Under the pieces are notes generated by a model. It saw only the letters and a program-made list of their open reading frames with translations, had not been told where the DNA came from and ran no database searches. 64,000 nucleotides of DNA, taken from assembly GCA_903878085.1 (NCBI GenBank), contig CAIRGJ010000055.1, positions 1 to 64,000 of the forward strand. The letters are read 5' to 3'. Below are positions 1 through 64,000 of the stretch, one piece after another. Made by a program: the position numbers and the translations under genes. Source of the stretch: an uncultured Hyphomicrobiales bacterium. GTDB lineage: Bacteria > Pseudomonadota > Alphaproteobacteria > Rhizobiales > Xanthobacteraceae. How positions within the stretch are numbered: the stretch's first letter is position 1; every line of letters starts with the position of its first letter.

Positions 1-753
1 ACGCTGGTCGGGGCCGGGCCGGGCGATCCGGAGTTGTTGACGCTGCGCGCGGTGCGCGCGCTGCAATCGGCCGACGTCATTCTGTTCGACGATCTGGTGT
101 CGCGCGACGTGCTTGATTTTGCCCGCCGCGAAGCGCGCAAGATGCTGGTCGGCAAGACCGGGTTTGGTCCGTCGTGCAAACAAGACGACATCAATACGCT
201 GATGGTCAGTCTGGCGAAGCAAGGCAAGCGCGTCATTCGGCTCAAGGGCGGCGATCCGCTGATCTTCGGCCGCGCGGCGGAAGAAATCGACGCCTGCAAG
301 GCGGCCAACATTACGGTGGATGTAGTGCCAGGCATTACCGCGGCGCAGGGCGCAGCGGCGAAGCTCGGTATTCCGTTGACAGATCGCGACAACTCGCGGC
401 GGCTGCAATACGTCACTGGGCACGCCCGCAGCGGCAAACTGCCGGACGATATCGACTGGCGCAGTCTCGCCGATCCAACGACCGCCACGGCGATCTATAT
501 GCCAGTGAAGACCCTTGAAGCGCTGGTCGCCAAGGCCACCGCCGAAGGCCTCGATCCGCGCACGCCATCGCTGGCGATCTCTCGCGCGACGCGGCCCGAC
601 CAGCAGGTCGTCGCTGCGCCGATTAGCGAACTGCCGCAACGCATTGCAGCGGCCAGACTGCCGGGCCCGGTGCTGGTGATGCTGGGCCGCATTATCGGGG
701 AAGGGGGCCGCACTGCTGAGAAGTCGACGGCTCCCGCGCGCCGGCAGAGCTAG
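1..753 (+). CDS. cobA: Uroporphyrinogen-III C-methyltransferase, 5' end outside window
   Basis: This enzyme transfers two methyl groups from S-adenosylmethionine to uroporphyrinogen III, giving precorrin-2 for cobalamin or siroheme. The frame is open from the first base, so the start lies upstream; 250 residues are visible. The N-terminal glycine loop VGAGPGDPELLTLRA is followed by RLKGGDPLIFGRAAEE, VPGITAAQGAAAKLGIPLTDR and the C-terminal GPVLVMLGRIIG, the ordered signatures of the SUMT family. The tail after the catalytic domain is short and basic. Because the beginning is missing, this could instead be the C-terminal half of a multidomain CysG siroheme synthase. It ends only 9 bases from the convergent stop codon of the giant TPR gene. 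The family call is firm; the domain architecture is open. Confidence 0.9.
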   Translation, partial: TLVGAGPGDPELLTLRAVRALQSADVILFDDLVSRDVLDFARREARKMLVGKTGFGPSCKQDDINTLMVSLAKQGKRVIRLKGGDPLIFGRAAEEIDACKAANITVDVVPGITAAQGAAAKLGIPLTDRDNSRRLQYVTGHARSGKLPDDIDWRSLADPTTATAIYMPVKTLEALVAKATAEGLDPRTPSLAISRATRPDQQVVAAPISELPQRIAAARLPGPVLVMLGRIIGEGGRTAEKSTAPARRQS

Positions 754-762
754 TCCGCGGCG

Positions 763-3700
763 CTAGCGGAGAATTCCCAGAATTTCGCGATCGCGTGGCC
801 GCGCGCGGCGGTCGTCCTGCCGCCAATCCCTTTGCGGACCTTGCGTCCTGTCCTGGGCACGGCTCTGCCTGCCGAGTTGCCGCGCATCTTTGCGTGCGCC
901 CTGGCGGGATGCGGGCCGGTGCTGAGCGCGCTCTTGTTTGCGGTCCTGGACGTGTTCGGTCTGCTGCGCCGGCTTGGTGCGCTGCGGATTGGCCTGCGGC
1001 ATCGGCACATCGGCCTGTTGCTCGGCGCCGGGCTGTTTGACGGCCGGTGCTTCTTTGGCCGCGACCACTTCTTTCGCCACCGGCGCTTGTGCGCGCGGCG
1101 CCGGCGCTAACGCGGCGGCCGGTTCAGGCGCCGCAGCCTCCGGGCCCACCGCCGGGAAAGTCTCCGGCGAGTAGGCGTAAGCATTGTACTGGTTGTTGCG
1201 GATCGGCTGGTTGGCTTCCTGGATAATGCGGTCGCCCTCGCGGCGGTTCTCGTAAGCGCTGCCGCGCCCGCTGAAGGTCACCGCATAAGCAGGTTTCGCC
1301 TTGCTCACGGTGTCGGCGGTGACGGCGGTGCGGTCGTAATCGTTCTTATCGTAGGCGACGATGCCGCGGTCGACGAAGGCGGTGGCGAAGTTCGGGTTGA
1401 GCTTGATCGCCTGGTTCATGTCCTGGGTGGCACGTTCGAAATCGCGCTTGTCGTAATAGGCGAAGGCGCGATTGTAGAGCGCCAGCGCATAATTCGGGCT
1501 GATCGCCAGCGCCTGGTTGTAATCGGCGACCGCGCGGTCGAATTCGCCGCGGTTGCGATAGGCGAAGCCGCGATTATTGAAGGCCCGCGCGTTCTTCGGA
1601 TCGAGCTTGATGGCCTGGTTGAAATCCACGATCGCGACGTCGAACTCGCTCTTGTTGTCGCGGGCGAGGCCCCGCGCGTTGTAGGCGGCGGCATAATTCG
1701 GATCGAGCTTGATCGCGGCGTCGAAATCCTTGATGGCGCGGTCGAAGTCGCGCTTTTCGTAATAGGCGTTGGCGCGATTGTAGAGCGCGACCATGTAATT
1801 GGCATTGAGCTTGATCGCCTCGCCAAAATCGGCGATGGCGCGATCCGCGTCCCCCTTATTGCGATAGGCGAAGCCGCGGTTGTTGAACGCGACGGCGTCT
1901 TTCGGATCGAGCTTGAGCGCGGCATCGAAATCGGCGATGGCGCGGTCATTGTCGCCGCGCATGCCGTGGCTGGTGCCGCGATCGGTGAAGGTGCCTGAGG
2001 CGCCTGGGTTCAGCCGCAGCGCCTGGTCGAAATCGGCGATAGCGTGCTCCAGGTCGCCTTTCAATCGGTAAACCAAGCCGCGATTGCCGAAAGCCGCTGC
2101 GTTCTTGCCGTCCAGCCGGATCGCCTGGCCGAAATCGAGGATGGCGCGGTCGTAGTCGCGTTTGTCGCGAAGGCTAAGGCCGCGGTGATAGTAGGCCAGG
2201 TCGAAATTGGGGTTGAAGCGGATCGCCTCGCCGAAATCGGCGATAGCGCGGTCGAAGTCGCGCTTTTCGTAATAGGCGTTGCCGCGCTGATAGAAGCCGA
2301 GCGAGAACTTGGCGTCGAGCTTCACCGCTTCGCCGAAGTCGGCGATGGCGCGATCAATATCGCCCTTGAGCCGGTAGGCGATGCCGCGATTGAAAAACGC
2401 CATGGCGTTGGCGGGGTCGAGTTTCAGCATGTCGTTGAAATCGGCGATGGCGCGGTCATTGTCGCCCTTGGCGCCGTAGCTAAGTGCGCGGTCATAGAGC
2501 GCCACGGCGAAGCCGGGATCGAGCTTCAGCGCGGCGTCGAAATCGGCGATGGCGCGGTCGTAGTCGCGCTTGAATTCCAGCGCGTTGCCGCGATTGTAAT
2601 AGGCCACCGCATAATTCGGGTTGAGCTTGATGGCCTGGTCGAAGCTCTGGATGGCGCGATCGAGGTCGTGCTTGTCGCGTAGCGCCAGGCCACGGTTGTA
2701 GAAGGCGAGGCTGTTGCGGCCGTCGAATTTCACCGCCTGCTCGAAATCGGCAAGCGCGCGGTCGACGTCTCCTTTGGCGGCATAGGCGACGCCGCGGTCG
2801 TTGTAACCCTGGGCATAGTCGGGACTGAGCTTGAGCGCCTGGCTGAGGTCGGCAATGGCGCGGTCGAAATCGCGCCGGTTGGCATTGGCGTTGCCGCGGT
2901 TGTTGAAGGCCAGGGCATCGGCCGGATTGATCTTGACGGTGCTATCATAGTCGGCGACGGCGGCGGCATAGTCGCCTTTGTCGTATTTGGCGTTGCCGCG
3001 GTTATAGAAGGCGATCGCATAGCCGCCATTGAGCTTCACCGCCTGGTCGTAATCGGCAATGGCACGATCGAGCTGGCTCTTGGCCGCATAGGCGATGGCG
3101 CGGTTGTTGAAGGTCGGCGCGTATTGCGCATTGAGCGCGACTGCCTGGTCGAAGTCGGCAATGGCGCGGTCGGGCTCGCCCTTGAGCCCGTAGGCGACGC
3201 CGCGGTCGTTATAGCTGAGGGCCTGATCGGGATTGAGCTTTATCGCCTGGCTCAGGTCGCCGACCGCTTTGTCGAAATCGCCTTTGCCGGCAAGCGCGTT
3301 GCCGCGGGCGCTGTAAGCCTGCGCCAGCTTGGGATTGAGCTTGACCGCCTGGCTGTAGTCCTCGATGGCGCGGTCGTAATCGTGCTTCTCGTGATAGGCG
3401 ATGCCACGATTGTAGAAAGCGTTGGCGTTCTTGCCGTCGAGCTTGGCGGTCTGATCGAAATCCTGGATGGCGCGGTCGTAGTCCTCGCGTTCATAGCGCG
3501 CGACGCCGCGATCGTAAAAAGCCATGGCGTCCTGCGGATTGAGCCGGATGGCCTGATCGTAGTTGGCGATGGCCTTGTCGTAATTGCGCCGCTGGAAGAA
3601 CGTATTGCCGCGATTGTAGTAGGCCGCCGAGAAGTTCGGATTGATCTTGATGGCGCGGTCGAAGTCGGCAGTGGCGCGGTCGAGATCGTTCTTCGAGGCG

Positions 3701-6700
3701 AAGTTGATGCCGCGGTCGTTATAGGCCAGCGCGAAAATCGGGCTCAGCCGGATCGGTTGCGCCAGCTCCATGGCGCCGCGGTCGTAGCCGCGCTGGCCCC
3801 TGACATCGTTGCCGCGCGGGCTCGAGGCAAAGCTATAGTTCGAATTGATCTTGATCGCGGCTTCAAAGTCGCTGATGGCGTGTTCGAAGTCGTGCTTTTC
3901 GTAAAACGCGATGCCGCGGTCGTGATAGGCGAATGAATCCTTGCCATCGAGCTTGATCGCCTGGCTGAAGTCGGCGATGGCGCGGTCATGGTCGTTCTTG
4001 TCGAAATAGGCATTGGCGCGGTTGTAATAGGCGCCGGCGTAATTCTCGTTCAGCTTGATCGCTTCGGCGAAGTCGGCCACCGCGCGGTCGCTGTCGCCCT
4101 TGGTGCGATAGGCGAGACCGCGATTGTTGAGCGCAATGGCGTTCTTCGGATCGAGCTTGATCGCGTGGTCAAAGTCCTGGATGGCATGTTCGGTGTCGCC
4201 CTTGGCGCCATAGGCAATGCCGCGGTCGTAGAACGCCCGCACATAATTCGGGTTCAGCTTGATCGACTGGCTGAGGTCGTCAATGGCGCGCGTGTAGTCG
4301 CGCTTGTCGAAAAAGGCGTTGCCACGGTTGCTGAAGGCCAGCGCGTAGTTCGGGTCGATCTTGGCCGCCTGGCTGAAGTCGGCGATGGCGCGATCGTTGT
4401 CGCCCTTGGCGCGATAGACCAGGCCGCGGTTGTTGTAGGGCGGCGCCAATTTGCCGTCGAGCCTGATCGCCTGGCTGAAGTCGTCGAGCGCGCGGTCGTA
4501 GCTGCGCATGTTGCTCAGCGCCAAGCCGCGTGAATTATACGCCGAGGCGTTGCCGCTATTGAGCCGGATGACCTGGTCGAGATCCTTGAGCGCCCGGTCG
4601 TGAAAGCCGAGGGCTTCCAGCGCCTCACCGCGGTTGAGCAGCGCCAGCGCAAAGCCGGCATTGATGGAAACCGCCTGCTCGAAGTCCTTGAGCGCGCGCT
4701 CCGTCTCGCCTTTGGCTTTGAACGCCATGCCGCGGCTGTTGAGCGCGACGTCGTAGCGCGGATTGGCCTTGATGGCGCGGTCATAGTCGGCGACGGCGCG
4801 GTCGAGCTCGCCTTTGTTCTGATAGATATTGCCGCGATTATTGAGTGCGGCCGCGAATCCGGGATCGAGCTTGATGGCCTGATCGAGGTCGCCGATCGCC
4901 CGGGCGAGGTCGCCTTTGCGCTGGAACAGAATTGCGCGACTGTTGAACACACCGGCATAAGTCGGGTTGAATTTGATCGCCTGCTCGAAGTCCTGCAATG
5001 CGCGGTCGATCATGCCGCGCGCGGCGTAGGTATTGCCGCGCTCCGTGAAGGCCGCCGCATATTTCGGATCGAGCTTGATGGCGAGATCGTAATCGCGGGT
5101 GGCGAGAGTGTAGTCGCCCTTCTGCTGATAGGCATTGCCGCGATCGACATAGCCAGCGGTGAGTTTCGGGTCGAGCCGCAGCGCTTGATCGAAATCGGCG
5201 ATGGCGCGGTCGAAGTCGCGCCGTTCGCGATAGGCGACGCTGCGGCCGTGGGCCGCCAGCGCATCGCGCGGGTCGATCCGGATGGCCTGGGTCAAATCGG
5301 CGATGGCGGCGTCTAATTCGCGGCGCTCGAAATGCGCCATGCCGCGGTTGTAATAGGCGGCAGCAAAATTTGGGTTGAGCTTGATGGCCAGGTCGAAATC
5401 CGGGAAGATCCGGTCATCCTCGCGCAGATTGAGATAGCTGAAACCGCGCGCATTGTAGGCGGCCGCGTTCTTCGGGTCGAGCTTGAGCGCGGCCGTGAAG
5501 TCGTTCACGGCGTTCGCGTAGTCCTTCTTGTCTTGATAGGCGAGGCCGCGGCTCAAATAGGCGCCGGCATAGTTCGGATTGGCCTTGATCGCCTGATCGA
5601 AGTCGGCAATGGCGCGGTCGTAATTCTGCTTCTTCTGGAACGTGTCGCCGCGGTTGCTCAAGGCGGCGGCGAACTTCGGATCGATGCGCAGCGCTTGATC
5701 GAAGTCGGCGATGGCGCGGTCGCTGTCGCCTTTGCCGTTATAGGCCAGCCCGCGGACGTTGAAGGCGGCGGTGTAATCAGGTTTGCTGTTGATCGCCTGG
5801 TTGAGGTCGGCAATGGCACGGTCATAGTCGCGCTTGTCGTATAATGCGTTGCCTCGTTCGAAAAAGGCAAAGGCGTTGGTGCCGTCGAGCTTGATCGCCT
5901 GGTCTAGATCGGCCAACGCGCGCTCGTTATCACTGCGGCCGCGATAGGCCATGCCGCGATGATAGTAAGCCAACGCCTGCTTCGGATCGGATTTGATGGC
6001 CTGCGTAAAGTCGCCAATGGCGCGCTCATCGTCGCCCTTGGCGTGGAGCGCTTGACCACGATTGTAGAAGGCCAGCGCGTTCTTCGGATCGATCCGGATC
6101 GACTGGTCAAAATCTGCGATTGCCTTGTCGGGCTCGCGGAGGGCGGCGTACGTAATGCCGCGGTTGTAATACGACAGCGAATCCTTGGGGTCGAGCTTGA
6201 TCGCCTGGGACAAGTCGCGCATCGCCATGTCGTATTCGTGTTTCTCGAAATACGACACGCCGCGGTCATAATAGGCGAGCGCATATTCGCTATCCAGCCG
6301 GATGGCCTGGTCGTAGTTCTGAATGGCCCGGTCGTAGTCGCGTTTGTCGTAGAACGCGTTGCCGCGATTGTAATAGGCCAGCACGTAATTACCGTTGAGC
6401 AGAATGGCCTGATCGTAGTCCTTGATGGCGCGGTCGATTTCGCCGCGGTTGCGGTAGGCAAGGCCGCGGTTGTTGTAGGCAAAGCCGTCGCGCGGATCGA
6501 GCAGAATGGCCTGGTCGAAATCCTGAATTGCGCGCTCGACGTTGCCTTTCGCGGCGTAGGCGATGCCGCGGTCGTTGAGCGCCAAGATGAATTCCGGATT
6601 GATCTTGATCGCCTGGTCGAAGTCTTGGATTGCGCGTTCGTAGTCGCGGATATCGCGATAGGCGAGGCCGCGGCTGTGATAGGCCACGGCGTCGTTGCCA

Positions 6701-7335
6701 TTGAGTTTGATGGCGCGGTCGTAGTCGGGAATGGCGCGGTCGGGCTCGCCCTTGGCGCGGTACGCCATGCCGCGGTTGAAATAAGCCAGCGCCGAATTCT
6801 GGTTCAAGCCGATCGCAATATTCAGGCTGGAGATGGCGTGTTCGTAATCGCGTTTGTCGTAATAGAGGTGGCTGAGCGTGCTGAGCGCGACGGCATTGTG
6901 CTTGTCGTATTTGATCGTCTGCTCGAGGTCCTGGCGTGCGCGATCGGCATCGCCGCGGTCGCGGAACACCAAAGCACGGTTGAAATAGGCGTCGGCATTG
7001 CTCGGATTGAGCTTGATTCCTTCATCGAAATCGCGGATCGCGCGGTCGGCGTCGCTTTTGATGCGATAGGCTTTGCCGCGGTTGAAATAGGCGGCGGCCT
7101 TTTCCTTGGCGCTGACTTCGTTATCAGCGTCGGCGTTGTGCTTCTTCTTGGTGGCGGGTTTCGACGACTGCTGGTCGATGATCGCGGTGCAGTTTTCGAT
7201 ACGAAGATCGGCGGAAACGTCCTCGCTCGCGCAGGTCTTTATTTCCTCGCGCGTTGCGGCGAGCGCATGGGGCGCCGCCGACAGCAAAGCCGCTGTCGCC
7301 GCACAAATGCAGAATTGTCGCGCTCCCCAGTTCAT
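763..7335 (-). CDS. Giant exported protein of 58 consecutive TPR units
   Basis: This 2190-residue protein begins with a Sec-type signal peptide (hydrophobic stretch around residues 9-20, likely cleavage after ALAA near 27). A short segment with two cysteines (residues 35 and 49) and a charged linker follow. From residue 81 to 2052 there are 58 tetratricopeptide units, each exactly 34 residues with no insertion or deletion; the common form is AYYNRGxAYxxKGDYDRAI followed by ADFDQAIKLDPKNA. Unit 33 (about residues 1169-1202) and units 57-58 are degenerate. The last 138 residues are Ala/Pro-rich, then strongly Arg/Gln-rich and basic. TPR solenoids bind peptides or proteins; an array of this length would form a superhelix of several turns. 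A periplasmic or surface scaffold is an inference; no catalytic domain is visible and the partner is unknown. Confidence 0.93.
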   Translation of the reverse strand: MNWGARQFCICAATAALLSAAPHALAATREEIKTCASEDVSADLRIENCTAIIDQQSSKPATKKKHNADADNEVSAKEKAAAYFNRGKAYRIKSDADRAIRDFDEGIKLNPSNADAYFNRALVFRDRGDADRARQDLEQTIKYDKHNAVALSTLSHLYYDKRDYEHAISSLNIAIGLNQNSALAYFNRGMAYRAKGEPDRAIPDYDRAIKLNGNDAVAYHSRGLAYRDIRDYERAIQDFDQAIKINPEFILALNDRGIAYAAKGNVERAIQDFDQAILLDPRDGFAYNNRGLAYRNRGEIDRAIKDYDQAILLNGNYVLAYYNRGNAFYDKRDYDRAIQNYDQAIRLDSEYALAYYDRGVSYFEKHEYDMAMRDLSQAIKLDPKDSLSYYNRGITYAALREPDKAIADFDQSIRIDPKNALAFYNRGQALHAKGDDERAIGDFTQAIKSDPKQALAYYHRGMAYRGRSDNERALADLDQAIKLDGTNAFAFFERGNALYDKRDYDRAIADLNQAINSKPDYTAAFNVRGLAYNGKGDSDRAIADFDQALRIDPKFAAALSNRGDTFQKKQNYDRAIADFDQAIKANPNYAGAYLSRGLAYQDKKDYANAVNDFTAALKLDPKNAAAYNARGFSYLNLREDDRIFPDFDLAIKLNPNFAAAYYNRGMAHFERRELDAAIADLTQAIRIDPRDALAAHGRSVAYRERRDFDRAIADFDQALRLDPKLTAGYVDRGNAYQQKGDYTLATRDYDLAIKLDPKYAAAFTERGNTYAARGMIDRALQDFEQAIKFNPTYAGVFNSRAILFQRKGDLARAIGDLDQAIKLDPGFAAALNNRGNIYQNKGELDRAVADYDRAIKANPRYDVALNSRGMAFKAKGETERALKDFEQAVSINAGFALALLNRGEALEALGFHDRALKDLDQVIRLNSGNASAYNSRGLALSNMRSYDRALDDFSQAIRLDGKLAPPYNNRGLVYRAKGDNDRAIADFSQAAKIDPNYALAFSNRGNAFFDKRDYTRAIDDLSQSIKLNPNYVRAFYDRGIAYGAKGDTEHAIQDFDHAIKLDPKNAIALNNRGLAYRTKGDSDRAVADFAEAIKLNENYAGAYYNRANAYFDKNDHDRAIADFSQAIKLDGKDSFAYHDRGIAFYEKHDFEHAISDFEAAIKINSNYSFASSPRGNDVRGQRGYDRGAMELAQPIRLSPIFALAYNDRGINFASKNDLDRATADFDRAIKINPNFSAAYYNRGNTFFQRRNYDKAIANYDQAIRLNPQDAMAFYDRGVARYEREDYDRAIQDFDQTAKLDGKNANAFYNRGIAYHEKHDYDRAIEDYSQAVKLNPKLAQAYSARGNALAGKGDFDKAVGDLSQAIKLNPDQALSYNDRGVAYGLKGEPDRAIADFDQAVALNAQYAPTFNNRAIAYAAKSQLDRAIADYDQAVKLNGGYAIAFYNRGNAKYDKGDYAAAVADYDSTVKINPADALAFNNRGNANANRRDFDRAIADLSQALKLSPDYAQGYNDRGVAYAAKGDVDRALADFEQAVKFDGRNSLAFYNRGLALRDKHDLDRAIQSFDQAIKLNPNYAVAYYNRGNALEFKRDYDRAIADFDAALKLDPGFAVALYDRALSYGAKGDNDRAIADFNDMLKLDPANAMAFFNRGIAYRLKGDIDRAIADFGEAVKLDAKFSLGFYQRGNAYYEKRDFDRAIADFGEAIRFNPNFDLAYYHRGLSLRDKRDYDRAILDFGQAIRLDGKNAAAFGNRGLVYRLKGDLEHAIADFDQALRLNPGASGTFTDRGTSHGMRGDNDRAIADFDAALKLDPKDAVAFNNRGFAYRNKGDADRAIADFGEAIKLNANYMVALYNRANAYYEKRDFDRAIKDFDAAIKLDPNYAAAYNARGLARDNKSEFDVAIVDFNQAIKLDPKNARAFNNRGFAYRNRGEFDRAVADYNQALAISPNYALALYNRAFAYYDKRDFERATQDMNQAIKLNPNFATAFVDRGIVAYDKNDYDRTAVTADTVSKAKPAYAVTFSGRGSAYENRREGDRIIQEANQPIRNNQYNAYAYSPETFPAVGPEAAAPEPAAALAPAPRAQAPVAKEVVAAKEAPAVKQPGAEQQADVPMPQANPQRTKPAQQTEHVQDRKQERAQHRPASRQGARKDARQLGRQSRAQDRTQGPQRDWRQDDRRARPRDREILGILR

Positions 7336-7535
7336 ACCACCTCATTCGCCCGGTCACAGACTGCTGCGCCGGACTAGGTTTCTGAATCCAAGTGGGAATT
7401 TAGATTGAAAATGGCGGCGAGAGTCGCAGGAGCGCAGGTATTGCCCGGATTAACATTAATCTGCACCGCTGCTTTGCGTAGAACGCATTAATGAATTCGG
7501 GTTAACGCGATTGCCATGTCGAACCGCAAAATGTT

Positions 7536-7570
7536 TGTGGCCGCGACGAATCTGAATCGTCGCGGCCACA
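7536..7570 (-). terminator. Hairpin terminator after the CHAP-like gene
   Basis: Perfect 14-base arms (7536-7549 and 7557-7570) surround a 7-base loop. It lies 25 bases beyond the stop of the leftward CHAP-like gene. On the minus strand it is followed by a short T-rich run, so it probably ends that transcript before the TPR gene promoter region. Confidence 0.7.
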
Positions 7571-7595
7571 AGCATTTGAAGATGAGAGAGGGCGG

Positions 7596-8177
7596 TTACT
7601 TGAGCGCGGCGGCGCGGGCGTTGGCGGCCATTTCCTCAAGCACGTAGTCGGGCGGCATCACGTAGGCCATGACCTTTGCCTTAGGATAGACCGACTGCGT
7701 CACCGTGGGGCCGTGATTGCCCGACACCACGATCGGGTTGCCCTGGCCGTCGGTGCCGCGCACGACGCCGACGTGGCCGCTATTGGGACCTTTGCGGTAC
7801 ATGATGGCGATGGCGCCGACGCGCGGGCCATCGAGCTTCTTGCCGAAGTCGAGGAAGGAGCGGGCGGCGCGCGATTTGGTGCCGTTGCCGCCGGCTTTAT
7901 GCAGCACGAAATTCATGAAATCGGCGCACCACAGCTGGGTCGGGAGACCGAGCTGTTTGGCGGTGCGGCCGCGCCAGCGGAGCGCTTCGAGCAGCACGCC
8001 GGAGGCGCCGGGCACCTGTGCCGCCGCTTCGGCGGCGTCGGTGCGGCTGCGCGCCATCGTCTCGAGCGGTTCGGTGTTGGCGAAGCGTTCGACGCGCTTT
8101 TCACCGGTCGCATGCGCCGGCGCAGCGACGCCGAGCGCGAAAACACAAATGACCAAGGTTGAGATCGATCGCTTCAT
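7596..8177 (-). CDS. Secreted CHAP/NlpC-like (TIGR02594-type) protein
   Basis: This 193-residue protein has a signal peptide (MKRSISTLVICVFALGVAAP, cleavage near AHA). Its C-terminal half has the order expected of papain-like CHAP/NlpC amidases: a cysteine in LWCADFMNFVL (around residue 83), a histidine in SGHVGVV and a polar residue in SGNHGPTV. Members of this family are thought to cut peptidoglycan peptides or related amides in the periplasm; the activity here is inferred from the triad order only. It is transcribed alone and ends in a strong hairpin. The stretch of roughly 210 bases between it and tonB shows no gene. Confidence 0.75.
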   Translation of the reverse strand: MKRSISTLVICVFALGVAAPAHATGEKRVERFANTEPLETMARSRTDAAEAAAQVPGASGVLLEALRWRGRTAKQLGLPTQLWCADFMNFVLHKAGGNGTKSRAARSFLDFGKKLDGPRVGAIAIMYRKGPNSGHVGVVRGTDGQGNPIVVSGNHGPTVTQSVYPKAKVMAYVMPPDYVLEEMAANARAAALK

Positions 8178-8388
8178 GTTGCCACTTCCTGCCGACTCAT
8201 CAGCCGGGACTTGCCTAGCCTGTTGTCTCTTACCGCTTCACGCTACTAAAGAAGTGCAGCGTGCTGCCGTGTGGTTAACCCACGTATCTTGTCTGCTTAA
8301 TCGGCGCAGTTGCAAGTTAAGGCGCGCGTTATTGCCCCTTCGCTTGGCGTTATGGTTAAAGCTAAAATTTTAATTAAATGCGATGCGC

Positions 8389-9144
8389 TTAGCGCATGTT
8401 GTAGCGGATCGGCACGACGATCGCGATCTGCGAACCGGAAACTTCCGGCGGCGGTGGCGGCAATGGCTGCGCGCGCTCGACCAGCGTCAGCGTTTCGCGA
8501 TCGAGCAGGCTGGAGCCCGAACTGTGCACGATGCGAGCGTTGTGCACGCCGCCGCTGCGATCGATCGAAAATGCAAGTTGTGCGACGCCGGCCTCGCCAC
8601 GCGATTGTGCTTCGGACGGATAGCGCTTGTAGCGCTCGAGCCGCGATACCAGTTGCGAGCGCCAATCCGCTGCATTTGAGTTGCCGGCCGCACCCGGCGA
8701 TGGTGCCGCGGCACTAGCCGCTTGCTGATCGGCGGCGCTCGGCGCACGGGCGACAGATTGTTTCTTCTGCTTTGGGTTGGGCTCTTTCGGCTTTTCGATC
8801 ATTTTTGGCGGCGGTGGCAACACGACGTCCGGCTTTGCCACTTCAGGCGGCGGCAACTCGACTTTTTCAATGGGCTTTACCGGTTCGGGCTCCGGCTCTT
8901 CGGGGCGACTCGCGAGTTGATCGGGGGGGGCGTCGTTGGGAACGGTCGTTGGCGCGACCGCGACCGGCGCCAGATCGATCATGATCAGCGGGGCGTTCGC
9001 CATCAAGTCGGAGCTTTCGTTCCACTTCGCCAGTAGCGCCGCGGCGCCGGCGCCGTGAAAGGATAACGCCAGCACAAAGCAAATGGCCCAGCGCGCCGAG
9101 TCCGGCCAACGCCGTGGCGCCGCTGCGGCGCGGTCGGCGGTCAT
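8389..9144 (-). CDS. tonB: TonB energy transducer
   Basis: TonB couples the inner-membrane proton-motive force, via ExbB-ExbD, to outer-membrane receptors. The 251-residue protein has one N-terminal membrane anchor (ICFVLALSFHGAGAAALLAKW), a long proline- and Glu/Lys-rich periplasmic spacer (EPEPEPVKPIEKVELPPPE and a PNPKQKK segment) and a C-terminal TonB domain with RYPSEAQSRGEAGVAQLAF and the terminal VPIRYNMR. Its start overlaps the exbD stop by four bases (ATGA), indicating translational coupling. It is the last gene of the PepSY-exbB-exbD-tonB operon and presumably serves the siderophore receptor encoded divergently. Confidence 0.93.
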   Translation of the reverse strand: MTADRAAAAPRRWPDSARWAICFVLALSFHGAGAAALLAKWNESSDLMANAPLIMIDLAPVAVAPTTVPNDAPPDQLASRPEEPEPEPVKPIEKVELPPPEVAKPDVVLPPPPKMIEKPKEPNPKQKKQSVARAPSAADQQAASAAAPSPGAAGNSNAADWRSQLVSRLERYKRYPSEAQSRGEAGVAQLAFSIDRSGGVHNARIVHSSGSSLLDRETLTLVERAQPLPPPPPEVSGSQIAIVVPIRYNMR

Positions 9145-9563
9145 GGCTTGTCGGCTTCCAAGCCGACCAGCGCGACATGCAAATATCCTGCGCTGCGCAG
9201 CTCGTTCATCAGCGTCATTAGGTCGCCATAGGGCACGGCCTTATCGGCGCGCAGGAATAGGCGTTGCTCTTTGTCGCCGGACGCCGCCTTGTCGAGCGAA
9301 GGCGCGAGCGCAGCGCGGTTCACCGCATCATTGTCGAGCGTCAGGCTCAGATCCGATTTGAGCGTCAGGAACAGCGGCTTGTCGGGCCGCGAACTACGCT
9401 CGGCATTGGCCGCCGGCAGATCGACCGAGATATCCACGGTGGCCAACGGCGCCGCGATCATGAAAATGATCAGCAGCACCAAGATCACGTCGATGAACGG
9501 CGTGACGTTGATCTCGTGGACTTCGCTTAAGGCATCGTCGCCGTGGTCGAGACGTACGCTCAT
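9141..9563 (-). CDS. exbD: ExbD biopolymer transport protein
   Basis: ExbD is the small single-span partner of ExbB in the TonB energising complex. With the start at MSVRLDHGDD the protein is 140 residues, normal for the family. It has the conserved EINVTPFIDVILVLLIIFM segment, where the Asp in the membrane helix is the proton-carrying residue, and a periplasmic domain ending near PYGDLMTLMNELRSAGY. An upstream extension is open but would enter exbB, so the shorter start is chosen; it lies four bases beyond the exbB stop. The gene is immediately followed by tonB with an ATGA overlap. Confidence 0.93.
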   Translation of the reverse strand: MSVRLDHGDDALSEVHEINVTPFIDVILVLLIIFMIAAPLATVDISVDLPAANAERSSRPDKPLFLTLKSDLSLTLDNDAVNRAALAPSLDKAASGDKEQRLFLRADKAVPYGDLMTLMNELRSAGYLHVALVGLEADKP

Positions 9564-9567
9564 GGTG

Positions 9568-10458
9568 TCACTCGGCCGCCGCCACGCCACGCCGCCGTTC
9601 GGCCGGGCGATTGAAAGCACCGCGATCGAGATCGCGGCTGATTAGGCGCAGGATTTCCGCCGAGGCGTCGGCGTGCAGCGCGCGATAGCCGGCGATCCAA
9701 CGCGAGAACATGTTGTACATCACCACCGCCGGGATCGCCGCGACCAGGCCGAGCGCAGTGGCGAGAAGCGCTTCGGCGATGCCGGGTGCCACCACCGCGA
9801 GATTGGTGGTGTGCGATTTCGAAATGCCGATGAAGGCGTTCATGATGCCCCATACCGTGCCGAACAGGCCGACGAAGGGGGCGGTGGCGCCGATGGTGGC
9901 GAGAATGCCGGTGCCGCGGATCATTTGCCGTCCGGCGGCGGCCTCTAATCGCTCCAGCCGCGAGGCGATGCGCTCTTTCACGCCGTCCGGCGACAGTGCG
10001 TCGGCCGATTGCCGCAACTCGGTATCGGCGGCGCCGATCAGCGTCGAGGCCGCGTCCTTGCCGCCTTGCAGATCGCGCACGTCGCTCCAGGCGCGCGCTG
10101 CGCCGAGCGCGGCAATCGCTTCGCCCAAGCGGCGGCGGGCGGCGAACAGTTCGATCGCCTTGGCGAACCAGATGGTCCAGGTCAGCACCGATGCGAACAC
10201 CAGCCCGACCATCACGGCTTTGACGACGATGTCGGCGGCCATGAACATGCCCCAGGGCGACAGATCGCGCGGCAGCTTGAGCAGAACGTCGGAAGCGGCC
10301 GGCTCCGGCGTTTGCGCCAGGGCAAAAGCGGGCAGCAGCAAGCCAACGGCAAGCGCCACGAGCGGCAGCCAGGAATTGCGACGATTACGGTGCATTTCGC
10401 CAAAGCTCATTTTGCCGGTCCACTTGCCTAGGGTCACATTGTAACGCATTTGCGTCAT
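9568..10458 (-). CDS. exbB: ExbB proton channel subunit of the TonB system
   Basis: ExbB forms the pentameric channel that powers TonB. The chosen ATG overlaps the stop of the upstream PepSY gene (ATGA), giving 296 residues; alternative starts lie 48 and 63 bases downstream. The protein has a cleavable-looking hydrophobic N terminus (WLPLVALAVGLLLPAFALAQ), the long-N-terminus architecture common in alphaproteobacteria. Three membrane spans follow: around MFMAADIVVKAVMVGLVFAS, then GILATIGATAPFVGLFGTVW, and ALLATALGLVAAIPAVVMYN. The last two contain the TolQ/ExbB-family signature. Confidence 0.92.
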   Translation of the reverse strand: MTQMRYNVTLGKWTGKMSFGEMHRNRRNSWLPLVALAVGLLLPAFALAQTPEPAASDVLLKLPRDLSPWGMFMAADIVVKAVMVGLVFASVLTWTIWFAKAIELFAARRRLGEAIAALGAARAWSDVRDLQGGKDAASTLIGAADTELRQSADALSPDGVKERIASRLERLEAAAGRQMIRGTGILATIGATAPFVGLFGTVWGIMNAFIGISKSHTTNLAVVAPGIAEALLATALGLVAAIPAVVMYNMFSRWIAGYRALHADASAEILRLISRDLDRGAFNRPAERRRGVAAAE

Positions 10459-11609
10459 TCCGCAGGCCGCAATTGTGCGGCCCCGCTTTTGACGGTCTTG
10501 CGGCCGGCACGCTTGCGCAGCCACATAATGATGCCGGTGACCGCGAAAATCGTCGGGAATATGCCGGTCAGAAACACGATAATCGCCCACACCGGGCCGC
10601 TGTGACTGCCTTCATGAATCCAGCGGATCCAGGACGCCGCGCGGTCACCGGATTGCGGAACGATGGTCGATACGGCGCGCCCGCTGCGGTCATCGACCAT
10701 CACGGTCACCGTTTCGTCGTTGGCGGCGAGCGTCAGCTGCACACGCCAGGCTGCGCTACGCGCGCCTTCGCCGCGCGCCTGCACCGGGAGAAACAAAGTT
10801 GTCGGATTGGTGTTCGGCTCGGCCTGCCGTGCGATCTCGAGCGCGCGGTCGGCGTTGAGCGTGGTCTGCAGCACGACATCGCCGCCGAAGCCGGCGCGCG
10901 CGTTAGGCGCCATGGCCGCGACCGAAGACATGAACTCCCGTCCTGTCTGCGGAAACGAGAGGTAGATGCCGGTAAGCGACACCGCCGCCAGCGGCAGCGC
11001 AATCCAGAAGCCCAGCAAATGATGCAGGTTGAAGGTGACGTATGGCGACCGCGTCCAGCGCAGGCCGCGTAGGAAACCGCGGTTTCGCGGCCACCACAGC
11101 CAGATGCCGGTGAGCGACAGCGTCAGCATGCCGACGCCGGCCCAGCCGACGATCTGCCGGCCATTGTACTGCGGAAGCGTCAGATTCTCGTGGAATACAT
11201 GCAGGAAGCCGATGAAAGAGGCGCGGAAATCCATCACGTCGAGGATTGCGCCAGTTGGCGGATCGAGGAAGACCGTCACGGTGCGCGGCGGCCCGCCGCC
11301 GTCGCGCGATTGGCCCCGCGCCATCACGCGCACCGGCCAGCCCGGCTCCGGATAGCGCAGCATCGTCGCCCGTAAGTCGCCAGGCTCCTTGGCCACCGCC
11401 TCGGCGGCCTTGGCGAGGTAGACGCCCGGCGGCAATGCCGCCTGCGCGCCGGTCACCGCATAACGCTGTGGATTGATCAGCGTGTCGATCTCGTCGTGCC
11501 AGACCAGCAGCCCGCCGGACATCGAGATCGGGATCAGCAGCACGGCCAATCCGACGCCGATCCACAAATGAACATTGAGCCAGAGGCGGCGGAGAGTTGC
11601 GGCGCGCAT
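10455..11609 (-). CDS. PepSY-associated inner-membrane protein (PiuB-like)
   Basis: This 384-residue membrane protein starts with the pattern MRAATLRRLWLNVHLWIGVG and has four apparent membrane spans, with two PepSY-type periplasmic stretches (near WHDEIDTLINPQRYAV and VMVDDRSGRAVSTIVPQ). Proteins of this group (PiuB, FoxB, FegB-like) are iron-regulated inner-membrane proteins that take part in siderophore use, some as ferri-siderophore reductases. It is the first gene of the exbB-exbD-tonB operon and faces the siderophore receptor across a promoter region with an Irr-like box. A GTG 33 bases upstream is an alternative start; neither has a clear ribosome binding site. Confidence 0.85.
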   Translation of the reverse strand: MRAATLRRLWLNVHLWIGVGLAVLLIPISMSGGLLVWHDEIDTLINPQRYAVTGAQAALPPGVYLAKAAEAVAKEPGDLRATMLRYPEPGWPVRVMARGQSRDGGGPPRTVTVFLDPPTGAILDVMDFRASFIGFLHVFHENLTLPQYNGRQIVGWAGVGMLTLSLTGIWLWWPRNRGFLRGLRWTRSPYVTFNLHHLLGFWIALPLAAVSLTGIYLSFPQTGREFMSSVAAMAPNARAGFGGDVVLQTTLNADRALEIARQAEPNTNPTTLFLPVQARGEGARSAAWRVQLTLAANDETVTVMVDDRSGRAVSTIVPQSGDRAASWIRWIHEGSHSGPVWAIIVFLTGIFPTIFAVTGIIMWLRKRAGRKTVKSGAAQLRPAE

Positions 11610-11723
11610 ATCGATGCCCGGGTTGGTCGGCAGGTGGGGCACCTATAGCAGCCTTGGCGACGATGAAAACAAAAAAATGCGGAAAAATTGCAGTTTTTAA
11701 GTATTCCAAACAGTATAAAGTAG

Positions 11724-11740
11724 TTTAGAAATATTCTAAT
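11724..11740. promoter_or_regulatory. Irr/ICE-box-like palindrome in divergent iron promoter
   Basis: The sequence reads TTTAGAA-ATA-TTCTAAT; the inner 15 bases are a perfect palindrome. It resembles, from memory, the iron control element bound by Irr in Rhizobiales (TTTAGAA-N3-TTCTAAA). It lies in an AT-rich 255-base region between the PepSY-exbB-exbD-tonB operon and the TonB-dependent receptor gene, where it could control both directions. A half-site TTCTAAA occurs at 11831-11837. Confidence 0.7.
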
Positions 11741-11864
11741 TAAAGAATAATACCATAAAATCAATAGTTCTTGACGCAGAATACAGATCATGGTTTCAAA
11801 TATAACCAATAATCGTACTGATTATTGTGATTCTAAAGTATAGTAATCAGTCAGGGGCGTCGAG

Positions 11865-14267
11865 ATGAACAGCATTACGTCAAGTATTCGGTCCGAAGCT
11901 TTCAGTCATCGTGGCGCCGCGCCAGTGGTCGTGAAATCGAGCGACGGCCACATCCGGGTCGAAACCCAGATCAAGTCGCAGTTCGGTTCGAGCCCCGCTT
12001 ACGAAAACACCCGCTTTCAATCCGGCAACCGCGCCTCATTATTGGCGGCGGTCAGTCTGGCATCGCTGATGGGGGCCACCGTGGCGTCGGGCCAGGAGTC
12101 CGGCATGCAGTTGCCGACTATCGACGTCACCGGCGACCAGAGTGGCGGCTATCAGGCTACCCAGCAGTCGATCAACCGTCTGCAGACCCCGCTCAAAGAC
12201 ACGCCGCAGACGGTCAACGTCGTGACGCAACAGGTCATCCAGGAAAAGCGCGCCGTCAGCATGGAAGACGCACTGCGCACGGTGCCCGGCATCACGTTCA
12301 GCGCCGGCGAGGGTGGCCAACAGGGCGACAGTCCGATCATCCGCGGCTTCGCCGCGCGCGGCGACATCTTCCGCGATGGTTTCCGCGATCCGGGCTGGTA
12401 CAGCCGCGATCTGTTCAACACCGACCGGGTCGAGGTCTACAAAGGTCCGTCAGCCTTCGCCTTCGGCCGCGGTTCGACCGGCGGCGCGATCAACAATGTC
12501 ACCAAGCTGCCGACCGGTTCGACCTATGTCGAAGGCACCGCGACCGGCACGTCCGTCGGCGGCTATCGCGCCGACGTCGACGCCAGCGGCAAAAAGGGCA
12601 ACGTCTCCGGCCGGATTGCGTTGCTCTATCAGGATCAGCCGACGCCGACCCGCGACAATGTCTGGACCAAGCGCTGGGGCGTTGCGCCGTCGATCAGCGC
12701 GCCGCTCGACGACGACACCAAGGCAACGCTGTCCTACATCTACCAGGGCGAAGAAGGCGCGCCGGACTACGGCGTGCCTTATCTGCCGCAGCCCGGCTAC
12801 AGCACCAAGACTGGTGCGCTGGTCAATCCCGGCTACTACGGCAACGGTTCGGCAACCACGCCGGTGCCGATCAACCGCCAGAACTGGTTCGGCATCGCCA
12901 CCGGGCCGATGCGCGACATCGTCAATACCGAAACCCACATCCTGACCGCCACCGTCGAACGCGACATCGGCAACAATTTCAAGCTGACCAACGGCACGCG
13001 CTATATCGACAACGATCGTTTCTCGCGCGTCACCGCGCCGCGCGGCCTCGGCAATGCCGCGGGCCAGGCTTTCACCAGCGGAACGACGGCCGGCGCCGGC
13101 GGCCTGGGCATCGGCTATCCGGTGGATTCAATGACGCTCGCCCGCGAACGCCGCGAACGCGAAACCGACGCGACGTACGCCGTCAACCAGACCGACCTCA
13201 CCGGCAAATTCGATACCGGCATTGTCAATCACACGGTCGCGACCGGCGTCGAGTTGTCGCGCGAAACGCGGAGCCAGACGCGCACCGATCTGTGCGTCGC
13301 CACGTCGCCGGCCTGTTACACCAGCCTGTCCTATCCGTCGGCGGGCGGCGTCGCGGCCACGGGCTTCACGGTGGTGGCGCCAAACAGCACGTTGTCGACC
13401 AACCTTGCCGCCTACGCCTCCGATCAGATGAAGGTCACGAAGTATTTCGAGCTGCTCGCGTCGCTGCGTTTCGACCGCTATGCGACGCACTACGTCGATG
13501 CCAGCGCGGCCGCCGGTCAGAACGACCTTAAAAGCACCGACAATATGTTCAGCTACCGCTTCGGCGGCGTCTATCATCCGACGGCGAATTCGAGCCTCTA
13601 TGTCGCGTACGGAAATTCGTACAATCCATCGGCCGAGCTCGGCACCTTGTCGACCGGCACCGTGTCGCTGGCGCCGGAAAAGAACGTATCCTACGAGGCC
13701 GGCGTCAAAGTCGACGTGCTCGACAGCCAGCTCAGCCTGACCGGCGCCGTGTTCCGGATCGACAAGACCAACTTGCGCGTCCCGCTCGATCCGACGGTGA
13801 CAGGCGCCGCGGCGATCCAGATCCTCGACGGTCTTGCGCGTTCGCAGGGCGTGGAGTTCGGCGTTGCCGGCAAGCTCACCGACAAGTGGCAGATCACGGC
13901 CGGCTACAGCTATATCGACACGCGCATCGTCCAGAACAGCGATCCCGCGCAACTCGGCCGCTGGCTTCCGAACGCTCCGCGCAACAACATCACGCTATGG
14001 ACCAGCTACGAACTGCCGCACGGTCTCACGATCGGCGGCGGCACGACGTATCAGTCGGATGCTTTCGCCAACACGCAGAACACCGCCTACGTGCCGGAAT
14101 TCTGGAAGTTCGACGCAATGGTCAGCTACAAAGTCGATCCCAAGTCGACCATCCAGCTCAACATCTACAACATCACCGACGTGCTGTATTACGCGCAGTA
14201 CTATGCCGGCCACGCCGTGCCGGGGTCGGGCCGCTCGGCCTCGTTGTCTTACCGATATCGCTGGTAG
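11865..14267 (+). CDS. TonB-dependent siderophore receptor (Fiu/PiuA-like)
   Basis: This outer-membrane beta-barrel takes up ferric siderophores. The 800-residue protein has an unusually long stretch (about 57 residues) before its hydrophobic signal segment ASLLAAVSLASLMGATVASG. A plug domain follows (LQTPLKDTPQTVNVVTQQVI, then IRGFAARGDIFRDGFRDPGW, and VEVYKGPSAFAFGRGSTGGA), then a barrel ending in ...RSASLSYRYRW with the usual terminal aromatic residue. There is no extra FecA-type signalling domain. The directly following PiuC-type hydroxylase mirrors the fiu-ybiX and piuA-piuC pairs, which suggests a catecholate-type substrate. Divergent from the TonB operon; an Irr-like box lies upstream. 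Confidence 0.92.
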   Translation: MNSITSSIRSEAFSHRGAAPVVVKSSDGHIRVETQIKSQFGSSPAYENTRFQSGNRASLLAAVSLASLMGATVASGQESGMQLPTIDVTGDQSGGYQATQQSINRLQTPLKDTPQTVNVVTQQVIQEKRAVSMEDALRTVPGITFSAGEGGQQGDSPIIRGFAARGDIFRDGFRDPGWYSRDLFNTDRVEVYKGPSAFAFGRGSTGGAINNVTKLPTGSTYVEGTATGTSVGGYRADVDASGKKGNVSGRIALLYQDQPTPTRDNVWTKRWGVAPSISAPLDDDTKATLSYIYQGEEGAPDYGVPYLPQPGYSTKTGALVNPGYYGNGSATTPVPINRQNWFGIATGPMRDIVNTETHILTATVERDIGNNFKLTNGTRYIDNDRFSRVTAPRGLGNAAGQAFTSGTTAGAGGLGIGYPVDSMTLARERRERETDATYAVNQTDLTGKFDTGIVNHTVATGVELSRETRSQTRTDLCVATSPACYTSLSYPSAGGVAATGFTVVAPNSTLSTNLAAYASDQMKVTKYFELLASLRFDRYATHYVDASAAAGQNDLKSTDNMFSYRFGGVYHPTANSSLYVAYGNSYNPSAELGTLSTGTVSLAPEKNVSYEAGVKVDVLDSQLSLTGAVFRIDKTNLRVPLDPTVTGAAAIQILDGLARSQGVEFGVAGKLTDKWQITAGYSYIDTRIVQNSDPAQLGRWLPNAPRNNITLWTSYELPHGLTIGGGTTYQSDAFANTQNTAYVPEFWKFDAMVSYKVDPKSTIQLNIYNITDVLYYAQYYAGHAVPGSGRSASLSYRYRW

Positions 14268-14285
14268 GGGTAGGGGCATATTATC

Positions 14286-14963
14286 ATGATGATCCACATC
14301 CCCAATGTTCTGACGGCCGAGCAGGTGGCGCGCTGCCGCGACGTGATGACCCGCGCGGCCTGGATCGATGGCCGCGCCACCGCCGGGCATCAGTCGGCAC
14401 AGGTGAAGAAAAATCTTCAGCTTCCGGAGACAGCGCCGGAAGCGCGCGAACTCGGCACCATGGTGATCGAGGCTTTGGCGCGCAGCAATCTGTTCATGTC
14501 GGCGGTGCTGCCGAAGCAAGTGTTTCCACCGCTGTTCAATCGCTACGACGCCGGCATGACCTTCGGTTCGCACGTCGACAATTCGATCCGCGGCCATGCC
14601 AACGGCATCCGCATTCGCACCGACGTGTCGTCGACTTTGTTTATCTCCGGGCCCGAGGATTATGACGGCGGCGAACTGGTGGTCGAGGACACCTACGGCC
14701 AGCACACCGTCAAACTGCCGGCCGGCGACATGATCGTCTATCCGGCGACGTCGCTGCACAACGTGACACCGATCACGCGCGGCTCGCGGATCGCCTCGTT
14801 CTTCTGGACCCAGAGCATGATCCGCGACGAGAGCAAGCGTTCGCTGCTGTTCGACATGGACATGGGAATCATCAAACTGAACCGCGATCACCCCGAGCAT
14901 GCCTCGGTCGTCGAATTGACCTCGGTTTATCATAACCTGCTGCGGCAGTGGGCCGAGCTGTAG
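14286..14963 (+). CDS. piuC: PKHD-type Fe(II)/2-oxoglutarate hydroxylase (PiuC/YbiX)
   Basis: This 225-residue cytoplasmic protein belongs to the prolyl 4-hydroxylase-like double-stranded beta-helix oxygenases. It shows the iron ligands H and D in [11 protein letters not shown] and the distal H in [17 protein letters not shown], where the Arg is the predicted 2-oxoglutarate anchor. PiuC/YbiX genes sit next to catecholate siderophore receptors in many proteobacteria; their substrate is not settled as far as I know. It starts 18 bases after the receptor stop, so the two are almost certainly co-transcribed. Two adjacent ATG codons are possible starts. Confidence 0.9.
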
Positions 14964-15087
14964 CGCGCTATTCCAATTGGCAGTCGCGAATTATTGACCT
15001 GGGCGCGATTGATCGGCCGGGCCATTGCGTGCAACGTCCCGCGCGCTGGCCTTTGCCAGAACAACAATCGTCCAAGGATCCAGACTT

Positions 15088-15612
15088 ATGCCGTTTACAA
15101 TGTCCCAGGCTTCCCTGCCGGTCTTCGAGATCGGTCTCAATGCGTTGTCGGCTGTGCTCGACAAGGCTGCGGCTCACGCAGCCGCGAAGAAAATAGATCC
15201 GTCTGTGCTGCTCGGCTGGCGCTTGGCGCCGGATATGTTCGCGCTTGTCCGCCAGGTGCAGGTCACAGCCGACCAGGCCAAAAACGGCTCGGCGCGTCTG
15301 GCCGGAGTTGAGCCGCCGAAATTCGAGGATACCGAGACCACCATCGACCAGCTCAAGGAACGGCTGGCCAAGACCGTGGCGTTTCTCAAGACCCTCGACG
15401 CCAAGGCGATCGATGCGTCGGCCGAGCGCGAGATCACGTTTCCGCTGGGGCCGACCAACAAGGGCCAGATGGTCGGCGCCGACTATCTCAATCACTTCAT
15501 GTTGCCGAATTTCTATTTCCACCTGACCGCGGCCTATGCCTGCGCGCGCTCCTGCGGCGTGGCGGTTGGCAAACCCGACTATCTGGGCGCGATCCCGATC
15601 ACCCGAATCTAG
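15088..15612 (+). CDS. DUF1993 family protein
   Basis: This 174-residue cytoplasmic protein resembles the DUF1993 family, a predicted four-helix, DinB-like fold of unknown function. Recognisable parts are the N-terminal LPVFEIGLNALSAVLDKAAA helix, the mid-protein FEDTETTIDQLKERLAKTVA helix and the C-terminal LNHFMLPNFYFHLTAAYACA with NHF and FH positions. The ATG at 15088 is preferred over an upstream in-frame start because AAGGA lies nine bases before it. It is separated by 124 bases from piuC and ends just before a strong two-way terminator. Confidence 0.8.
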   Translation: MPFTMSQASLPVFEIGLNALSAVLDKAAAHAAAKKIDPSVLLGWRLAPDMFALVRQVQVTADQAKNGSARLAGVEPPKFEDTETTIDQLKERLAKTVAFLKTLDAKAIDASAEREITFPLGPTNKGQMVGADYLNHFMLPNFYFHLTAAYACARSCGVAVGKPDYLGAIPITRI

Positions 15613-15638
15613 CGCTAAAGGCGTCTGCCCAAAGAAAA

Positions 15639-15668
15639 ACCGCCTCGCCGGTCACTCGGCGAGGCGGT
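15639..15668. terminator. Bidirectional hairpin terminator
   Basis: Perfect 12-base arms (15639-15650 and 15657-15668) enclose a 6-base loop. A run of A's precedes it on the plus strand, giving a T-rich tail for the leftward gene, and CTGGTTTCT follows for the rightward one. It separates the DUF1993 gene from the convergent secreted-protein gene. Confidence 0.85.
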
Positions 15669-15696
15669 CTGGTTTCTAACGAGACGAAATCAGGTC

Positions 15697-16218
15697 CTAG
15701 TAGCGGTAGGAAACCTGACCGCCTTCTTCGTTGCCGCTGTAGTCGCGCGAACCGTTGCCGCCGTAACCGCAGTTACAGTTCACGCCGCGAACTTCGCGAC
15801 GCTCGTTGACGACGCGGGTCGAACCCTGCGCGTAGCGGTTGACGGTTTCGTTGCGGTTCTCAACCTGCAGTTTGTTGGTGGTGTTGACCTTGTGCAGGGT
15901 GATGTTGCGGATCACCGTATTCTGGCGATGCACGACGACTTCCCGGTTGATGACCGGTTTCACGTGCACGACCAGGCGGTTTTCCTGAACCAGGTTTGTG
16001 CGCTTCACTTCCCGGGTGTGATCCACATACCGGGTGTGGGTCCTCACCTGGGCCGGTGCCCGCTCGACGCGCCGGGTGTTGTATTCGGAGTCCGGTCGCC
16101 GGCAGTTACAAACCGAGTCATAGTAGGTCCCAGCAGCGGCCGGGGTCGGCACGATGTTCGCTAGTCCGACGACCAGCAAAGCACCGCCTAATGCTTTGTA
16201 CAGGAGTTTCATCTTCAA
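15697..16218 (-). CDS. Small secreted Asn/Arg/Val-rich protein, unknown function
   Basis: This 173-residue protein has a clear signal peptide (LYKALGGALLVVGLANIVP, cleavage near AAAG). The mature part is rich in Arg, Asn and Val with many short beta-like stretches such as NRLVVHVKPVINREVVVHRQ and NITLHKVNTTNKLQVENRNE. It has two CxC pairs, one near the new N terminus (VCNCRRP) and one near the C terminus (VNCNCGYGG), which might pair or bind metal. I recognise no family. It is transcribed alone and ends at a strong terminator. The upstream 168 bases contain an AT-rich promoter-like stretch. Confidence 0.7.
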   Translation of the reverse strand: MKMKLLYKALGGALLVVGLANIVPTPAAAGTYYDSVCNCRRPDSEYNTRRVERAPAQVRTHTRYVDHTREVKRTNLVQENRLVVHVKPVINREVVVHRQNTVIRNITLHKVNTTNKLQVENRNETVNRYAQGSTRVVNERREVRGVNCNCGYGGNGSRDYSGNEEGGQVSYRY

Positions 16219-16325
16219 GCCCCGTTAACCATGTAAGTTAAGCCACTGCCTTAGTTTTTCCGGTTTTTGCTATTTTGTAAAGCAAAAATTAACCATAATC
16301 CGGCCGCACCACACCTTAATGCGAT

Positions 16326-16356
16326 TGAGCCCCGGGAATGGGGTTCCCGGGGCTCA
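16326..16356 (-). terminator. Hairpin downstream of the orphan ABC binding protein
   Basis: A 13-base perfect stem (16326-16338 with 16344-16356) and a 5-base loop follow the stop of the leftward binding-protein gene by about 30 bases. There is no clear T run, so it is either a weak terminator or an mRNA-stabilising hairpin. Confidence 0.5.
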
Positions 16357-16386
16357 TGGCACGCAAGATATAGTCGGTTGCCGCGC

Positions 16387-17406
16387 CTATTTGAGGCGTT
16401 TTGCCGCTTCCCGGACCAAGCTCAAATCCGAGTAGGCATTGATATCGATCTTCTTTTTCACGAAACCAAGCTCGCGCGTGGTGTCGACATTGCGCTGCAG
16501 CGCCTCGAGGTTGGGGATCAGGTCGGGGTCGCGATAGGTGTCGGCCTTGGTGAACAGCCAGCCGAAGTTCGCGGCCGGCGCCTTGGTGATCTTCGAGGCG
16601 ATCTGGGTGACCTCATCGTGGTTCTTGGGGTCGATATACCAGCGGGTGATCACCAGCATGTCTTCCATGAAATCGACCATGGCGGCGCGGTTCTTCTCGA
16701 TGAAGCCTTTGCGGGCGTTCCACGAGATCATCTGGGTGATGCCGAGCGCTTCCTTCTGCTCGAAAAGGACAAGACCTTCTTCTTTGAGCTTGGGATTGAG
16801 CGCGAAGGGCAGCACCGCCGGGATCAGGTCGGCCTTCTTTTCCAGCAGCATGGCCGGCATGGCGGGCAGGGGCGCTTCCAGCATGGTGTAGTCGCGCTTT
16901 TCCTCCAGGCCGTGCTTCTTGAGCATGGCGCGGATGGCGACGTCGACGGCGCTGCCGCCGCCATTGGTGCCGATCACCTTGCCCTTGAGGTCCTCGACCT
17001 TTTTGATGCCAGAGTCCTTGCGGACGTAATATTGCGAGGTGAAATGGCCGGGCACGCCGTCCTGGAATTCGTCGGCGATGACGCGGATGTCGTCGAGCCC
17101 GGCATTCTCAATCGCGATGGCGAGCGAGGAATAGGCCAGGTTGGAGATTTCCAGCTCGTTATTGGCGATCGCCGTGATCATCTGCGGCGTGCCTTGATAG
17201 CGGATGGTTTCGAGCACGTAGGACTTGCCCATGTGCTTGGCGAGGTCCTTCTTCTCCAGCAGGATCGAGCCCCAATTGGCGACCGGGGCCACCCATCCCA
17301 TCCGGATTTTGACCGGCTCCGCGCTATTGGCGGGCGCGGCACTGAGCAGGCCGAGGGCACACACGCCGGCCAAGGCACCGAACTTGGCGAGTTTCAAAAG
17401 TCGCAT
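16387..17406 (-). CDS. ABC transporter substrate-binding protein (NitT/TauT type), orphan
   Basis: This is a 339-residue periplasmic binding protein with a signal peptide (KLAKFGALAGVCALGLLSAA, cleavage near NSA). The mature part opens with VKIRMGWVAPVANWGSILLE and contains LKGKVIGTNGGGSAVDVAIR, characteristic of the SsuA/NrtA/TauA fold that binds nitrate, sulfonates, pyrimidine precursors or aromatic acids. The start at MRLLKLAK is chosen because GGGAGG lies just upstream. No permease or ATPase gene is adjacent; the nearest set without a binding protein lies 6 kb downstream on the same strand. The ligand cannot be told from sequence. Confidence 0.85.
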   Translation of the reverse strand: MRLLKLAKFGALAGVCALGLLSAAPANSAEPVKIRMGWVAPVANWGSILLEKKDLAKHMGKSYVLETIRYQGTPQMITAIANNELEISNLAYSSLAIAIENAGLDDIRVIADEFQDGVPGHFTSQYYVRKDSGIKKVEDLKGKVIGTNGGGSAVDVAIRAMLKKHGLEEKRDYTMLEAPLPAMPAMLLEKKADLIPAVLPFALNPKLKEEGLVLFEQKEALGITQMISWNARKGFIEKNRAAMVDFMEDMLVITRWYIDPKNHDEVTQIASKITKAPAANFGWLFTKADTYRDPDLIPNLEALQRNVDTTRELGFVKKKIDINAYSDLSLVREAAKRLK

Positions 17407-17630
17407 TTTATCCTCCCAAAATTCCGCCGGGCTTGCGCGTTCGACTGGCAAGCTTCACGCCGCGAAAGAGAAAAGATTGTCGGGCGTCCAACCGATTTTG
17501 GCAAGCCGCTTGGCGGTCCATTTTGACCGCCATGCGGTACATCTCCGCGCCGCTATTTTGGGCGTGAACCTTTTTCCGGCGGCCGGCGACCCATGGTTAT
17601 CGCCGCTTCATTCAACCCCGGAGAACGACC

Positions 17631-18083
17631 ATGTCCCGCAAATTCATCCTCGGCCTCGCCACCGTCGCCACGCTTGCTGCCACCGCCTTCATCGCCGGTT
17701 CCGCCGACGCCGCCGTCAATCAGCGCGGCGGCCACGTCAACCTGCGCCCGCCGGTGCATCGCCTGCCGCCGCCGCATTTCCGCGGCCCGCACTTCCACGA
17801 CCACGTCCGCATCCACCGCATTTACGAGCGCGGCTATGTCCGCCCGGTCGGCCTGGTGCAGACCGTGACCGAAGGTCCCTGCACCTGCCTGTGGAAGAGC
17901 TACACGCCGGAAGGCGCTGTGGTGTTCAAGGATCTCTGCACCAAGGAAATGGCGAGCGCGCCGGTCGATGGTGCTCCCGCGCAAGCCAGCGAAATTCAGG
18001 CTCCGAATAACTTCGCCGGCAAGACCTATCAGGACTATCTCGCGGCGAATCCGCAGAACCAGACCGCGCAGCAGAAGAACTGA
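17631..18083 (+). CDS. Small secreted His/Pro-rich protein, unknown function
   Basis: This 150-residue protein has a signal peptide (LATVATLAATAFIAGSADAA). A His/Pro/Arg-rich segment follows (PPVHRLPPPHFRGPHFHDH and IHRIYERGY), then a short cysteine-containing region (EGPCTCLWKSYTPEG and KDLCTKEM) and a low-complexity tail. The His cluster could bind metal; no family is recognised. GGAG precedes the ATG by nine bases. It is flanked by oppositely oriented genes on both sides, so it is monocistronic. The cysteine pattern and size recall the other small secreted protein 1.4 kb away, but I see no clear homology. Confidence 0.7.
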   Translation: MSRKFILGLATVATLAATAFIAGSADAAVNQRGGHVNLRPPVHRLPPPHFRGPHFHDHVRIHRIYERGYVRPVGLVQTVTEGPCTCLWKSYTPEGAVVFKDLCTKEMASAPVDGAPAQASEIQAPNNFAGKTYQDYLAANPQNQTAQQKN

Positions 18084-18137
18084 TCGTCCGCGCCTAACAA
18101 AATCGCAGGCCGCTCGGCGAGGTTACGCGCGGGCGGC

Positions 18138-19307
18138 CTAGCGCGTTAGCTGCTGCTTCAGCCAGCCGACAATCACGTTGAGGATTTCGCCGTAGGCCAG
18201 TCCCGCGGTGCGCCCCATGTGCAGGCCTTCGGGGTAGACGCGCGCCGATTTCGGATTGCCATACTCCATCAGCAAATAGACGTCGTCGATGGGCGCCTGA
18301 TCGTCGAGCTTGCCGTTGACGGCGAGCAAGGGCGCCGACGTCTTATCAAGCAGCCCCATCGTCTTGAGCGAGAAGCGCGGCGCGGCTTCGAGGAATTCGT
18401 CGAGGGTCTTCGTGCCCATGGCGCGGCCGCGGGCGTCGAGCAGGCTCGCCGCTCCAAACAGATAGGATGCGCCGCCAGTGGTGAAGGCAGGGACCAGCCA
18501 CTCTTTTTGAAATCCATAGTGAATGTTGCCGCCGTGGAAGACGGCGGCGCCGATGCGATCGGGGAAGGTCAAGGCAAGCCGCGCCGCCCAATAGGCGCCG
18601 AAGCTGCCGCCCCAGACGCCAAGGCGGCCACCGTCGACGTCGGAACACTTCTGCACGTAATCCATCCACGTAATATAGGTGCGCTCGGCCGCCTCATCGC
18701 TGAACAGCACCGGGTTTTCACCGCTGCCCGGCATATCGATCGACAGCGAGGCGAGGCCTGCGTCCATGATCAATTCGCTCGCGTGCAGGCGATCTTCTTT
18801 CCAGCCGTCGACGCCGCCCCAATGCATGACAAGCCGGGGCTTGGCGACACCCGGCGGCATTTGCAGATAGCCGACCAGGGTCTTGCCTTCGAAGGGCAAC
18901 TCGATGATCTCGAGCTTCGGCTCTAAATATTTTGCCGCCTTGCGAAAAATTCGTATCGAATGCCGGTAGGCATCGAGTTGACCTGGCGAGATCGGCGCGG
19001 GATAGCGGCCGACGCGGCATGCATCGAAGCCGAGGGTGTAGAGCTCGCTCAGTTCTGTTCCGCCAGCGCCCGCAGCTGCGCGTTCATCGCCCTTGGTTTC
19101 ATAGGCGAGACCGATCTTGCACCATTGTTCTGCCCAATGATTGCGATCGAGACTCGTGAGGGCATTCACAACCGCCTCAGCGTCCTCGCGCCGGATGCTT
19201 TCGACCGGATTGATCCGGCCGGCGCGGCGAAGCACCTCGGCCTTCACTTCATCCAAGGTCCGCTCGCGCGAACCTTGCGGGCGAACCAGCGAAGACGGCG
19301 TAGTCAT
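18138..19307 (-). CDS. Alpha/beta hydrolase (FrsA/DUF1100-like)
   Basis: This is a 389-residue cytoplasmic esterase-type hydrolase. The nucleophile elbow is GVWGGSFGAYWAA (Ser around residue 232), an acidic residue is in KLDDQAPIDDVY, and the catalytic His is probably in YPEGLHMGRTAG. The first 120 residues form a helical cap typical of FrsA-like and 2,6-dihydroxypseudooxynicotine-type hydrolases that act on carbon-carbon or ester bonds. The ATG start has GAAGGAA nine bases upstream; an upstream in-frame TTG overlaps that site and is rejected. It is divergent from a Bug-type binding protein, so it probably processes an imported organic acid or ester. Confidence 0.8.
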   Translation of the reverse strand: MTTPSSLVRPQGSRERTLDEVKAEVLRRAGRINPVESIRREDAEAVVNALTSLDRNHWAEQWCKIGLAYETKGDERAAAGAGGTELSELYTLGFDACRVGRYPAPISPGQLDAYRHSIRIFRKAAKYLEPKLEIIELPFEGKTLVGYLQMPPGVAKPRLVMHWGGVDGWKEDRLHASELIMDAGLASLSIDMPGSGENPVLFSDEAAERTYITWMDYVQKCSDVDGGRLGVWGGSFGAYWAARLALTFPDRIGAAVFHGGNIHYGFQKEWLVPAFTTGGASYLFGAASLLDARGRAMGTKTLDEFLEAAPRFSLKTMGLLDKTSAPLLAVNGKLDDQAPIDDVYLLMEYGNPKSARVYPEGLHMGRTAGLAYGEILNVIVGWLKQQLTR

Positions 19308-19456
19308 GTGAAATTCCTTCGACAATCGGATACAAGTTCAGCGGTTGCGCGAGCCGAATTCGACAATCCGGATAAAACGCGTCCGGGCTTCAAATCGGAC
19401 CGGCAAATGCCTACCATTCGCCAACCGTCGCATCGAGAGCAAAAAGGAAAAAGACG

Positions 19457-20428
19457 ATGCACCTGACACCTTGGCTTGTGGGCGCTGCGCTGTTCGCCAT
19501 GTTCGCCGCCCCGGTTTCCGCGCAGGACTTTCCGAACCGGCCGATCGTTCTCGTTGTGCCCTATGCCGCCGGCGGCAATGTCGACATCAGCGCCCGCGCG
19601 CTCCAATCCGGCCTCGGTGATTCACTGGGCCAGCCTGTGATTGTCGAAAATCGTCCAGGCGGCGGAGGAACGATTGCGGGTGACTTCGTTGCCCGTTCCG
19701 CGCCCGATGGCCACACTTTGTTTGTCGGTTCCAACGGGCCGGTAATGCTCGGCCCGATGACCATGCCGAAGCCGCCGTACCAATGGCAAAAGGTGTTCAC
19801 CCCGGTCAGCACGCTCGCCGTGGCGACGAACACGCTGGTCGTCACGCCGAAGCTTCCGGTCAAAACCGTCGCGGAGTTGGTCAAGTATTCGCGCGACAAT
19901 CCGGGAAAGCTCACGGTCGCCGCCGACAGCGTCGCCAGCATCAACCATTTCATGGGTGAGCTGCTGAAGATAAGGACCGGCATCACCTGGACCGAGATCC
20001 ACTATCGCGGCAATGCGCCCGCCGTGATCGACCTGATGGCTGGGCACGTCGACGTCGGTATTCTTCAACTTGTCGATACCGCGCAGCAATTGAAGGCGGG
20101 CAACCTCCGTGCCTTGGCTATCCTCGGTCCAAAACGCGCGCCGTCGCTGCCCGACGTGCCGACCATCGCCGAGGCCGGCTATCCGGACGTGCAGGGTATT
20201 ACGTTCAACGGCGTCTTTGCGCCGATTGGCACGCCGGTGGCTGTCGTCAATAAATTGAGCGCGGCGATCCGTGCCGCTCTAGCCAAACAGGAGGTTGTCG
20301 ACAGGCTCGCGAACTTGGGTTCAAGCGCGCAGGGCAGTACGCCGCAGGAATTCGCGAGCTTCCTCGAAAGGGAAACGCAAAAGTGGACCGAAGTTATGAA
20401 GCAAGCCAACATCAAGGTGACTGAGTGA
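19457..20428 (+). CDS. Bug/TctC-family tripartite tricarboxylate transporter binding protein
   Basis: This 323-residue periplasmic binding protein has a signal peptide (LVGAALFAMFAAPVSAQ). The family opening is DFPNRPIVLVVPYAAGGNVD, followed by ENRPGGGGTIAGDFVARSAP and the C-terminal GSSAQGSTPQEFASFLERE. Bug proteins bind carboxylates, amino acids or aromatic acids with a characteristic carboxylate pincer. No TctA/TctB membrane gene is nearby, as is usual for the many orphan Bug proteins. It overlaps the next gene by four bases (GTGA), so ligand uptake and the amidohydrolase are translationally coupled. Confidence 0.92.
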   Translation: MHLTPWLVGAALFAMFAAPVSAQDFPNRPIVLVVPYAAGGNVDISARALQSGLGDSLGQPVIVENRPGGGGTIAGDFVARSAPDGHTLFVGSNGPVMLGPMTMPKPPYQWQKVFTPVSTLAVATNTLVVTPKLPVKTVAELVKYSRDNPGKLTVAADSVASINHFMGELLKIRTGITWTEIHYRGNAPAVIDLMAGHVDVGILQLVDTAQQLKAGNLRALAILGPKRAPSLPDVPTIAEAGYPDVQGITFNGVFAPIGTPVAVVNKLSAAIRAALAKQEVVDRLANLGSSAQGSTPQEFASFLERETQKWTEVMKQANIKVTE

Positions 20429-21312
20429 ACACGACAACCGATACCCGCCCGTTTTCTCCGAAAATCGACCGCAATTATCCGAAGCCGAAATTGGTCTTGC
20501 CGCCGGGCTCCTGCGACACGCATTTTCACTTCATCGGTCCGAAAAAGCTGTTTCCGACCAAACCGGATAACGTCTTCGGACATCTGCAGTTTGAGGACAC
20601 CACCATCGACGATTGGCTGAAGCTGCAAAGCGCGTTGGGATTTTCGCGCGGCCTTCATGTTCTCTCGATGATGTACGAGAACAATTACGAGATTGCGCTG
20701 CACGCGCAGTGCCGCTTGCCGGACCGCATCCGCTCGGTGGTCGTGCCATGGTCCGGCATCACCGACGGCGAACTCGATATCCTCACCAAAGTGGGCGTGG
20801 TCGGTTATCGCGTTACCTGGCGGCTCGACAAAAACATCGATCAGCGCATGGTGGCGCGCACCGGCGAGCGCGGCTGGTCGATGCACTATCTGCATAAGGC
20901 CGACGATGCAGCGCAGGATCACTGGAAGCCGCTGATCCTGAAGACGCCGGGCCGTTTCGTGCTCGAGCACATGGGTGGTGTCGATCCAGCCAAGGGCATC
21001 GACGGCGAGGGCTTCAAGTTCATCCTCGAATGCCTGGACACCGGACGCTGCTGGGTGAAGTTGTCGCCTCGCATTTCCAAACAGGATAACTTCCCATTCT
21101 CGGACGTCGATCCATTGGTGAAGAAACTGGTCGAGCACGCACCGAACCGCCTGCTGTGGGGCTCGGACTGGCCGCATCCGCAATATTTTAAGCCGATGCC
21201 CAACGACGTCGCGCTCTTGGACATGATGCTGGATTGGGTTCCAGACGAAGCCAAGCGTAAGCTGATCTTTGTCGACAACCCGGCGGAAATATTCGGGTTT
21301 CCACCGGTCTGA
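20425..21312 (+). CDS. Amidohydrolase family 2 TIM-barrel hydrolase (LigI-like)
   Basis: This 295-residue enzyme starts with GTG overlapping the preceding TGA. The motifs DTHFHFIGP near the N terminus and LLWGSDWPHPQYF near the C terminus are those of metal-dependent or metal-independent amidohydrolases such as 2-pyrone-4,6-dicarboxylate lactonase and related decarboxylases. Coupling to a Bug binding protein supports a role in breakdown of a carboxylated aromatic or lactone intermediate. The exact substrate is not visible. It ends 86 bases before the LVIVD-repeat gene. Confidence 0.85.
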   Translation: MNTTTDTRPFSPKIDRNYPKPKLVLPPGSCDTHFHFIGPKKLFPTKPDNVFGHLQFEDTTIDDWLKLQSALGFSRGLHVLSMMYENNYEIALHAQCRLPDRIRSVVVPWSGITDGELDILTKVGVVGYRVTWRLDKNIDQRMVARTGERGWSMHYLHKADDAAQDHWKPLILKTPGRFVLEHMGGVDPAKGIDGEGFKFILECLDTGRCWVKLSPRISKQDNFPFSDVDPLVKKLVEHAPNRLLWGSDWPHPQYFKPMPNDVALLDMMLDWVPDEAKRKLIFVDNPAEIFGFPPV

Positions 21313-21398
21313 ACGCGGACCCATCGCTGAGGTGATTGGAGGCGCGCGCCCCGTGCGCTATCATCGCCTCAAAGAATTCAAAAAGTTTGGAGGAAGCG

Positions 21399-22883
21399 AT
21401 GACGTGTCGTTTAGGCGGCCCCGTTGAATCATGGGGTCTTAAGCCCGGTTTCGCGGCGATTGTCGCTGCTTTGCTCGTCAATGGAGCGGTCGCGGCAGAA
21501 GCGCCCAAGATCGGTGACCCGCCGGAAGCGTCGAATATGCGGCTGGTCGGCACCAACGACCTGCAAGGACGCTCGGCCTACCAGCCGACCATTCATCATC
21601 AGGGCAACCGCTGGATCGCCTATATCGGCCACCACGGCGGTACCGACGATGTGCCGAAGCCCGTCAATCCCATGACCGGTCAGGCCGAATTCAATGGCAC
21701 CTCCATCGTGGATGTGACCGATCCGGCGCATCCGGTCTATTTGCGCCATCTCCCAGGGCAGGAGGGAACTTATGAGGCCGGCGGCGGGCAGATGACCCGT
21801 GTCTGCGATGGCAAGGATCTGCCAAAGGGCGATGCGACCGCGGTCTATCTGCTGCGCACCTTTGGCGGCGCGGCGCATGAGATTTGGAACGTCGCCGATC
21901 CGGCTAATCCCAAGCTGATCGTTCGTCTCGAAGGCCTCAAGGATACCCATAAAAGCTGGTGGGAGTGCAAAACCGGCATCGCCTTTCTGGTGTCCGGCGT
22001 TTCGACCTGGCGCGTGCGTCGCATGACCGAGGTCTATGACCTCAGCGATCCGGCGAAGCCCGTTAAAATTCGTGAATTCGGTCTGCCGGGACAGGAGCCA
22101 GGTTCGGCGGGCAAGGTGCCGACGGAATTGCACGGGATGATCTCGACGGGGCCGGACGGCAACCGCGTCTATTTCGGTTACGGCACCAACAAAGGCGGCG
22201 TTCTGCAGATCATCGATCGCGGCAAGCTGATCAACGGCCCGAAAGAGCCGACGCCGGAAAACCTGCGGGCCCCGGTCATCGGCGAAATGGAAATGTCGCC
22301 GCTGAACGGCGCGCATACCACTTATCCGTTGGGCAAGATGACGATTCCGCAATTTGCCAGCGACAAGTTCGCCAGCCAACGCGACATGGTCATGATCGTC
22401 GACGAAGGGCTGATCAACGAGTGCCAGCCCGGCGAAGCCCGGCAAATGATCTGGTTCGTCGACGCGACGGTCGAGGCCAAGCCGATGGTGGTGTCGAGCT
22501 ATTCGGTGCCGGAGGAAAGCGGAAATTTTTGCACGCGCGGCGGCCGCTTCGGCTCGCATTCCTCCAATGAAAGCATGGCGCCGGTATTTTTCAGGAAGCT
22601 CGCCTTTATCACTTGGTTCAATGCCGGCGTGCGCGCGATCGATATTCGCGATCCTTATCATCCCAAGGAAGTTGGCTACTTCATTCCGTCGATCACCGAG
22701 GCCACCGACAAGCGTTGCATCAAGGTCAACGGTCAGGACCGATGCAAGGTCGCGATCCAGAGCAACAATGTGGAGATCGACGATCGCGGCTATATCTACG
22801 TCGTCGACCGGGCGAGCACCGGACTTCACATTCTCGCAGTGACCGGAGCGGCGCGCGACATTGCGGGGCTGCCCGCCAACTGA
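21399..22883 (+). CDS. Secreted LVIVD-repeat (beta-propeller-like) protein
   Basis: This is a 494-residue exported protein; GGAGGAAGCG directly precedes the chosen ATG. A hydrophobic signal (FAAIVAALLVNGAVAAEA) leads into a repeat domain with at least four LVIVD-type strands: VDVTDPAHPVYLRHL, WNVADPANPKLIVRLEG, YDLSDPAKPVKIREFG and IDIRDPYHPKEVGYF. Such repeats form beta-propellers in extracytoplasmic proteins of unknown function. Five or more cysteines in the mature region could form disulfides. Position after the Bug-amidohydrolase pair suggests the same physiological unit, perhaps an extracytoplasmic binding or enzymatic step. Confidence 0.82.
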   Translation: MTCRLGGPVESWGLKPGFAAIVAALLVNGAVAAEAPKIGDPPEASNMRLVGTNDLQGRSAYQPTIHHQGNRWIAYIGHHGGTDDVPKPVNPMTGQAEFNGTSIVDVTDPAHPVYLRHLPGQEGTYEAGGGQMTRVCDGKDLPKGDATAVYLLRTFGGAAHEIWNVADPANPKLIVRLEGLKDTHKSWWECKTGIAFLVSGVSTWRVRRMTEVYDLSDPAKPVKIREFGLPGQEPGSAGKVPTELHGMISTGPDGNRVYFGYGTNKGGVLQIIDRGKLINGPKEPTPENLRAPVIGEMEMSPLNGAHTTYPLGKMTIPQFASDKFASQRDMVMIVDEGLINECQPGEARQMIWFVDATVEAKPMVVSSYSVPEESGNFCTRGGRFGSHSSNESMAPVFFRKLAFITWFNAGVRAIDIRDPYHPKEVGYFIPSITEATDKRCIKVNGQDRCKVAIQSNNVEIDDRGYIYVVDRASTGLHILAVTGAARDIAGLPAN

Positions 22884-22908
22884 CGCGCGCTTTATCAGTG
22901 GGTGCGCG

Positions 22909-23499
22909 ATGAGACTTGCAGGGATAAGATCTGCTGCAACAGTTGCTGCTGCCTTTGGGCTCGGCGCCGTGGCTGCGTTGCTGTTCTATCTTGTTCCACC
23001 GCGGCAGGGCGCAAGCCCTGTCGCTGCCGATCATCCGGCATGGATCGAGACGAAGTGGCCGTTCCCGATGGATCAGTGGGGGGAGGGCACGGCCTTCCAG
23101 TGCAAGGCTAAGGACTGCGGTGCTGACCTTAAACTCTATATCCGTTCGAAGATCGGTTTCTGCAGCAGCACCGTGGGCGTTGCCGACGACAACGAACTCG
23201 AAAGGCTTAGCGACTTCGACTTTATGAGTGGCGCCCCCGCCGCGCTCGGCGACGGCCGTGAGATCGACGTTGCGTGGATGAAGGGACGGCTGCGGGCTTA
23301 TGCAATAGCCGGTACCATTGCCAATCCAACCCGCCCGCGCGCAACGGCGATTTCAATTGCCTATAACAACAATAGTGACGCTCTGGTGGCGACGGTCGTG
23401 GTCGACGATGGGCAACCCGCCGCCGTCGAGCCCGTTGTCATCGCGTTCCTGAATGGGGAGCGTATGCAGCGTTGGGTCAGGCAGACGCTTGGATTGTAG
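22909..23499 (+). CDS. Membrane-anchored or secreted hypothetical protein
   Basis: This 196-residue protein starts with a signal or anchor (SAATVAAAFGLGAVAALLFYLV). The remainder is soluble, with a conserved-looking WIETKWPFPMDQWGEGTAFQ segment followed by CKAKDCG and a third cysteine in IGFCSS. I do not recognise a family. It begins 25 bases after the LVIVD-repeat gene and is probably co-transcribed with it. It ends 12 bases from the convergent permease gene. Confidence 0.7.
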   Translation: MRLAGIRSAATVAAAFGLGAVAALLFYLVPPRQGASPVAADHPAWIETKWPFPMDQWGEGTAFQCKAKDCGADLKLYIRSKIGFCSSTVGVADDNELERLSDFDFMSGAPAALGDGREIDVAWMKGRLRAYAIAGTIANPTRPRATAISIAYNNNSDALVATVVVDDGQPAAVEPVVIAFLNGERMQRWVRQTLGL

Positions 23500-23511
23500 T
23501 GCAACGGTGCC

Positions 23512-24339
23512 TTACGCCGTGGTCGGGTCGTTGGCTTCCTGGTGCCAGATCAGCAGCCGTCGCCGGACCATCGCCATCGCCTTGACCATCACGTAGCCGA
23601 TCACCGCGATTTCGACGATGCCGGCGAACACGCCGGTCGAATTGGCAAAGCGCGAGGCGGTCATCATGGCGCCGCCGAGCCCGTAGCCGCCCATCAGCAT
23701 TTCGGCGACGACGGCGACGATCAGCGTCAGCGGCAACGCGACCTGAAGTCCGGTCATGATCTGCGGCATCGCCGCCGGCAGCACGATCTGGGTCAGCACC
23801 TCGCGGTTGGTGGCGCCCATGTTGCGCGCCGACCAGATGAATTCGCGTTCTACGTTCTGGATGGCGATCACGGTGGCCGCGATCACCGGAAAGATGGCGT
23901 CGATCACGATGATGGTGATCTTCGACACGTCGTAGACGCCGAGCCACAGGATCACCACGGGCAGGAAGGCGATCTTGGGCATCGGAAAGCCGACCGAGAT
24001 GATCGGGTCGAAAAACCAGTTGGCGATTTTGCTGCGCGTCATCGCCATGCCGATGAGAACGCCGCCGACCGCGCAGATCGCGAAGCTGACCAGCGCGCGG
24101 TACAACGTCAGCGCGGTGTTGATGGCGAGATCGCCCGATACGCCGTCGCTCCAGATGCGTTCCAGCACCGCGCTCGGCGCCGGCAATTGATAGGGCGTGA
24201 ACTTGCCGCTGCGCGACAGCGCTTCCCACACGACCAGCAACAGCACGACGGAAAAGATCCGCGCGAAGCCCCACAGCAGCGTGCGCGCCAGGCGCAGCAC
24301 CGGCGCTTCGTCCGTCTCGGCTGGGGCTACATGCGCCAT
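23512..24339 (-). CDS. ABC transporter permease (NitT/TauT family)
   Basis: This 275-residue inner-membrane permease has five or six spans and the cytoplasmic coupling (EAA) loop SARNMGATNREVLTQIVLP. It belongs to the SsuC/TauC group. The ATG chosen overlaps the preceding permease gene by 13 bases; an in-frame TTG 12 bases upstream is less likely. It is the last gene of an ATPase-permease-permease operon without its own binding protein. Two similar permeases imply a heterodimeric channel. Confidence 0.9.
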   Translation of the reverse strand: MAHVAPAETDEAPVLRLARTLLWGFARIFSVVLLLVVWEALSRSGKFTPYQLPAPSAVLERIWSDGVSGDLAINTALTLYRALVSFAICAVGGVLIGMAMTRSKIANWFFDPIISVGFPMPKIAFLPVVILWLGVYDVSKITIIVIDAIFPVIAATVIAIQNVEREFIWSARNMGATNREVLTQIVLPAAMPQIMTGLQVALPLTLIVAVVAEMLMGGYGLGGAMMTASRFANSTGVFAGIVEIAVIGYVMVKAMAMVRRRLLIWHQEANDPTTA

Positions 24340-25070
24340 GCGAAGGTCCAACGCGTGATCAATAGATAAAGCCGGTCGGCGGCGAAGCCGAGAAACGCCA
24401 CCGTCAGCACCACGGCATACATCGCGTCATAAGAGCCGTTGGCGCCGAGCGAGCCGATCAGATAGCCGAAGCCTTTCTGCGCCACGATGAGTTCGGATGA
24501 AACAAGGAGTATGAACGACAACGCCAGCGCGGTACGCACGCCGTTGAGCAGTTCCGGCATCGCGCTCGGCAGTACCACGTCCCACAGCATGCGCATCTTG
24601 CTGGCGCCCATGCTGCGCGCCGACCAGACCAGCACTTGCTCGCTGGCGCGCGCGCCGTTGAAGGCGCCGATGGTCACCGGCAGCATGCAGCCGAGAAAGA
24701 TCAGCAGAATCTTGGAGCCGTCGCCGAAGCCGAGCCAGATCACGGTGACCGGGATCAGCGCCGATTTCGGCAGCGGATAGAAGATCTCCACGATCGGCGC
24801 GAGCAGCACATTCACCGGCTTCCACCACGCCATGCCGATGCCGAGCGCGCCGCCGATCAGAATCGCCAGCGCCAGGCCGGCGAAGGCGCGGTACAGCGAC
24901 GACGCGCCGTTGGTAATCAGTTCGCCGTCCTTGATCATGTCGATCCAGGCGGCGATCACGTCGGACAGCGGCGGCAGCGCCGTGGTCGAGACCAGTTCCA
25001 GCCGTGCCGTCAGCTCCCAGGCAATGGCCAGGATGAGGAGGGGGCTGTAGCGGATCAGCGCCTTTGTCAT
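24327..25070 (-). CDS. ABC transporter permease (NitT/TauT family)
   Basis: This 247-residue permease has about six membrane spans and the EAA loop SARSMGASKMRMLWDVVLPS. It starts with an ATGA overlap with the upstream ATPase gene and runs 13 bases into the next permease gene, so the three are one operon. It is related to, but clearly different from, its downstream neighbour, consistent with a heterodimer that imports a small anion or organic acid. Confidence 0.9.
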   Translation of the reverse strand: MTKALIRYSPLLILAIAWELTARLELVSTTALPPLSDVIAAWIDMIKDGELITNGASSLYRAFAGLALAILIGGALGIGMAWWKPVNVLLAPIVEIFYPLPKSALIPVTVIWLGFGDGSKILLIFLGCMLPVTIGAFNGARASEQVLVWSARSMGASKMRMLWDVVLPSAMPELLNGVRTALALSFILLVSSELIVAQKGFGYLIGSLGANGSYDAMYAVVLTVAFLGFAADRLYLLITRWTFAWRM

Positions 25071-25861
25071 GGCACGCGGTTACCCTGCGCCTTGATGGCC
25101 TCGTCGCGCACCAGGTCCCAGATTTCATCGACCTTCTCGACGAAAGCCTTGGCCTTGTGGATGTGGGGATCGGTCTTGTCGAACTTGGTGTCGATGATGG
25201 TCTTGATCCGTCCCGGCCGGGCCGACATCACGGCGACCCGGTCGGCGAGATAGACCGCCTCCTGCACGTCGTGGGTGACAAAAATCACGGTCTTCGGCGT
25301 GCGCTGCCAAATGCGCAGCAATTCGGCCTGCATCAGGCCGCGGGTCTGGGCGTCGAGCGCGCCGAACGGCTCGTCCATCAGCAGGATCTTGGGGTCGAAG
25401 GCCAGCGTGCGGGCGATCGCGGTGCGCTGCTTCATGCCGCCGGACAGTTGCGAGGGGTAGCTGTCCTCGAAGCCGGCCAGCCCGACCAGGTGGATGAAGT
25501 CCATCGCGCGCTTTTCGCGCTCGTCCTTGGCCATGCCCTGGCGCTCGAGGCCGTAGAGGATGTTGCCGCGCACGGTTTTCCACGGAAACAAGGCGAAATG
25601 CTGGAACACGATGCCGCGGTCGGGACCGGGGCCGACGACCGGCGTGCCATCGACGCGGATCATGCCTGTTTCGACCGGCAGAAAGCCGCCGATCAGGTAA
25701 AGCAGCGTCGACTTGCCGCAACCGGAGGGCCCAAGTAGCGCTATGAATTCACGATTTGCCACCTCGAGCGAGATCTGGTCGAGCGCCAGCACCTCCCGGC
25801 CGCGTGGCGGCCGATACATATGACTGACGTTGTCGACGACGATCTGTGCGGGCGCGTTCAT
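25067..25861 (-). CDS. ABC transporter ATP-binding protein (NitT/TauT family)
   Basis: This is a 264-residue ATPase with Walker A GPSGCGKSTLLYL, signature LSGGMKQRTAIARTL, Walker B ILLMDEPFGALDAQTRG and switch histidine VTHDVQEAVYLADRV. The start at MNAPAQIVV is preferred over one 42 bases upstream. It is the first gene of the leftward three-gene operon. The binding protein is probably encoded elsewhere: the orphan at 16.4-17.4 kb or the one at 29.1-30.1 kb are local candidates, and the latter is on the opposite strand. Confidence 0.92.
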   Translation of the reverse strand: MNAPAQIVVDNVSHMYRPPRGREVLALDQISLEVANREFIALLGPSGCGKSTLLYLIGGFLPVETGMIRVDGTPVVGPGPDRGIVFQHFALFPWKTVRGNILYGLERQGMAKDEREKRAMDFIHLVGLAGFEDSYPSQLSGGMKQRTAIARTLAFDPKILLMDEPFGALDAQTRGLMQAELLRIWQRTPKTVIFVTHDVQEAVYLADRVAVMSARPGRIKTIIDTKFDKTDPHIHKAKAFVEKVDEIWDLVRDEAIKAQGNRVP

Positions 25862-25962
25862 GATGGTGAAGCGTCCCCAATCAGCGTCGTCTGTCAAGCG
25901 CACAAGCTACTATTTCAATGCGGTCTTGCCTAATACACGGCATTTCTGAATGCCGTTGTGGT

Positions 25963-26008
25963 GTTTCATGCCGCGTGTCCTGTTGTACGGGACAGCGCGG
26001 CACGAAAC
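25963..26008. terminator. Long imperfect hairpin between the ABC operon and MetE-like gene
   Basis: Arms of 18-20 bases (25963-25980 and 25989-26008) pair with about one mismatch and one bulge around an 8-base loop. It sits about 30 bases past the stop of the leftward MetE-like gene and about 100 bases upstream of the ATPase start. It may terminate the former or be a control element for the latter. Confidence 0.45.
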
Positions 26009-26037
26009 AGAAGTTTGGCCCGTTCGAACTCAGGCCC

Positions 26038-27081
26038 TCAGTCGAGCGTTGCGATTTCGGCATGGATGCGCAACAGCTCCGGTATCGTCGCGGGATCGCG
26101 CCGGCCGAACCCGCATTCGGTGGCGATTGCGAAGTTCTCGACGAATTGTTTCGCGGCAGCGAGACGTTTCTTTGTGCCCTCGACGCCGTCGGTATAGTGC
26201 ACCAGCCCAAGGCACAGACCTGTTCTCGGATTGAGTTTCAGTCGGCGTAGCGGCTCGAAATAAGCCGAGTCTATGCGGTCGCGCGGTACCGGCATATGGA
26301 TTTGCGCGATCGGTCGCTTGAGGCGTACCACCAGGCGGTTCGCATAGTCCACCATATCGCCCATATGGGTCGGCTCGACGACATGGCGGTGCCCAGCGTC
26401 GCCGTAACAAAAATGAAAGAGAAGATCGATGTCGGCAGGCACATGCTCCGCAAGGCGAATAACGATGCTGGAGAATGTTTCCTGCATCTCTTCCTTGGTG
26501 TTGCAGTAAGGGCCGGGCTGGCTTCGCTCGAGCCGGGCAAAGACCGCGGAAGCAATGTCGAACTGAATGGCCAGCTCATCATGCGGGATGGCTGCCGCGA
26601 TCTTGTCGATTTCGCGCAGCACCGCGTCATTGTAGATCGGGTCGATGGCGCGTTGCAGATCCTCCTGCACGAACAGCCAGATTACCGAGTGCGCCGGCAC
26701 CAGATCGACCTGGAATTTCACCTGCGCGGGTATCTTGCCTTGGCGCTTGAGTGCGGCAAAAGTCGCATAGGAACGCTTGGCGACGTCGGCGTAAAACAGA
26801 TTGTCGAATTTGACGTCCTTTATCGAGACGCCGGGCTTGAGCCGATAGCGGCGATGTTTGGCCGCGAGACCATGCAATTGGAAAGTCTCGGGGGAAGGTT
26901 CGAAAGCCGGATTGTTTGCGAACACGGGTTCGAGCCACGTGATCCAATCCAGCCGTTCTCCTGTCTCTCCATCGGGCAACGTCAGCAGGGAGGAACCAAG
27001 CGCCGCGCTCACCGTCTCGAAGACCTCCCGGGCGTCGGTCATGGGCACGCTGCCGACGAGATAAACGTGTCGCCCGCTCAT
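26038..27081 (-). CDS. MetE/UROD-fold protein with a conserved Zn-site pattern
   Basis: This 347-residue cytoplasmic protein resembles the C-terminal catalytic half of cobalamin-independent methionine synthase. The Zn-ligand motifs appear to be kept: H-x-C in LLFHFCYGDAGHRH (about residues 221-223) and a later Cys in ATECGFGRRDP. The N-terminal GSVPMTDAREVFETVSAALG and LPDGETGERLDWITWL are typical of the wider UROD/MetE-like group. Full MetE is over 750 residues, so this is a stand-alone domain; such proteins often act on methylated or small carboxylated compounds. AAGGAGA precedes the ATG. It is divergent from a LysR regulator across 97 bases, which suggests inducer-dependent control. The substrate is unknown. 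Confidence 0.75.
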   Translation of the reverse strand: MSGRHVYLVGSVPMTDAREVFETVSAALGSSLLTLPDGETGERLDWITWLEPVFANNPAFEPSPETFQLHGLAAKHRRYRLKPGVSIKDVKFDNLFYADVAKRSYATFAALKRQGKIPAQVKFQVDLVPAHSVIWLFVQEDLQRAIDPIYNDAVLREIDKIAAAIPHDELAIQFDIASAVFARLERSQPGPYCNTKEEMQETFSSIVIRLAEHVPADIDLLFHFCYGDAGHRHVVEPTHMGDMVDYANRLVVRLKRPIAQIHMPVPRDRIDSAYFEPLRRLKLNPRTGLCLGLVHYTDGVEGTKKRLAAAKQFVENFAIATECGFGRRDPATIPELLRIHAEIATLD

Positions 27082-27178
27082 TGTTGCGTCTCCTTGTTCG
27101 TTTCCTCAAGGCGCAAATTGACGTGGCGGCTTCGATCATGTCCAATACGAACAATGCGGTCTTTCATAAGTTGAGCTT

Positions 27179-28096
27179 ATGGCTGTCGATCCCAAACGCC
27201 TGCTCGAACTGCTGAGCATCGCTGAGTCCGGCTCCTTCACGAAGGCCGCGGCGGCACGCGGCATTTCGCAGCCCGCGCTGTCGAGCAGCATGTCGCTGTT
27301 AGAAAAAGCTCTCGGTGTGCGCGTGCTCGAGCGCGGCCGGAACGGCGCCGCCTTGACCGATTACGGCCGGCTGCTGGCGGCACATGCCCAGGCGCTGACG
27401 GCGCTACTTGCTCGCGCGTCCGATGATGTGCGGCTCAAGAAACAGGGACTGGAGGGCCTATTGGCCGTCGGCGCATCGCCGCTGGCCTGCGTCGAACTCG
27501 TGCCGAACGCGATCGCGCAGATCGGCGATGATAGCCCTAATATTTTGGTGCAGATTTTCGAGCGCCCCGACGACCAGCTTATGCAAGGGCTGCGGACGGG
27601 CGAACTCGACGTGGTGGTCAGCCCAGCCGGGCTGCAGGGCGATCCCCCCGACGTGGCGCGCGAAGTCATGCTGCATGACGTTTCCGTCGTCATCGTTCGT
27701 CCGCAAAATCCGCTGGCGCGCCGCAAGACCGTCAGCCTGAAGGAGTTGCGCGACGCACGTTGGGTGCTTCCCAGCGCGCAAACCGGCATGTGGCGCCACA
27801 TCGAGGCGCTGTTCATCGCCGAGAATGTGCCTTGGCCTGAGAATTACGTGACCACCAATTCGATCCTCGCATTGCGATCGCTGGTGATGCGGACCGACAG
27901 CGTGTCAATTTCGTCGCCCCGATTGATGAAATTGGAGCTCGCCGCTGGACAGCTCGCCTGTGTTCCCTTGCGAAAGCCGCATTTCGCGCGCGAGATCGTT
28001 TTGCGGACGCGCCGAAACGTACCCCTTACGCCGGTCGCGCAACGCCTTGTGACCGCGCTGCGCGCGGAAGCGTCAGTGCTGCGCGCACGGGCTTGA
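27179..28096 (+). CDS. LysR-family transcriptional regulator
   Basis: This 305-residue protein has an N-terminal winged helix-turn-helix (LLSIAESGSFTKAAAARGIS followed by QPALSSSMSLLEKALG) and a C-terminal effector-binding domain (FERPDDQLMQGLRTGELDVV and so on). It lies divergent from the MetE-like gene, the classic arrangement for a LysR activator and its target. In the 97-base intergenic region the heptamer TTGTTCG (27094-27100) recurs inverted as CGAACAA at 27148-27154, a possible operator pair. The following aldolase gene starts 95 bases on and may also be a target. Confidence 0.9.
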   Translation: MAVDPKRLLELLSIAESGSFTKAAAARGISQPALSSSMSLLEKALGVRVLERGRNGAALTDYGRLLAAHAQALTALLARASDDVRLKKQGLEGLLAVGASPLACVELVPNAIAQIGDDSPNILVQIFERPDDQLMQGLRTGELDVVVSPAGLQGDPPDVAREVMLHDVSVVIVRPQNPLARRKTVSLKELRDARWVLPSAQTGMWRHIEALFIAENVPWPENYVTTNSILALRSLVMRTDSVSISSPRLMKLELAAGQLACVPLRKPHFAREIVLRTRRNVPLTPVAQRLVTALRAEASVLRARA

Positions 28097-28190
28097 AGCG
28101 TGCGCCCGGCTGTTTATACATTGGCGGCTCTTATACAGTCGGATTCATCGCCGTCTGCGACACGTCATCGTCCAAGAAGAGGAAACGTCA

Positions 28191-28994
28191 GTGGCCAATA
28201 AAATCGCCGAAGCCCGTGCCGAACTTTCGCTCGCCAACCGCATCGTCGCCAACGAGGGCATCATCGATGCCTTCGGCCATGTCAGCATGCGTCACCCCGA
28301 CAACCCGAACCGCTACTTTCTGTCGCGGTCGCGCGCGCCCGAACTGGTGACGCCGGACGACTTCATCGAATACGACCTCGATTCCAATCCGATCCGCGAG
28401 CCGGGCGTCGGGCAATATTCCGAACGCGTGATCCACGGCGAAATCTTTAAAGCGCGGCCGGACGTGATGTCGGTATGCCATCACCATTGCCCGGCTTTCA
28501 TGCCGCTCTTGGCCAACCGCATCGATTATGTGCCGGTGTTCCATCTCGGCGCGGTCGGCGGCATCAAGCCGCCGTTTTGGGATCAGCACGACGAATTCGG
28601 CGACACCAACATGCTGGTGATCAAGCCGGAAGAGGGCGCTTCGCTCGCCCGCGCAATGGGGAAAGGCATGATGGTGCTGATGCGCCGGCACGGCGTCACC
28701 GTCGCCGGCACCAGCGTGAAAGACTGCGTATTCCGCACCGTGTTCTCGGCACGCAACGCCGCCTATCAGGTGCAGGCGCTCAGCATCGGCAGCAACATCG
28801 AGTCGCTGTCTGCGGGCGAAGCCAATCTCGCGGGATCGATCAGCTCCAAGACCACCGGCTTGACGCGGTCGTGGGAATATTGGTCGATGCGGGTCGCCAA
28901 AGCCGGCGGCGTGCCGGCCGCCAAGAAGGCCGCGCCGGCCAAGCCGCGAAAGCCTGCCGTCAAGAAAAGCAGCAGCAAGAAGAAGCGCCGCTAG
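28191..28994 (+). CDS. Class II aldolase/adducin family protein
   Basis: This 267-residue enzyme starts with GTG behind AAGAGGAAAC. The N-terminal region NEGIIDAFGHVSMRHPDNPN, the metal-binding HHHCPAF (HxH type) and the later RRHGVTVAG histidine match the fuculose-phosphate aldolase/adducin fold. Some relatives decarboxylate dihydroxyphthalates, which would suit the nearby extradiol dioxygenase; that link is inference. The C-terminal 30 residues form an Ala/Lys-rich basic tail (KKAAPAKPRKPAVKKSSSKK) unusual for the catalytic fold and reminiscent of histone-like tails. It is followed 96 bases on by a binding-protein gene. Confidence 0.82.
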   Translation: MANKIAEARAELSLANRIVANEGIIDAFGHVSMRHPDNPNRYFLSRSRAPELVTPDDFIEYDLDSNPIREPGVGQYSERVIHGEIFKARPDVMSVCHHHCPAFMPLLANRIDYVPVFHLGAVGGIKPPFWDQHDEFGDTNMLVIKPEEGASLARAMGKGMMVLMRRHGVTVAGTSVKDCVFRTVFSARNAAYQVQALSIGSNIESLSAGEANLAGSISSKTTGLTRSWEYWSMRVAKAGGVPAAKKAAPAKPRKPAVKKSSSKKKRR

Positions 28995-29090
28995 CATTTT
29001 GGCCTTTCCCCGTGGGCGGCACTTGTGTTGAATGCCGCCCACGTGGGGGCGCCACACCAACAATAGAAAAGACTTTCAGGGAGGAATGCG

Positions 29091-30053
29091 ATGAGGAATT
29101 TCAAGAGAATTGCAGCTGCGCTCGGGCTGCTGGCCTGCGCCGCCGCACCGGCTTTGGCGGAAGACCAGCTCAAGGTCGCGATGGGCCAGATCAATAACTG
29201 GGAAAACCAGCCGCCGACGCTCGGCCAGGACGCTGGCATCTTCAAGAAGCACGGACTGGTGCTTGATGTTGTAGGCACCCAGGGTGCCGGCGAAACCATC
29301 CAGGCGGTGATCTCAGGGAGCGCCGACATCGGCGGCGGCGTCGGCGCCGCCGGCGTGATGCGGGCTTTCTCGAAAGGTGCGCCAATCCGCATCCTGGCGC
29401 CGGCTTTCACCGGCACCGGCGATCTGTATTGGTACGTCAAGGCCGACTCCAAGATCAATAGCCTGAAAGACGCCACGCCCGAAACTTCGATTGCCTATTC
29501 GACCAACGGTTCCAGCTCGAACAACATCGTCGTCGCCTTCACCAGCGAGCTCGGCGCCAAGGCCAAGCCGGTCGCCACCGGCGGCCCCCCCGCCACGCTG
29601 ACGGCGGTGATGTCCGGCCAGATCGATATCGGCTGGGCGGCGCCGCCGTTCGGATTGAAGGAGATCAAGGAAGGCAAGATTCGCATCGTGGCGCGCGGCA
29701 GCGATGTGCCGTCGCTGCGCGGCCAGACGGTGCGCGTGTTGATCGTCAATTCGGAGGCGCTCAAGACCAAGCGTGAAGCGATCATGCGCTTCATGGAAGC
29801 CTATCGCGAGGCGGCGGACTGGATGTATGTCGACCCGAAAGCGATCGAGATGTATTCGGTCAAGATGAAGCTGCCGGTCGACCTGCTCAAGCAGTCGATG
29901 GACGAATTCCAGCCGAAAGCCACCTTGCAGAGCGACGCTTTCGCCGATCTCGACGGCGCGGTCCGCGATGCGGTCGGCCTGAAATTCCTCGACAAGCCGC
30001 TGACCAAGGAACAGCTCACGGAACTGCTGCAAATTCCGCCGCGGAAGAAATAA
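29091..30053 (+). CDS. ABC transporter substrate-binding protein (NitT/TauT type)
   Basis: This 320-residue periplasmic protein begins with a signal peptide (AAALGLLACAAAPALAED). The mature part has QLKVAMGQINNWENQPPTLG and GAGETIQAVISGSADIGGGV, typical of SsuA/ThiY-like binding proteins. GGGAGGAATGCG precedes the ATG. It follows the class II aldolase gene on the same strand, so ligand and aldolase substrate may be related. No permease or ATPase gene follows; a two-way terminator comes next. It could partner the ATPase-permease-permease operon at 23.5-25.9 kb. Confidence 0.85.
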   Translation: MRNFKRIAAALGLLACAAAPALAEDQLKVAMGQINNWENQPPTLGQDAGIFKKHGLVLDVVGTQGAGETIQAVISGSADIGGGVGAAGVMRAFSKGAPIRILAPAFTGTGDLYWYVKADSKINSLKDATPETSIAYSTNGSSSNNIVVAFTSELGAKAKPVATGGPPATLTAVMSGQIDIGWAAPPFGLKEIKEGKIRIVARGSDVPSLRGQTVRVLIVNSEALKTKREAIMRFMEAYREAADWMYVDPKAIEMYSVKMKLPVDLLKQSMDEFQPKATLQSDAFADLDGAVRDAVGLKFLDKPLTKEQLTELLQIPPRKK

Positions 30054-30076
30054 GGCGGACACGCTTTCAAAAAGAC

Positions 30077-30107
30077 AAACGGGCCGCTGCGATCCAGCGG
30101 TCCGTTT
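30077..30107. terminator. Bidirectional hairpin terminator
   Basis: Arms of 13 bases (30077-30089 and 30095-30107, one G-T wobble) enclose a 5-base loop, with T's after the stem on the plus strand and A's before it. It separates the binding-protein gene from the convergent dehydrogenase gene. Confidence 0.8.
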
Positions 30108-30121
30108 TGTTATTGAACAGG

Positions 30122-31024
30122 CTAATGCCGATCCTTCGCCGCCGCGCTGATGGCGTTGAGCATCACGGCGCGGTCGCTGGCCAGCGTTTCGCGCACTTTG
30201 TCGTGCTTGCCCAGTGCCCCCATCTCGCGCTGGCGCTTGACGGTGGCGTCGACCATCAGCGGCTCGAGGCCGAGCTCACGCAAGGTCAGCGATGATTCTT
30301 CCATCTCGGCGGCGCGGCGTTCGCCATGGCTCGCCATGCGTTCGATGTTGTAGTCGGCGACCTTGGTGAAATCGAGCGTCGGGTAATTGTTCTTCAGCGA
30401 GGCGGTGACTTCCTCCAAGAGCCCGGCGCGCGAGGCGGCGAGAAAGCATTCCAGCGTCAGCGCCTCCATGCCCTTGATCATCACGCTGCGGATCATCTTG
30501 ATCGCCGCCGCCTGGCCGGTCTCGCCAGGAACCACGGTCAGCTTCATCTCCAACTCGCCGAGCAGCGGGGCGACCGCGTCGGCATGCGGGCCGGCGATCA
30601 ACAGCGGCGTCTGGTGGCGCTTGGGATGGATCGGCGCGATGACCGCGACATCGACATAGCGGGCTTTGTCGCCGAGCAGCTTGGCGGTGTCCTGCTTGCG
30701 GCCGGGCGATACTGAGTTGATGTCGAGATAATAGGGGTTGCCTCGCAGATGCGGCGCGACCGAGCGGGCCGCCTCGAGGCTCGATGCGGCGGTCACCGCG
30801 GAGATGATCATATCGGTTTCCGCCACTGCGTCGGCGGCCGATGTCGCCGCTCGCACGCCGTATTTCTCTGCCGCGGCCTTGAGCTTCTCGCCGGCGGCTT
30901 CCGGAAACAAAATGTCCCAGGCCGCGATCTGCTCGATGCCGCCCTCGCGCAGGCCGGAGGCGATCGCCTGTCCGGCTTCGCCGAAACCGATGAAGGAAAT
31001 GCGTGGGGTATTGCGGCGGGTCAT
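30122..31024 (-). CDS. NAD(P)-dependent dehydrogenase with DUF1932 C-terminal domain
   Basis: This 300-residue protein has an N-terminal Rossmann fold with ISFIGFGEAGQAIASGLREG as the dinucleotide loop. The C-terminal helical domain contains VPGETGQAAAIKMIRSVMIK, where the Lys is at the catalytic position of beta-hydroxyacid dehydrogenases, and then LGLEPLMVDATVKRQREMG of the DUF1932 type. Family members oxidise 3-hydroxy acids or related phosphogluconate-like substrates. It is the second gene of a leftward pair with the extradiol dioxygenase, 70 bases apart, suggesting a shared catabolic pathway. The substrate is not determined. Confidence 0.85.
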   Translation of the reverse strand: MTRRNTPRISFIGFGEAGQAIASGLREGGIEQIAAWDILFPEAAGEKLKAAAEKYGVRAATSAADAVAETDMIISAVTAASSLEAARSVAPHLRGNPYYLDINSVSPGRKQDTAKLLGDKARYVDVAVIAPIHPKRHQTPLLIAGPHADAVAPLLGELEMKLTVVPGETGQAAAIKMIRSVMIKGMEALTLECFLAASRAGLLEEVTASLKNNYPTLDFTKVADYNIERMASHGERRAAEMEESSLTLRELGLEPLMVDATVKRQREMGALGKHDKVRETLASDRAVMLNAISAAAKDRH

Positions 31025-31094
31025 GGTCGTGTCCGGTCCTTGGAAGGTGCCTTCAATTCAAATCGGTTTCGGGACGGCGTCCTATGCGTCCCGG

Positions 31095-32054
31095 CTACTT
31101 ATGCTCAACCGGCGGCGTGCCGTGGGTATGGAACGAGGCGATGGTCTGCAGGCCCCAGGCCTGGCCCTTCTTGCGCTCGGTCTCGGTCCAGGTAATCGGC
31201 TTCCAGTCCGGCGCCAGCACCAGGCGCGCGCCGGCGCAGGCGACTTCGACGCGATTGCCGCCCGGCTCGTAGACGTAAAGAAAGAACGTCTGCTGCACCG
31301 CGTGCTTGTGCGGTCCGGTCTCGATGAACACGCCGTTCTCGAGGAAAATATCGGCGGCGCGCAGGATGTCCTCGCGGGAGTCCAGCGCATAGGTGACGTG
31401 ATGGAAGCGGCCTTTGGTGCCTGTGTGGTCGCGCGTATAGGCGAAGTCGTAGGACTTGTTGGTCGCCGTCATCCACATGCCGGCCTCGGTGCCGTCGTCG
31501 AGCACGATCTGCTCGGTCAGCATGAAACCGAGATAGTTCTGGAAGAATTCGCGGTTGGCCTTGATGTCGGCGGCCAGGCCGTTGAAGTGGTCGATGCGCC
31601 GCACATTGCAGCCGCGCGCCGGGTAACGTTGCGCCTGGTTCTTCAGCGCCGGCTTTTTGTCGGCTGGCGGCTCATACCATTCGGTGTCGTAATAAAGCTC
31701 GATGACGTGGCCGTCGGGATCCTTGCAGACGAAGGTCTTGCCGTGGCCGAGATCGCCGTCGCTCCAGCCGACATCGAAACCAGAACCCTTGAGCGCGGCG
31801 GCGCGCCGCTCCAGCGCCTGCGGCGAGCGGGTGCGGAAGGCGCAATGCGCCATGCCCGAGGTCTTGGACGCGGTCAGCTTGAGCGAATAGCGCTCGTAAT
31901 CGTCCCAGCCGCGCAGATAGACGCTATCGCCCTTTTCGCCGCTGACGGTCATGCCCATGACGTCGACGAAGAACTTGACGCTATCATCGAATTTCGGCGT
32001 CAGCATTTCGACATGGCCGAGATGGGCGATGTCGTGGATCGGTTCGCTTGGCAA
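31095..32054 (-). CDS. Extradiol ring-cleavage dioxygenase (catechol 2,3-dioxygenase type, VOC fold)
   Basis: This 319-residue enzyme consists of two vicinal-oxygen-chelate modules. Iron ligands expected in the C-terminal module are His in RRIDHFNGL (about residue 157), His in GRFHHVTYAL and Glu in GGNRVEVACAG. Family members insert O2 next to a catechol hydroxyl (meta cleavage), giving a yellow semialdehyde. The only in-frame start covering the N-terminal module is a TTG; an ATG seven bases upstream is out of frame, so a one-base error or real frameshift at a short T run is possible. It is followed by the DUF1932 dehydrogenase gene and divergent from a binding-protein/permease pair. Confidence 0.88.
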   Translation of the reverse strand: MPSEPIHDIAHLGHVEMLTPKFDDSVKFFVDVMGMTVSGEKGDSVYLRGWDDYERYSLKLTASKTSGMAHCAFRTRSPQALERRAAALKGSGFDVGWSDGDLGHGKTFVCKDPDGHVIELYYDTEWYEPPADKKPALKNQAQRYPARGCNVRRIDHFNGLAADIKANREFFQNYLGFMLTEQIVLDDGTEAGMWMTATNKSYDFAYTRDHTGTKGRFHHVTYALDSREDILRAADIFLENGVFIETGPHKHAVQQTFFLYVYEPGGNRVEVACAGARLVLAPDWKPITWTETERKKGQAWGLQTIASFHTHGTPPVEHK

Positions 32055-32291
32055 AGGGCATCTCGCTTTTAGAGTCGTTTTCGGGCGCTATTAACGCCAT
32101 GACCCCAGTCCTGGTCAAAGGCCAAATATCGGGGTCGAATAAGGGCGGTCGGGCCGGGATTAGGCAGGCCAGGTTCGTTGTTTTTGGCGGTGTGATCGGG
32201 CACAATTACACGCCAGCGGCCAAGCCGCGGTCGATCCGATTGTCGTGGGGGCGCATTCGGGCGGGTCAAAAAACAATCTGGGAGGATTCAT

Positions 32292-33308
32292 ATGCGCACA
32301 CTCTATTGCACGCTTGCGGCCGTCGCCGCGGTGGCGCTGACGCTGCCGGGCGCCGCCAACGCGCAGACCAAGATCACCATTGGCATTCCGACGTCGCCGC
32401 CCAATATCGTCCACATGCCGGTGATCGTCGCCAAGGAACTCGGCCTCTACAAAAAAGCCGGCCTCGATGTCGACATCGTCTCGCTGGGCGACGGCGTGAA
32501 GGTCTATCGCGCACTTCTCGCCGGCAACATCGATCTGGGACTGACGCCCGGCGCGCCGACCATCATCGGCCGCGCCAATGGCGCTGCGGTGAAGGCGCTG
32601 TCCGCCAATCTGCCGAAGTTCGAGGCCTCGATGGTGGTGCGCGGCGACATCAAGACCGTGGCGGATCTCAAGGGCAAGCGCATCGGCATCCAGGAACCGG
32701 GCGGTTTTGCCGACTTGCTCAGCCGCAGCGTGCTGCGCGCCGCCAAGATCGACCCCAAGGAGGTGAACTTCGTCAGCATCGCCAGCGAAGACGTGCCCGC
32801 GCTGGTGGCCAACCAGGTCGATACAGCGATCCTGCACGTCGAGCAGGAAATGTTCGCGATAAGCAAAGTGCCGGACCTGCATGCCATTGGCCGGATGTGG
32901 GAGCTGCAGCCGAAGACGCTTTATACTTTCCTGTCGGCGACCGAAAAAACCATCGCCGCGAATCCGGCGATGGTGCAGGCCGTGGTCACGGCCAACATCG
33001 AGGCGACCCGCATCATGTACACGGACAAGGCCAAGATCATGCCGATCCTGGTCAAGCAGACCGGCTATCCGGAGAAGATTCTGTCCGAGAGCTTCGACTT
33101 CATGGTGAAGAATTGCATCTGGGACGCCAATAGCGGGCTGGGTGCCGAGCGCGTGGATTTCACCGCCGACCTGATGACTAAGATCGGCAACATCAAGGAA
33201 GGCAAGACGCCGAAATACGAGGACATCGTCGATACTACCTTCGCCAAAAAAGCGATCGAGCAGGTCGGCGAATGGAAGGGCCCAGTCTGCCCGACGGCGG
33301 CGTTCTGA
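32292..33308 (+). CDS. ABC transporter substrate-binding protein (NitT/TauT type)
   Basis: This 338-residue periplasmic binding protein has a signal peptide (LAAVAAVALTLPGAANAQ) and TKITIGIPTSPPNIVHMPVI at the mature N terminus, followed by GNIDLGLTPGAPTIIGRANG and LKGKRIGIQEPGGFADLLSR. GGGAGGATTCAT precedes the ATG. Its stop overlaps the permease start by one base (TGATG), so the two are translationally coupled. Divergence from the extradiol dioxygenase gene suggests uptake of an aromatic acid, as an inference. Confidence 0.88.
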   Translation: MRTLYCTLAAVAAVALTLPGAANAQTKITIGIPTSPPNIVHMPVIVAKELGLYKKAGLDVDIVSLGDGVKVYRALLAGNIDLGLTPGAPTIIGRANGAAVKALSANLPKFEASMVVRGDIKTVADLKGKRIGIQEPGGFADLLSRSVLRAAKIDPKEVNFVSIASEDVPALVANQVDTAILHVEQEMFAISKVPDLHAIGRMWELQPKTLYTFLSATEKTIAANPAMVQAVVTANIEATRIMYTDKAKIMPILVKQTGYPEKILSESFDFMVKNCIWDANSGLGAERVDFTADLMTKIGNIKEGKTPKYEDIVDTTFAKKAIEQVGEWKGPVCPTAAF

Positions 33309-34129
33309 TGAGCGTCGTCAACCACGTTCAAACCGGCGCGGCCGCGGCATCGGTTCCGGTCAAGCCGGCAGCCACCTGGTGGGAGCAGCCGGCGTTTTTC
33401 CGCTACGGCTTCGTCGTGCTCATTTTGATTGTCTGGGAGATCGTCGGGCCGTTCATCAGCCCGATCTTCTTCACCTATCCGTCGAAAATCGCCGTGGCGT
33501 TCTACGACGTCACCGTCTCCGGCGAATTGCCATATTACCTTGGACAGAGTCTGGAGGTCATGGCCTACGGTCTGAGCGCGTCACTCGTCGTCGGCATTCC
33601 GCTCGGCATCGCGATGGCACGGTTCCGGCGGCTGGATTGGGCGCTCGACTTGCCGATCAATGCGCTTTACGCCACGCCGCTGGTCGCGGTGGTGCCGCTA
33701 TTGGTGCTGTGGTTCGGCATTTATCTCAAGGCCAAAATCATCGTGGTGTTTCTGTTCGCGGTGTTCCCCGTCCTGATCAACACCTATCAGGGCGTGCGCG
33801 AATGCGACAAGAACATGCTCGAAGTGGCGCGCTCGTTCCGCTCCAACGAGTGGCGGATGTGGCAGGACGTGCTGATTCCGTTCGCGGTGCCCTATATCGT
33901 CGCCGGCATTCGCCTGGCCATTGGCCGCGGCCTGATCGGCATGATCATCGCCGAGTTCTACACCACCATTTCCGGCCTCGGCTTCATGATCACGCGCTAC
34001 GCTAATGTGTTCGAGATGGACAAGGTCTTCGTGCCGGTGATTGTGCTGATGGTGCTCGGCGTGTCGCTGACGTCGTTGTTGAAATGGGTCGGCCGCCGCA
34101 TCGCGCCGTGGAGCGCGGCTAACCGCTGA
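33308..34129 (+). CDS. ABC transporter permease (NitT/TauT family)
   Basis: This 273-residue permease has six apparent membrane spans, beginning with YGFVVLILIVWEIVGPFISP, and the coupling loop EVARSFRSNEWRMWQDVLIP. The ATG overlapping the preceding TGA is chosen over an upstream in-frame start inside the binding-protein gene. No ATPase gene follows; the next gene is a small membrane protein 132 bases away. The transporter must borrow an ATPase from elsewhere or have lost it. Confidence 0.9.
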   Translation: MSVVNHVQTGAAAASVPVKPAATWWEQPAFFRYGFVVLILIVWEIVGPFISPIFFTYPSKIAVAFYDVTVSGELPYYLGQSLEVMAYGLSASLVVGIPLGIAMARFRRLDWALDLPINALYATPLVAVVPLLVLWFGIYLKAKIIVVFLFAVFPVLINTYQGVRECDKNMLEVARSFRSNEWRMWQDVLIPFAVPYIVAGIRLAIGRGLIGMIIAEFYTTISGLGFMITRYANVFEMDKVFVPVIVLMVLGVSLTSLLKWVGRRIAPWSAANR

Positions 34130-34261
34130 CGACGGCTGTCATTGCGGTTCCAACGCTGACGACGCGCGTGCCGTCGCACGACAAAAAATCATGAGCCCCG
34201 GCTTGGCGAAAGTCCGGCCGCGGGCGTAACATCACAATGCCGGCTATATCCGGGGGATGTC

Positions 34262-34783
34262 ATGATCATCGGACTGTCGACTTCCGCCTTTACGACAATT
34301 CACGTCGTCATCACGCTAATTGCGATCGTGACCAGCTTCATCGTCATGTTCGGCATGATTGGCAATAAGCGGTTGCCCGGCTGGACCGCGATATGCCTGC
34401 TGTTCACGGTGCTGACCAGCGCGACCGGCTTCATGTTTCCGATTCACGGCTTTACGCCGGCCATAGGCACCGGCGTCATCTCATGCCTGCTGCTGATCGT
34501 CGCGCTGATCGCGCTCTACGCCAAGCATCTCGCAGGCGCCTGGCGCAGGCTCTATGTGGTGACCGCGGTCGCCGCGTTCTGGTTCAATGTTTTCGTGCTG
34601 ATCGTGCAGTCGTTCGAGAAGGTGCCGTTCCTTAACGCAGCGGCGCCGATGGTCGGCCCGCCTTTCGCCGATCCGGTCAACACGCATTTTATCGTCGCGC
34701 AAGGCGTGGCGCTGGTGGTCTTCGTCGCCGTCGGCGTGCTCGCCGCGATCAAATTTCGTCCGGGCGTGCCGTTGCCGGCGTAA
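34262..34783 (+). CDS. Four-span membrane protein, unknown function
   Basis: This 173-residue protein has four predicted membrane helices: TIHVVITLIAIVTSFIVMFG, WTAICLLFTVLTSATGFMFP, GVISCLLLIVALIALYAKHL and a C-terminal FIVAQGVALVVFVAVGVLAA. There is a fifth weaker hydrophobic stretch near LYVVTAVAAFWFNVFVLIVQ. I do not recognise a characterised family. Its 3' end overlaps the convergent DUF6455 gene by 35 bases. Confidence 0.75.
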   Translation: MIIGLSTSAFTTIHVVITLIAIVTSFIVMFGMIGNKRLPGWTAICLLFTVLTSATGFMFPIHGFTPAIGTGVISCLLLIVALIALYAKHLAGAWRRLYVVTAVAAFWFNVFVLIVQSFEKVPFLNAAAPMVGPPFADPVNTHFIVAQGVALVVFVAVGVLAAIKFRPGVPLPA

Positions 34784-35051
34784 CGGGATGGTCCCAGCGT
34801 CCAACGCCCGGCTGCTCGATCTGCATTTCAAACAAGATATCGGCGTTTGGGCAAAAGCGCGGCGCGAAGTTTGCCGTCGCTATGGCCGCCAGCCAGTCGC
34901 GGCAGTTCTGTTTGTCGGCACAGTTTTCGCAGCGGTGGAACGCGGTGGTGTAGCTGAGACTCCAGCGCGAGATTGCACCGCAACCAGGCTCAATTCCTAA
35001 ATGTTCCATCATTTCATGGATATGGGTCGCTTGGCGTTCATGGGCTGGCAT
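34749..35051 (-). CDS. DUF6455-like Cys-containing small protein
   Basis: With the start at MPAHERQATH (GGGAG lies eight bases upstream) this is a 100-residue soluble protein. It carries a cysteine cluster FHRCENCADKQNCRDWL followed by APRFCPNADILFEM, the pattern of the DUF6455 family found in alphaproteobacteria; four cysteines could bind a metal. An upstream in-frame ATG would add 30 residues without a good ribosome binding site. The 3' end overlaps the convergent membrane-protein gene. Confidence 0.72.
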   Translation of the reverse strand: MPAHERQATHIHEMMEHLGIEPGCGAISRWSLSYTTAFHRCENCADKQNCRDWLAAIATANFAPRFCPNADILFEMQIEQPGVGRWDHPVTPATARPDEI

Positions 35052-35400
35052 AACGGCAGCTCCCGCTGAGAAGCCCGGCAAATCAAGCCTAATAGCAATG
35101 CGATCCGTCCTCATGACATGGATCAAATTAGGCGGTCGCACGGTTCACGATGGCGCGCAGCGCCGATCGGTCATTGACTTGCCCCACATAGGGTCCAAGG
35201 TGTCCGGCACACGACACAATATATCTATTTATGCCCGGTTTGCCCGATAGGGACAGTCGACACGTCTGTCCGCTAACCGACAGACGAAGGGAGGCGCCTT
35301 CGCATTAGTCAATTTATATCCGCAGCACGGCGCTGATTCGGCGCGCTGGTGAAACTGTTGCGGTTTCCGCTCCCATCCGACGGGAGCTCGGAGAACCGTA
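35052..35400. other. 349-base intergenic region upstream of the Crp/Fnr gene
   Basis: No open frame with coding character was seen. The region contains two competing short inverted repeats: GTCTGTC (35264-35270) with GACAGAC (35279-35285), and GGACAG with CTGTCC around 35250-35271. They could form an operator or a leader hairpin for the Crp/Fnr-type regulator gene. The left part holds the promoter of the DUF6455-like gene. Confidence 0.45.
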
Positions 35401-36114
35401 ATGGATGCCAGACTAAGCCCGATCCTAGCCAATGGCATATTGCGTCAGCTTTCCGCCAAGTCGCTGGCGTTAATTGAGCCGCATGCCCGCAAGGTGAAGC
35501 TCCCGCAGGGCACGGTGCTCCACGAACCCGGCGAGACGATCGCCAACGTCTACTTCCCCATCAGCGGCATGGTGTCGATGCTCGCCGTGCTGAAAAGTGG
35601 CGAGGCGATCGAGGCCGGTATTGTCGGCCCCGAAGGCTTTGTCGGCGGCTATCTTGGCGTGCGCGGCTGGCGCGCGCAGGGCCATGCGGTGATGCAGATC
35701 AGCGGCGAGGCGCTGCGAATTAGCGTGCGCAACTTCAAGAAGGCCTATGATGCCAGCGACGAGTTGCGCATTCTGATCAACGGCTATCAGGCGGTCATGT
35801 ATTTTCAGGCGCAGCAATCCGCCGCCTGCCAGGCGCTGCATCCGGTCGAAGCGCGCATGTGCCGCTGGTTGCTGCAGGCGCAGGACGCAGTTGGCGACGA
35901 TACCTTGAATCTGACGCAGGAGTTTCTCTCGCACATGCTGGGTGTGCGCCGCACCAGCGTCTCGGGCAGCGCCAACAAGCTGCAGGAAGAAGGCCTGATC
36001 ACCTACAAGCGCGGCGTGATCCGCATTGTCGACCGCAAGGGCTTAGAAAAGTCGTCGTGCGAATGCTACGCGGCGGTACGCGGCGCCATCGCGGAAGCGA
36101 TGCCGAAAGCCTAG
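35401..36114 (+). CDS. Crp/Fnr-family transcriptional regulator
   Basis: This 237-residue regulator has an N-terminal cyclic-nucleotide-binding-like beta barrel (LPQGTVLHEPGETIANVYFP and GEAIEAGIVGPEGFVGGYLG), a long dimer helix and a C-terminal winged helix (LTQEFLSHMLGVRRTSVSGS, then ANKLQEEGLITYKRGVIRIV). It lacks an N-terminal Fnr-type cysteine cluster, so it is not an obvious oxygen sensor. Two cysteines sit near its C terminus (SSCECY). It stands alone behind a 349-base regulatory region. Its ligand and regulon are unknown. Confidence 0.88.
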   Translation: MDARLSPILANGILRQLSAKSLALIEPHARKVKLPQGTVLHEPGETIANVYFPISGMVSMLAVLKSGEAIEAGIVGPEGFVGGYLGVRGWRAQGHAVMQISGEALRISVRNFKKAYDASDELRILINGYQAVMYFQAQQSAACQALHPVEARMCRWLLQAQDAVGDDTLNLTQEFLSHMLGVRRTSVSGSANKLQEEGLITYKRGVIRIVDRKGLEKSSCECYAAVRGAIAEAMPKA

Positions 36115-36157
36115 CGGCTTGGTTGGCCGCTTCTGGGCAATGCCGTTCAACCAAAAA

Positions 36158-36183
36158 AGAAGCCGCCATCGCCGGCGGCTTCT
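36158..36183. terminator. Hairpin terminator between Crp/Fnr and Flp pilin genes
   Basis: Perfect 10-base arms (36158-36167 and 36174-36183) enclose a 6-base loop. On the minus strand a run of T's follows, so it is a strong terminator for the leftward pilin gene; it may also stop the convergent Crp/Fnr transcript. Confidence 0.85.
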
Positions 36184-36214
36184 GTCAGTCTCAACCTCTG
36201 CCGAAGTGGTGTGG

Positions 36215-36376
36215 TCACTTGAGCTGGGTGGAGACGCTCTGGAACGTTGCGTTGAGGCTGGTGCCGAGGCCATTGACCGCGGCGATAATCGCAACCGAGA
36301 TTCCAGCGGCGATCAGCCCGTATTCGATAGCCGTCGCGCCGCTTTCGTCTTGCAGAAATACCAATAGGTCCACCAT
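36215..36376 (-). CDS. Flp/Fap-type pilin, orphan
   Basis: This is a 53-residue protein: a short leader MVDLLVFLQDESG, then the type IVb pilin signature ATAIEYGLIAAGISVAIIAA with the conserved Glu-Tyr at positions 5-6 of the mature form, ending in TFQSVSTQLK. The Gly before ATAIEY is the prepilin peptidase cleavage point. GGAGTG lies just upstream of the ATG and a clear terminator lies downstream, so this is a real monocistronic gene. Flp pilins assemble adhesive Tad pili; no tad/cpa assembly gene is in the window. The length is typical for the family. Confidence 0.9.
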   Translation of the reverse strand: MVDLLVFLQDESGATAIEYGLIAAGISVAIIAAVNGLGTSLNATFQSVSTQLK

Positions 36377-36615
36377 AAAACGACACTCCGAGATTGGGTG
36401 AGCGTTACCACGCTACCGCACGCCTCTTAAGCGAGGCTTTATCGGCTCTCGAAAATTTTCCGTGAAATTACGAATAGAAATTTTGAATAGCGGCAAGCGT
36501 AAAGCGCGGTCGAAAAAAATGCGGATTGATTTTTCTCGACAATTTTAGGTGTTGCCGGGCTCGATGCTAATTCGTTCTCGTCAATAAAATATCGTTATGC
36601 GCAATAACGACGTGT

Positions 36616-37308
36616 TCAAACATCTTCCGGATTATCGACGTAAATTAGTCCCGCCTTCGCCAGCGGCTCGCGCATATTGTACATGTCGAGACCGAGAATT
36701 CCGGAGGCGAGTTTCTGACGCTTGGCGTCTTCGTCATCGAACCGCTTCTGCGCCTTGGCCGCGGTCTCGACGACGTACTTCTTCGGCACGACGACGACGC
36801 CGTCATCGTCGGCGACCACTGCATCGCCCGGCTCGACATTCACGCCTGCGCAAACGACGGGAATATTGACCGAACCCAGCGTCGCCTTGACGGTGCCCTT
36901 GGACGAGATCGCACGCGACCATACCGGGAAACCCATCTCCTTGAGCGTGGCGACGTCGCGGCAGCCGGCATCGATGACGAGGCCCTTGACGCCGCGCGCC
37001 TTCAGCGAGGTGGCGAGCAGGTCGCCGAACATGCCGTCGGTATTGTCGGCGGTGCAGCCGAGCACGACGATGTCGCCGGGCTGGCACTGCTCGATGGCGA
37101 CATGGATCATCCAGTTATCGCCGGGCTGCGCCAAAATGGTGACCGCGGGACCGGCGATCGAGGCGCCGGCCCAGATCGGCCGCATATAGGGCTTCATCAG
37201 GCCGTAGCGGCCGAGCGCTTCGTGCGTGGTCGATACGCCGAGCTTTTCGAAAGTCGCCATCGCCTTGCTATCGGCCCGTTTGATATTGCGGACAACGACG
37301 TTTCTCAT
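36616..37308 (-). CDS. RraA-like 4-carboxy-4-hydroxy-2-oxoadipate aldolase / oxaloacetate decarboxylase
   Basis: This is a 230-residue enzyme of the RraA/GalC/LigK fold. It shows the active-site region VIDAGCRDVATLKEMGFPVW, where Arg and Asp position the substrate and metal, and the earlier loop QPGDNWMIHVAIEQCQPGDI. GalC/LigK cleaves CHA to pyruvate and oxaloacetate at the end of the protocatechuate 4,5-cleavage and gallate pathways. GGAAGGAGA directly precedes the chosen ATG. It lies 17 bases after the GalB-like gene on the same strand, the expected hydratase-aldolase order, which supports this over a plain RNase E inhibitor role. Confidence 0.88.
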   Translation of the reverse strand: MRNVVVRNIKRADSKAMATFEKLGVSTTHEALGRYGLMKPYMRPIWAGASIAGPAVTILAQPGDNWMIHVAIEQCQPGDIVVLGCTADNTDGMFGDLLATSLKARGVKGLVIDAGCRDVATLKEMGFPVWSRAISSKGTVKATLGSVNIPVVCAGVNVEPGDAVVADDDGVVVVPKKYVVETAAKAQKRFDDEDAKRQKLASGILGLDMYNMREPLAKAGLIYVDNPEDV

Positions 37309-37325
37309 GGGGTCTCCTTCCGGAC

Positions 37326-38048
37326 TCAGCCGAGCGTTTCGGTGACGCGCGGGAACAGCGTTTGATAGGCTTCGCCGTATGTCATCGGCACGCCGGTGTT
37401 GCGCGAGCCCTGGATGCCGCGGTTGAGCGCGACGCGTTCGTAGTAACCCCACAGGTGCTTCTGCGCGGCGAGAATCTGGAACGCCTTGTATTTCTGTTCC
37501 CACACCTCGTCGATCTTGAGAATGAGGTCGGGCTTGTAGTTGCACTGCTCAGGCTGGTGCGGCTCGAACAGGAACACCGGCGGCGCCGAGTATTTGTATT
37601 TCGCGCCGGGCTTATGTCCCATGGCCTGCGCCACCACGCGGGTCTCCTGCGCGAAATGCGCGGCGTTCGGATGATCGAAATTATACGGGTCCTCGAGTGC
37701 GTGGGTCAGCACGAAGGAGGGGTTCATTTCGCGATAAATGTCGACCATGCGGTCGAAGTGCTGCTCGTTGAGCTTGAGCGGGTAGTCGCCACAGTCGAAG
37801 AACTCGATCTCGGCGCCGAGCAGGGCCGCCGCGCGTTCGGCCTCATCCTTGCGGCCGGCCTTCACGCTAGCCATCGTCGCGCCGGCTTCCTTCCAGGCGA
37901 ACTGGCTCTCGCCGCGCTCGCCGAACGACATGCAGACGATCTTGACGCGGTAGCCTTTCTTGGCGTGCAGCGCGACGGCGCCGCCAGCGCGCCAGACGAA
38001 ATCCCCTGGGTGGGCCGTGATAACCAGCCCGGTTTTTTGCTCGGCCAT
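37326..38048 (-). CDS. PIG-L-fold 4-oxalomesaconate hydratase (GalB-like)
   Basis: This 240-residue protein of the LmbE/PIG-L deacetylase fold has the metal motif variant AHPGDFVWRAGG and a second histidine in YNFDHPNAAHFAQETR. GalB of pseudomonads, a PIG-L-like 4-oxalomesaconate hydratase, has the same features, and the adjacent CHA-aldolase-like gene fits. It would hydrate 4-oxalomesaconate to 4-carboxy-4-hydroxy-2-oxoadipate. AGAGGAACGACG precedes the ATG. The alternative is a sugar deacetylase of the same fold, which the context makes unlikely. Confidence 0.85.
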   Translation of the reverse strand: MAEQKTGLVITAHPGDFVWRAGGAVALHAKKGYRVKIVCMSFGERGESQFAWKEAGATMASVKAGRKDEAERAAALLGAEIEFFDCGDYPLKLNEQHFDRMVDIYREMNPSFVLTHALEDPYNFDHPNAAHFAQETRVVAQAMGHKPGAKYKYSAPPVFLFEPHQPEQCNYKPDLILKIDEVWEQKYKAFQILAAQKHLWGYYERVALNRGIQGSRNTGVPMTYGEAYQTLFPRVTETLG

Positions 38049-38157
38049 CGTCGTTCCTCTTATTCGCTCATCATACTGCGCTGGCGCGTTGAATTAAACG
38101 CGCCAGCTGACGCTCGATCTCTCATCTCGCTGCGGATGTCCAGCCCGAAAGCTGGGG

Positions 38158-39144
38158 CTACTCGACTTTCAGGTTGAGCTTGCGCACGAGAGAGCCCCAT
38201 TTCTTCTCTTCTTTGTCGATATCGTCGGCGTATTCGGCCGCCGTCGACGTCAGGGGATCGCCGCCTTCGAACTGGATGCGCTGCTTGACCTCGTCGGTGG
38301 TGACCAGCTTGCTCAATTCGGCGCTGAGCTTGTCGACGATGTCCTTGGGCGTGCCTTTCGGCGCCAGCAACCCGTAGTGAAGCGAGCCGTCGAAACCGGG
38401 CAAGCCGGCTTCGGCGAAGGTCGGGACATCCGGCAGCCCGGAGAAACGCTTCTTGCTCGTGACGGCGATGACCCGCAGGTTGCCGGATGCGATATTGCCG
38501 AGCGCGGGCGGCAGCACCCCGAACGCGACCGGGACATGCCCACCAAGCAAGTCATTCATCACCGGCGCGGTACCCTTGTAGGGAATGATGGCGACATCGA
38601 CGCCGGCTTCGGATTTGAAAAGTTCCGCGCTCATATAGCCGCCGGTGCCGACCGCCGAGGTGCCGATGTTCAGCTTGCCCGGGTCCTTTTTGGCGAGTGC
38701 GATGATCTCGGCGATGGTTTTCGGTGCGAAGCTCGGATGCGCGAGCAGCGCCACCGGCATGGAGGCGATCAGGCCGATCGCTTCGAAGTCCTTGCGCGGG
38801 TCCATCGGAAGATTGACGTAGAGACTCGGGTTGATCGAAATCGTGCCGGTGTGACCGAGCAGCAGCGTGTAGCCGTCCGGCGCGGCGCGCGCGACCGCGC
38901 GCGTGCCGATGGTGCCGCCGCCGCCGGGACGATTCTCGACCACGACCTGCTGCTTGAATGCTTCCGACAGTTTCTGCGCCACCACGCGCGCCATCGCGTC
39001 GACGCCGCCCGCGGGCGTAAAGGGGACGATCAGTGTGATCTGGCGCGTCGGATAGTCGGCGGCGTTCGCGCCACCGATGGTCGCGCAGGCTAGGAACGCG
39101 GCAGCGGCGGCAAGCGCCAGCGGCGAAGACATGTCTATTTTCAT
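38158..39144 (-). CDS. Bug/TctC-family tripartite tricarboxylate transporter binding protein
   Basis: This 328-residue periplasmic binding protein has a signal peptide (LALAAAAAFLACATIGGANA) and the family motifs DYPTRQITLIVPFTPAGGVD and ENRPGGGGTIGTRAVARAAP. GAGGAAAAC precedes the ATG. It lies upstream of the GalB/GalC-like pair on the same strand, 109 bases away, and downstream of the MBL-fold gene. The four leftward genes may form one unit for uptake and degradation of an aromatic acid. No membrane components are nearby. Confidence 0.92.
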   Translation of the reverse strand: MKIDMSSPLALAAAAAFLACATIGGANAADYPTRQITLIVPFTPAGGVDAMARVVAQKLSEAFKQQVVVENRPGGGGTIGTRAVARAAPDGYTLLLGHTGTISINPSLYVNLPMDPRKDFEAIGLIASMPVALLAHPSFAPKTIAEIIALAKKDPGKLNIGTSAVGTGGYMSAELFKSEAGVDVAIIPYKGTAPVMNDLLGGHVPVAFGVLPPALGNIASGNLRVIAVTSKKRFSGLPDVPTFAEAGLPGFDGSLHYGLLAPKGTPKDIVDKLSAELSKLVTTDEVKQRIQFEGGDPLTSTAAEYADDIDKEEKKWGSLVRKLNLKVE

Positions 39145-39189
39145 GTTAGTTTTCCTCGAGCGTTGTTGTTGTTTGATTGATCGCGCCGC

Positions 39190-40173
39190 TCAAATCGTCG
39201 GGTTCCAGTTGACGAGAACCTCGCGGTAGCCGGATCCACTTTTCTCGACATGTCCAACCGCCGGAAACGGATAGTGGAAGCCTTGCACCAGCATCCTCTC
39301 GGCCACCAGCATATCGTACACCTTGCGGCGTGTCGCTTCGGCCGCGACCGGGTCGACATCCAGCATGAAATGCCACTCCGGATGGCGCGCGAACAGGAAC
39401 GGCGCGTGGGTGACGTCGGCTTGGACGTAGACCTTGCTGTTTCCCGACGCAACGACGTGCGACGTATGGCCCGGCGTATGTCCCGGGGTCGCGATGGCGG
39501 TCACGCCTGGGATGACTTCCTTGTCCCAGTCATAAGTGCGCACCCGCTTCAGAATGTCAGGCGTCATGAGGCGCCGCACGTTCTTGAAACCGAACACGAC
39601 CCGAGGCTTGGTCGCGCGGCTCATCTCGCCATCGTCCATCCAGAATTTGTGCTCTTGAGCGGGCACCAGAATTTCCGCATTGGGAAAGGCGAGCGAATTG
39701 TCGGCTTTGAGCAGACCGTTGATGTGATCGCCGTGATAGTGCGAGATGATGACGGCATCGATGTCCTTCACGTCGAACCCGGCGGCGGCAAGGTTGAGCA
39801 GGAGCCTGCCGTTGAGCCCTTTGCTCGACTGGAAGCCTGTTTCACCGGTGCCGGTATCGACGAGGGCGAGCTTCGCGCCGGTATTGACGATAATCGGGTT
39901 GTAGGGACCCGCGTAAAAGTCCTTTTCAAGAAAAGACGCTTCAAGCGCGGCGTTGACGTCGCTCTTGCTCGCATTGCCGACGAAATCGTCGGTGATCGGC
40001 ATGCGGCTGACCCCGTCATTGACGACGGTGATCTCGATGCTGCCGACCTTGTAGCGGTAGAACGCAGGCGCTTGCTGGCCGGCTTGAGGCGCGGCGGCGC
40101 GGGCCGGCGGCGCGGCCATAAACGCGCCCAAAGCGGCGGTTGCGGCTAGAATCTCGCGGCGTGAAGACTGCAC
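39190..40173 (-). CDS. Exported MBL-fold metallo-hydrolase
   Basis: This 327-residue protein starts with GTG behind GGGAGGGCC. Its N terminus SSRREILAATAALGAFMAAP has a twin-arginine-like signal with cleavage near ARAA. The metallo-beta-lactamase motif HYHGDHINGL (HxHxDH) is followed by the second-ligand region IATPGHTPGHTSHVV. These residues build a binuclear zinc site for hydrolysis of lactones, esters or related substrates. Divergent from a LysR regulator with a palindromic site between them, it is probably the first gene of the regulated leftward operon. The substrate is unknown; a lactone is plausible given the aromatic-acid context. Confidence 0.88.
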   Translation of the reverse strand: MQSSRREILAATAALGAFMAAPPARAAAPQAGQQAPAFYRYKVGSIEITVVNDGVSRMPITDDFVGNASKSDVNAALEASFLEKDFYAGPYNPIIVNTGAKLALVDTGTGETGFQSSKGLNGRLLLNLAAAGFDVKDIDAVIISHYHGDHINGLLKADNSLAFPNAEILVPAQEHKFWMDDGEMSRATKPRVVFGFKNVRRLMTPDILKRVRTYDWDKEVIPGVTAIATPGHTPGHTSHVVASGNSKVYVQADVTHAPFLFARHPEWHFMLDVDPVAAEATRRKVYDMLVAERMLVQGFHYPFPAVGHVEKSGSGYREVLVNWNPTI

Positions 40174-40256
40174 AGACGGCCCTCCCTGATTGTCGTTGGT
40201 GCCGATGTGTCGGCCACCTTGGCTTATTTTCCAAATCGATAGTATAAATTCTCTTC

Positions 40257-40271
40257 ATTCATATGATGAAT
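40257..40271. promoter_or_regulatory. LysR-type operator-like palindrome
   Basis: ATTCAT-ATG-ATGAAT is a perfect interrupted palindrome containing a T-N11-A core, the general form of LysR-family binding sites. It lies between the divergent MBL-fold gene and the LysR gene, 11 bases before the LysR start, where it could serve autoregulation and activation of the leftward operon. Confidence 0.45.
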
Positions 40272-40282
40272 GATGGATCGCG

Positions 40283-41188
40283 ATGACCCTGCGCAATTTC
40301 GACCTCAATTTGCTGAAGGTACTCGACGCTCTGATTAAGGAGCGCAACGTGACCCGTGCCGGGGAACTGCTCGGCCGTTCGCAGCCCGCGGTCAGCAATG
40401 CCCTTCGCCGATTGCGGGTCGCCTTGAAGGACGATCTGCTGGTGCGCGGCGCCAACGGCATGGTGCTCACGCCTCGCGCGGAGTCTCTTCGAAAGCCGCT
40501 GCGCAACACTCTGGCGGCGCTTGAAGGCGAGATTTTCGACGAGGGTCCGTTTGACGCGTCGGTCGCCAGCGGCGTCTACCGTGTCAGCATGCCGGATCGG
40601 CTGACGCTCGCTGTCGTCCCGCCGCTGCTCGATCGTTTGCAGCGGCTGGCGCCGAACATGGCCTTGCAGGTGCTAACGGCCGACCGGCAGCAAGCGCTCG
40701 ATTTGCTCGACAACGACTCGATCGATCTGGCGCTCGGCTGGTTCGACGACAAGCCCCGGCACCTTCATGCGGAGTTCCTGTTGGACGAGGATCTCAATTG
40801 CGTATTCCGTGCGGGTCATCCCATCCAGAACGCGAAATTCAATATCAAGTCCGTTCTGTCCTATCCGCATCTGATCGTGAGCGCGACTGGCGGACGAATA
40901 GCGATCTTCGATGAACTTTTGATGCGTCACAAATTGACGCGCCATGCTTTGATCGCCGTGACAAATTTCACGGCGGTGCCGGACATGCTGGCCCGCAGCA
41001 ACATGATCGGCGTGTTCACCAAACTGGCGTCGGACGTTTTTGAAAAGTCGTTCGGGTTGATCAAACGCCGGGTCCCGATCGATGTCGGAAAAATCGCCAC
41101 CAACATGGTGTGGCATGCGCGCATGCACAAAGACAGCAAGCACGCTTGGCTCCGCCAACAGATCAAGGCGGTCTACCTGGAATTCTGA
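40283..41188 (+). CDS. LysR-family transcriptional regulator (NodD-like subgroup)
   Basis: This 301-residue protein begins MTLRNFDLNLLKVLDALIKE, typical of the NodD/LinR/PcpR-like LysR subgroup, with helix-turn-helix NVTRAGELLGRSQPAVSNAL followed by RRLRVALKDDLLVRGANGMV. The effector domain follows. It is divergent from the MBL-Bug-GalB-GalC leftward genes and probably activates them in response to an aromatic compound or pathway intermediate. It ends upstream of the urt promoter region and is not part of the nitrogen cluster. Confidence 0.9.
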   Translation: MTLRNFDLNLLKVLDALIKERNVTRAGELLGRSQPAVSNALRRLRVALKDDLLVRGANGMVLTPRAESLRKPLRNTLAALEGEIFDEGPFDASVASGVYRVSMPDRLTLAVVPPLLDRLQRLAPNMALQVLTADRQQALDLLDNDSIDLALGWFDDKPRHLHAEFLLDEDLNCVFRAGHPIQNAKFNIKSVLSYPHLIVSATGGRIAIFDELLMRHKLTRHALIAVTNFTAVPDMLARSNMIGVFTKLASDVFEKSFGLIKRRVPIDVGKIATNMVWHARMHKDSKHAWLRQQIKAVYLEF

Positions 41189-41266
41189 CGCCCTGAGGCC
41201 GCCGGCCTGTCGCGAATTGTCGATTGGCTAGGCCGCTGTACACAATGGCGAATAAAGAGCCAAGTT

Positions 41267-41308
41267 TGCCTATTATTTAGCCATACGCTCCTGACCTAAT
41301 AATAGGCA
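41267..41308. promoter_or_regulatory. AT-rich inverted repeat upstream of the urt promoter
   Basis: The arm TGCCTATTATTTAG (41267-41280) recurs inverted as CTAATAATAGGCA (41296-41308), with one extra T and a 15-base spacer. It is centred about 80 bases upstream of the sigma-54 promoter, a usual distance for an enhancer-bound activator. It does not match the NtrC consensus I know. It could also be a weak LysR-gene terminator. Confidence 0.45.
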
Positions 41309-41368
41309 GGCCGCCAGTTATGCCTCATACATGCTTAATATCAATAACTTACTCCCTTCATGACGCCT

Positions 41369-41383
41369 TGGCACAGGGCTTGC
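41369..41383 (+). promoter_or_regulatory. Sigma-54 (RpoN) promoter of urtA
   Basis: TGGCAC-AGGGC-TTGC matches the -24/-12 consensus TGGCAC-N5-TTGC with exact GG-N10-GC spacing. Transcription would begin about 12 bases downstream, leaving a leader of about 55 bases before the urtA start. It points to nitrogen-dependent (NtrC-type) activation of the urea transporter. Confidence 0.8.
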
Positions 41384-41448
41384 GATTTGACGCCTTGCGC
41401 GGAAGTTCGCCGGGACATCGCGCGCGTCAAACGCAGGGGACTCCACTC

Positions 41449-42774
41449 ATGTTCAGATCTATTCAAGCGACCGTCATGCGGCCGAAGGCACGTACGTGGC
41501 TTTCGGCGGCGGCGGGATTGGCGGTTGCGGCCACTGGAGCGATCCAGTCCGCCAGCGCCCAAGACACCATCAAGGTCGGCATTCTTCATTCACTGTCCGG
41601 CACCATGGCCATCAGCGAAACCACGCTGAAGGATACGATGCTGTTTCTGATCGACGAGCAGAACAAGAAAGGCGGTCTGCTCGGCAAGAAGCTTGAGGCG
41701 GTCGTGGTCGATCCGGCTTCGAACTGGCCGCTGTTTGCGGAAAAAGCCCGCGAACTGATCGCCAAGAACAAGGTTGCCGCGGTGTTCGGCTGCTGGACCT
41801 CGGTGTCGCGCAAGTCGGTGCTGCCGGTGTTCAAGGAGCTCAATTCGATCCTGTTCTATCCGGTGCAGTACGAAGGCGAAGAGTCCGAGCGCAACGTGTT
41901 CTACACGGGCGCCGCTCCGAACCAGCAGGCCATTCCGGCCGTCGACTATCTGATGAGCAAGGACGGCGGTTCGGTGAAGCGCTGGGTGCTCGCGGGCACC
42001 GACTACGTCTATCCGCGCACCACCAACAAGATCCTTGAGGCCTACCTGAAGCAGAAGGGCGTCAAGCAAGAAGACATCATGATCAACTACACGCCATTTG
42101 GTCATAGTGACTGGCAGACGATCGTGTCGGACATCAAGAAGTTCGGCTCGGCCGGCAAGAAGACCGCGGTGGTTTCGACCATCAACGGCGACGCCAACGT
42201 TCCGTTCTACAAGGAGCTCGGCAACCAGGGCGTCAAGGCGACCGACATTCCGGTCGTGGCGTTCTCGGTCGGTGAAGAAGAACTCGCCGGCCTCGACACC
42301 AAGCCGCTGCTTGGCCACTTGGCCGCCTGGAACTACTTCGAGTCGATCAAGACCCCGGCCAACGCCAAGTTCATCAAGGACTGGCAGGCTTTCACCAAGA
42401 ACCCCAAGCGCACCACCAACGATCCGATGGAAGCTCACGTCATCGGTTTCGCGATGTGGGTGAAGGCGGTTGAGAAGGTGAAGTCCACCGACGCCGACAA
42501 GGTCATCGACGCGCTGCCCGGCATCACGGCGCCGAACCTCACGGGCGGCACCTCGACCATGCTGCCGAACCATCACATCACCAAACCGGTCTTCGTCGGC
42601 GAAATCAAAGGCGACGGCCAGTTCGATGTGGTGTGGAAGAGCAAGGGTCTGGTCCCGGGCGATGCCTGGTCCGACTTCCTGCCGGGCTCGAAGGATCTCG
42701 AATCCGACTGGGTCAAGCTCAAGTGCGGCAACTACAACACCGTCACCAAGAAGTGCGGCGGTTCGGGCTCCTGA
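41449..42774 (+). CDS. urtA: Urea ABC transporter substrate-binding protein
   Basis: This 441-residue periplasmic urea-binding protein has a signal peptide ending near SASAQ. The mature domain begins DTIKVGILHSLSGTMAISET and contains FGCWTSVSRKSVLPVFKELN and LFYPVQYEGEESERNVFYTG, hallmarks of UrtA/FmdD rather than amino-acid binding proteins. AGGGGA precedes the ATG. A sigma-54 promoter lies upstream and a strong terminator follows, so urtA is probably made in excess over the membrane subunits. It captures urea (or short amides) for UrtBCDE. Confidence 0.95.
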   Translation: MFRSIQATVMRPKARTWLSAAAGLAVAATGAIQSASAQDTIKVGILHSLSGTMAISETTLKDTMLFLIDEQNKKGGLLGKKLEAVVVDPASNWPLFAEKARELIAKNKVAAVFGCWTSVSRKSVLPVFKELNSILFYPVQYEGEESERNVFYTGAAPNQQAIPAVDYLMSKDGGSVKRWVLAGTDYVYPRTTNKILEAYLKQKGVKQEDIMINYTPFGHSDWQTIVSDIKKFGSAGKKTAVVSTINGDANVPFYKELGNQGVKATDIPVVAFSVGEEELAGLDTKPLLGHLAAWNYFESIKTPANAKFIKDWQAFTKNPKRTTNDPMEAHVIGFAMWVKAVEKVKSTDADKVIDALPGITAPNLTGGTSTMLPNHHITKPVFVGEIKGDGQFDVVWKSKGLVPGDAWSDFLPGSKDLESDWVKLKCGNYNTVTKKCGGSGS

Positions 42775-42797
42775 TCCCCGTGTTCTGACGAATGAGA

Positions 42798-42827
42798 GGG
42801 AGGCGGCCCAACCGCCGCCTCCCTTTT
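42798..42827 (+). terminator. Hairpin terminator/attenuator after urtA
   Basis: Perfect 10-base arms (42798-42807, 42814-42823), a 6-base loop and a TTTT tail lie 23 bases past the urtA stop. Partial read-through would give much binding protein and less of the membrane components, as is usual in ABC operons. Confidence 0.85.
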
Positions 42828-42836
42828 CCTTCAAGC

Positions 42837-42874
42837 GCGCATAATCCCGAAAACTGGGAACCGCTTTTCGGAAC
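42837..42874. repeat. Dispersed palindromic repeat, copy A (partial)
   Basis: GCGCATAATCCCGAAAACTG and the following GGGAACCGCTTTTCGG match the left part and core of the two full copies at 46.6 kb and 59.6 kb, but the right outer arm is lost. It lies between the urtA terminator and urtB. Similar intergenic repeats are common in Hyphomicrobiales genomes. Confidence 0.7.
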
Positions 42875-42908
42875 CTTGCGTCAAGTTTACTGCCGGGAAT
42901 GGATTGAA

Positions 42909-44519
42909 ATGCGTCGGTTCGCCGTTTGCTTCATCGCACTGGCCCTGGTCATCGGCATGTTTGCCGCTTCAAGCGTGGCACATGCCGGACCTTATGAAGA
43001 CGCCCTCGAGAAATTTACCACCGACGATTACAGCGACACCGCTGACGCCGTGACCGAGGTCGCGACCAGCGGCAGTCCGCTGGCGGCGCCCTTGATCGCC
43101 GCGTTGCAAGACGGGCGCCTGCAGTTCAGCGCCAAGGACAAGAAGGTCTTCATCAAGACCGCCGACGACAAGGTGGTTGACGCCGCCACCGGCAAGCCGG
43201 TCGAAGGCGCAGCCCCCGACGACATCGACACCGTCCGCGTCAATAACCGGTTGCGCGGCGTCATCGATGCCGCCAACGGCGCGCTGACGCTGATGGCGCC
43301 CAATCCGAACCGCCGTTACGAGGCGGCGCAGGCGGTGTTCAAGTCGCGCGAAGCCAGCGTGCTGCCGGCGCTCGACAAGGCGCTGGCCAGCGAAGCCAAT
43401 CCAAAAGTGAAGCGGGCGATGGTAGAAGCCCGCGCCGCCGTCGTCTTGACCGCGGAAGACAGCAGCGACGCCGACAAGATCGCGGCCGTCGCCGTCATCA
43501 GCGCGCGCGGCGATCAGGATGCGCTGGGATTGATCGACGGCTTGCCGGCCAACCAGTCCCCCGACGTGCATGCCGCGGCGGTCGCCGCCAGCGCCAAGAT
43601 CCAGCGCACGCTGGCGATCTGGAACACGGTGCAGAACCTCTGGTACGGGCTGTCGCTCGGCTCGGTGCTGCTGCTTGCGGCCATCGGCCTGGCCATCACC
43701 TTCGGCGTGATGGGCGTCATCAACATGGCGCACGGCGAGATGGTGATGCTCGGGGCCTACGTGACTTACGTCGTGCAGGAGCTGATCCGCACCAAGAACC
43801 CGGCGCTGTTCGACTATTCGCTCGTCATCGCGCTGCCGCTGGCGTTTCTCGTCGCCGCCTCCGTCGGCATCCTGATCGAACGCACAGTCATCCGCTTCCT
43901 CTACGGCCGGCCGCTGGAAACACTGCTCGCCACCTGGGGCATCTCGCTCGTTCTGCAGCAGGCGGTGCGCGGCAGCTTCGGCCCGACCAACAAGGAAGTC
44001 GGCAATCCGTCGTGGATGTCCGGCGCCTTCGATCTCGGCGGCATTCTGATCACCTATAACCGGCTCTGGATCATCGTCTTCACCGGGATCGTGTTTGTCG
44101 CACTTCTCGGCATGCTGCGCTTCACGCGACTCGGCCTGGAAATGCGCGCCGTGACGCAGAACCGCTCGATGGCCGCTGCGGTCGGCATCCGCACCGCGCG
44201 CATCGACGCGCTCACCTTCGGGCTCGGCTCCGGCATTGCCGGCATCGCCGGCGTGGCGCTGTCGCAGATCGATAACGTCAGCCCGAATTTGGGGCAGGGC
44301 TACATCATCGACAGCTTCATGGTCGTGGTGTTTGGCGGCGTCGGCAATCTGTGGGGCACGCTGGTCGGCGCGCTGACGCTCGGCATCGCCAACAAGTTCC
44401 TCGAGCCCTTCGCCGGCGCGGTGCTCGCCAAGATCGCCATCCTGGTGTTCATCATTCTGTTCATCCAGAAACGGCCGCGCGGCATGTTCGCGCTCAAGGG
44501 CAGGGCGATCGAGGCATGA
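42909..44519 (+). CDS. urtB: Urea ABC transporter permease UrtB
   Basis: This is a 536-residue permease. After a signal peptide (CFIALALVIGMFAASSVAHA) comes a periplasmic helical domain to about residue 240, rich in Ala/Asp and HEAT-like. It precedes a LivH-type permease domain with about eight spans (GLSLGSVLLLAAIGLAITFG, then GVINMAHGEMVMLGAYVTYV). This N-terminal extension is usual for proteobacterial UrtB. With UrtC it forms the urea channel. The start at MRRFAVCF is chosen because the signal peptide begins there. Confidence 0.94.
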   Translation: MRRFAVCFIALALVIGMFAASSVAHAGPYEDALEKFTTDDYSDTADAVTEVATSGSPLAAPLIAALQDGRLQFSAKDKKVFIKTADDKVVDAATGKPVEGAAPDDIDTVRVNNRLRGVIDAANGALTLMAPNPNRRYEAAQAVFKSREASVLPALDKALASEANPKVKRAMVEARAAVVLTAEDSSDADKIAAVAVISARGDQDALGLIDGLPANQSPDVHAAAVAASAKIQRTLAIWNTVQNLWYGLSLGSVLLLAAIGLAITFGVMGVINMAHGEMVMLGAYVTYVVQELIRTKNPALFDYSLVIALPLAFLVAASVGILIERTVIRFLYGRPLETLLATWGISLVLQQAVRGSFGPTNKEVGNPSWMSGAFDLGGILITYNRLWIIVFTGIVFVALLGMLRFTRLGLEMRAVTQNRSMAAAVGIRTARIDALTFGLGSGIAGIAGVALSQIDNVSPNLGQGYIIDSFMVVVFGGVGNLWGTLVGALTLGIANKFLEPFAGAVLAKIAILVFIILFIQKRPRGMFALKGRAIEA

Positions 44520-44544
44520 GTATCGTGTCGATCTTTCACCTTTT

Positions 44545-44662
44545 CCCGGACGCGGTGCCGCGCGCAGCGGTGCACCGCGGATCCGGGATCGCTACGGACA
44601 CCGGCTCTGCGAAGGTCCCGGTTCTGCAAAGCAGCGCATCGCGCTGCATTGCGCCCGGGACA
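44545..44662. repeat. Palindromic intergenic element between urtB and urtC
   Basis: Two adjoining stem-loops can form: CCCGGACGCGGTGC near 44546 with GCACCGCGGATCCGGG ending near 44586, and GTCCCGG near 44616 with CCCGGGAC ending near 44662, the latter with an inner GCAGCGC/GCGCTGC stem. The sequence character matches the elements downstream of ureC. It may stabilise or attenuate the operon transcript. Confidence 0.55.
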
Positions 44663-44676
44663 CGCGGAGGCCAAGC

Positions 44677-45846
44677 ATGAAGTCGCATCCGCTCATTCGG
44701 CTGCTCGACCGCGGCGCGACGCTGTTCCTGGTACTGCTGGCGGCGTTTGCCATCACTATTCCGGTGCTCAATCTGCTGGTGCCGGACGGCTCGGCGCTGC
44801 ATGTCTCGACTTACTTCGTCGCGCTGTTCGGCAAATATATCTGCTACGGCCTGCTGGCGCTCTCGATCGACCTGATCTGGGGCTATGTCGGCATCCTGTC
44901 GCTCGGCCACGGCGCCTTCTTCGCGCTCGGCGGCTACGCCATGGGCATGTACCTGATGCGCCAGATCGGCAGCCGCGGCGTCTACGCCAATCCGATCCTG
45001 CCCGACTTTATGGTGTTCCTGAATTATTCGGAACTGCCCGTGTTCTGGTACGGCTTCAATCATTTCGCTTACGCAGCGCTGATGGTGCTGCTGGTGCCGG
45101 GCTTGCTCGCCTTCGTGTTCGGCTGGTTCGCGTTCCGCAGCCGCGTCACCGGCGTTTATCTGTCGATCATCACCCAGGCGATGACTTACGCGCTGCTGCT
45201 CGGCTTCTTCCGCAATAATTTCGGCTTCGGCGGCAACAACGGCCTGACCGATTTCAAGGATATCCTCGGCTTCAACGTGCAGGCAGACGGCACCCGCAAT
45301 TCGCTGCTGGTGATCTCTTGCCTGATGCTGGCGATCTGCTTCCTGCTGTGCCGCGCCATCGTCACCTCCAAGTTCGGCATGGTGCTGGTGGCGATCCGCG
45401 ACGCGGAATCGCGCACGCGCTTCCTCGGCTATCGCGTCGAGGCCTATAAGCTGTTCGTGTTCACGGTCTCGGCTTGCATGGCGGGCGTTGCCGGCGCGCT
45501 CTACGTGCCGCAGGTCGGCATCATCAATCCGGGCGAATTCGCGCCGGCCAATTCGATCGAAGCGGTGATCTGGGTCGCGGTTGGCGGCCGCGGCACGCTC
45601 ACCGGCGCCGTGCTCGGCGCCTTCGTCGTCAACTACGCCAAGACCTTCTTCACCTCCGGATTCCTCGCGCCTTATTGGCTGTTCATGCTGGGCGGGCTGT
45701 TCATCGGCACCACGCTGCTGATGCCGCGCGGCATCATCGGCACCTACAATGCCTGGCGCAGCAAGCGCGCCGAAGCGTTGGAAGAAAACGCCAAGAGTGC
45801 GGCCAAGGAAGACGGCTCCATGCCGTCGGCCTCGGCGGCGGAGTAG
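44677..45846 (+). CDS. urtC: Urea ABC transporter permease UrtC
   Basis: This 389-residue LivM-type permease has about ten spans and the motifs YICYGLLALSIDLIWGYVGI, LSLGHGAFFALGGYAMGMYL and AVGGRGTLTGAVLGAFVVNY. It pairs with UrtB. GGAGGCCAAGC precedes the ATG. The C-terminal 25 residues are charged and Ala/Glu-rich. It lies five bases upstream of urtD, so the two are co-translated. Confidence 0.95.
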   Translation: MKSHPLIRLLDRGATLFLVLLAAFAITIPVLNLLVPDGSALHVSTYFVALFGKYICYGLLALSIDLIWGYVGILSLGHGAFFALGGYAMGMYLMRQIGSRGVYANPILPDFMVFLNYSELPVFWYGFNHFAYAALMVLLVPGLLAFVFGWFAFRSRVTGVYLSIITQAMTYALLLGFFRNNFGFGGNNGLTDFKDILGFNVQADGTRNSLLVISCLMLAICFLLCRAIVTSKFGMVLVAIRDAESRTRFLGYRVEAYKLFVFTVSACMAGVAGALYVPQVGIINPGEFAPANSIEAVIWVAVGGRGTLTGAVLGAFVVNYAKTFFTSGFLAPYWLFMLGGLFIGTTLLMPRGIIGTYNAWRSKRAEALEENAKSAAKEDGSMPSASAAE

Positions 45847-45851
45847 GGCGC

Positions 45852-46646
45852 ATGACCGAAAACAAATTTGATAGCAATCTTACGAAAAAGGTCGACAAGC
45901 AGACCACCTCGGCGCTGCTGTATCTCGACGGCATTTCCGTGTCGTTCGACGGCTTCAAGGCGCTCAACGAATTGTCGTTCATCATCGAGCCGGGCGAGAT
46001 GCGGGCCATTATCGGCCCGAACGGCGCCGGCAAGACCACCATGATGGACGTCGTCACCGGCAAGACCCGGCCCGACACCGGCGAGGTCTACTTCGAGGCC
46101 GGCACCCACGATCTGTCCAAGCTCGACGAAACCGAAATCGCCGGTCTTGGCATCGGCCGCAAATTCCAGAAGCCGACGGTGTTCGACATGCACACCGTCG
46201 AGGACAATCTGCTGCTGGCGCTCAAGAACGACCGTGGCGTGCGCGCGGCGCTGCTGTGGCAGTCGTCGAGCCCGCAGGAGAAGCGCATCGACGAGGTGCT
46301 CGACACCGTCCGCCTCAAGGGCTTGCGTTCGCGCATCGCCGGCAGCCTGTCGCATGGCCAAAAGCAGTGGCTGGAGATCGGCATGCTGCTGGCGCAGGAG
46401 CCCAAGCTGTTGCTGGTCGACGAGCCGGTCGCCGGCATGACCGACGCCGAGACGCAGCAGACCGCCGAGCTGCTCAAGGAAATCAACCGGACCAAGACCG
46501 TGGTCGTGGTCGAGCACGACATGCATTTCGTGCGCGAGCTCGGCGTCAAGGTGACGTGCCTGCACGAAGGCTCGGTACTGGCCGAAGGCACCATCGATCA
46601 AGTCTCGACCAACGACCGCGTCGTTGAAGTGTATTTGGGGCGATAG
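45852..46646 (+). CDS. urtD: Urea ABC transporter ATP-binding protein UrtD
   Basis: This is a 264-residue ATPase with Walker A GPNGAGKTTMMD, the UrtD-type signature LSHGQKQWLEIGMLL, Walker B LLLVDEPVAGMTDAET and switch His in VVVEHDMHFVREL. The ATG at MTENKFDSN is preceded by the urtC stop at a five-base distance; a longer frame upstream runs through urtC and is not coding. The stop codon abuts a palindromic repeat that separates it from urtE. Confidence 0.95.
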   Translation: MTENKFDSNLTKKVDKQTTSALLYLDGISVSFDGFKALNELSFIIEPGEMRAIIGPNGAGKTTMMDVVTGKTRPDTGEVYFEAGTHDLSKLDETEIAGLGIGRKFQKPTVFDMHTVEDNLLLALKNDRGVRAALLWQSSSPQEKRIDEVLDTVRLKGLRSRIAGSLSHGQKQWLEIGMLLAQEPKLLLVDEPVAGMTDAETQQTAELLKEINRTKTVVVVEHDMHFVRELGVKVTCLHEGSVLAEGTIDQVSTNDRVVEVYLGR

Positions 46647-46695
46647 CGCATGATCCCGAAAAGTGGGCACCGGTTTTCGGACAAGATCATGCGCT
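46645..46695. repeat. Dispersed palindromic repeat, copy B (complete)
   Basis: The outer arms AGCGCATGATC (46645-46655) and GATCATGCGCT (46685-46695) are a perfect inverted repeat. An inner CCGAAAA (46656-46662) and TTTTCGG (46674-46680) form a second stem. It sits between the two ATPase genes urtD and urtE, in the same place as copy C between livG and livF. Confidence 0.85.
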
Positions 46696-46709
46696 GGAAA
46701 GAATAAGCC

Positions 46710-47405
46710 ATGCTCGACGTCAATAACATCAACCTGCATTACGGCGCGGCGCAGGCGCTGCGCGGCGTGTCGCTGAAAGCCGAGGTCGGCAAGGTGACCT
46801 GCGTGCTCGGCCGCAACGGCGTCGGCAAGACCAGCCTGTTGCGCGCCATCGTCGGGCAGAAACCGGTCAGCGCCGGCACGATCTCGCTCGGCGGCACCGA
46901 CATCACCAAATTGCCGACGGTCGAGCGCGCGCGCAGCGGCATCGCCTTTGTGCCGCAGGGCCGCGAGATTTTCCCGCTGCTGACGGTCGAGGAAAACCTC
47001 GAGACCGGCTTTGCCCCGCTCAAGCGCGACCAGCGCACGGTGCCGGACGACGTTTTCAACCTGTTCCCGGTGCTGCGCTCGATGCTCGGCCGCCGCGGCG
47101 GCGACCTGTCCGGCGGTCAGCAGCAACAATTGGCGATCGGCCGCGCTTTGACGATGCGGCCGCGGCTCTTGCTGCTCGACGAGCCGACCGAAGGCATCCA
47201 GCCCTCGATCATCAAGGATATCGGCCGCGCCATCAGTTATCTGCGCTCGCTCAAGGAAATGGCCATCGTGCTGGTCGAGCAATATCTCGATTTTGCTCAG
47301 GAGCTTGGCGACCATCTGGTGGTGATGGACCGCGGCGCCATCGTCTACGAGAGCGACAAGGCCAATATGGACGAGGCGGCGATCAAGCGCGCGCTGGCGA
47401 TTTGA
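46710..47405 (+). CDS. urtE: Urea ABC transporter ATP-binding protein UrtE
   Basis: This is a 231-residue ATPase of the LivF/UrtE group with Walker A GRNGVGKTSLLRAI, signature LSGGQQQQLAIGRALTM, Walker B LLLLDEPTEGIQPSI and switch His replaced by Gln in LVEQYLDFAQEL, as is usual for this subgroup. It forms the ATPase heterodimer with UrtD. It is followed by a large inverted repeat and then ureD, linking urea import to urease. Confidence 0.95.
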   Translation: MLDVNNINLHYGAAQALRGVSLKAEVGKVTCVLGRNGVGKTSLLRAIVGQKPVSAGTISLGGTDITKLPTVERARSGIAFVPQGREIFPLLTVEENLETGFAPLKRDQRTVPDDVFNLFPVLRSMLGRRGGDLSGGQQQQLAIGRALTMRPRLLLLDEPTEGIQPSIIKDIGRAISYLRSLKEMAIVLVEQYLDFAQELGDHLVVMDRGAIVYESDKANMDEAAIKRALAI

Positions 47406-47416
47406 TTCATTCTTCA

Positions 47417-47539
47417 CCTCCCCCTTGTGGGGAGGTCAACCGCCGAAGGCGGGCGGGTGGGGGTAGTCGTTTGCTGAATGACCGCAGTCACCACATACTA
47501 CCACCCCCCACCCAAACCCTCCCCCACAAGGGGGGAGGG
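47417..47539. repeat. Large imperfect inverted repeat between urtE and ureD
   Basis: CCTCCCCCTTGTGGGGAGGT at the left recurs, inverted and slightly changed, at 47516-47539. The inner stretches GGGTGGGGGTAGT and ACTACCACCCCCCACCC are also complementary. The left half could fold on its own (CCTCCCC...GGGGAGG). It resembles intergenic repeats of Bradyrhizobium-type genomes. It produces a spurious N-terminal extension of the ureD frame. Confidence 0.75.
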
Positions 47540-47554
47540 AACAGGTCAGCAATT

Positions 47555-48385
47555 GTGTCGACACAACACGACATCTTCGCCGCCAACCGCGCGACCGGCC
47601 ACATCGCGCTGAGCGTCGCCGTAGCCGCCGGCCGCACCCGCCGCAAACTCGTGCACGAAGACGGCTCGCTGCGCGTGCGCTTTCCCAATGCCGCGCCGGA
47701 GGCGCTGGAAGCCGTCATCGTCAACACCGGCGGCGGCATGACCGGCGGCGACCGTTTTGCCATCGACATCGCATTGGAAGCGGGCGCGCGCCTGATCGCC
47801 GGCACCGCGGCGGCGGAAAAGGTCTACCGCTCGAACGGGCCGGACGCCGAAATGTCGGTCCGGCTCGATCTGGCGGCGGGCGCCAGCCTCGCTTGGCTGC
47901 CGCAGGAGACCATTCTGTTCGACAGCGCGCGCCTATCGCGCAGCATTGATATCGACCTCGCCCCCGGCGCCTCGCTGCTGATGGCCGAAGCCGTGGTGCT
48001 GGGCCGTGCCGCGCATGGCGAGGCGATGAAGCAGGGTTATCTGGCCGACCGCTGGCGCGTCCGCCGTGGCGGCAGACTGATTTACGCCGACACCGCGCGG
48101 CTCGACGGCGCCATTGCCGGAAAACTTGGCCAGGCTGCCGTCATGAATGGCGGCATCGCTTTCGCCACCGTGTTGTGCGCGCCCGGCGGCGACGGTGAGC
48201 TTGCGCCAAAGCTTGAAGAAGTGCGCGCGCTCGGCGAAACTTTCCAAAGCGAGGTCGGCATCTCGGCCTGGAACGGCATCGCGGTGGCGCGGCTTTGCGC
48301 CAAGGACGGCGCGACGCTGCGCCACGATCTGATCGCGGTGCTGGCGGCGCTCGGCGCCCAGGTGCCGCGGCTTTGGCTCCAATAG
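47555..48385 (+). CDS. ureD: Urease accessory protein UreD (UreH)
   Basis: UreD binds apo-urease with UreF and UreG during nickel-centre assembly. With a GTG start at VSTQHDIFAA the protein is 276 residues, the family norm. A longer open frame adds 51 residues encoded by the intergenic repeat and is rejected. Motifs include VIVNTGGGMTGGDRFAIDI, AGTAAAEKVYRSNGPDA and PQETILFDSARLSRSIDIDL. It is the first gene of the urease set and lies directly after the urea transporter genes. Confidence 0.93.
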   Translation: MSTQHDIFAANRATGHIALSVAVAAGRTRRKLVHEDGSLRVRFPNAAPEALEAVIVNTGGGMTGGDRFAIDIALEAGARLIAGTAAAEKVYRSNGPDAEMSVRLDLAAGASLAWLPQETILFDSARLSRSIDIDLAPGASLLMAEAVVLGRAAHGEAMKQGYLADRWRVRRGGRLIYADTARLDGAIAGKLGQAAVMNGGIAFATVLCAPGGDGELAPKLEEVRALGETFQSEVGISAWNGIAVARLCAKDGATLRHDLIAVLAALGAQVPRLWLQ

Positions 48386-48403
48386 CTTTCGATTGAGGAA
48401 ACG

Positions 48404-48706
48404 ATGAACTTAACGCCGCGGGAAAAAGACAAATTGCTGATCGCCATGGCCGCGATCGTGGCGCGCAGGCGACTGGAGCGCGGCGTCAAGCTCAACCATC
48501 CGGAAGCGGTGGCGATCATCAGCGACTTCATCATGGAAGGCGCGCGCGACGGCAAAAGCGTCGCCGAGCTGATGCAGAAAGGCGCCTATGTCCTCACCCG
48601 CGACCAGGTGATGGATGGCATCTCCGAGATGATCCACGACATCCAGGTTGAAGCCACATTCCCCGACGGCACCAAGCTCGTCACCGTGCACAATCCGATC
48701 CGCTGA
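48404..48706 (+). CDS. ureA: Urease gamma subunit
   Basis: This 100-residue structural subunit has [20 protein letters not shown] at the N terminus, [20 protein letters not shown] and the C-terminal [18 protein letters not shown]. Length and motifs are those of a separate bacterial gamma subunit. GAGGAAACG precedes the ATG. It assembles with UreB and UreC into the heterotrimer-of-trimers enzyme. Confidence 0.97.
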
Positions 48707-48720
48707 AAGGACCCATGCTC

Positions 48721-49302
48721 ATGAAACGTTTGTTGTCCGTTGCCGCCCTTGTCGCTCTCGGCGTGAGCCCGGCCTTCGCCCATCCCGGTCATCTTGAAGC
48801 CTCATCGTTCGCGGCCGGCATCGCGCATCCGCTCGGCGGCATCGACCACATCGCGGTGATGGTCGCGGTCGGCCTGTGGGCGGCGCTCAAAGGGGGGCGT
48901 GCCTTGTGGGCCTGGCCCGCGGCCTTCGTCGGCGTGATGCTGGTGGGCGGCGCGCTCGGCATGGCGCACGTGGCGCTGCCCTTGGTCGAGCCGGGCATTC
49001 TCGCTTCCGTCGTGGTGCTCGGCCTGATGGTGACGCTGGCGGTCGATCTGCCGGTGGCGGCGGGCGCTGTCCTCGTCGGCGTCTTCGCGCTGCTGCATGG
49101 CCACGCGCATGGCAGCGAAGTCACTGAGTCCATCGGCGGCCTCGAATACATGGCGGGCTTCGCGCTCGCCACCGCGACGCTGCATCTCACCGGCATCGGT
49201 TTTGCGCAACTCATGGCGCGCGCGCAGTTGCGGCCCGTGATCCGTGTGGCCGGCGCCGTGTGCATCGTCGTTGGTGGCGCGCTGGCGTTGGGAGCGATCT
49301 GA
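48721..49302 (+). CDS. ureJ: HupE/UreJ nickel-transport-type membrane protein
   Basis: This 193-residue membrane protein has a signal-like N terminus ([20 protein letters not shown]) and then [20 protein letters not shown] leading into [12 protein letters not shown], the HPxxGxDH motif of HupE/UreJ secondary nickel (or cobalt) permeases. Six spans are visible. GAAAGGA lies nine bases before the ATG at 48721; the ATG six bases earlier is too close. Placed between ureA and ureB and overlapping ureB (TGATG), it probably supplies Ni2+ for urease. Confidence 0.92.
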
Positions 49303-49607
49303 TGATCCCCGGCGAAATGTTCATCAAGGACGGCGACATAGAGCTCAACGCCGGCCGCAAGACCGTGACGATCACCGTCGCCAATTCGGGCGACCGGCCG
49401 ATCCAGGTCGGCTCGCATTATCATTTCTTCGAGACCAACCCGGCGCTGAAGTTTGACCGCAAAAAAGCGCGCGGCATGCGGCTCGATATCGCCGCCGGCA
49501 CCGCGGTGCGTTTTGAGCCGGGGCAAACCCGCGACGTCACGCTGGTGGCGCTCGCCGGCAAGCGCACGGTCTACGGGTTCCGCGGCGATGTGATGGGGAA
49601 GCTTTAG
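49302..49607 (+). CDS. ureB: Urease beta subunit
   Basis: This 101-residue subunit begins [20 protein letters not shown] and contains [20 protein letters not shown] and [20 protein letters not shown], diagnostic of UreB. The ATG overlaps the ureJ stop; a 14-residue longer frame inside ureJ is not used. It lies three bases before ureC. Confidence 0.97.
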
Positions 49608-49610
49608 GCC

Positions 49611-51320
49611 ATGTCCGTCAAAATGAAACGCAGGGCCTATGCCGACATGTTCGGTCCGACCACCGGCGACCGCGTGCGGCTGGCCGATACCGATCTCATC
49701 ATCGAGGTCGAAAAGGATTTCACCGTCTACGGCGAAGAGGTGAAATTCGGCGGCGGCAAAGTGATCCGCGACGGCATGGGCCAATCGCAAATCACCAACA
49801 AGCAGGGCGCCGTCGACACCGTCATCACCAATGCGCTGATCCTCGATCATTGGGGCATCGTCAAAGCCGACGTCGGCATCAAGGAAGGCCGCATCTACGC
49901 CATCGGCAAAGCGGGGAATCCCGACATCCAGCCCGGCGTCACCATCATCATCGGTCCCGGCACCGAGATCATCGCCGGCGAGGGCAAGATTCTCACCGCC
50001 GGCGGCTTCGACACCCACATCCATTTCATCTGCCCGCAGCAGGTCGAGGAGGCGCTTAACTCCGGCGTTACCTCGATGCTCGGTGGCGGCACCGGGCCCG
50101 CGGCCGGCACCAATGCGACGACCTGCACGCCCGGCCCGTGGCATCTCGCGCGCATGATCCAGGCGGCGGATGCGTTTCCGGTGAACCTCGGCTTTGCCGG
50201 CAAGGGCAATGCTTCGCGCCCGGCGGCGCTTGAGGAAATGATCAAGGCCGGCGCCTGTTCGCTCAAGCTGCACGAGGACTGGGGCACCACGCCGGCCGCG
50301 ATCGACTGCTGCCTGTCGGTGGCGGAAAAATACGACGTGCAGGTGATGATCCACTCCGACACGTTGAATGAATCCGGCTTCGTCGAAGACACTATCAAGG
50401 CCTTCAAGGGCCGCACCATCCACGCCTTCCACACCGAAGGCGCCGGCGGCGGCCACGCGCCGGACATCATCAAGGTCGCGGGCCTCAAGAACGTGCTGCC
50501 GTCGTCGACCAATCCGACGCGGCCTTACACCGTCAACACGCTCGACGAACATCTCGACATGCTGATGGTGTGCCACCATCTCGATCCGTCGATTGCCGAA
50601 GACCTGTCGTTTGCCGAAAGCCGCATCCGCAAGGAAACGATTGCTGCCGAAGACATCCTGCACGACCTCGGCGCGCTGTCGATGATGTCGTCGGACTCGC
50701 AGGCCATGGGGCGGCTCGGCGAAGTCATCATCCGCACCTGGCAGACCGCCGACAAGATGAAGAAGCAGCGTGGCGCATTGCCGGGCGAGAAGGGCAATAA
50801 CGACAACAAGCGCGTCAAGCGCTACGTCGCCAAATACACCATCAATCCGGCCATCGCGCATGGCGTGAGCAAGCACATCGGCTCGGTCGAGAAGGGCAAG
50901 CTCGCCGATCTGGTGATCTGGACGCCGGCCTTCTTCGGCGTCAAGCCGGACATGGTCATCAAGGCCGGCACTATCGTCGCGGCGCAGATGGGCGATCCCA
51001 ACGCCTCGATCCCGACGCCGCAGCCGGTGCATTACCGGCCGATGTTCGGCGCCTTCGGCAAGGCGCTCACCGCCTCGTCGCTGGTGTTCGTCTCGAAGGC
51101 GGCGGCCAGGAGCGATCTGCGCAAGCGGCTGGGCGTCGACAAGCAGTTCGTCGCCGTCGAGCACACCCGCGACATCGACAAGAAAAGCATGATCCACAAC
51201 GACGCCACGCCCAACATCGAGGTCGATCCGGAGACCTACGAGGTGCGCGCCGACGGCGAATTGCTCACCTGCGCCCCGGCCGACGTGCTGCCGATGGCGC
51301 AAAGGTATTTCTTGTTTTGA
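49611..51320 (+). CDS. ureC: Urease alpha (catalytic) subunit
   Basis: This is a 569-residue nickel enzyme hydrolysing urea to ammonia and carbamate. Visible active-site elements are the metal-binding HxH in [14 protein letters not shown], the carbamylated Lys and neighbouring His in [15 protein letters not shown], metal-ligand His residues in [13 protein letters not shown] and [17 protein letters not shown], and the flap region [20 protein letters not shown] with the catalytic His. All key residues appear present, so the enzyme should be active. Length is typical. Confidence 0.98.
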
Positions 51321-51329
51321 TGGCCACCT

Positions 51330-51482
51330 GTCCCGGGCGCAGCACGAAGTGGTGCGCTGCGCCCGGGACCTTTCCGAATTCGGAATGTGGAACGGCCCCG
51401 GCTCAGCGGTGCATCACTTCGCCATAGCGCGTCGCAGACGCGCGTAAACGCGCTTATGGCTCGCGCTGCACCGCGTCCGGGG
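51330..51482. repeat. Two palindromic elements between ureC and ureE
   Basis: A perfect 14-base stem (51330-51343 with 51356-51369, 12-base loop) starts 9 bases after the ureC stop. A second, larger imperfect inverted repeat spans 51396-51482 (outer CCCCGG...CCGGGG, inner CGGTGCA...TGCACCG-type pairing). No gene is present in this 205-base gap. They may limit expression of the accessory genes relative to the structural subunits. Confidence 0.6.
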
Positions 51483-51525
51483 CAGGAAGGTCGCCCCTCC
51501 GCCAATGATAGAGTAAAGTCGCCTC

Positions 51526-52002
51526 ATGCACCGCGTCGCCTCCATCAAATCCGCCGCCGAATGGGACGCCACCACCGCGCGCGACCGCGTTACGCTCGAC
51601 GCCGGCGACCGCAACCGGCGGCGCATTGTCATGACGGCTGAGAACGGCACGCAATTCCTGCTCGACGTCGAAAAGCCCGTCAGCCTGCGCGACGGCGACG
51701 GGCTGGTATTGGACGACGGCAGCATCGTGCTGGTCAGCGGCGAAGCCGAGCAGCTGATCGAGATTTCCGCAGGCTCCGCGCTCGACACCGTGCGGCTGGC
51801 CTGGCACCTCGGCAACCGCCACACCGACGTGCAGATCGTCGCCGGCGAAATCCGCATCCGCCGCGATCACGTGCTCGAGGACATGCTGCGCGGCTTGGGC
51901 GCGCATCTCACGCCGGTCGATGCCGCGTTCGATCCGGAATCGCCGACGCCATCGCATGAACATGGCCACGCGCATCATCACGGCCACGATCATGGCGGAT
52001 GA
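51526..52002 (+). CDS. ureE: Urease accessory nickel metallochaperone UreE
   Basis: This 158-residue protein has an N-terminal domain with [20 protein letters not shown], a C-terminal ferredoxin-like domain with [13 protein letters not shown] (the conserved GNRH nickel site) and a histidine-rich tail [15 protein letters not shown]. It delivers Ni2+ to the UreDFG-apo-urease complex. The 3' end overlaps the ureF start by 11 bases. Confidence 0.95.
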
Positions 52003-52690
52003 TGCCGCGATGCCATCGTCCGCGCTCTACCGCCTGATGGCCTGGCTGTCGCCGTCGTTTCCTGTCGGTGCGTTCTCGTATTCGAGCGGCATCGAATGGG
52101 CGGTCGAAGCGGGCGACATCAAGGATGCCGAGATGCTCAAGGCGTGGCTCGGCGTCATGCTCGTTGAAGGCGGCGGCTTCTGCGACGCCGTGCTGTTCGC
52201 GCATGCGCATCGCGCGGTTCGCGACGCCGACGACAAGGCGCTACACGACGTCGCCGAACTCGCCGCCGCTTTCGCGCCGTCGAAGGAGCGCCATCTGGAA
52301 ACCACCGCGCAGGGCAATGCCTTCGTCGAGGCGACGCGCGCCGCCTGGATCTGCGCGGCAATCGAAAAGCTGAAGACGATCTGGAACGGTCCCGTCGCCT
52401 ATCCGGTCGCGGTCGCCGTGGCGTCAGCCGGCCACGGCATCGCGGTCGAACCCGCGCTCGCCGCCTATCTGCAAGCGGTTGCCGCCAATTGGGTGTCGGC
52501 CGGCGTGCGGCTCATCCCGCTCGGCCAGAGCGACGGCCAGCGCGTGCTGGCCGCTCTCGAAGCCGCCGTCACCGCGACGGTGCAGCGCGCGCTCAGCGCC
52601 AAGCTCGACGACCTCGGCTCGTCCGCCTTCCGCGCCGACCTCGCCAGCGCGCGGCACGAGACGCAGTATACGAGGTTGTTCAGGTCATGA
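51992..52690 (+). CDS. ureF: Urease accessory protein UreF
   Basis: This 232-residue all-helical protein has [20 protein letters not shown] followed by [10 protein letters not shown], and the C-terminal [20 protein letters not shown], both UreF hallmarks. UreF gates the GTPase activity of UreG in the activation complex. The ATG at 51992 overlaps ureE; a second ATG 18 bases on is possible. Its stop overlaps the next gene by four bases (ATGA). Confidence 0.94.
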
Positions 52691-53121
52691 CCGCAATCGC
52701 CGTCGCAGCCTTCGTCATTTTGTCCGTGATCGCGCTGTTGCATGCCGCCTGGGGCTTCGGCTTGCGCTGGCCGGCGCGCGATGAGCGCGGGCTGGTCGCG
52801 CTTGTGATTGGCGCCACCGGACGCAGTCATATGCCGTCGCTGGTGGAATGTCTGCGCGCGGCTGGGGCGATCTTCGCCGCAGGCTTGGTGGCATTGCTGC
52901 TGGCGGGTGTCATCGCAGTGCCGCTGCCGCCACTGCTGGTGATGCTTGCGGGCGCGGCCGTTACTTTGGTTTTCACGGGCCGCGGCATCGCCGCTTACGT
53001 CCCGGCGTGGCGGAAGCGTTTCGCGCAGCAGCCCTTCGCGCGGCTTGACCGGCGCTATTACGGGCCGTTGTGCCTGCTGCTGGCCTTAGCCTTCGCCTGG
53101 TTGGTGCTGACGCACACTTGA
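52687..53121 (+). CDS. DUF3995-like small membrane protein
   Basis: This 144-residue protein has four predicted spans ([60 protein letters not shown] and the C-terminal [20 protein letters not shown]) with [11 protein letters not shown] and [10 protein letters not shown] segments typical of DUF3995. It starts with an ATGA overlap with ureF, so it is translated with the urease accessory proteins. A function in urease maturation is not known to me; a transport or membrane-tethering role is speculation. Confidence 0.8.
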
Positions 53122-53769
53122 CAATAGTCCTATGATTGTATACCCAAATGCGAGGCCCTCACCGGGCGGCGTCTCGAGCGCCGGCTGGCCAAGGGCGGTG
53201 ACCTGAGGTGGAGCGCCGGGAGGCGCTGCGCCCTACGTCATTGGGCGCGCACGCCCCGTAAGCGGCCTCCCCTGGTAACAGGGAGCAAGGCCGTGGGCGT
53301 GCAGGCCGGCCGATCGCAAGGCTGGCCTCAAGGGGCCTCGCAAGCCTCTGGCGCCATCGCAAGTCGGGTTTACCCGACTTGCGCAAATAATACGCCCGAT
53401 CTCGGGTAAACCCGAGATCGGGTCCGCTCCACCGTCCCCGCTACTCGCGGGGATGCGCCTCCGGGGAGGGGGCGTCGTGGCCATAGCTCGGGCGCGCAAC
53501 GCGCCGCGAGAACGCGGAGGTGCGCCTATCGCCCGCCGTCGCACTCTCTCTTTGTCATGCCCGGGCTTGACCCGGGCATCCATGATGAGCCGCCGGGTAC
53601 AAAATCCTCACGTAAGATTTTCTTTGCGGTGCCCCCTCATGGATTGCCGGGTCATAGGCGAGCGAAGCGACGCCGTCCTTTGGACGGCTATGCCCGGCAA
53701 TGACAGCGGAGAGCGCTTGCGCGCCGTCTCGGAATGACCGAAATGGAGGGACGAAAAGGAAAGTCCGAA
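53122..53769. repeat. 648-base palindrome-rich gap between DUF3995 and ureG
   Basis: No convincing gene was seen. Four hairpins stand out. 53359-53382 is a perfect 11-base stem. 53395-53422 is a perfect 13-base stem. At 53557-53579, ATGCCCGGG pairs with CCCGGGCAT. 53643-53701 is a longer element with arms ATTGCCGGG-TCATAG and CTATG-CCCGGCAAT. The last two look like the 'cccgggcttgacccggg' intergenic repeats common in Hyphomicrobiales. The block interrupts an otherwise tightly packed urease operon; ureG may have its own promoter here. Confidence 0.7.
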
Positions 53770-54402
53770 ATGAATAATCCTCACGGCCCCAATCCTCATG
53801 GGCCTTTGCGCGTTGGCGTCGGCGGTCCGGTCGGTTCCGGCAAGACCGCGCTGATGGACCTGCTGTGCAAGAAACTGCGCGACAAATACCAGATCGCCGC
53901 CATCACCAACGACATCTACACCAAGTGGGACGCCGAATATCTGGTGCGCTCGGGCGCGCTGCCGGCCGAACGCATCGCTGGCGTCGAAACCGGCGGCTGT
54001 CCGCACACCGCGATCCGCGAGGATGCCTCGATCAATCTCGCCGCGGTCGCCGAGATGCGCGCCAAGTTTCCCGACCTCGATCTGGTGCTGATCGAATCCG
54101 GCGGCGACAATCTGGCCGCGACCTTTTCGCCGGAACTCGCCGATTTGACGATCTATGTCATCGACGTCGCCGCCGGCGACAAGATCCCGTCCAAGGGCGG
54201 TCCCGGCATCACGCGTTCCGATCTGCTGGTCATCAACAAGATCGATCTCGCGCCTTACGTCGGCGCCTCGCTCGAGGTGATGGACCGCGACGCCAAGAAG
54301 ATGCGCCATGCGCGGCCCTTCGTGTTCACCAATCTGCGTGAGGGCAAAGGCGTCGACGAGATCGCCAAGTTCATCGAAGAAAAAGGCGGGTTGCGCGCAT
54401 GA
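53770..54402 (+). CDS. ureG: Urease accessory GTPase UreG
   Basis: This is a 210-residue SIMIBI-class GTPase with P-loop [15 protein letters not shown], the nickel-binding [13 protein letters not shown] (CPH), [20 protein letters not shown] and the guanine-specificity motif [25 protein letters not shown] lies before the chosen ATG; an upstream ATG would add 12 atypical residues. GTP hydrolysis drives nickel insertion into urease. The stop overlaps the amidase start by four bases (ATGA). Confidence 0.96.
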
Positions 54403-55691
54403 CGTCGTCTTGTGACCGTCTCGACGCCGCACTGACCCGCATCGACGATGCCGCGGGCGAGGGTGCGCGCGCCTGCCTCACCGTCTATCGCGACCAGGCT
54501 TTGGCTGCGGCCCAGGCCGCCGACGCCCGCGTCGAAGCCGGGATTTCGCTCGGGCCGCTCGATGGCGCCATCGTTACAATCAAGGATTTGTTCGACGTCG
54601 CCGGCGAGGTGACGCGCGCCGGTTCCAAAGTTTTGGCCGACGAGGGCAAACCCGCGACAAGCGACGCGCCCATCGTGCAGCGGCTGCGCGCCGCCGGCGC
54701 GGTGATTATCGCCAAGACCAATATGTCGGAATTCGCCTTCACCGGCATCGGCGTCAATCCGCATTTCGGCACGCCGGGCAATCCGGCCGACCGCGCCCGC
54801 GTGCCGGGCGGGTCGTCGTCGGGCGCCGCCGTCGCGGTCGCCGATGGCATGTGCGACATCGGCATCGGCACCGACACCGGCGGTTCGGTGCGCATTCCGG
54901 CGGCGCTGTGCGGCGTCACCGGCTTCAAGCCGAGCCGCCAGCGCGTGCCGACCACGGGCGCGTTCCCTTTGTCCGGCACGCTCGATTCCATCGGCCCGCT
55001 GGCGCGCAATATTGCCGATTGCGCCAAGGCCGACGCGGTGATGGCGGGTGAGGCGGCTTGGACGCTCGATGCTGCGCCGCTCGCGGGCTTGCGCATCGGC
55101 GTTGCCCAAGGTCTGCCGCTGGAGACCCTCGACGACACCGTCGGCAAGCGTTTTCCGCAGGCGCTGGACCGGCTGGAAAAGGCCGGGGCGCGGCTCTCCA
55201 ATGAGGTGCTGCCGCTGCTCGACGAGGTAATGCAGGTGTTGTCCCGCACCAGCATCCTGGTCGCCGAGGCCTATGCCATCCACCGCGACCGGCTGGCCCG
55301 CCGCGCCGCCGATATCGATCCGGTCATTGTCCGCCGCACCGAACGCGGCCGTGACATTTCGTCCGCCGATTATATCGACACCCTGCAGGCGCGCGCCGCG
55401 CTCATCCGCGCCATGGACGCGCGGCTCGCCGATCTCGACGTGCTGGCGATGCCGACCACGCCGATCGTTGCGCCGCGGCTCGATGAGGTTGCCGAGCCCA
55501 AGGCTTTCCTGGCGCGCAATGCCTTGATCTTGCGCAATACCACCATCGTCAATTTCCTCGATTGTTGTGCCGTCTCATTGCCGTTGCCGCGCGAGGGTGG
55601 CTTGCCGGTCGGGCTAATGTTGATTGCGCGCAATGGCCAAGATCGCAGGCTGTTGCGGATCGCGGCTGCCGTCGAAAGGCTCTTGGCATAG
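54399..55691 (+). CDS. Amidase (amidase signature family)
   Basis: This is a 430-residue amidase with the Ser-cisSer-Lys triad: Lys in [13 protein letters not shown] (about residue 66), then [14 protein letters not shown], and the nucleophile region [20 protein letters not shown]. It hydrolyses a small amide to acid and ammonia. Its length fits the catalytic domain alone, shorter than two-domain allophanate hydrolases, and no urea carboxylase gene is nearby. Translational coupling to ureG and the following amide/amino-acid-type ABC transporter suggest a nitrogen-scavenging role. Substrate unknown; GatA is unlikely without gatB/gatC. Confidence 0.9.
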
Positions 55692-55774
55692 TCCTTTTTC
55701 CGGCTTGTAAGTATGCGAACAAATCCGGCATCATCGGTGCCAACAGCCTCAGTGCTGACCAGGGGAGGACTTCA

Positions 55775-57007
55775 ATGACACGTACAACCCGCCGCAATTT
55801 CACCGCCGGCCTCGGTGCCGCCGGCTTTGTCGCTGGCACCGCGCCGTTCAACATCGTGCGTGCCCAGAGCGCCGCCCTGAAGATCGCCGTCGTCCTGCCG
55901 CGCTCGGGCTATCTCGCGCCCGCCGGCCAGAGCTGCCACCGCGGCGCGCTGATCGCGCCCAAGGTGCTTGCCGATTACGGGCACAAGGTGGAACTGGTCC
56001 ATATCGATTGCGAATCCAACGCCGATGTCGCGCGCACCCAAACCGAGCGCGCCATCAATGACGGCGCGCAGGTCGTGGTCGGCGCCTTCGACTCCGCCTC
56101 GACGCTGGCCATGGCGCAGGTCTGCGAGCAGCGCAAAATTCCGCTCATCGTCAATATCGGCGCCGCGCCGCAATTGACCGAGCAGGGCTACAAATTCCTG
56201 GTGCGCAACTTCCCGACCGGCGGCATGCTGGTGACCAATGGCCTCAAGCTGATCAAGGATGAGCTGGAGGTCACCAAGCTCGACGCCAAGACCGCGGTAT
56301 TTCTCCACGCCAACGACACCTTCGGCACGGCGCAGCGCGGCGCGATGGACAAGATCTTCCCGACCGCGGGCCTGCCGTTCAAGTTGCTGGAGTCGATCGC
56401 CTACGATCCCAAGGCGCAAGACCTGTCGGTCGAAATCACCAAGGTGCGCGCGCTCAATCCAGATCTACTGATCGTGGTCACACGCGCTGCCGATGCCATC
56501 AAGATGGTGCGCGACATGGTGCGCCAGCGCTTCGAGCCGAAGGGCATCATCTCGCCCGGCTCGCCCGGCCTCTACGACGAGGAGTTCTACCAGGCGCTCG
56601 GCCCGCTGTCGGATTATGCCTTGTACAACTTGCCCTGGGCCAATCCGAAATCGAAGATGACGCAGGCGCTTGAAGCCGCCTTCAAGCCGGCCTATCCGAA
56701 TTTCCGCTTCGCGGTCGAGTGCTTCAATGTCGGCTTCACCTTCGAGGCTCTGCTGGTCGCGGCCGCCGCGTTCAAGAAGGCCGGCACCGCCGATGGCACC
56801 GAGTTGATGAAGGCGGTGCGCGAGACCAACATCGCCGAGCACGTCATGATCGGCCCCGCCATCAAGTTCGACGACAAGGGCCAGAACGTCGGTATTCCCT
56901 CGGCGGCGGTGCAGAATTTCCACCGGACGCCTACGGTGACGCTGCCGGCCGATGTCGCGACCGCTGCGCCGGTGCTGCCGATTCCCGGCTGGCAGAAGCG
57001 GACCTGA
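55775..57007 (+). CDS. Branched-chain amino acid/amide-type ABC substrate-binding protein
   Basis: This 410-residue LivK-like periplasmic protein has a twin-arginine-like signal TTRRNFTAGLGAAGFVAGTA and a mature start LKIAVVLPRSGYLAPAGQ. Mid-protein regions include GAFDSASTLAMAQVCEQRKI and KTAVFLHANDTFGTAQRGAM. AGGGGAGG precedes the ATG. It heads a five-gene liv-type set that follows the amidase by 83 bases. The ligand may be an amide or amino acid; sequence alone does not decide. Confidence 0.9.
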   Translation: MTRTTRRNFTAGLGAAGFVAGTAPFNIVRAQSAALKIAVVLPRSGYLAPAGQSCHRGALIAPKVLADYGHKVELVHIDCESNADVARTQTERAINDGAQVVVGAFDSASTLAMAQVCEQRKIPLIVNIGAAPQLTEQGYKFLVRNFPTGGMLVTNGLKLIKDELEVTKLDAKTAVFLHANDTFGTAQRGAMDKIFPTAGLPFKLLESIAYDPKAQDLSVEITKVRALNPDLLIVVTRAADAIKMVRDMVRQRFEPKGIISPGSPGLYDEEFYQALGPLSDYALYNLPWANPKSKMTQALEAAFKPAYPNFRFAVECFNVGFTFEALLVAAAAFKKAGTADGTELMKAVRETNIAEHVMIGPAIKFDDKGQNVGIPSAAVQNFHRTPTVTLPADVATAAPVLPIPGWQKRT

Positions 57008-57046
57008 TCGCTTGCGGATAAGGATGAATGGCCGGTTCGCCAAAGC

Positions 57047-57916
57047 ATGAACCTCGCGATTGTCCTCAACGTCGTCATTCAGGGCGTGCTGACCGGGCTC
57101 ATGTATGGGCTGATGGCGCTCGGCCTGTCGGTCATCTTCGGCGTGGTGCGGGTGGTGAATTTCGCGCACGGTGAGTTCGCCGTGGTCGCCATGTACGCCA
57201 CTTATCTGCTGTTCGTCGGCTTAGGCCTTGACCCGCTGATTTCGCTGCTGCCGATCGCACTGGCTTTCTTCGCGATCGGCTATTTCCTGCAGATCACGCT
57301 GGTCAATCGTTTTGTCGGCCGTTCCGAGCATGAGCAGTTCATCCTGCTGGTCGGTCTGGCCATCATCATCGTCAACGGCCTGCTGATGATCTTCGGGCCC
57401 GACGCGCGGCCGACTAATCTGCCGTATTCGCTCGACAGTTTCGAAATCGGCCCGCTGTTCATCGACACGGCGCGAGTCTATTCCGCGGTCGCGGCGCTGC
57501 TGGTGTCGGCGGCGTTGTTTGCCTTCTTCCGCTATACCACGACCGGCACGGCCATCCGCGCCTGCGCCGACAATCTCACCGGCGCCGGCGTCGTCGGTCT
57601 CAACGTCAAGCGGCTCTATGCGGTGACCTTCGGCATCGGCTTGGCCTGCGTCGGCGCCGCCGGCTCGCTGATGGTGACGATTGCCGATGCCAGCCCGTCT
57701 CTGGCGCAGTCCTTCACGCTGCTCGCCTTCACCATCGTCATCATCGGCGGTCTCGGCTCGATGACCGGCGCCTTGGTCGGCGGCGTGCTGATTGGCGTGT
57801 CGGAGGCGATGGCGAGCTTCTTCTTCGCGCCGTCGATGAAGAGCATGTTCTCCTTCGCGCTGCTGGTGGCGGTGTTGGTGCTGCGGCCGCAGGGCCTGAT
57901 GGGCCGCCGCGCATGA
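57047..57916 (+). CDS. livH: Branched-chain-type ABC transporter permease (LivH family)
   Basis: This 289-residue permease has about eight spans, with GVLTGLMYGLMALGLSVIFG, VVRVVNFAHGEFAVVAMYAT and IIGGLGSMTGALVGGVLIGV, typical of LivH. It pairs with the following LivM-type permease, whose start overlaps its stop (ATGA). It belongs to the operon downstream of the amidase. The gene symbol reflects the family, not a proven leucine substrate. Confidence 0.92.
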   Translation: MNLAIVLNVVIQGVLTGLMYGLMALGLSVIFGVVRVVNFAHGEFAVVAMYATYLLFVGLGLDPLISLLPIALAFFAIGYFLQITLVNRFVGRSEHEQFILLVGLAIIIVNGLLMIFGPDARPTNLPYSLDSFEIGPLFIDTARVYSAVAALLVSAALFAFFRYTTTGTAIRACADNLTGAGVVGLNVKRLYAVTFGIGLACVGAAGSLMVTIADASPSLAQSFTLLAFTIVIIGGLGSMTGALVGGVLIGVSEAMASFFFAPSMKSMFSFALLVAVLVLRPQGLMGRRA

Positions 57917-58911
57917 AGGACATGTGGACGGCGATACCCGCGCGCGGCCGCGTCATCCTGTTGGTGCTGTTGGCGGCGCTGCTGGTCGCGCCGGCCGCGC
58001 TCGACCGTTATTTCATGTCGGTCTTGATCCTGATCTTCTACTTCGCCTTTGTCGGCCAGGCCTGGAACATCATGATGGGCTATGCCGGGCAGTTATCGCT
58101 CGGCCACGCGCTCTATGCCGGGCTGGGCGGCTATGTCGCGGCGCTGCTGTGGTTCTATTTCGGCATCGGCCCCTGGATCGGCGTCTTCGCCGGCGTCGCG
58201 GTCGCTGCCGCATTCGGCGCGGTGATCGGCTGGCTCGGTTTCCGCTTCGGCATCGAAGGTGTCTACTTCGCGCTGCTGACGATTGCCTTCGCCGAATTCA
58301 CCCGCATCGCCTTTGACAATATGAGCTTCACCGGCGGTCCGGGCGGCTTGTTTTTGCTCTACGAAGAGCAGCGCACCCACGAGTGGTGGAATCTGCGCGG
58401 CGGGCCGCTGCTGTTTTATTATCTCGGCCTGGCACTGGCCGCCGGCGGCGCGCTGCTGACCGCCTGGCTGGCGCGCTCGCGCTTGGGCTACCAGTGGCTG
58501 GCGGTGCGCGAGGACCAGGAAGCCGCGCTGTCGCTCGGCGTCGGCGCCTTCCGCGCCAAGATGATCGCGGTCTTGATCTCGGCCAGCATGACGGCAATTG
58601 GCGGCGTGTTTCTCGCCTTCTATTACAATAGTCTGTTCCCGGCGCAGGCCTTCGATATCGGCCGCTCGATCGAGATCATCCTGGCGCCGGTGATCGGCGG
58701 CCTCGGCACCATCTTCGGGCCCATCGTCGGCGCCTTCATCCTGACGCCGCTCGGCGAAGCGCTGATCGCACTGACCGCCAAATTCGGCGTCGATCTGCCG
58801 GGCACCAAGGCGGTGTTCTACGGCCTGACGTTGATGATCATCATCACGCTGCGGCCGGACGGAGTCTGGCCTTGGCTCAAGCGCCTGCTTGGTTTGGAGC
58901 CAAAGTCATGA
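57913..58911 (+). CDS. livM: Branched-chain-type ABC transporter permease (LivM family)
   Basis: This 332-residue permease with about nine spans has the LivM motifs YFAFVGQAWNIMMGYAGQLS, LGHALYAGLGGYVAALLWFY and GGLGTIFGPIVGAFILTPLG. It overlaps livH and livG by four bases each (ATGA), so production of the channel and one ATPase is tightly coupled. Confidence 0.92.
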   Translation: MKDMWTAIPARGRVILLVLLAALLVAPAALDRYFMSVLILIFYFAFVGQAWNIMMGYAGQLSLGHALYAGLGGYVAALLWFYFGIGPWIGVFAGVAVAAAFGAVIGWLGFRFGIEGVYFALLTIAFAEFTRIAFDNMSFTGGPGGLFLLYEEQRTHEWWNLRGGPLLFYYLGLALAAGGALLTAWLARSRLGYQWLAVREDQEAALSLGVGAFRAKMIAVLISASMTAIGGVFLAFYYNSLFPAQAFDIGRSIEIILAPVIGGLGTIFGPIVGAFILTPLGEALIALTAKFGVDLPGTKAVFYGLTLMIIITLRPDGVWPWLKRLLGLEPKS

Positions 58912-59636
58912 GCGCGCTGCTCAAGGTCGATGGCATCAGCAAGCGCTTCCGCGGGCTTCTCGCGGTCGACCGGCTGTCGTTCGAGGTGCCGCAAGGCGGC
59001 ATCTTCGCCGTGATCGGGCCCAACGGCGCCGGCAAGACCACGCTGTTCAATATGATCGCCGGCGTGTTTGCGCCCGACGGCGGCGCCATCACCTTCGCCG
59101 GCGAGCGCATCGACGGGCTCAAGCCCGACAAGATCTGCCAGCGCGGCATCGGCCGCACCTATCAGATCGTGCGGCCGTTTCCGGCCTTGAGCGTCGAGGA
59201 CAATGTCATCGTCGGCGCGCTGCTGCATCGCCATCACGTCAGCGACGCCCGCGCTCATGCGCAGGACGTGCTGCGCCGCCTCGATCTTTACGACAAGCGC
59301 GCGCAACGCGCCTCGTCGCTGACCTTGCCGGACCGCAAGCGGCTGGAAGTGGCGCGCGCGCTCGCCACCGACCCGAAACTGTTGCTGCTCGACGAAGTGA
59401 TGGCGGGCCTGCGGCCGACCGAAATGGACCGCATTGTTTCAATTCTTCAGGAACTCAACCGCGAAACCGGGCTGACGATTCTGCTGATCGAGCACGTCAT
59501 GCGCGCGGTGATGGCGCTGGCCGGGCAAATTCTAGTGCTGCACCACGGCGCGTCGATCGCTCAAGGGTCGCCGCAGCAAGTGGTGCGCGACCCGGCGGTC
59601 ATTCACTCGTACCTCGGGGCGGAGGACGTCGCATGA
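58908..59636 (+). CDS. livG: Liv-type ABC ATP-binding protein (LivG family) with unusual signature
   Basis: This 242-residue ATPase has Walker A GPNGAGKTTLFNMI and Walker B LLLLDEVMAGLRPTEMD with switch His in LIEHVMRAVMAL. The ABC signature position reads LTLPDRKRLEVARALAT instead of LSGGQ or LSYGQ, while the partner LivF-type protein keeps LSGGE. I recall this variant in a LivG subgroup, but its effect is uncertain. The ATG overlaps livM; the stop codon lies inside a palindromic repeat. Confidence 0.92.
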   Translation: MSALLKVDGISKRFRGLLAVDRLSFEVPQGGIFAVIGPNGAGKTTLFNMIAGVFAPDGGAITFAGERIDGLKPDKICQRGIGRTYQIVRPFPALSVEDNVIVGALLHRHHVSDARAHAQDVLRRLDLYDKRAQRASSLTLPDRKRLEVARALATDPKLLLLDEVMAGLRPTEMDRIVSILQELNRETGLTILLIEHVMRAVMALAGQILVLHHGASIAQGSPQQVVRDPAVIHSYLGAEDVA

Positions 59637-59676
59637 TCCCAAAAAGCGGGAACCCGTTTTCGGATCAGATCATGCG
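59630..59676. repeat. Dispersed palindromic repeat, copy C (complete)
   Basis: The outer arms CGCATGATC (59630-59638) and GATCATGCG (59668-59676) form an inverted repeat around a core closely matching copy B (CCCAAAAAGCGGGAACCCG and TTTTCGG). It supplies the livG stop codon and separates the two ATPase genes, exactly as copy B does between urtD and urtE. Confidence 0.85.
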
Positions 59677-59691
59677 CAGGGAAAAAGCGTG

Positions 59692-60396
59692 ATGCTCCGC
59701 GTTGAAAACCTCGACGTGTTCTACGGCGACGCCCAGGCGCTCGACGGCGTCTCGATCGAGATCGAGGAGGGCGCCATCGTCGCCATCGTCGGCGCCAACG
59801 GTGCCGGCAAGACCTCGCTGATCCGCACCATCGCCGGCATGCACAAGCCGACGCGCGGCCACGTCTACTTCCGCGGCCTCGATATTGCCGGCTGGCCGAG
59901 CCACAGGGTCTGCGATCTCGGCATCGGCCAGGTCGCCGAGGGCCGTCAGGTTTTCCCGACGCTGTCGGTCGCCGAAAATCTGGAGATGGGCGCGATGCTG
60001 CCGCGCGCGCGCGCCGAGCGCGCCAAGAATCTTGAGCGCATCTATGCGATGTTTCCGGTGTTGATCGAGCGGCGTCAGCAGGCCGCCGGCACGCTGTCGG
60101 GCGGCGAGCAGCAGATGCTCGCCATCGGCCGTTGCCTGATGGGCTCGCCCGATCTGGTGATGTTCGACGAGCCGTCGCTGGGCTTGGCGCCGACCATCGT
60201 GCAGAGCGTGCTGCAGACGGTGCGCGACCTCAATCGAGAAGGCCTGACCTGCGTGCTGGTGGAGCAGAACGTGGCGGTGTCGTTGAAGCTCGCCAGCCAC
60301 GCTTATGTCTTGGAGAACGGCCGCATCACGCTCGCCGGCTCGGGCGAGGCGCTGCTCGGCGACGACCGCGTGCGCCAGGCTTATCTGGGAATGTAA
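59692..60396 (+). CDS. livF: Liv-type ABC ATP-binding protein (LivF family)
   Basis: This 234-residue ATPase has Walker A GANGAGKTSLIRTI, signature LSGGEQQMLAIGRCLMG, Walker B LVMFDEPSLGLAPTIVQ and Gln in place of the switch His (LVEQNVAVSLKL), as in other LivF proteins. AGGGAA lies nine bases before the ATG; an adjacent in-frame GTG is an alternative. It completes the second ABC importer and overlaps the 3' end of a convergent small gene by 16 bases. Confidence 0.92.
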   Translation: MLRVENLDVFYGDAQALDGVSIEIEEGAIVAIVGANGAGKTSLIRTIAGMHKPTRGHVYFRGLDIAGWPSHRVCDLGIGQVAEGRQVFPTLSVAENLEMGAMLPRARAERAKNLERIYAMFPVLIERRQQAAGTLSGGEQQMLAIGRCLMGSPDLVMFDEPSLGLAPTIVQSVLQTVRDLNREGLTCVLVEQNVAVSLKLASHAYVLENGRITLAGSGEALLGDDRVRQAYLGM

Positions 60397-60602
60397 CCGT
60401 TGCGGCCGCGCGGTTTGTGCCGCATCAGCAAGTCCAGCGCCGCGACCCGCATGCTCAGCGGGGAGTCGGGAAAGCCGGTGCGCAGCAGCTTGAGTGCATC
60501 GGCGTCGCTCGCCGGCGAAAACTGCATGATCGTTTCGGCCATCGTGGCGGCGTCGGCCACGCGGGCAAAAGGGTACGGTTTAGCCTGGAAGATTTGGCCC
60601 AT
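60381..60602 (-). CDS. Small hypothetical protein
   Basis: This 73-residue soluble protein with mixed helical character (DAATMAETIMQFSPASDADA and FPDSPLSMRVAALDLLMRHK) has no recognised family. It has an ATG but no strong ribosome binding site, and its 3' end overlaps livF convergently. The amino-acid composition is protein-like rather than the Arg/Ala/Pro-rich noise of antisense frames in this DNA, which is why it is kept. Confidence 0.5.
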   Translation of the reverse strand: MGQIFQAKPYPFARVADAATMAETIMQFSPASDADALKLLRTGFPDSPLSMRVAALDLLMRHKPRGRNGYIPR

Positions 60603-60740
60603 TGTCTAAAGTCCCACGCTGTCCCAGCAACGTAAGGACCGCAGTATGACACCCCGAATTTTTACAATTCGTTAATCGCGCAGACGACCGGAAGTTCCCT
60701 TCCGGCCGCCATTTTGGACTGACTCTGTGCTGGTGTCGGG

Positions 60741-61442
60741 TTAGGTCAGCGGCTGGCCGATGGTCACGGTCAGCTTGCCGATGCCTTCGACTTCGCATTC
60801 CAGTCTGTCGCCGGCGACCGTGGCGGCGACGCCCGCGGGCGTGCCGGTCATGATGATGTCGCCGGCTTCCAGCGAGACCATCTCCGACAAATTGGAGATG
60901 ATTTCCGGCACGTTCCAGATCAATTGGTTGAGATCGCCGTCCTGACGGAGCTTGCCGTTGCACGTGAGGGTGATCTTGCCGGCCTTGGGATGGCCGGTTT
61001 CGGACGCCGGCTTGATCGGGCCGCAGGGCGCCGAGTGGTCGAAGGCCTTGCCGATTTCCCACGGCCGCTTCAGGTCGCGCGAGGCGATCTGCAGGTCGCG
61101 GCGGGTGAGGTCGATGCCGACCGCATAGCCGTAGATGCAGTCATTGGCCTTGGCGACCGGAATGTTGCGGCCGCCGCTCTTGAGCGCGACCACCAGCTCG
61201 ACCTCGTGGTGCATGTCCTTGGTCAGCGACGGATAGGGCACGGTGCCGCCGTCCGCCACGATCGCATCGGCGGGCTTGGCGAAATAGAACGGCGGCAGGC
61301 GCTCGTCCTGGCCCATCTCGCGGATGTGCTCGATGTAGTTGCGGCCGACGCACCAGATGCGGCGCACCGGGAAGGTCTTCGACGTGCCGGCGACCGCGAT
61401 CACCGCTTGCGTGGCGGCGGGAATGACGTAGTCCGCGCTCAT
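60741..61442 (-). CDS. Fumarylacetoacetate hydrolase (FAH) family protein
   Basis: This is a 233-residue enzyme of the FAH/HpcE fold. The metal-binding Glu residues are in the DMHHEVELVVALKSGG segment, followed by GYAVGIDLTRRDLQ and, near the C terminus, DIIMTGTPAGVAATVAG. Its opening RRIWCVGRNYIEHIREMG is the family's usual start region. Members hydrolyse acylpyruvates or decarboxylate oxaloacetate-like keto acids. The ATG at MSADYVIPAA is chosen because the family start fits; a longer frame continues into the divergent GT87 promoter region. It could serve aromatic breakdown, but its neighbours do not show it. Confidence 0.88.
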   Translation of the reverse strand: MSADYVIPAATQAVIAVAGTSKTFPVRRIWCVGRNYIEHIREMGQDERLPPFYFAKPADAIVADGGTVPYPSLTKDMHHEVELVVALKSGGRNIPVAKANDCIYGYAVGIDLTRRDLQIASRDLKRPWEIGKAFDHSAPCGPIKPASETGHPKAGKITLTCNGKLRQDGDLNQLIWNVPEIISNLSEMVSLEAGDIIMTGTPAGVAATVAGDRLECEVEGIGKLTVTIGQPLT

Positions 61443-61540
61443 GACGGGTTTGCCTTTGAAATTGTGATGATGGAAGGTATAGCGAGCTTCTGAAGGGCAC
61501 CGCGTATCGCATTTGAGCGCGTCGAACAAGGCTGAAACTG

Positions 61541-62788
61541 ATGTGGGGGGATGCGTTGGAGGGCTGGCTGGCGCGCGATACCGCGCTGCGCCGCTACGGC
61601 CCCTGGATCGGTCTTGCCGTCGCTGCGGCAGCCTATTACCGGCGCTTCGCCAAAGACACCGTCGGCATGGAGGTCTACCCGCAGGGCGGCGAATGCGTGC
61701 TGCATGGCGAGCCGCTGCGCGTCTGCGCCGAGCTGTTCAGCTATCCGCCGGCTTTCGCGTTTCTGATGGCGCCATTTTCCTGGCTGCCGATGGGGCCGCG
61801 CATCGCGGTCTGGTACCTGATCTCGCTCGCGGCGACGGTCGGCTGCTTCTGGGTTTGTGAGCAACTGGTGCTGCGGCTGCTGCCCGGGCGCTGGAGCCAG
61901 ATCGAGCTGGCCTGGCTGCGCATCGTCACCGTCATCGTCAGCCTCAAATTCGTGCTCGCGGTGTTCGAGTATCAAGCCTACGACACGCTGGCGGCTTTCA
62001 TCGTGTTCCTCGGGCTGTGGGGCATCGTGCGGAACCGTAGCCTTGTCTCCGGCGCCTTGCTGGCGCTGGCCGCCGCGATCAAGGCGACGCCGCTGGTGTT
62101 CCTGCCCTACCTCGTGGTCAAGCGCCGATACGTAGCGGCCGCGATATTCACCGTCGTGTTCGTAGCGCTGTGGCTGTCGCCCGACGCCTACAACGCGCTC
62201 AACGGCCTGCACCCGCATTATCTCGAGAACTGGATCCGGCAGATCGTCACGCCTGCGCTGACGCACGAACAAACCGGCGCGTCGTTCTGGCAGACCTGGA
62301 TGGGCGCCAACATTCTCAACCACTCGTTCCGCGGCACGGTGGCGCGCATGGTGGCCGGCACTTCGGCGGCCGCGCACGGCGAAGCCATGCTGTACACGCT
62401 CTGCGCCGTCTATGTGGCCATCGTCGGTTTGCTGATGTTGCGCTCGGCGCGCCGCGCCGATTTCGTCGCCGTCGACGGTTCGATCCTGGTCATCAGCATG
62501 CTGATGCTGTCGCCGATGACCAGCCGCTATCATTACATCCTGCTGGTTTTGCCCTACATGACGGTGATCGGTCTGGCGGTGCGCGACCGTTCGCTGCGCA
62601 TGCCGGCCATCGTGACGATGGGGCTGAGCTTTATCCTCGGCACGGCCACGTCGAACGATATCGCCGGTCATTTCATGACCGAGTGGTCGTACCAGCACAA
62701 TTTCCTGGTGCTGAGCGCGCTGGTGCTGCTGGTCTTCCTGGCCTTCGTGATCTTGCGCGGCGACGTGCGGCAAACGAGCACGGCCTAG
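61541..62788 (+). CDS. GT87-type (DUF2029) polyprenol-phosphate-dependent glycosyltransferase
   Basis: This 415-residue polytopic membrane protein has about ten spans. Features are an N-terminal YPQGGECVLHGEPLRVCAEL and FSYPPAFAFLMAPFSWLPMG loop, the central AALLAL-like helix with AIKATPLVFLPYLVVKRRYV and the extracytoplasmic MSPMTSRYHYILLVLPYMTV. These are the arrangement of GT-C mannosyltransferases of the GT87 group. It probably transfers a sugar from polyprenyl phosphate outside the membrane. The 3' end overlaps by four bases the convergent GT2-GtrA gene, whose product could make the lipid-linked donor. Confidence 0.82.
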   Translation: MWGDALEGWLARDTALRRYGPWIGLAVAAAAYYRRFAKDTVGMEVYPQGGECVLHGEPLRVCAELFSYPPAFAFLMAPFSWLPMGPRIAVWYLISLAATVGCFWVCEQLVLRLLPGRWSQIELAWLRIVTVIVSLKFVLAVFEYQAYDTLAAFIVFLGLWGIVRNRSLVSGALLALAAAIKATPLVFLPYLVVKRRYVAAAIFTVVFVALWLSPDAYNALNGLHPHYLENWIRQIVTPALTHEQTGASFWQTWMGANILNHSFRGTVARMVAGTSAAAHGEAMLYTLCAVYVAIVGLLMLRSARRADFVAVDGSILVISMLMLSPMTSRYHYILLVLPYMTVIGLAVRDRSLRMPAIVTMGLSFILGTATSNDIAGHFMTEWSYQHNFLVLSALVLLVFLAFVILRGDVRQTSTA

Positions 62789-63897
62789 CGGCGCCAGACC
62801 ATCATCGACGACACGGCGTAATTCCACACCACGCTCATCGCCGCGCCGCCAAGACCGGCGAGCCACCAGGTCTGCTCGTGGCCGAACAGCCAGGTGCCGA
62901 CGCTGAGGTTGGAAATCGCACCGATGCTGGAGATCACGTAGAACAGCAGCAGGCCGGTGATGTAGTTGACGCCGGTCAGACGCTGGTCGCGATAGGTGAT
63001 GGCGTTGTTGAGCGCGAAATTGTTGGCGATGGCGACCGCTATCGCCAGCGTCTGCGCCCATTCGAATGACAGCCCGAGCAGCGTCACGCCCGTCCACAGC
63101 ACGGCGAAGTGCACGACGATGCCGGTCAATCCGACCAGGCAGAAAAAGATAAAGCGCAGCGACAGCAGATTGCGCGTCGCCTTGGCCAGCAACAGACCGG
63201 CGTAATCGAGCGCGACGCGCGTATCGAGCTTGCTCGCGCCCTGGAGGCGCGAACTGAACGTGTACGGCAATTCCGCGATGCGCAGCGACTTGCCCGCGGT
63301 CGAGACGATGTCGAGCAGGATCTTGAAGCCTTGCGTCGACAGTTTCGGCGCGATGCCTTCGACCACGTCGCGGCGCAGCATGAAAAAGCCGCTGAGCGGA
63401 TCGGACAGCTTGCGGCCGAGCACGATGTTGGCGACGCGGGTGGCGGTGACGCTGATCCATCTGCGCCCGCTCGAGAATGTGCCGGTGCTGCCGCCTTCGG
63501 CATAGCGGGTCCCGATCACCACGTCGGTCGCGCCCTCGCGCATTTTCATCAGCATCGGCAGGAGCAGTGTCTCGTCGTGCTGCAGGTCGGCATCGATCAC
63601 CGCGGCAAAACGCGCCTGGCTCGCCAGCATGCCTTCCAGGCAGGCGCCGGACAGGCCGCGCCGTCCGACCCGGCGCAGGCAGCGGATGCGGATGTCGCTG
63701 GCGCCAATTCGGCGTGCGACCTCAGCAGTGCCGTCCGGCGAATCGTCGTCGACCACGATCATTTCCCAGGCGACGCCTTGCAGCGCCGCGCGCAGCCGCT
63801 CGACCAGGACGGGCAGGTTCTCGGATTCATTGAACGTCGGAACGATCACGCTCAATTCAGGCGGCGTCAGGGTCGTCGCCTGCGGATCCGCGCTCAT
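62785..63897 (-). CDS. Polyprenyl-phosphate mannosyltransferase-like GT2 fused to GtrA domain
   Basis: This is a 370-residue fusion. The first 235 residues are a GT2 glycosyltransferase (LSVIVPTFNESENLPVLVER, VVDDDSPDGTAEVARRIG, and the DADLQHDE metal/donor site). The last 130 residues are a GtrA-type four-span flippase domain (FFCLVGLTGIVVHFAVLWTG through NNFALNNAITYRDQRL). It would load a sugar onto polyprenyl phosphate and assist its flipping. The ATG at MSADPQATT is used; the upstream stretch belongs to another gene's end in a different frame. It follows an ABC exporter gene by four bases. Confidence 0.9.
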   Translation of the reverse strand: MSADPQATTLTPPELSVIVPTFNESENLPVLVERLRAALQGVAWEMIVVDDDSPDGTAEVARRIGASDIRIRCLRRVGRRGLSGACLEGMLASQARFAAVIDADLQHDETLLLPMLMKMREGATDVVIGTRYAEGGSTGTFSSGRRWISVTATRVANIVLGRKLSDPLSGFFMLRRDVVEGIAPKLSTQGFKILLDIVSTAGKSLRIAELPYTFSSRLQGASKLDTRVALDYAGLLLAKATRNLLSLRFIFFCLVGLTGIVVHFAVLWTGVTLLGLSFEWAQTLAIAVAIANNFALNNAITYRDQRLTGVNYITGLLLFYVISSIGAISNLSVGTWLFGHEQTWWLAGLGGAAMSVVWNYAVSSMMVWRR

Positions 63898-63901
63898 GCG
63901 A

Positions 63902-64000
63902 TCAACCGGTAACCGCGGCTTCGGCGACCGGCGGCCGGGCTTCCTGCTGCTTGAGCTGCAGCCGGTAGAACGCCGCATAGCGGCCGTCCTTGCGCAGCAA
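63902..64000 (-). CDS. C-terminal end of an ABC exporter (MsbA-like), truncated by window edge
   Basis: Only the last 32 residues are visible: LLRKDGRYAAFYRLQLKQQE, then a Pro/Ala-rich tail ending in TG. The GRYAAFYRLQ pattern is the usual end of MsbA-type ATP-binding/permease fusions, just after the ATPase domain. The gene lies four bases upstream of the GT2-GtrA gene on the same strand, suggesting a glycolipid synthesis and export operon. The identification rests on a short tail only. Confidence 0.6.
   Translation of the reverse strand: MLRKDGRYAAFYRLQLKQQEARPPVAEAAVTG

Follow-up and report, generated by a model that had tools for sequence, protein, structure and literature searches.

The window examined here, a 64,000-nucleotide stretch of contig CAIRGJ010000055.1 from an uncultured Hyphomicrobiales bacterium, carries the gene for a giant tetratricopeptide repeat (TPR) protein whose core repeat number is constant among its full-length orthologs and whose gene is inherited together with that of a small CHAP-domain protein. 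We consider it about an even bet (probability near 0.5) that this giant serves in the periplasm as a fixed-length scaffold for enzymes acting on peptidoglycan. If so, its array would lie well past the ranges given in two published sources, namely 3 to 16 repeats for natural TPR arrays (PMC8944806) and 1 to 28 for human TPR proteins (PMC7279152), and its core repeat number could be tested as a functional length. The protein would also provide a natural example of a repeat that has turned into a joint while retaining its length, and, in these Alphaproteobacteria, a scaffold joining enzymes that cut the wall to those that build it, with NlpI and LpoA as its Escherichia coli counterparts. We found no published Pseudolabrys tetratricopeptide protein of this kind in the one open-licence library searched.

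The translated gene keeps one 34-residue register from residue 81 to residue 2052, giving 58 units when the protein is cut every 34 residues. The preliminary description of 58 gapless units was borne out by HMM phasing: a profile trained solely on 285 ungapped units, taken from five orthologs outside the genus, was run against the window protein without filters and recovers 58 domains, 56 of them exactly in register and the other two one residue late. Two domains score weakly: unit 33 at 5.9 bits and unit 57 at 15.1 bits (with a 21-residue envelope). The Pfam profile TPR_1 scores 1262 bits on the protein, with 47 stretches passing individually, and this score, the HMM units and the structure models all reveal the tandem 34-residue helix-turn-helix units characteristic of the Pfam TPR clan. 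Matches to NCBIfam names such as MamA, PrsT and PilW we put down to repeated TPR scoring. Recent tandem duplication was rejected as an origin of the array, given a mean identity between units of 0.416-0.449 at lags 1-19 with no clear period and a top pair at 0.74. The same array is present in two genomes recorded as one contig (G004 and G011, loci L053 and L049), and for this reason a collapsed or invented assembly is unlikely. In this soil-type bacterium, a sigma-70 promoter scan of positions 7300-8450 found none, where 0.4 would be expected by chance.

Table 1. Features of the giant TPR gene and its neighbours, in window coordinates.
Feature	Position	Strand	Basis
Giant TPR protein gene, 2190 aa, ATG start	763..7335	-	ORF read and translation
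Signal peptide, residues 1-26, ending ...PHALA/A	7258..7335	-	by eye
N-cap helical hairpin, residues 27-54, cysteine pair C35/C49	7174..7257	-	alignment, HMM rows, model
TPR arm 1, units 1-32, residues 81-1168	3832..7095	-	register and HMM; helices predicted for units 1-20 and 27-32
Units 4-10, longest run of conserved units including most concave positions; candidate binding turn	6076..6789	-	conservation
Unit 33, residues 1169-1202, predicted non-helical joint, conserved QRGYDR-type motif	3730..3831	-	model and alignment
TPR arm 2, units 34-56, residues 1203-1984	1384..3729	-	register and HMM; helices predicted for units 34-41
Units 57-58, degenerate, possible second joint	1180..1383	-	HMM and alignment
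Variable tail, Ala/Pro then Arg/Gln, residues 2053-2190	766..1179	-	ortholog alignment
Exported (by eye) CHAP-domain protein, TIGR02594, 193 aa	7596..8177	-	profile matches
tonB, exbD, exbB, upstream neighbours in the genus, also occurring without the module	8389..10590	-	neighbourhood and profile matches
Tetrapyrrole methylase (called cobA by judgement), cut by contig start; other flank of the module	1..753	+	

Although the count of 58 holds for the sequence, it does not carry over to structure. Unit 33 is non-helical in the model, within a block with pLDDT values of 66-85, and is probably not a TPR, so that the array would consist of 57 TPR-like helical units and one odd joint. The joint-spanning model contains 12 helices, the non-helical joint and then 16 helices, from which we derive a predicted order of 32 TPRs, the joint and a further 23-25 TPRs. 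On this prediction, the continuous solenoid originally envisaged would give way to an interrupted one. Orthologs preserve unit 33 at 31-35 residues, and the motif YENRREGDRIIQ of units 57-58, which are themselves a possible second joint, is recognisable in 30 of 30 rows.

The number of units was compared among 29 full-length orthologs with 48-81% identity, 24 from Pseudolabrys (57-81% identical to the window giant) and five from three sister genera (48-53%). In none of them has a unit been added or removed between units 1 and 58, a core count unchanged across these orthologs. Total number rises to about 61 in the sister genera, where approximately three extra units lie at the array end. For five orthologs at 81, 68, 67, 57 and 49% identity, the same-numbered unit is the best match for 57, 49, 47, 24 and 11 of the 58 units, respectively; we treat the units as orthologous by number. 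Omitted from the count were loci cut by contig ends (L042 in G035, L054 in G017, L068 and L158 in G009, and L159, a second copy in G028), broken frames (L155 in G156, L156 in G245) and a frame of 1834 aa (L072). Three genomes outside the genus with matches past 1e-58 have short frames (852 aa in G216, 499 in G270, 357 in G375) and were not taken as giants, although that of G216 may be a broken one. The counting profile derives from the window, so distant arrays are possibly undercounted.

As a control we used a shorter Pseudolabrys TPR protein, represented by the single best match per genome (which may include paralogs). Whole-unit changes are found in 15 of its 25 usable orthologs, a set that excludes two truncated proteins (L188, L204) and scores two with odd-sized gaps (L209, L211) as not whole-unit. 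At 54% identity or less, 15 of 20 control orthologs have changed, versus none of the five giants at 48-53%, but the changes are common to related rows and so represent few events. At identities of at least 55% none of five control orthologs has changed, and hence the control offers no contrast within Pseudolabrys. Repeat number has also been reported to be often conserved in human proteins (PMC3995336).

Most concave positions of the array vary from one ortholog to another (mean entropy 1.41 versus 0.64 for core positions). Exceptions are units 4-10, together with single units such as 41, 44, 52, 55 and 56. This pattern bears on the best-surviving alternative, that the groove binds a long polymer such as glycan strands or exopolysaccharide directly, with unit number determining the length held. 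One very long groove and neighbouring genes of peptidoglycan-acting families fit this idea, and the TPR domain of PgaA, reported to bind PNAG (PMC9384988), provides a precedent. A groove that is mostly variable argues against it, and we regard direct polymer binding as unlikely.

The scaffold reading draws instead on the partner genes. The CHAP protein exceeds the cut-offs of both PF05257 (32.4 versus 26 bits) and TIGR02594 (97.9 versus 70.55 bits), and the Cys and His of its domain, which we take to be the catalytic residues, are kept in 32 of 32 rows. A PDB search with its sequence gave no match at E 1. It may well be a peptidoglycan hydrolase, although CHAP domains can act on other substrates. 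Orthologs of the CHAP and TPR proteins occupy an identical set of 28 of the 43 genus genomes, and the pair is placed between tonB and cobA; among six tonB loci that lack the TPR gene, all four that also show cobA have tonB adjoining cobA. Such a neighbourhood suggests a functional link of the giant to CHAP, although a single deletion can remove neighbouring genes together.

Envelope TPR proteins assist some TonB systems, and the giant could likewise be part of the adjacent TonB-ExbB-ExbD machine, aiding an energised transporter. We initially favoured this partnership from the gene order exbB-exbD-tonB-CHAP-TPR. Of 27 genus loci that include the gene start, 25 have exbB, exbD, tonB and CHAP all present upstream (the other two are cut by contig ends). 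Furthermore, exbB is found in 27 of 28 genomes with the TPR gene versus 6 of 15 without it. However, relatives carry the tonB locus without the module, and the fetched stretches of sister-genus TPR loci yield no match to tonB, exbB or exbD. Gaps of 211 bases between tonB and CHAP and of 260 bases between CHAP and TPR also speak against it. The idea was dropped on the module-less and sister-genus loci, and we now judge it improbable.

A second enzyme strengthens the case for a peptidoglycan scaffold. The sister-genus cluster comprises the TPR gene, a class A penicillin-binding protein (PBP), a protein of no named family and usually CHAP, which in four of seven genomes is on one contig with the TPR and PBP genes, two genes between. 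CHAP is on a separate contig in G245, and G056 has the giant and the PBP with only a distant CHAP (46%). All four PBPs scanned carry the transglycosylase and transpeptidase domains (PF00912 and PF00905) expected of class A, and one of them (L067) falls short of the PBP1A family TIGR02074 (484.7 versus a cut-off of 508.75 bits). The PBP group nearest to the query (70-79%, with the query's own genome added) occurs in all seven non-Pseudolabrys genomes with a giant or a broken giant, each of which has a second, more distant copy; the query comes from G231 and favours its kin. The next best PBP, at 68%, is in genomes without the giant, a small gap (70 versus 68%), and three genomes (G046, G063, G153) have two PBP matches and no giant. 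None of the 71 PBP matches is from Pseudolabrys. Linkage to CHAP and, in sister genera, to a class A PBP favours peptidoglycan over LPS and nucleic acid as the target. Of the scaffold previously suggested to contact any of the three, we retain an envelope scaffold in general.

An export signal is present by eye, as had been claimed, with no lipobox seen by eye at the N-terminus of the window protein. C35 and C49, which may form a disulfide, are the sole cysteines of the mature window protein, and the pair is kept in 30 of 30 rows. The 138-residue tail also exists in the window protein as described, and together with the signal peptide it had suggested a scaffold in the periplasm or at the cell surface, attached through basic residues to peptidoglycan, LPS or nucleic acid. 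Among 25 rows, however, no tail column reaches at least 85% conservation; the tail is missing from L060 and L062, has few basic residues in L157, and is replaced by the extra units and a cap in the sister genera. A conserved contact point in the tail is thus not supported, given its variation among orthologs, leaving the anchor quite improbable. Least probable of all is that the gene is a neutral relic, whether a TPR gene amplified with no function tied to its length or an artefact of assembly. This would fit the 15 of 43 genus genomes without the giant and an array end that varies between genera, but not a core count that is the same at 48-53% identity and in one-contig genomes, purifying selection on the gene (dN/dS of 0.16-0.34 in five comparisons), or the whole-unit changes that do occur in the shorter control.

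According to our preferred reading of a peptidoglycan scaffold, the exported giant would be closed at its N-terminus by the cysteine-paired hairpin and would fold as two TPR superhelices, of 32 and 23-25 units, split by the 34-residue joint. Its main client would most likely be the neighbouring CHAP protein, whose conserved linear segment between signal peptide and CHAP domain could dock in the conserved groove that units 4-10 form. The giant might also partner the dedicated class A PBP in sister genera. The array would fix how far apart its binding sites lie and at what angle. Adding or removing one repeat should turn everything beyond it by about one-eighth of a superhelical turn, and we propose that this rotation explains why the core count does not drift. 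A bolder version, decidedly speculative in its full form, is a two-armed cell-wall ruler made of rigid superhelices that each complete roughly whole turns (four turns of eight for the 32 units, about three for the 23-25) on either side of a remodelled TPR unit of near-constant length. The arms would keep the hydrolase, plus the synthase in sister genera, at a fixed spacing and orientation; selection on that geometry would fix the repeats between joints and leave the ends free.

Known TPR proteins offer partial parallels. When PDB matches to the joint-spanning model are ranked by E-value, the TPR domains of O-GlcNAc transferase and SPINDLY come first; the giant differs from them by having far more units and no glycosyltransferase domain among its Pfam matches. 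Consensus designed TPR superhelices (CTPR) share the regular 34-residue units, and the 272-residue chain 9qhb superimposes on the N-terminal model with an rmsd of 1.5 over 268 columns (TM 0.94 by target), but designed units are identical. LpoA, the activator of PBP1A, is elongated, with a TPR-like N-terminal domain, and is reported to span the periplasm to a class A PBP (PMC4111904). The giant would resemble it as an elongated TPR-type protein linked, in sister genera, to such an enzyme. However, LpoA binds PBP1A through a C-terminal substrate-binding-protein-like domain, which is absent from the 24 Pfam families matched by the giant at 0.001. NlpI, a TPR lipoprotein of E. coli that scaffolds MepS and other endopeptidases, is likewise an exported TPR protein tied to a small peptidoglycan hydrolase and to class A PBP work. 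MepS is reported to bind NlpI via a disordered N-terminal segment (PMC7049810, PMC11211486), which recalls the conserved pre-domain segment of the CHAP partner. The NlpI equivalog NF008391 scores 539.8 bits on the giant against a cut-off of 250, a repeat-inflated sum spread over 27 stretches, the best of which covers profile positions 79-157 of 297. Unlike the giant, with its 57 TPR-like units, joint and no visible lipobox, NlpI is a dimeric outer-membrane lipoprotein with four TPRs, and its partner is an NlpC/P60 rather than a CHAP enzyme, with the linkage here coming from gene neighbourhood alone. The best reading of these comparisons is that the giant would work like NlpI and LpoA and probably belongs to neither family.

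The giant TPR protein opens with a signal peptide, recognized by eye, followed directly by a short helical hairpin that bears C35 and C49, the sole cysteines of the mature window protein. All 30 of the 30 rows aligned keep this pair; a putative disulfide between the two would fit an oxidizing compartment. A second cysteine pair lies near the C-terminus in all five rows from other genera. The preliminary description had read the array as 58 gapless TPR units, and a single 34-residue register does run across residues 81-2052. When an HMM whose training set was confined to 285 units from five other-genus orthologs is run on the window protein, it detects 58 domains, 56 exactly in register and two one residue late.

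Features of the giant TPR locus and of PBP-associated loci in other genera (L067 and L151, coordinates within each locus)
Feature	Coordinates	Strand	Remarks
Giant TPR protein gene	763-7335	minus	ORF, 2190 residues
Exported CHAP-domain protein gene	7596-8177	minus, as TPR gene	upstream of TPR gene
Open frame antisense to the array	5959-7377	plus	472 codons
Genes beyond the CHAP gene	8389-14963		exbB-exbD-tonB, PepSY protein, siderophore-type TonB-dependent receptor, PKHD-type hydroxylase
Exported-looking protein of ~340 aa, L067	15367-16389		beside PBP
Exported-looking protein of ~340 aa, L151	233-1303		beside PBP

Two further details of the array were observed. Within the array of three orthologs (L043, L044 and L049; protein residues 592-623) there are two additional cysteines spaced 27 residues from each other, perhaps a staple between units. 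The long antisense frame is probably a shadow of codon use in the repeats.

We modeled two pieces of the giant with AlphaFold2, using 24 rows. In the model of residues 27-760 (mean pLDDT 94.0, pTM 0.66), the N-cap hairpin leads through a linker of low confidence into 40 helices, equivalent to 20 TPRs. Residues 965-1474 (mean pLDDT 94.9, pTM 0.81) are predicted to form 12 helices, a helix-free unit 33 and 16 more helices. Unit 33 is modeled as two short strands (block pLDDT 85, 79 and 66). It also has the lowest HMM score of all units (5.9 bits), and its mean entropy (1.61) is exceeded only by that of unit 57 (1.68). Even so, it carries a QRGYDR-type motif and varies only from 31 to 35 residues across the aligned rows. 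On the predicted model, it looks like a remodeled TPR turned joint. The earlier observation is confirmed, now assigned to the minus strand: the register of 58 stands but the count becomes 57 TPR-like units plus one putative joint, and the continuous solenoid proposed earlier is unsupported. Because units 57 and 58 are also degenerate, with the motif YENRREGDRIIQ (window form) recognizable in 30 of 30 rows, the architecture is 32 TPR units, the predicted joint, 23 TPR units clear by sequence, and a degenerate end.

Across 29 full-length orthologs (24 from Pseudolabrys and five from three other genera of the family), which are 48-81% identical to the giant, there is not a single unit gain or loss within units 1-58. 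Small gaps concentrate at the joint (1-3 residues) and around residues 1995-2026; others are scattered, the largest being nine residues at 477 in ortholog L050. In five comparisons, units of the same number are 0.84-0.51 identical, versus 0.41-0.42 for units of different number; units thus retain their identity by number. Values of dN/dS for the giant against five orthologs are 0.16-0.34. Although this core is unchanged, totals differ: sister-genus proteins run past unit 58 with about three further units and a cap, reaching 60-61 units in four proteins and 59 in one. Their counterpart in Pseudolabrys is a variable tail, and the suggestion that a basic tail makes a contact consequently finds no support. 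In human proteins, one report describes repeat number as commonly conserved (PMC3995336).

The genome of L050 also holds a second giant TPR frame (L159, G028:C526; also L100), 1912 aa to the contig edge, with two stretches 57-64% like the window protein; it is either a paralog or a stray contig. The giant frames at L155, L156 and L072 are broken or short (one abutting pair, one overlapping pair and a single frame of 1834 aa) and are pseudogenes or assembly errors.

The same genome encodes a further exported TPR protein (770 aa; 27 genus orthologs, two truncated, leaving 25), which provides a contrast case for repeat evolution. Whole 34-residue units separate 15 of the 25 orthologs from it; eight show no such difference, and two have odd gaps. 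All 15 changed orthologs are 46-54% identical to the control, so that change affects 15 of 20 at ≤54% identity and 0 of 5 at ≥55%. It is thus fairest to compare these with the five sister-genus giants at 48-53% identity, none of which is changed in units 1-58; within Pseudolabrys, where giant orthologs are 57-81% identical, the control offers no contrast. Since losses are common to related rows, the control changes represent few events. The missing units (L186-L213) recur near residues 455 and 504 in related rows.

To gauge how rare such arrays are, we scanned 84,980 species and counted units in the best 80 loci, with a list biased to query-near loci and a profile biased to the window. Among these, loci L071-L101 have 41-61 units, except for two contig-edge fragments (30 and 16), and none of the remaining 49 exceeds 24. 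In the family, 39 of 391 genomes (5 of 47 genera) match at 1e-58, at least four of them through short frames only; in a sample of 397 genomes from the order, the window genome is the single one to pass 1e-70. Published ranges are 3-16 for natural TPR repeats in one source (PMC8944806) and 1-28 for repeats in human proteins in another (PMC7279152).

The giant is co-inherited with the exported CHAP-domain protein. TPR orthologs (E ≤6.4e-97) and CHAP orthologs (E ≤2e-71) each occur in 28 of 43 Pseudolabrys genomes, and the two sets are identical (Fisher p 7e-12, uncorrected for ancestry or linkage). Further upstream lie tonB, exbD and exbB; all three accompany the CHAP gene in 25 of the 27 genus loci in which the TPR gene start is present, the remaining two being cut by contig ends. 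Six of the 15 genus genomes without the module carry exbB; of these six loci, four have tonB and cobA 38-70 bases apart (aligned ends), one has no cobA match, and one ends at the contig edge. The module thus has tonB on one side and cobA on the other, and TonB is a neighbor rather than a fixed partner, given that its locus also exists without the module. A quick tree of exbB and exbD (10 of 29 inner branches open) implies at least four presence/absence changes, with two TPR-less rows at the midpoint root and the rest nested; a single gain with later losses is possible, though not proven. The genes beyond the CHAP gene resemble a standard locus for iron uptake.

In all five sister-genus loci whose TPR gene is complete, that gene and a class A PBP gene are arranged head to head, with the gene of an exported protein of ~340 aa coming next. 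Genomes G156 and G245 have broken TPR frames; there, both the TPR and the PBP gene lie near contig ends, which may reflect the same order. A close CHAP gene shares one contig with both in G231, G053, G278 and G083, adjoins the PBP in G156 and is on a separate contig in G245; G056 has a distant CHAP only. The PBP group closest to the query PBP (70-79%, plus its own genome) is found in just these seven genomes, and each holds an additional, more distant PBP copy; the next best match (68%) is in a giant-less genome. PBPs of the wider type occur in 71 of 391 family genomes and in no Pseudolabrys, and hence the shared partner in the two settings is CHAP, with PBP a partner only among the sister genera. 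The ~340-aa protein gave no Pfam match at 0.001 (L067 and L151 copies) and no NCBIfam match (L067 copy).

The anatomy of the giant, its core count, the prediction of a joint and the co-inheritance with CHAP are results of the analysis, whereas where the proteins act, what they do and bind, and in what geometry is inferred; an envelope scaffold is likely. The CHAP protein has a conserved segment that lies between its signal peptide and its domain (about RFAN..P.E...RSR.DAA in Pseudolabrys), and the giant's longest stretch of conserved units is 4-10, with low entropy at most of the positions that we take to be concave; we propose that the segment would dock there. TPR superhelices have a pitch of 60-72 Å, by which 57 repeats would be ~43-51 nm long. 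The usual periplasm is shorter, and thus the giant would need either to kink at its joint or to run along the wall. Designed TPRs are described as completing one turn in eight repeats (PMC7885266), and a CTPR chain closely fits the N-terminal model of the giant. Adding or removing one repeat would rotate the distal part by ~45 degrees, which would account for the unchanged core count.

The E. coli TPR lipoprotein NlpI is portrayed in one account as a hydrolase scaffold that cooperates with the PBP1A/LpoA machinery but does not itself bind PBP1A (PMC7049810), and another assigns NlpI binding to the disordered N-terminal segment of MepS (PMC11211486). The giant may work in a manner like that of NlpI and LpoA, yet it probably belongs to neither.
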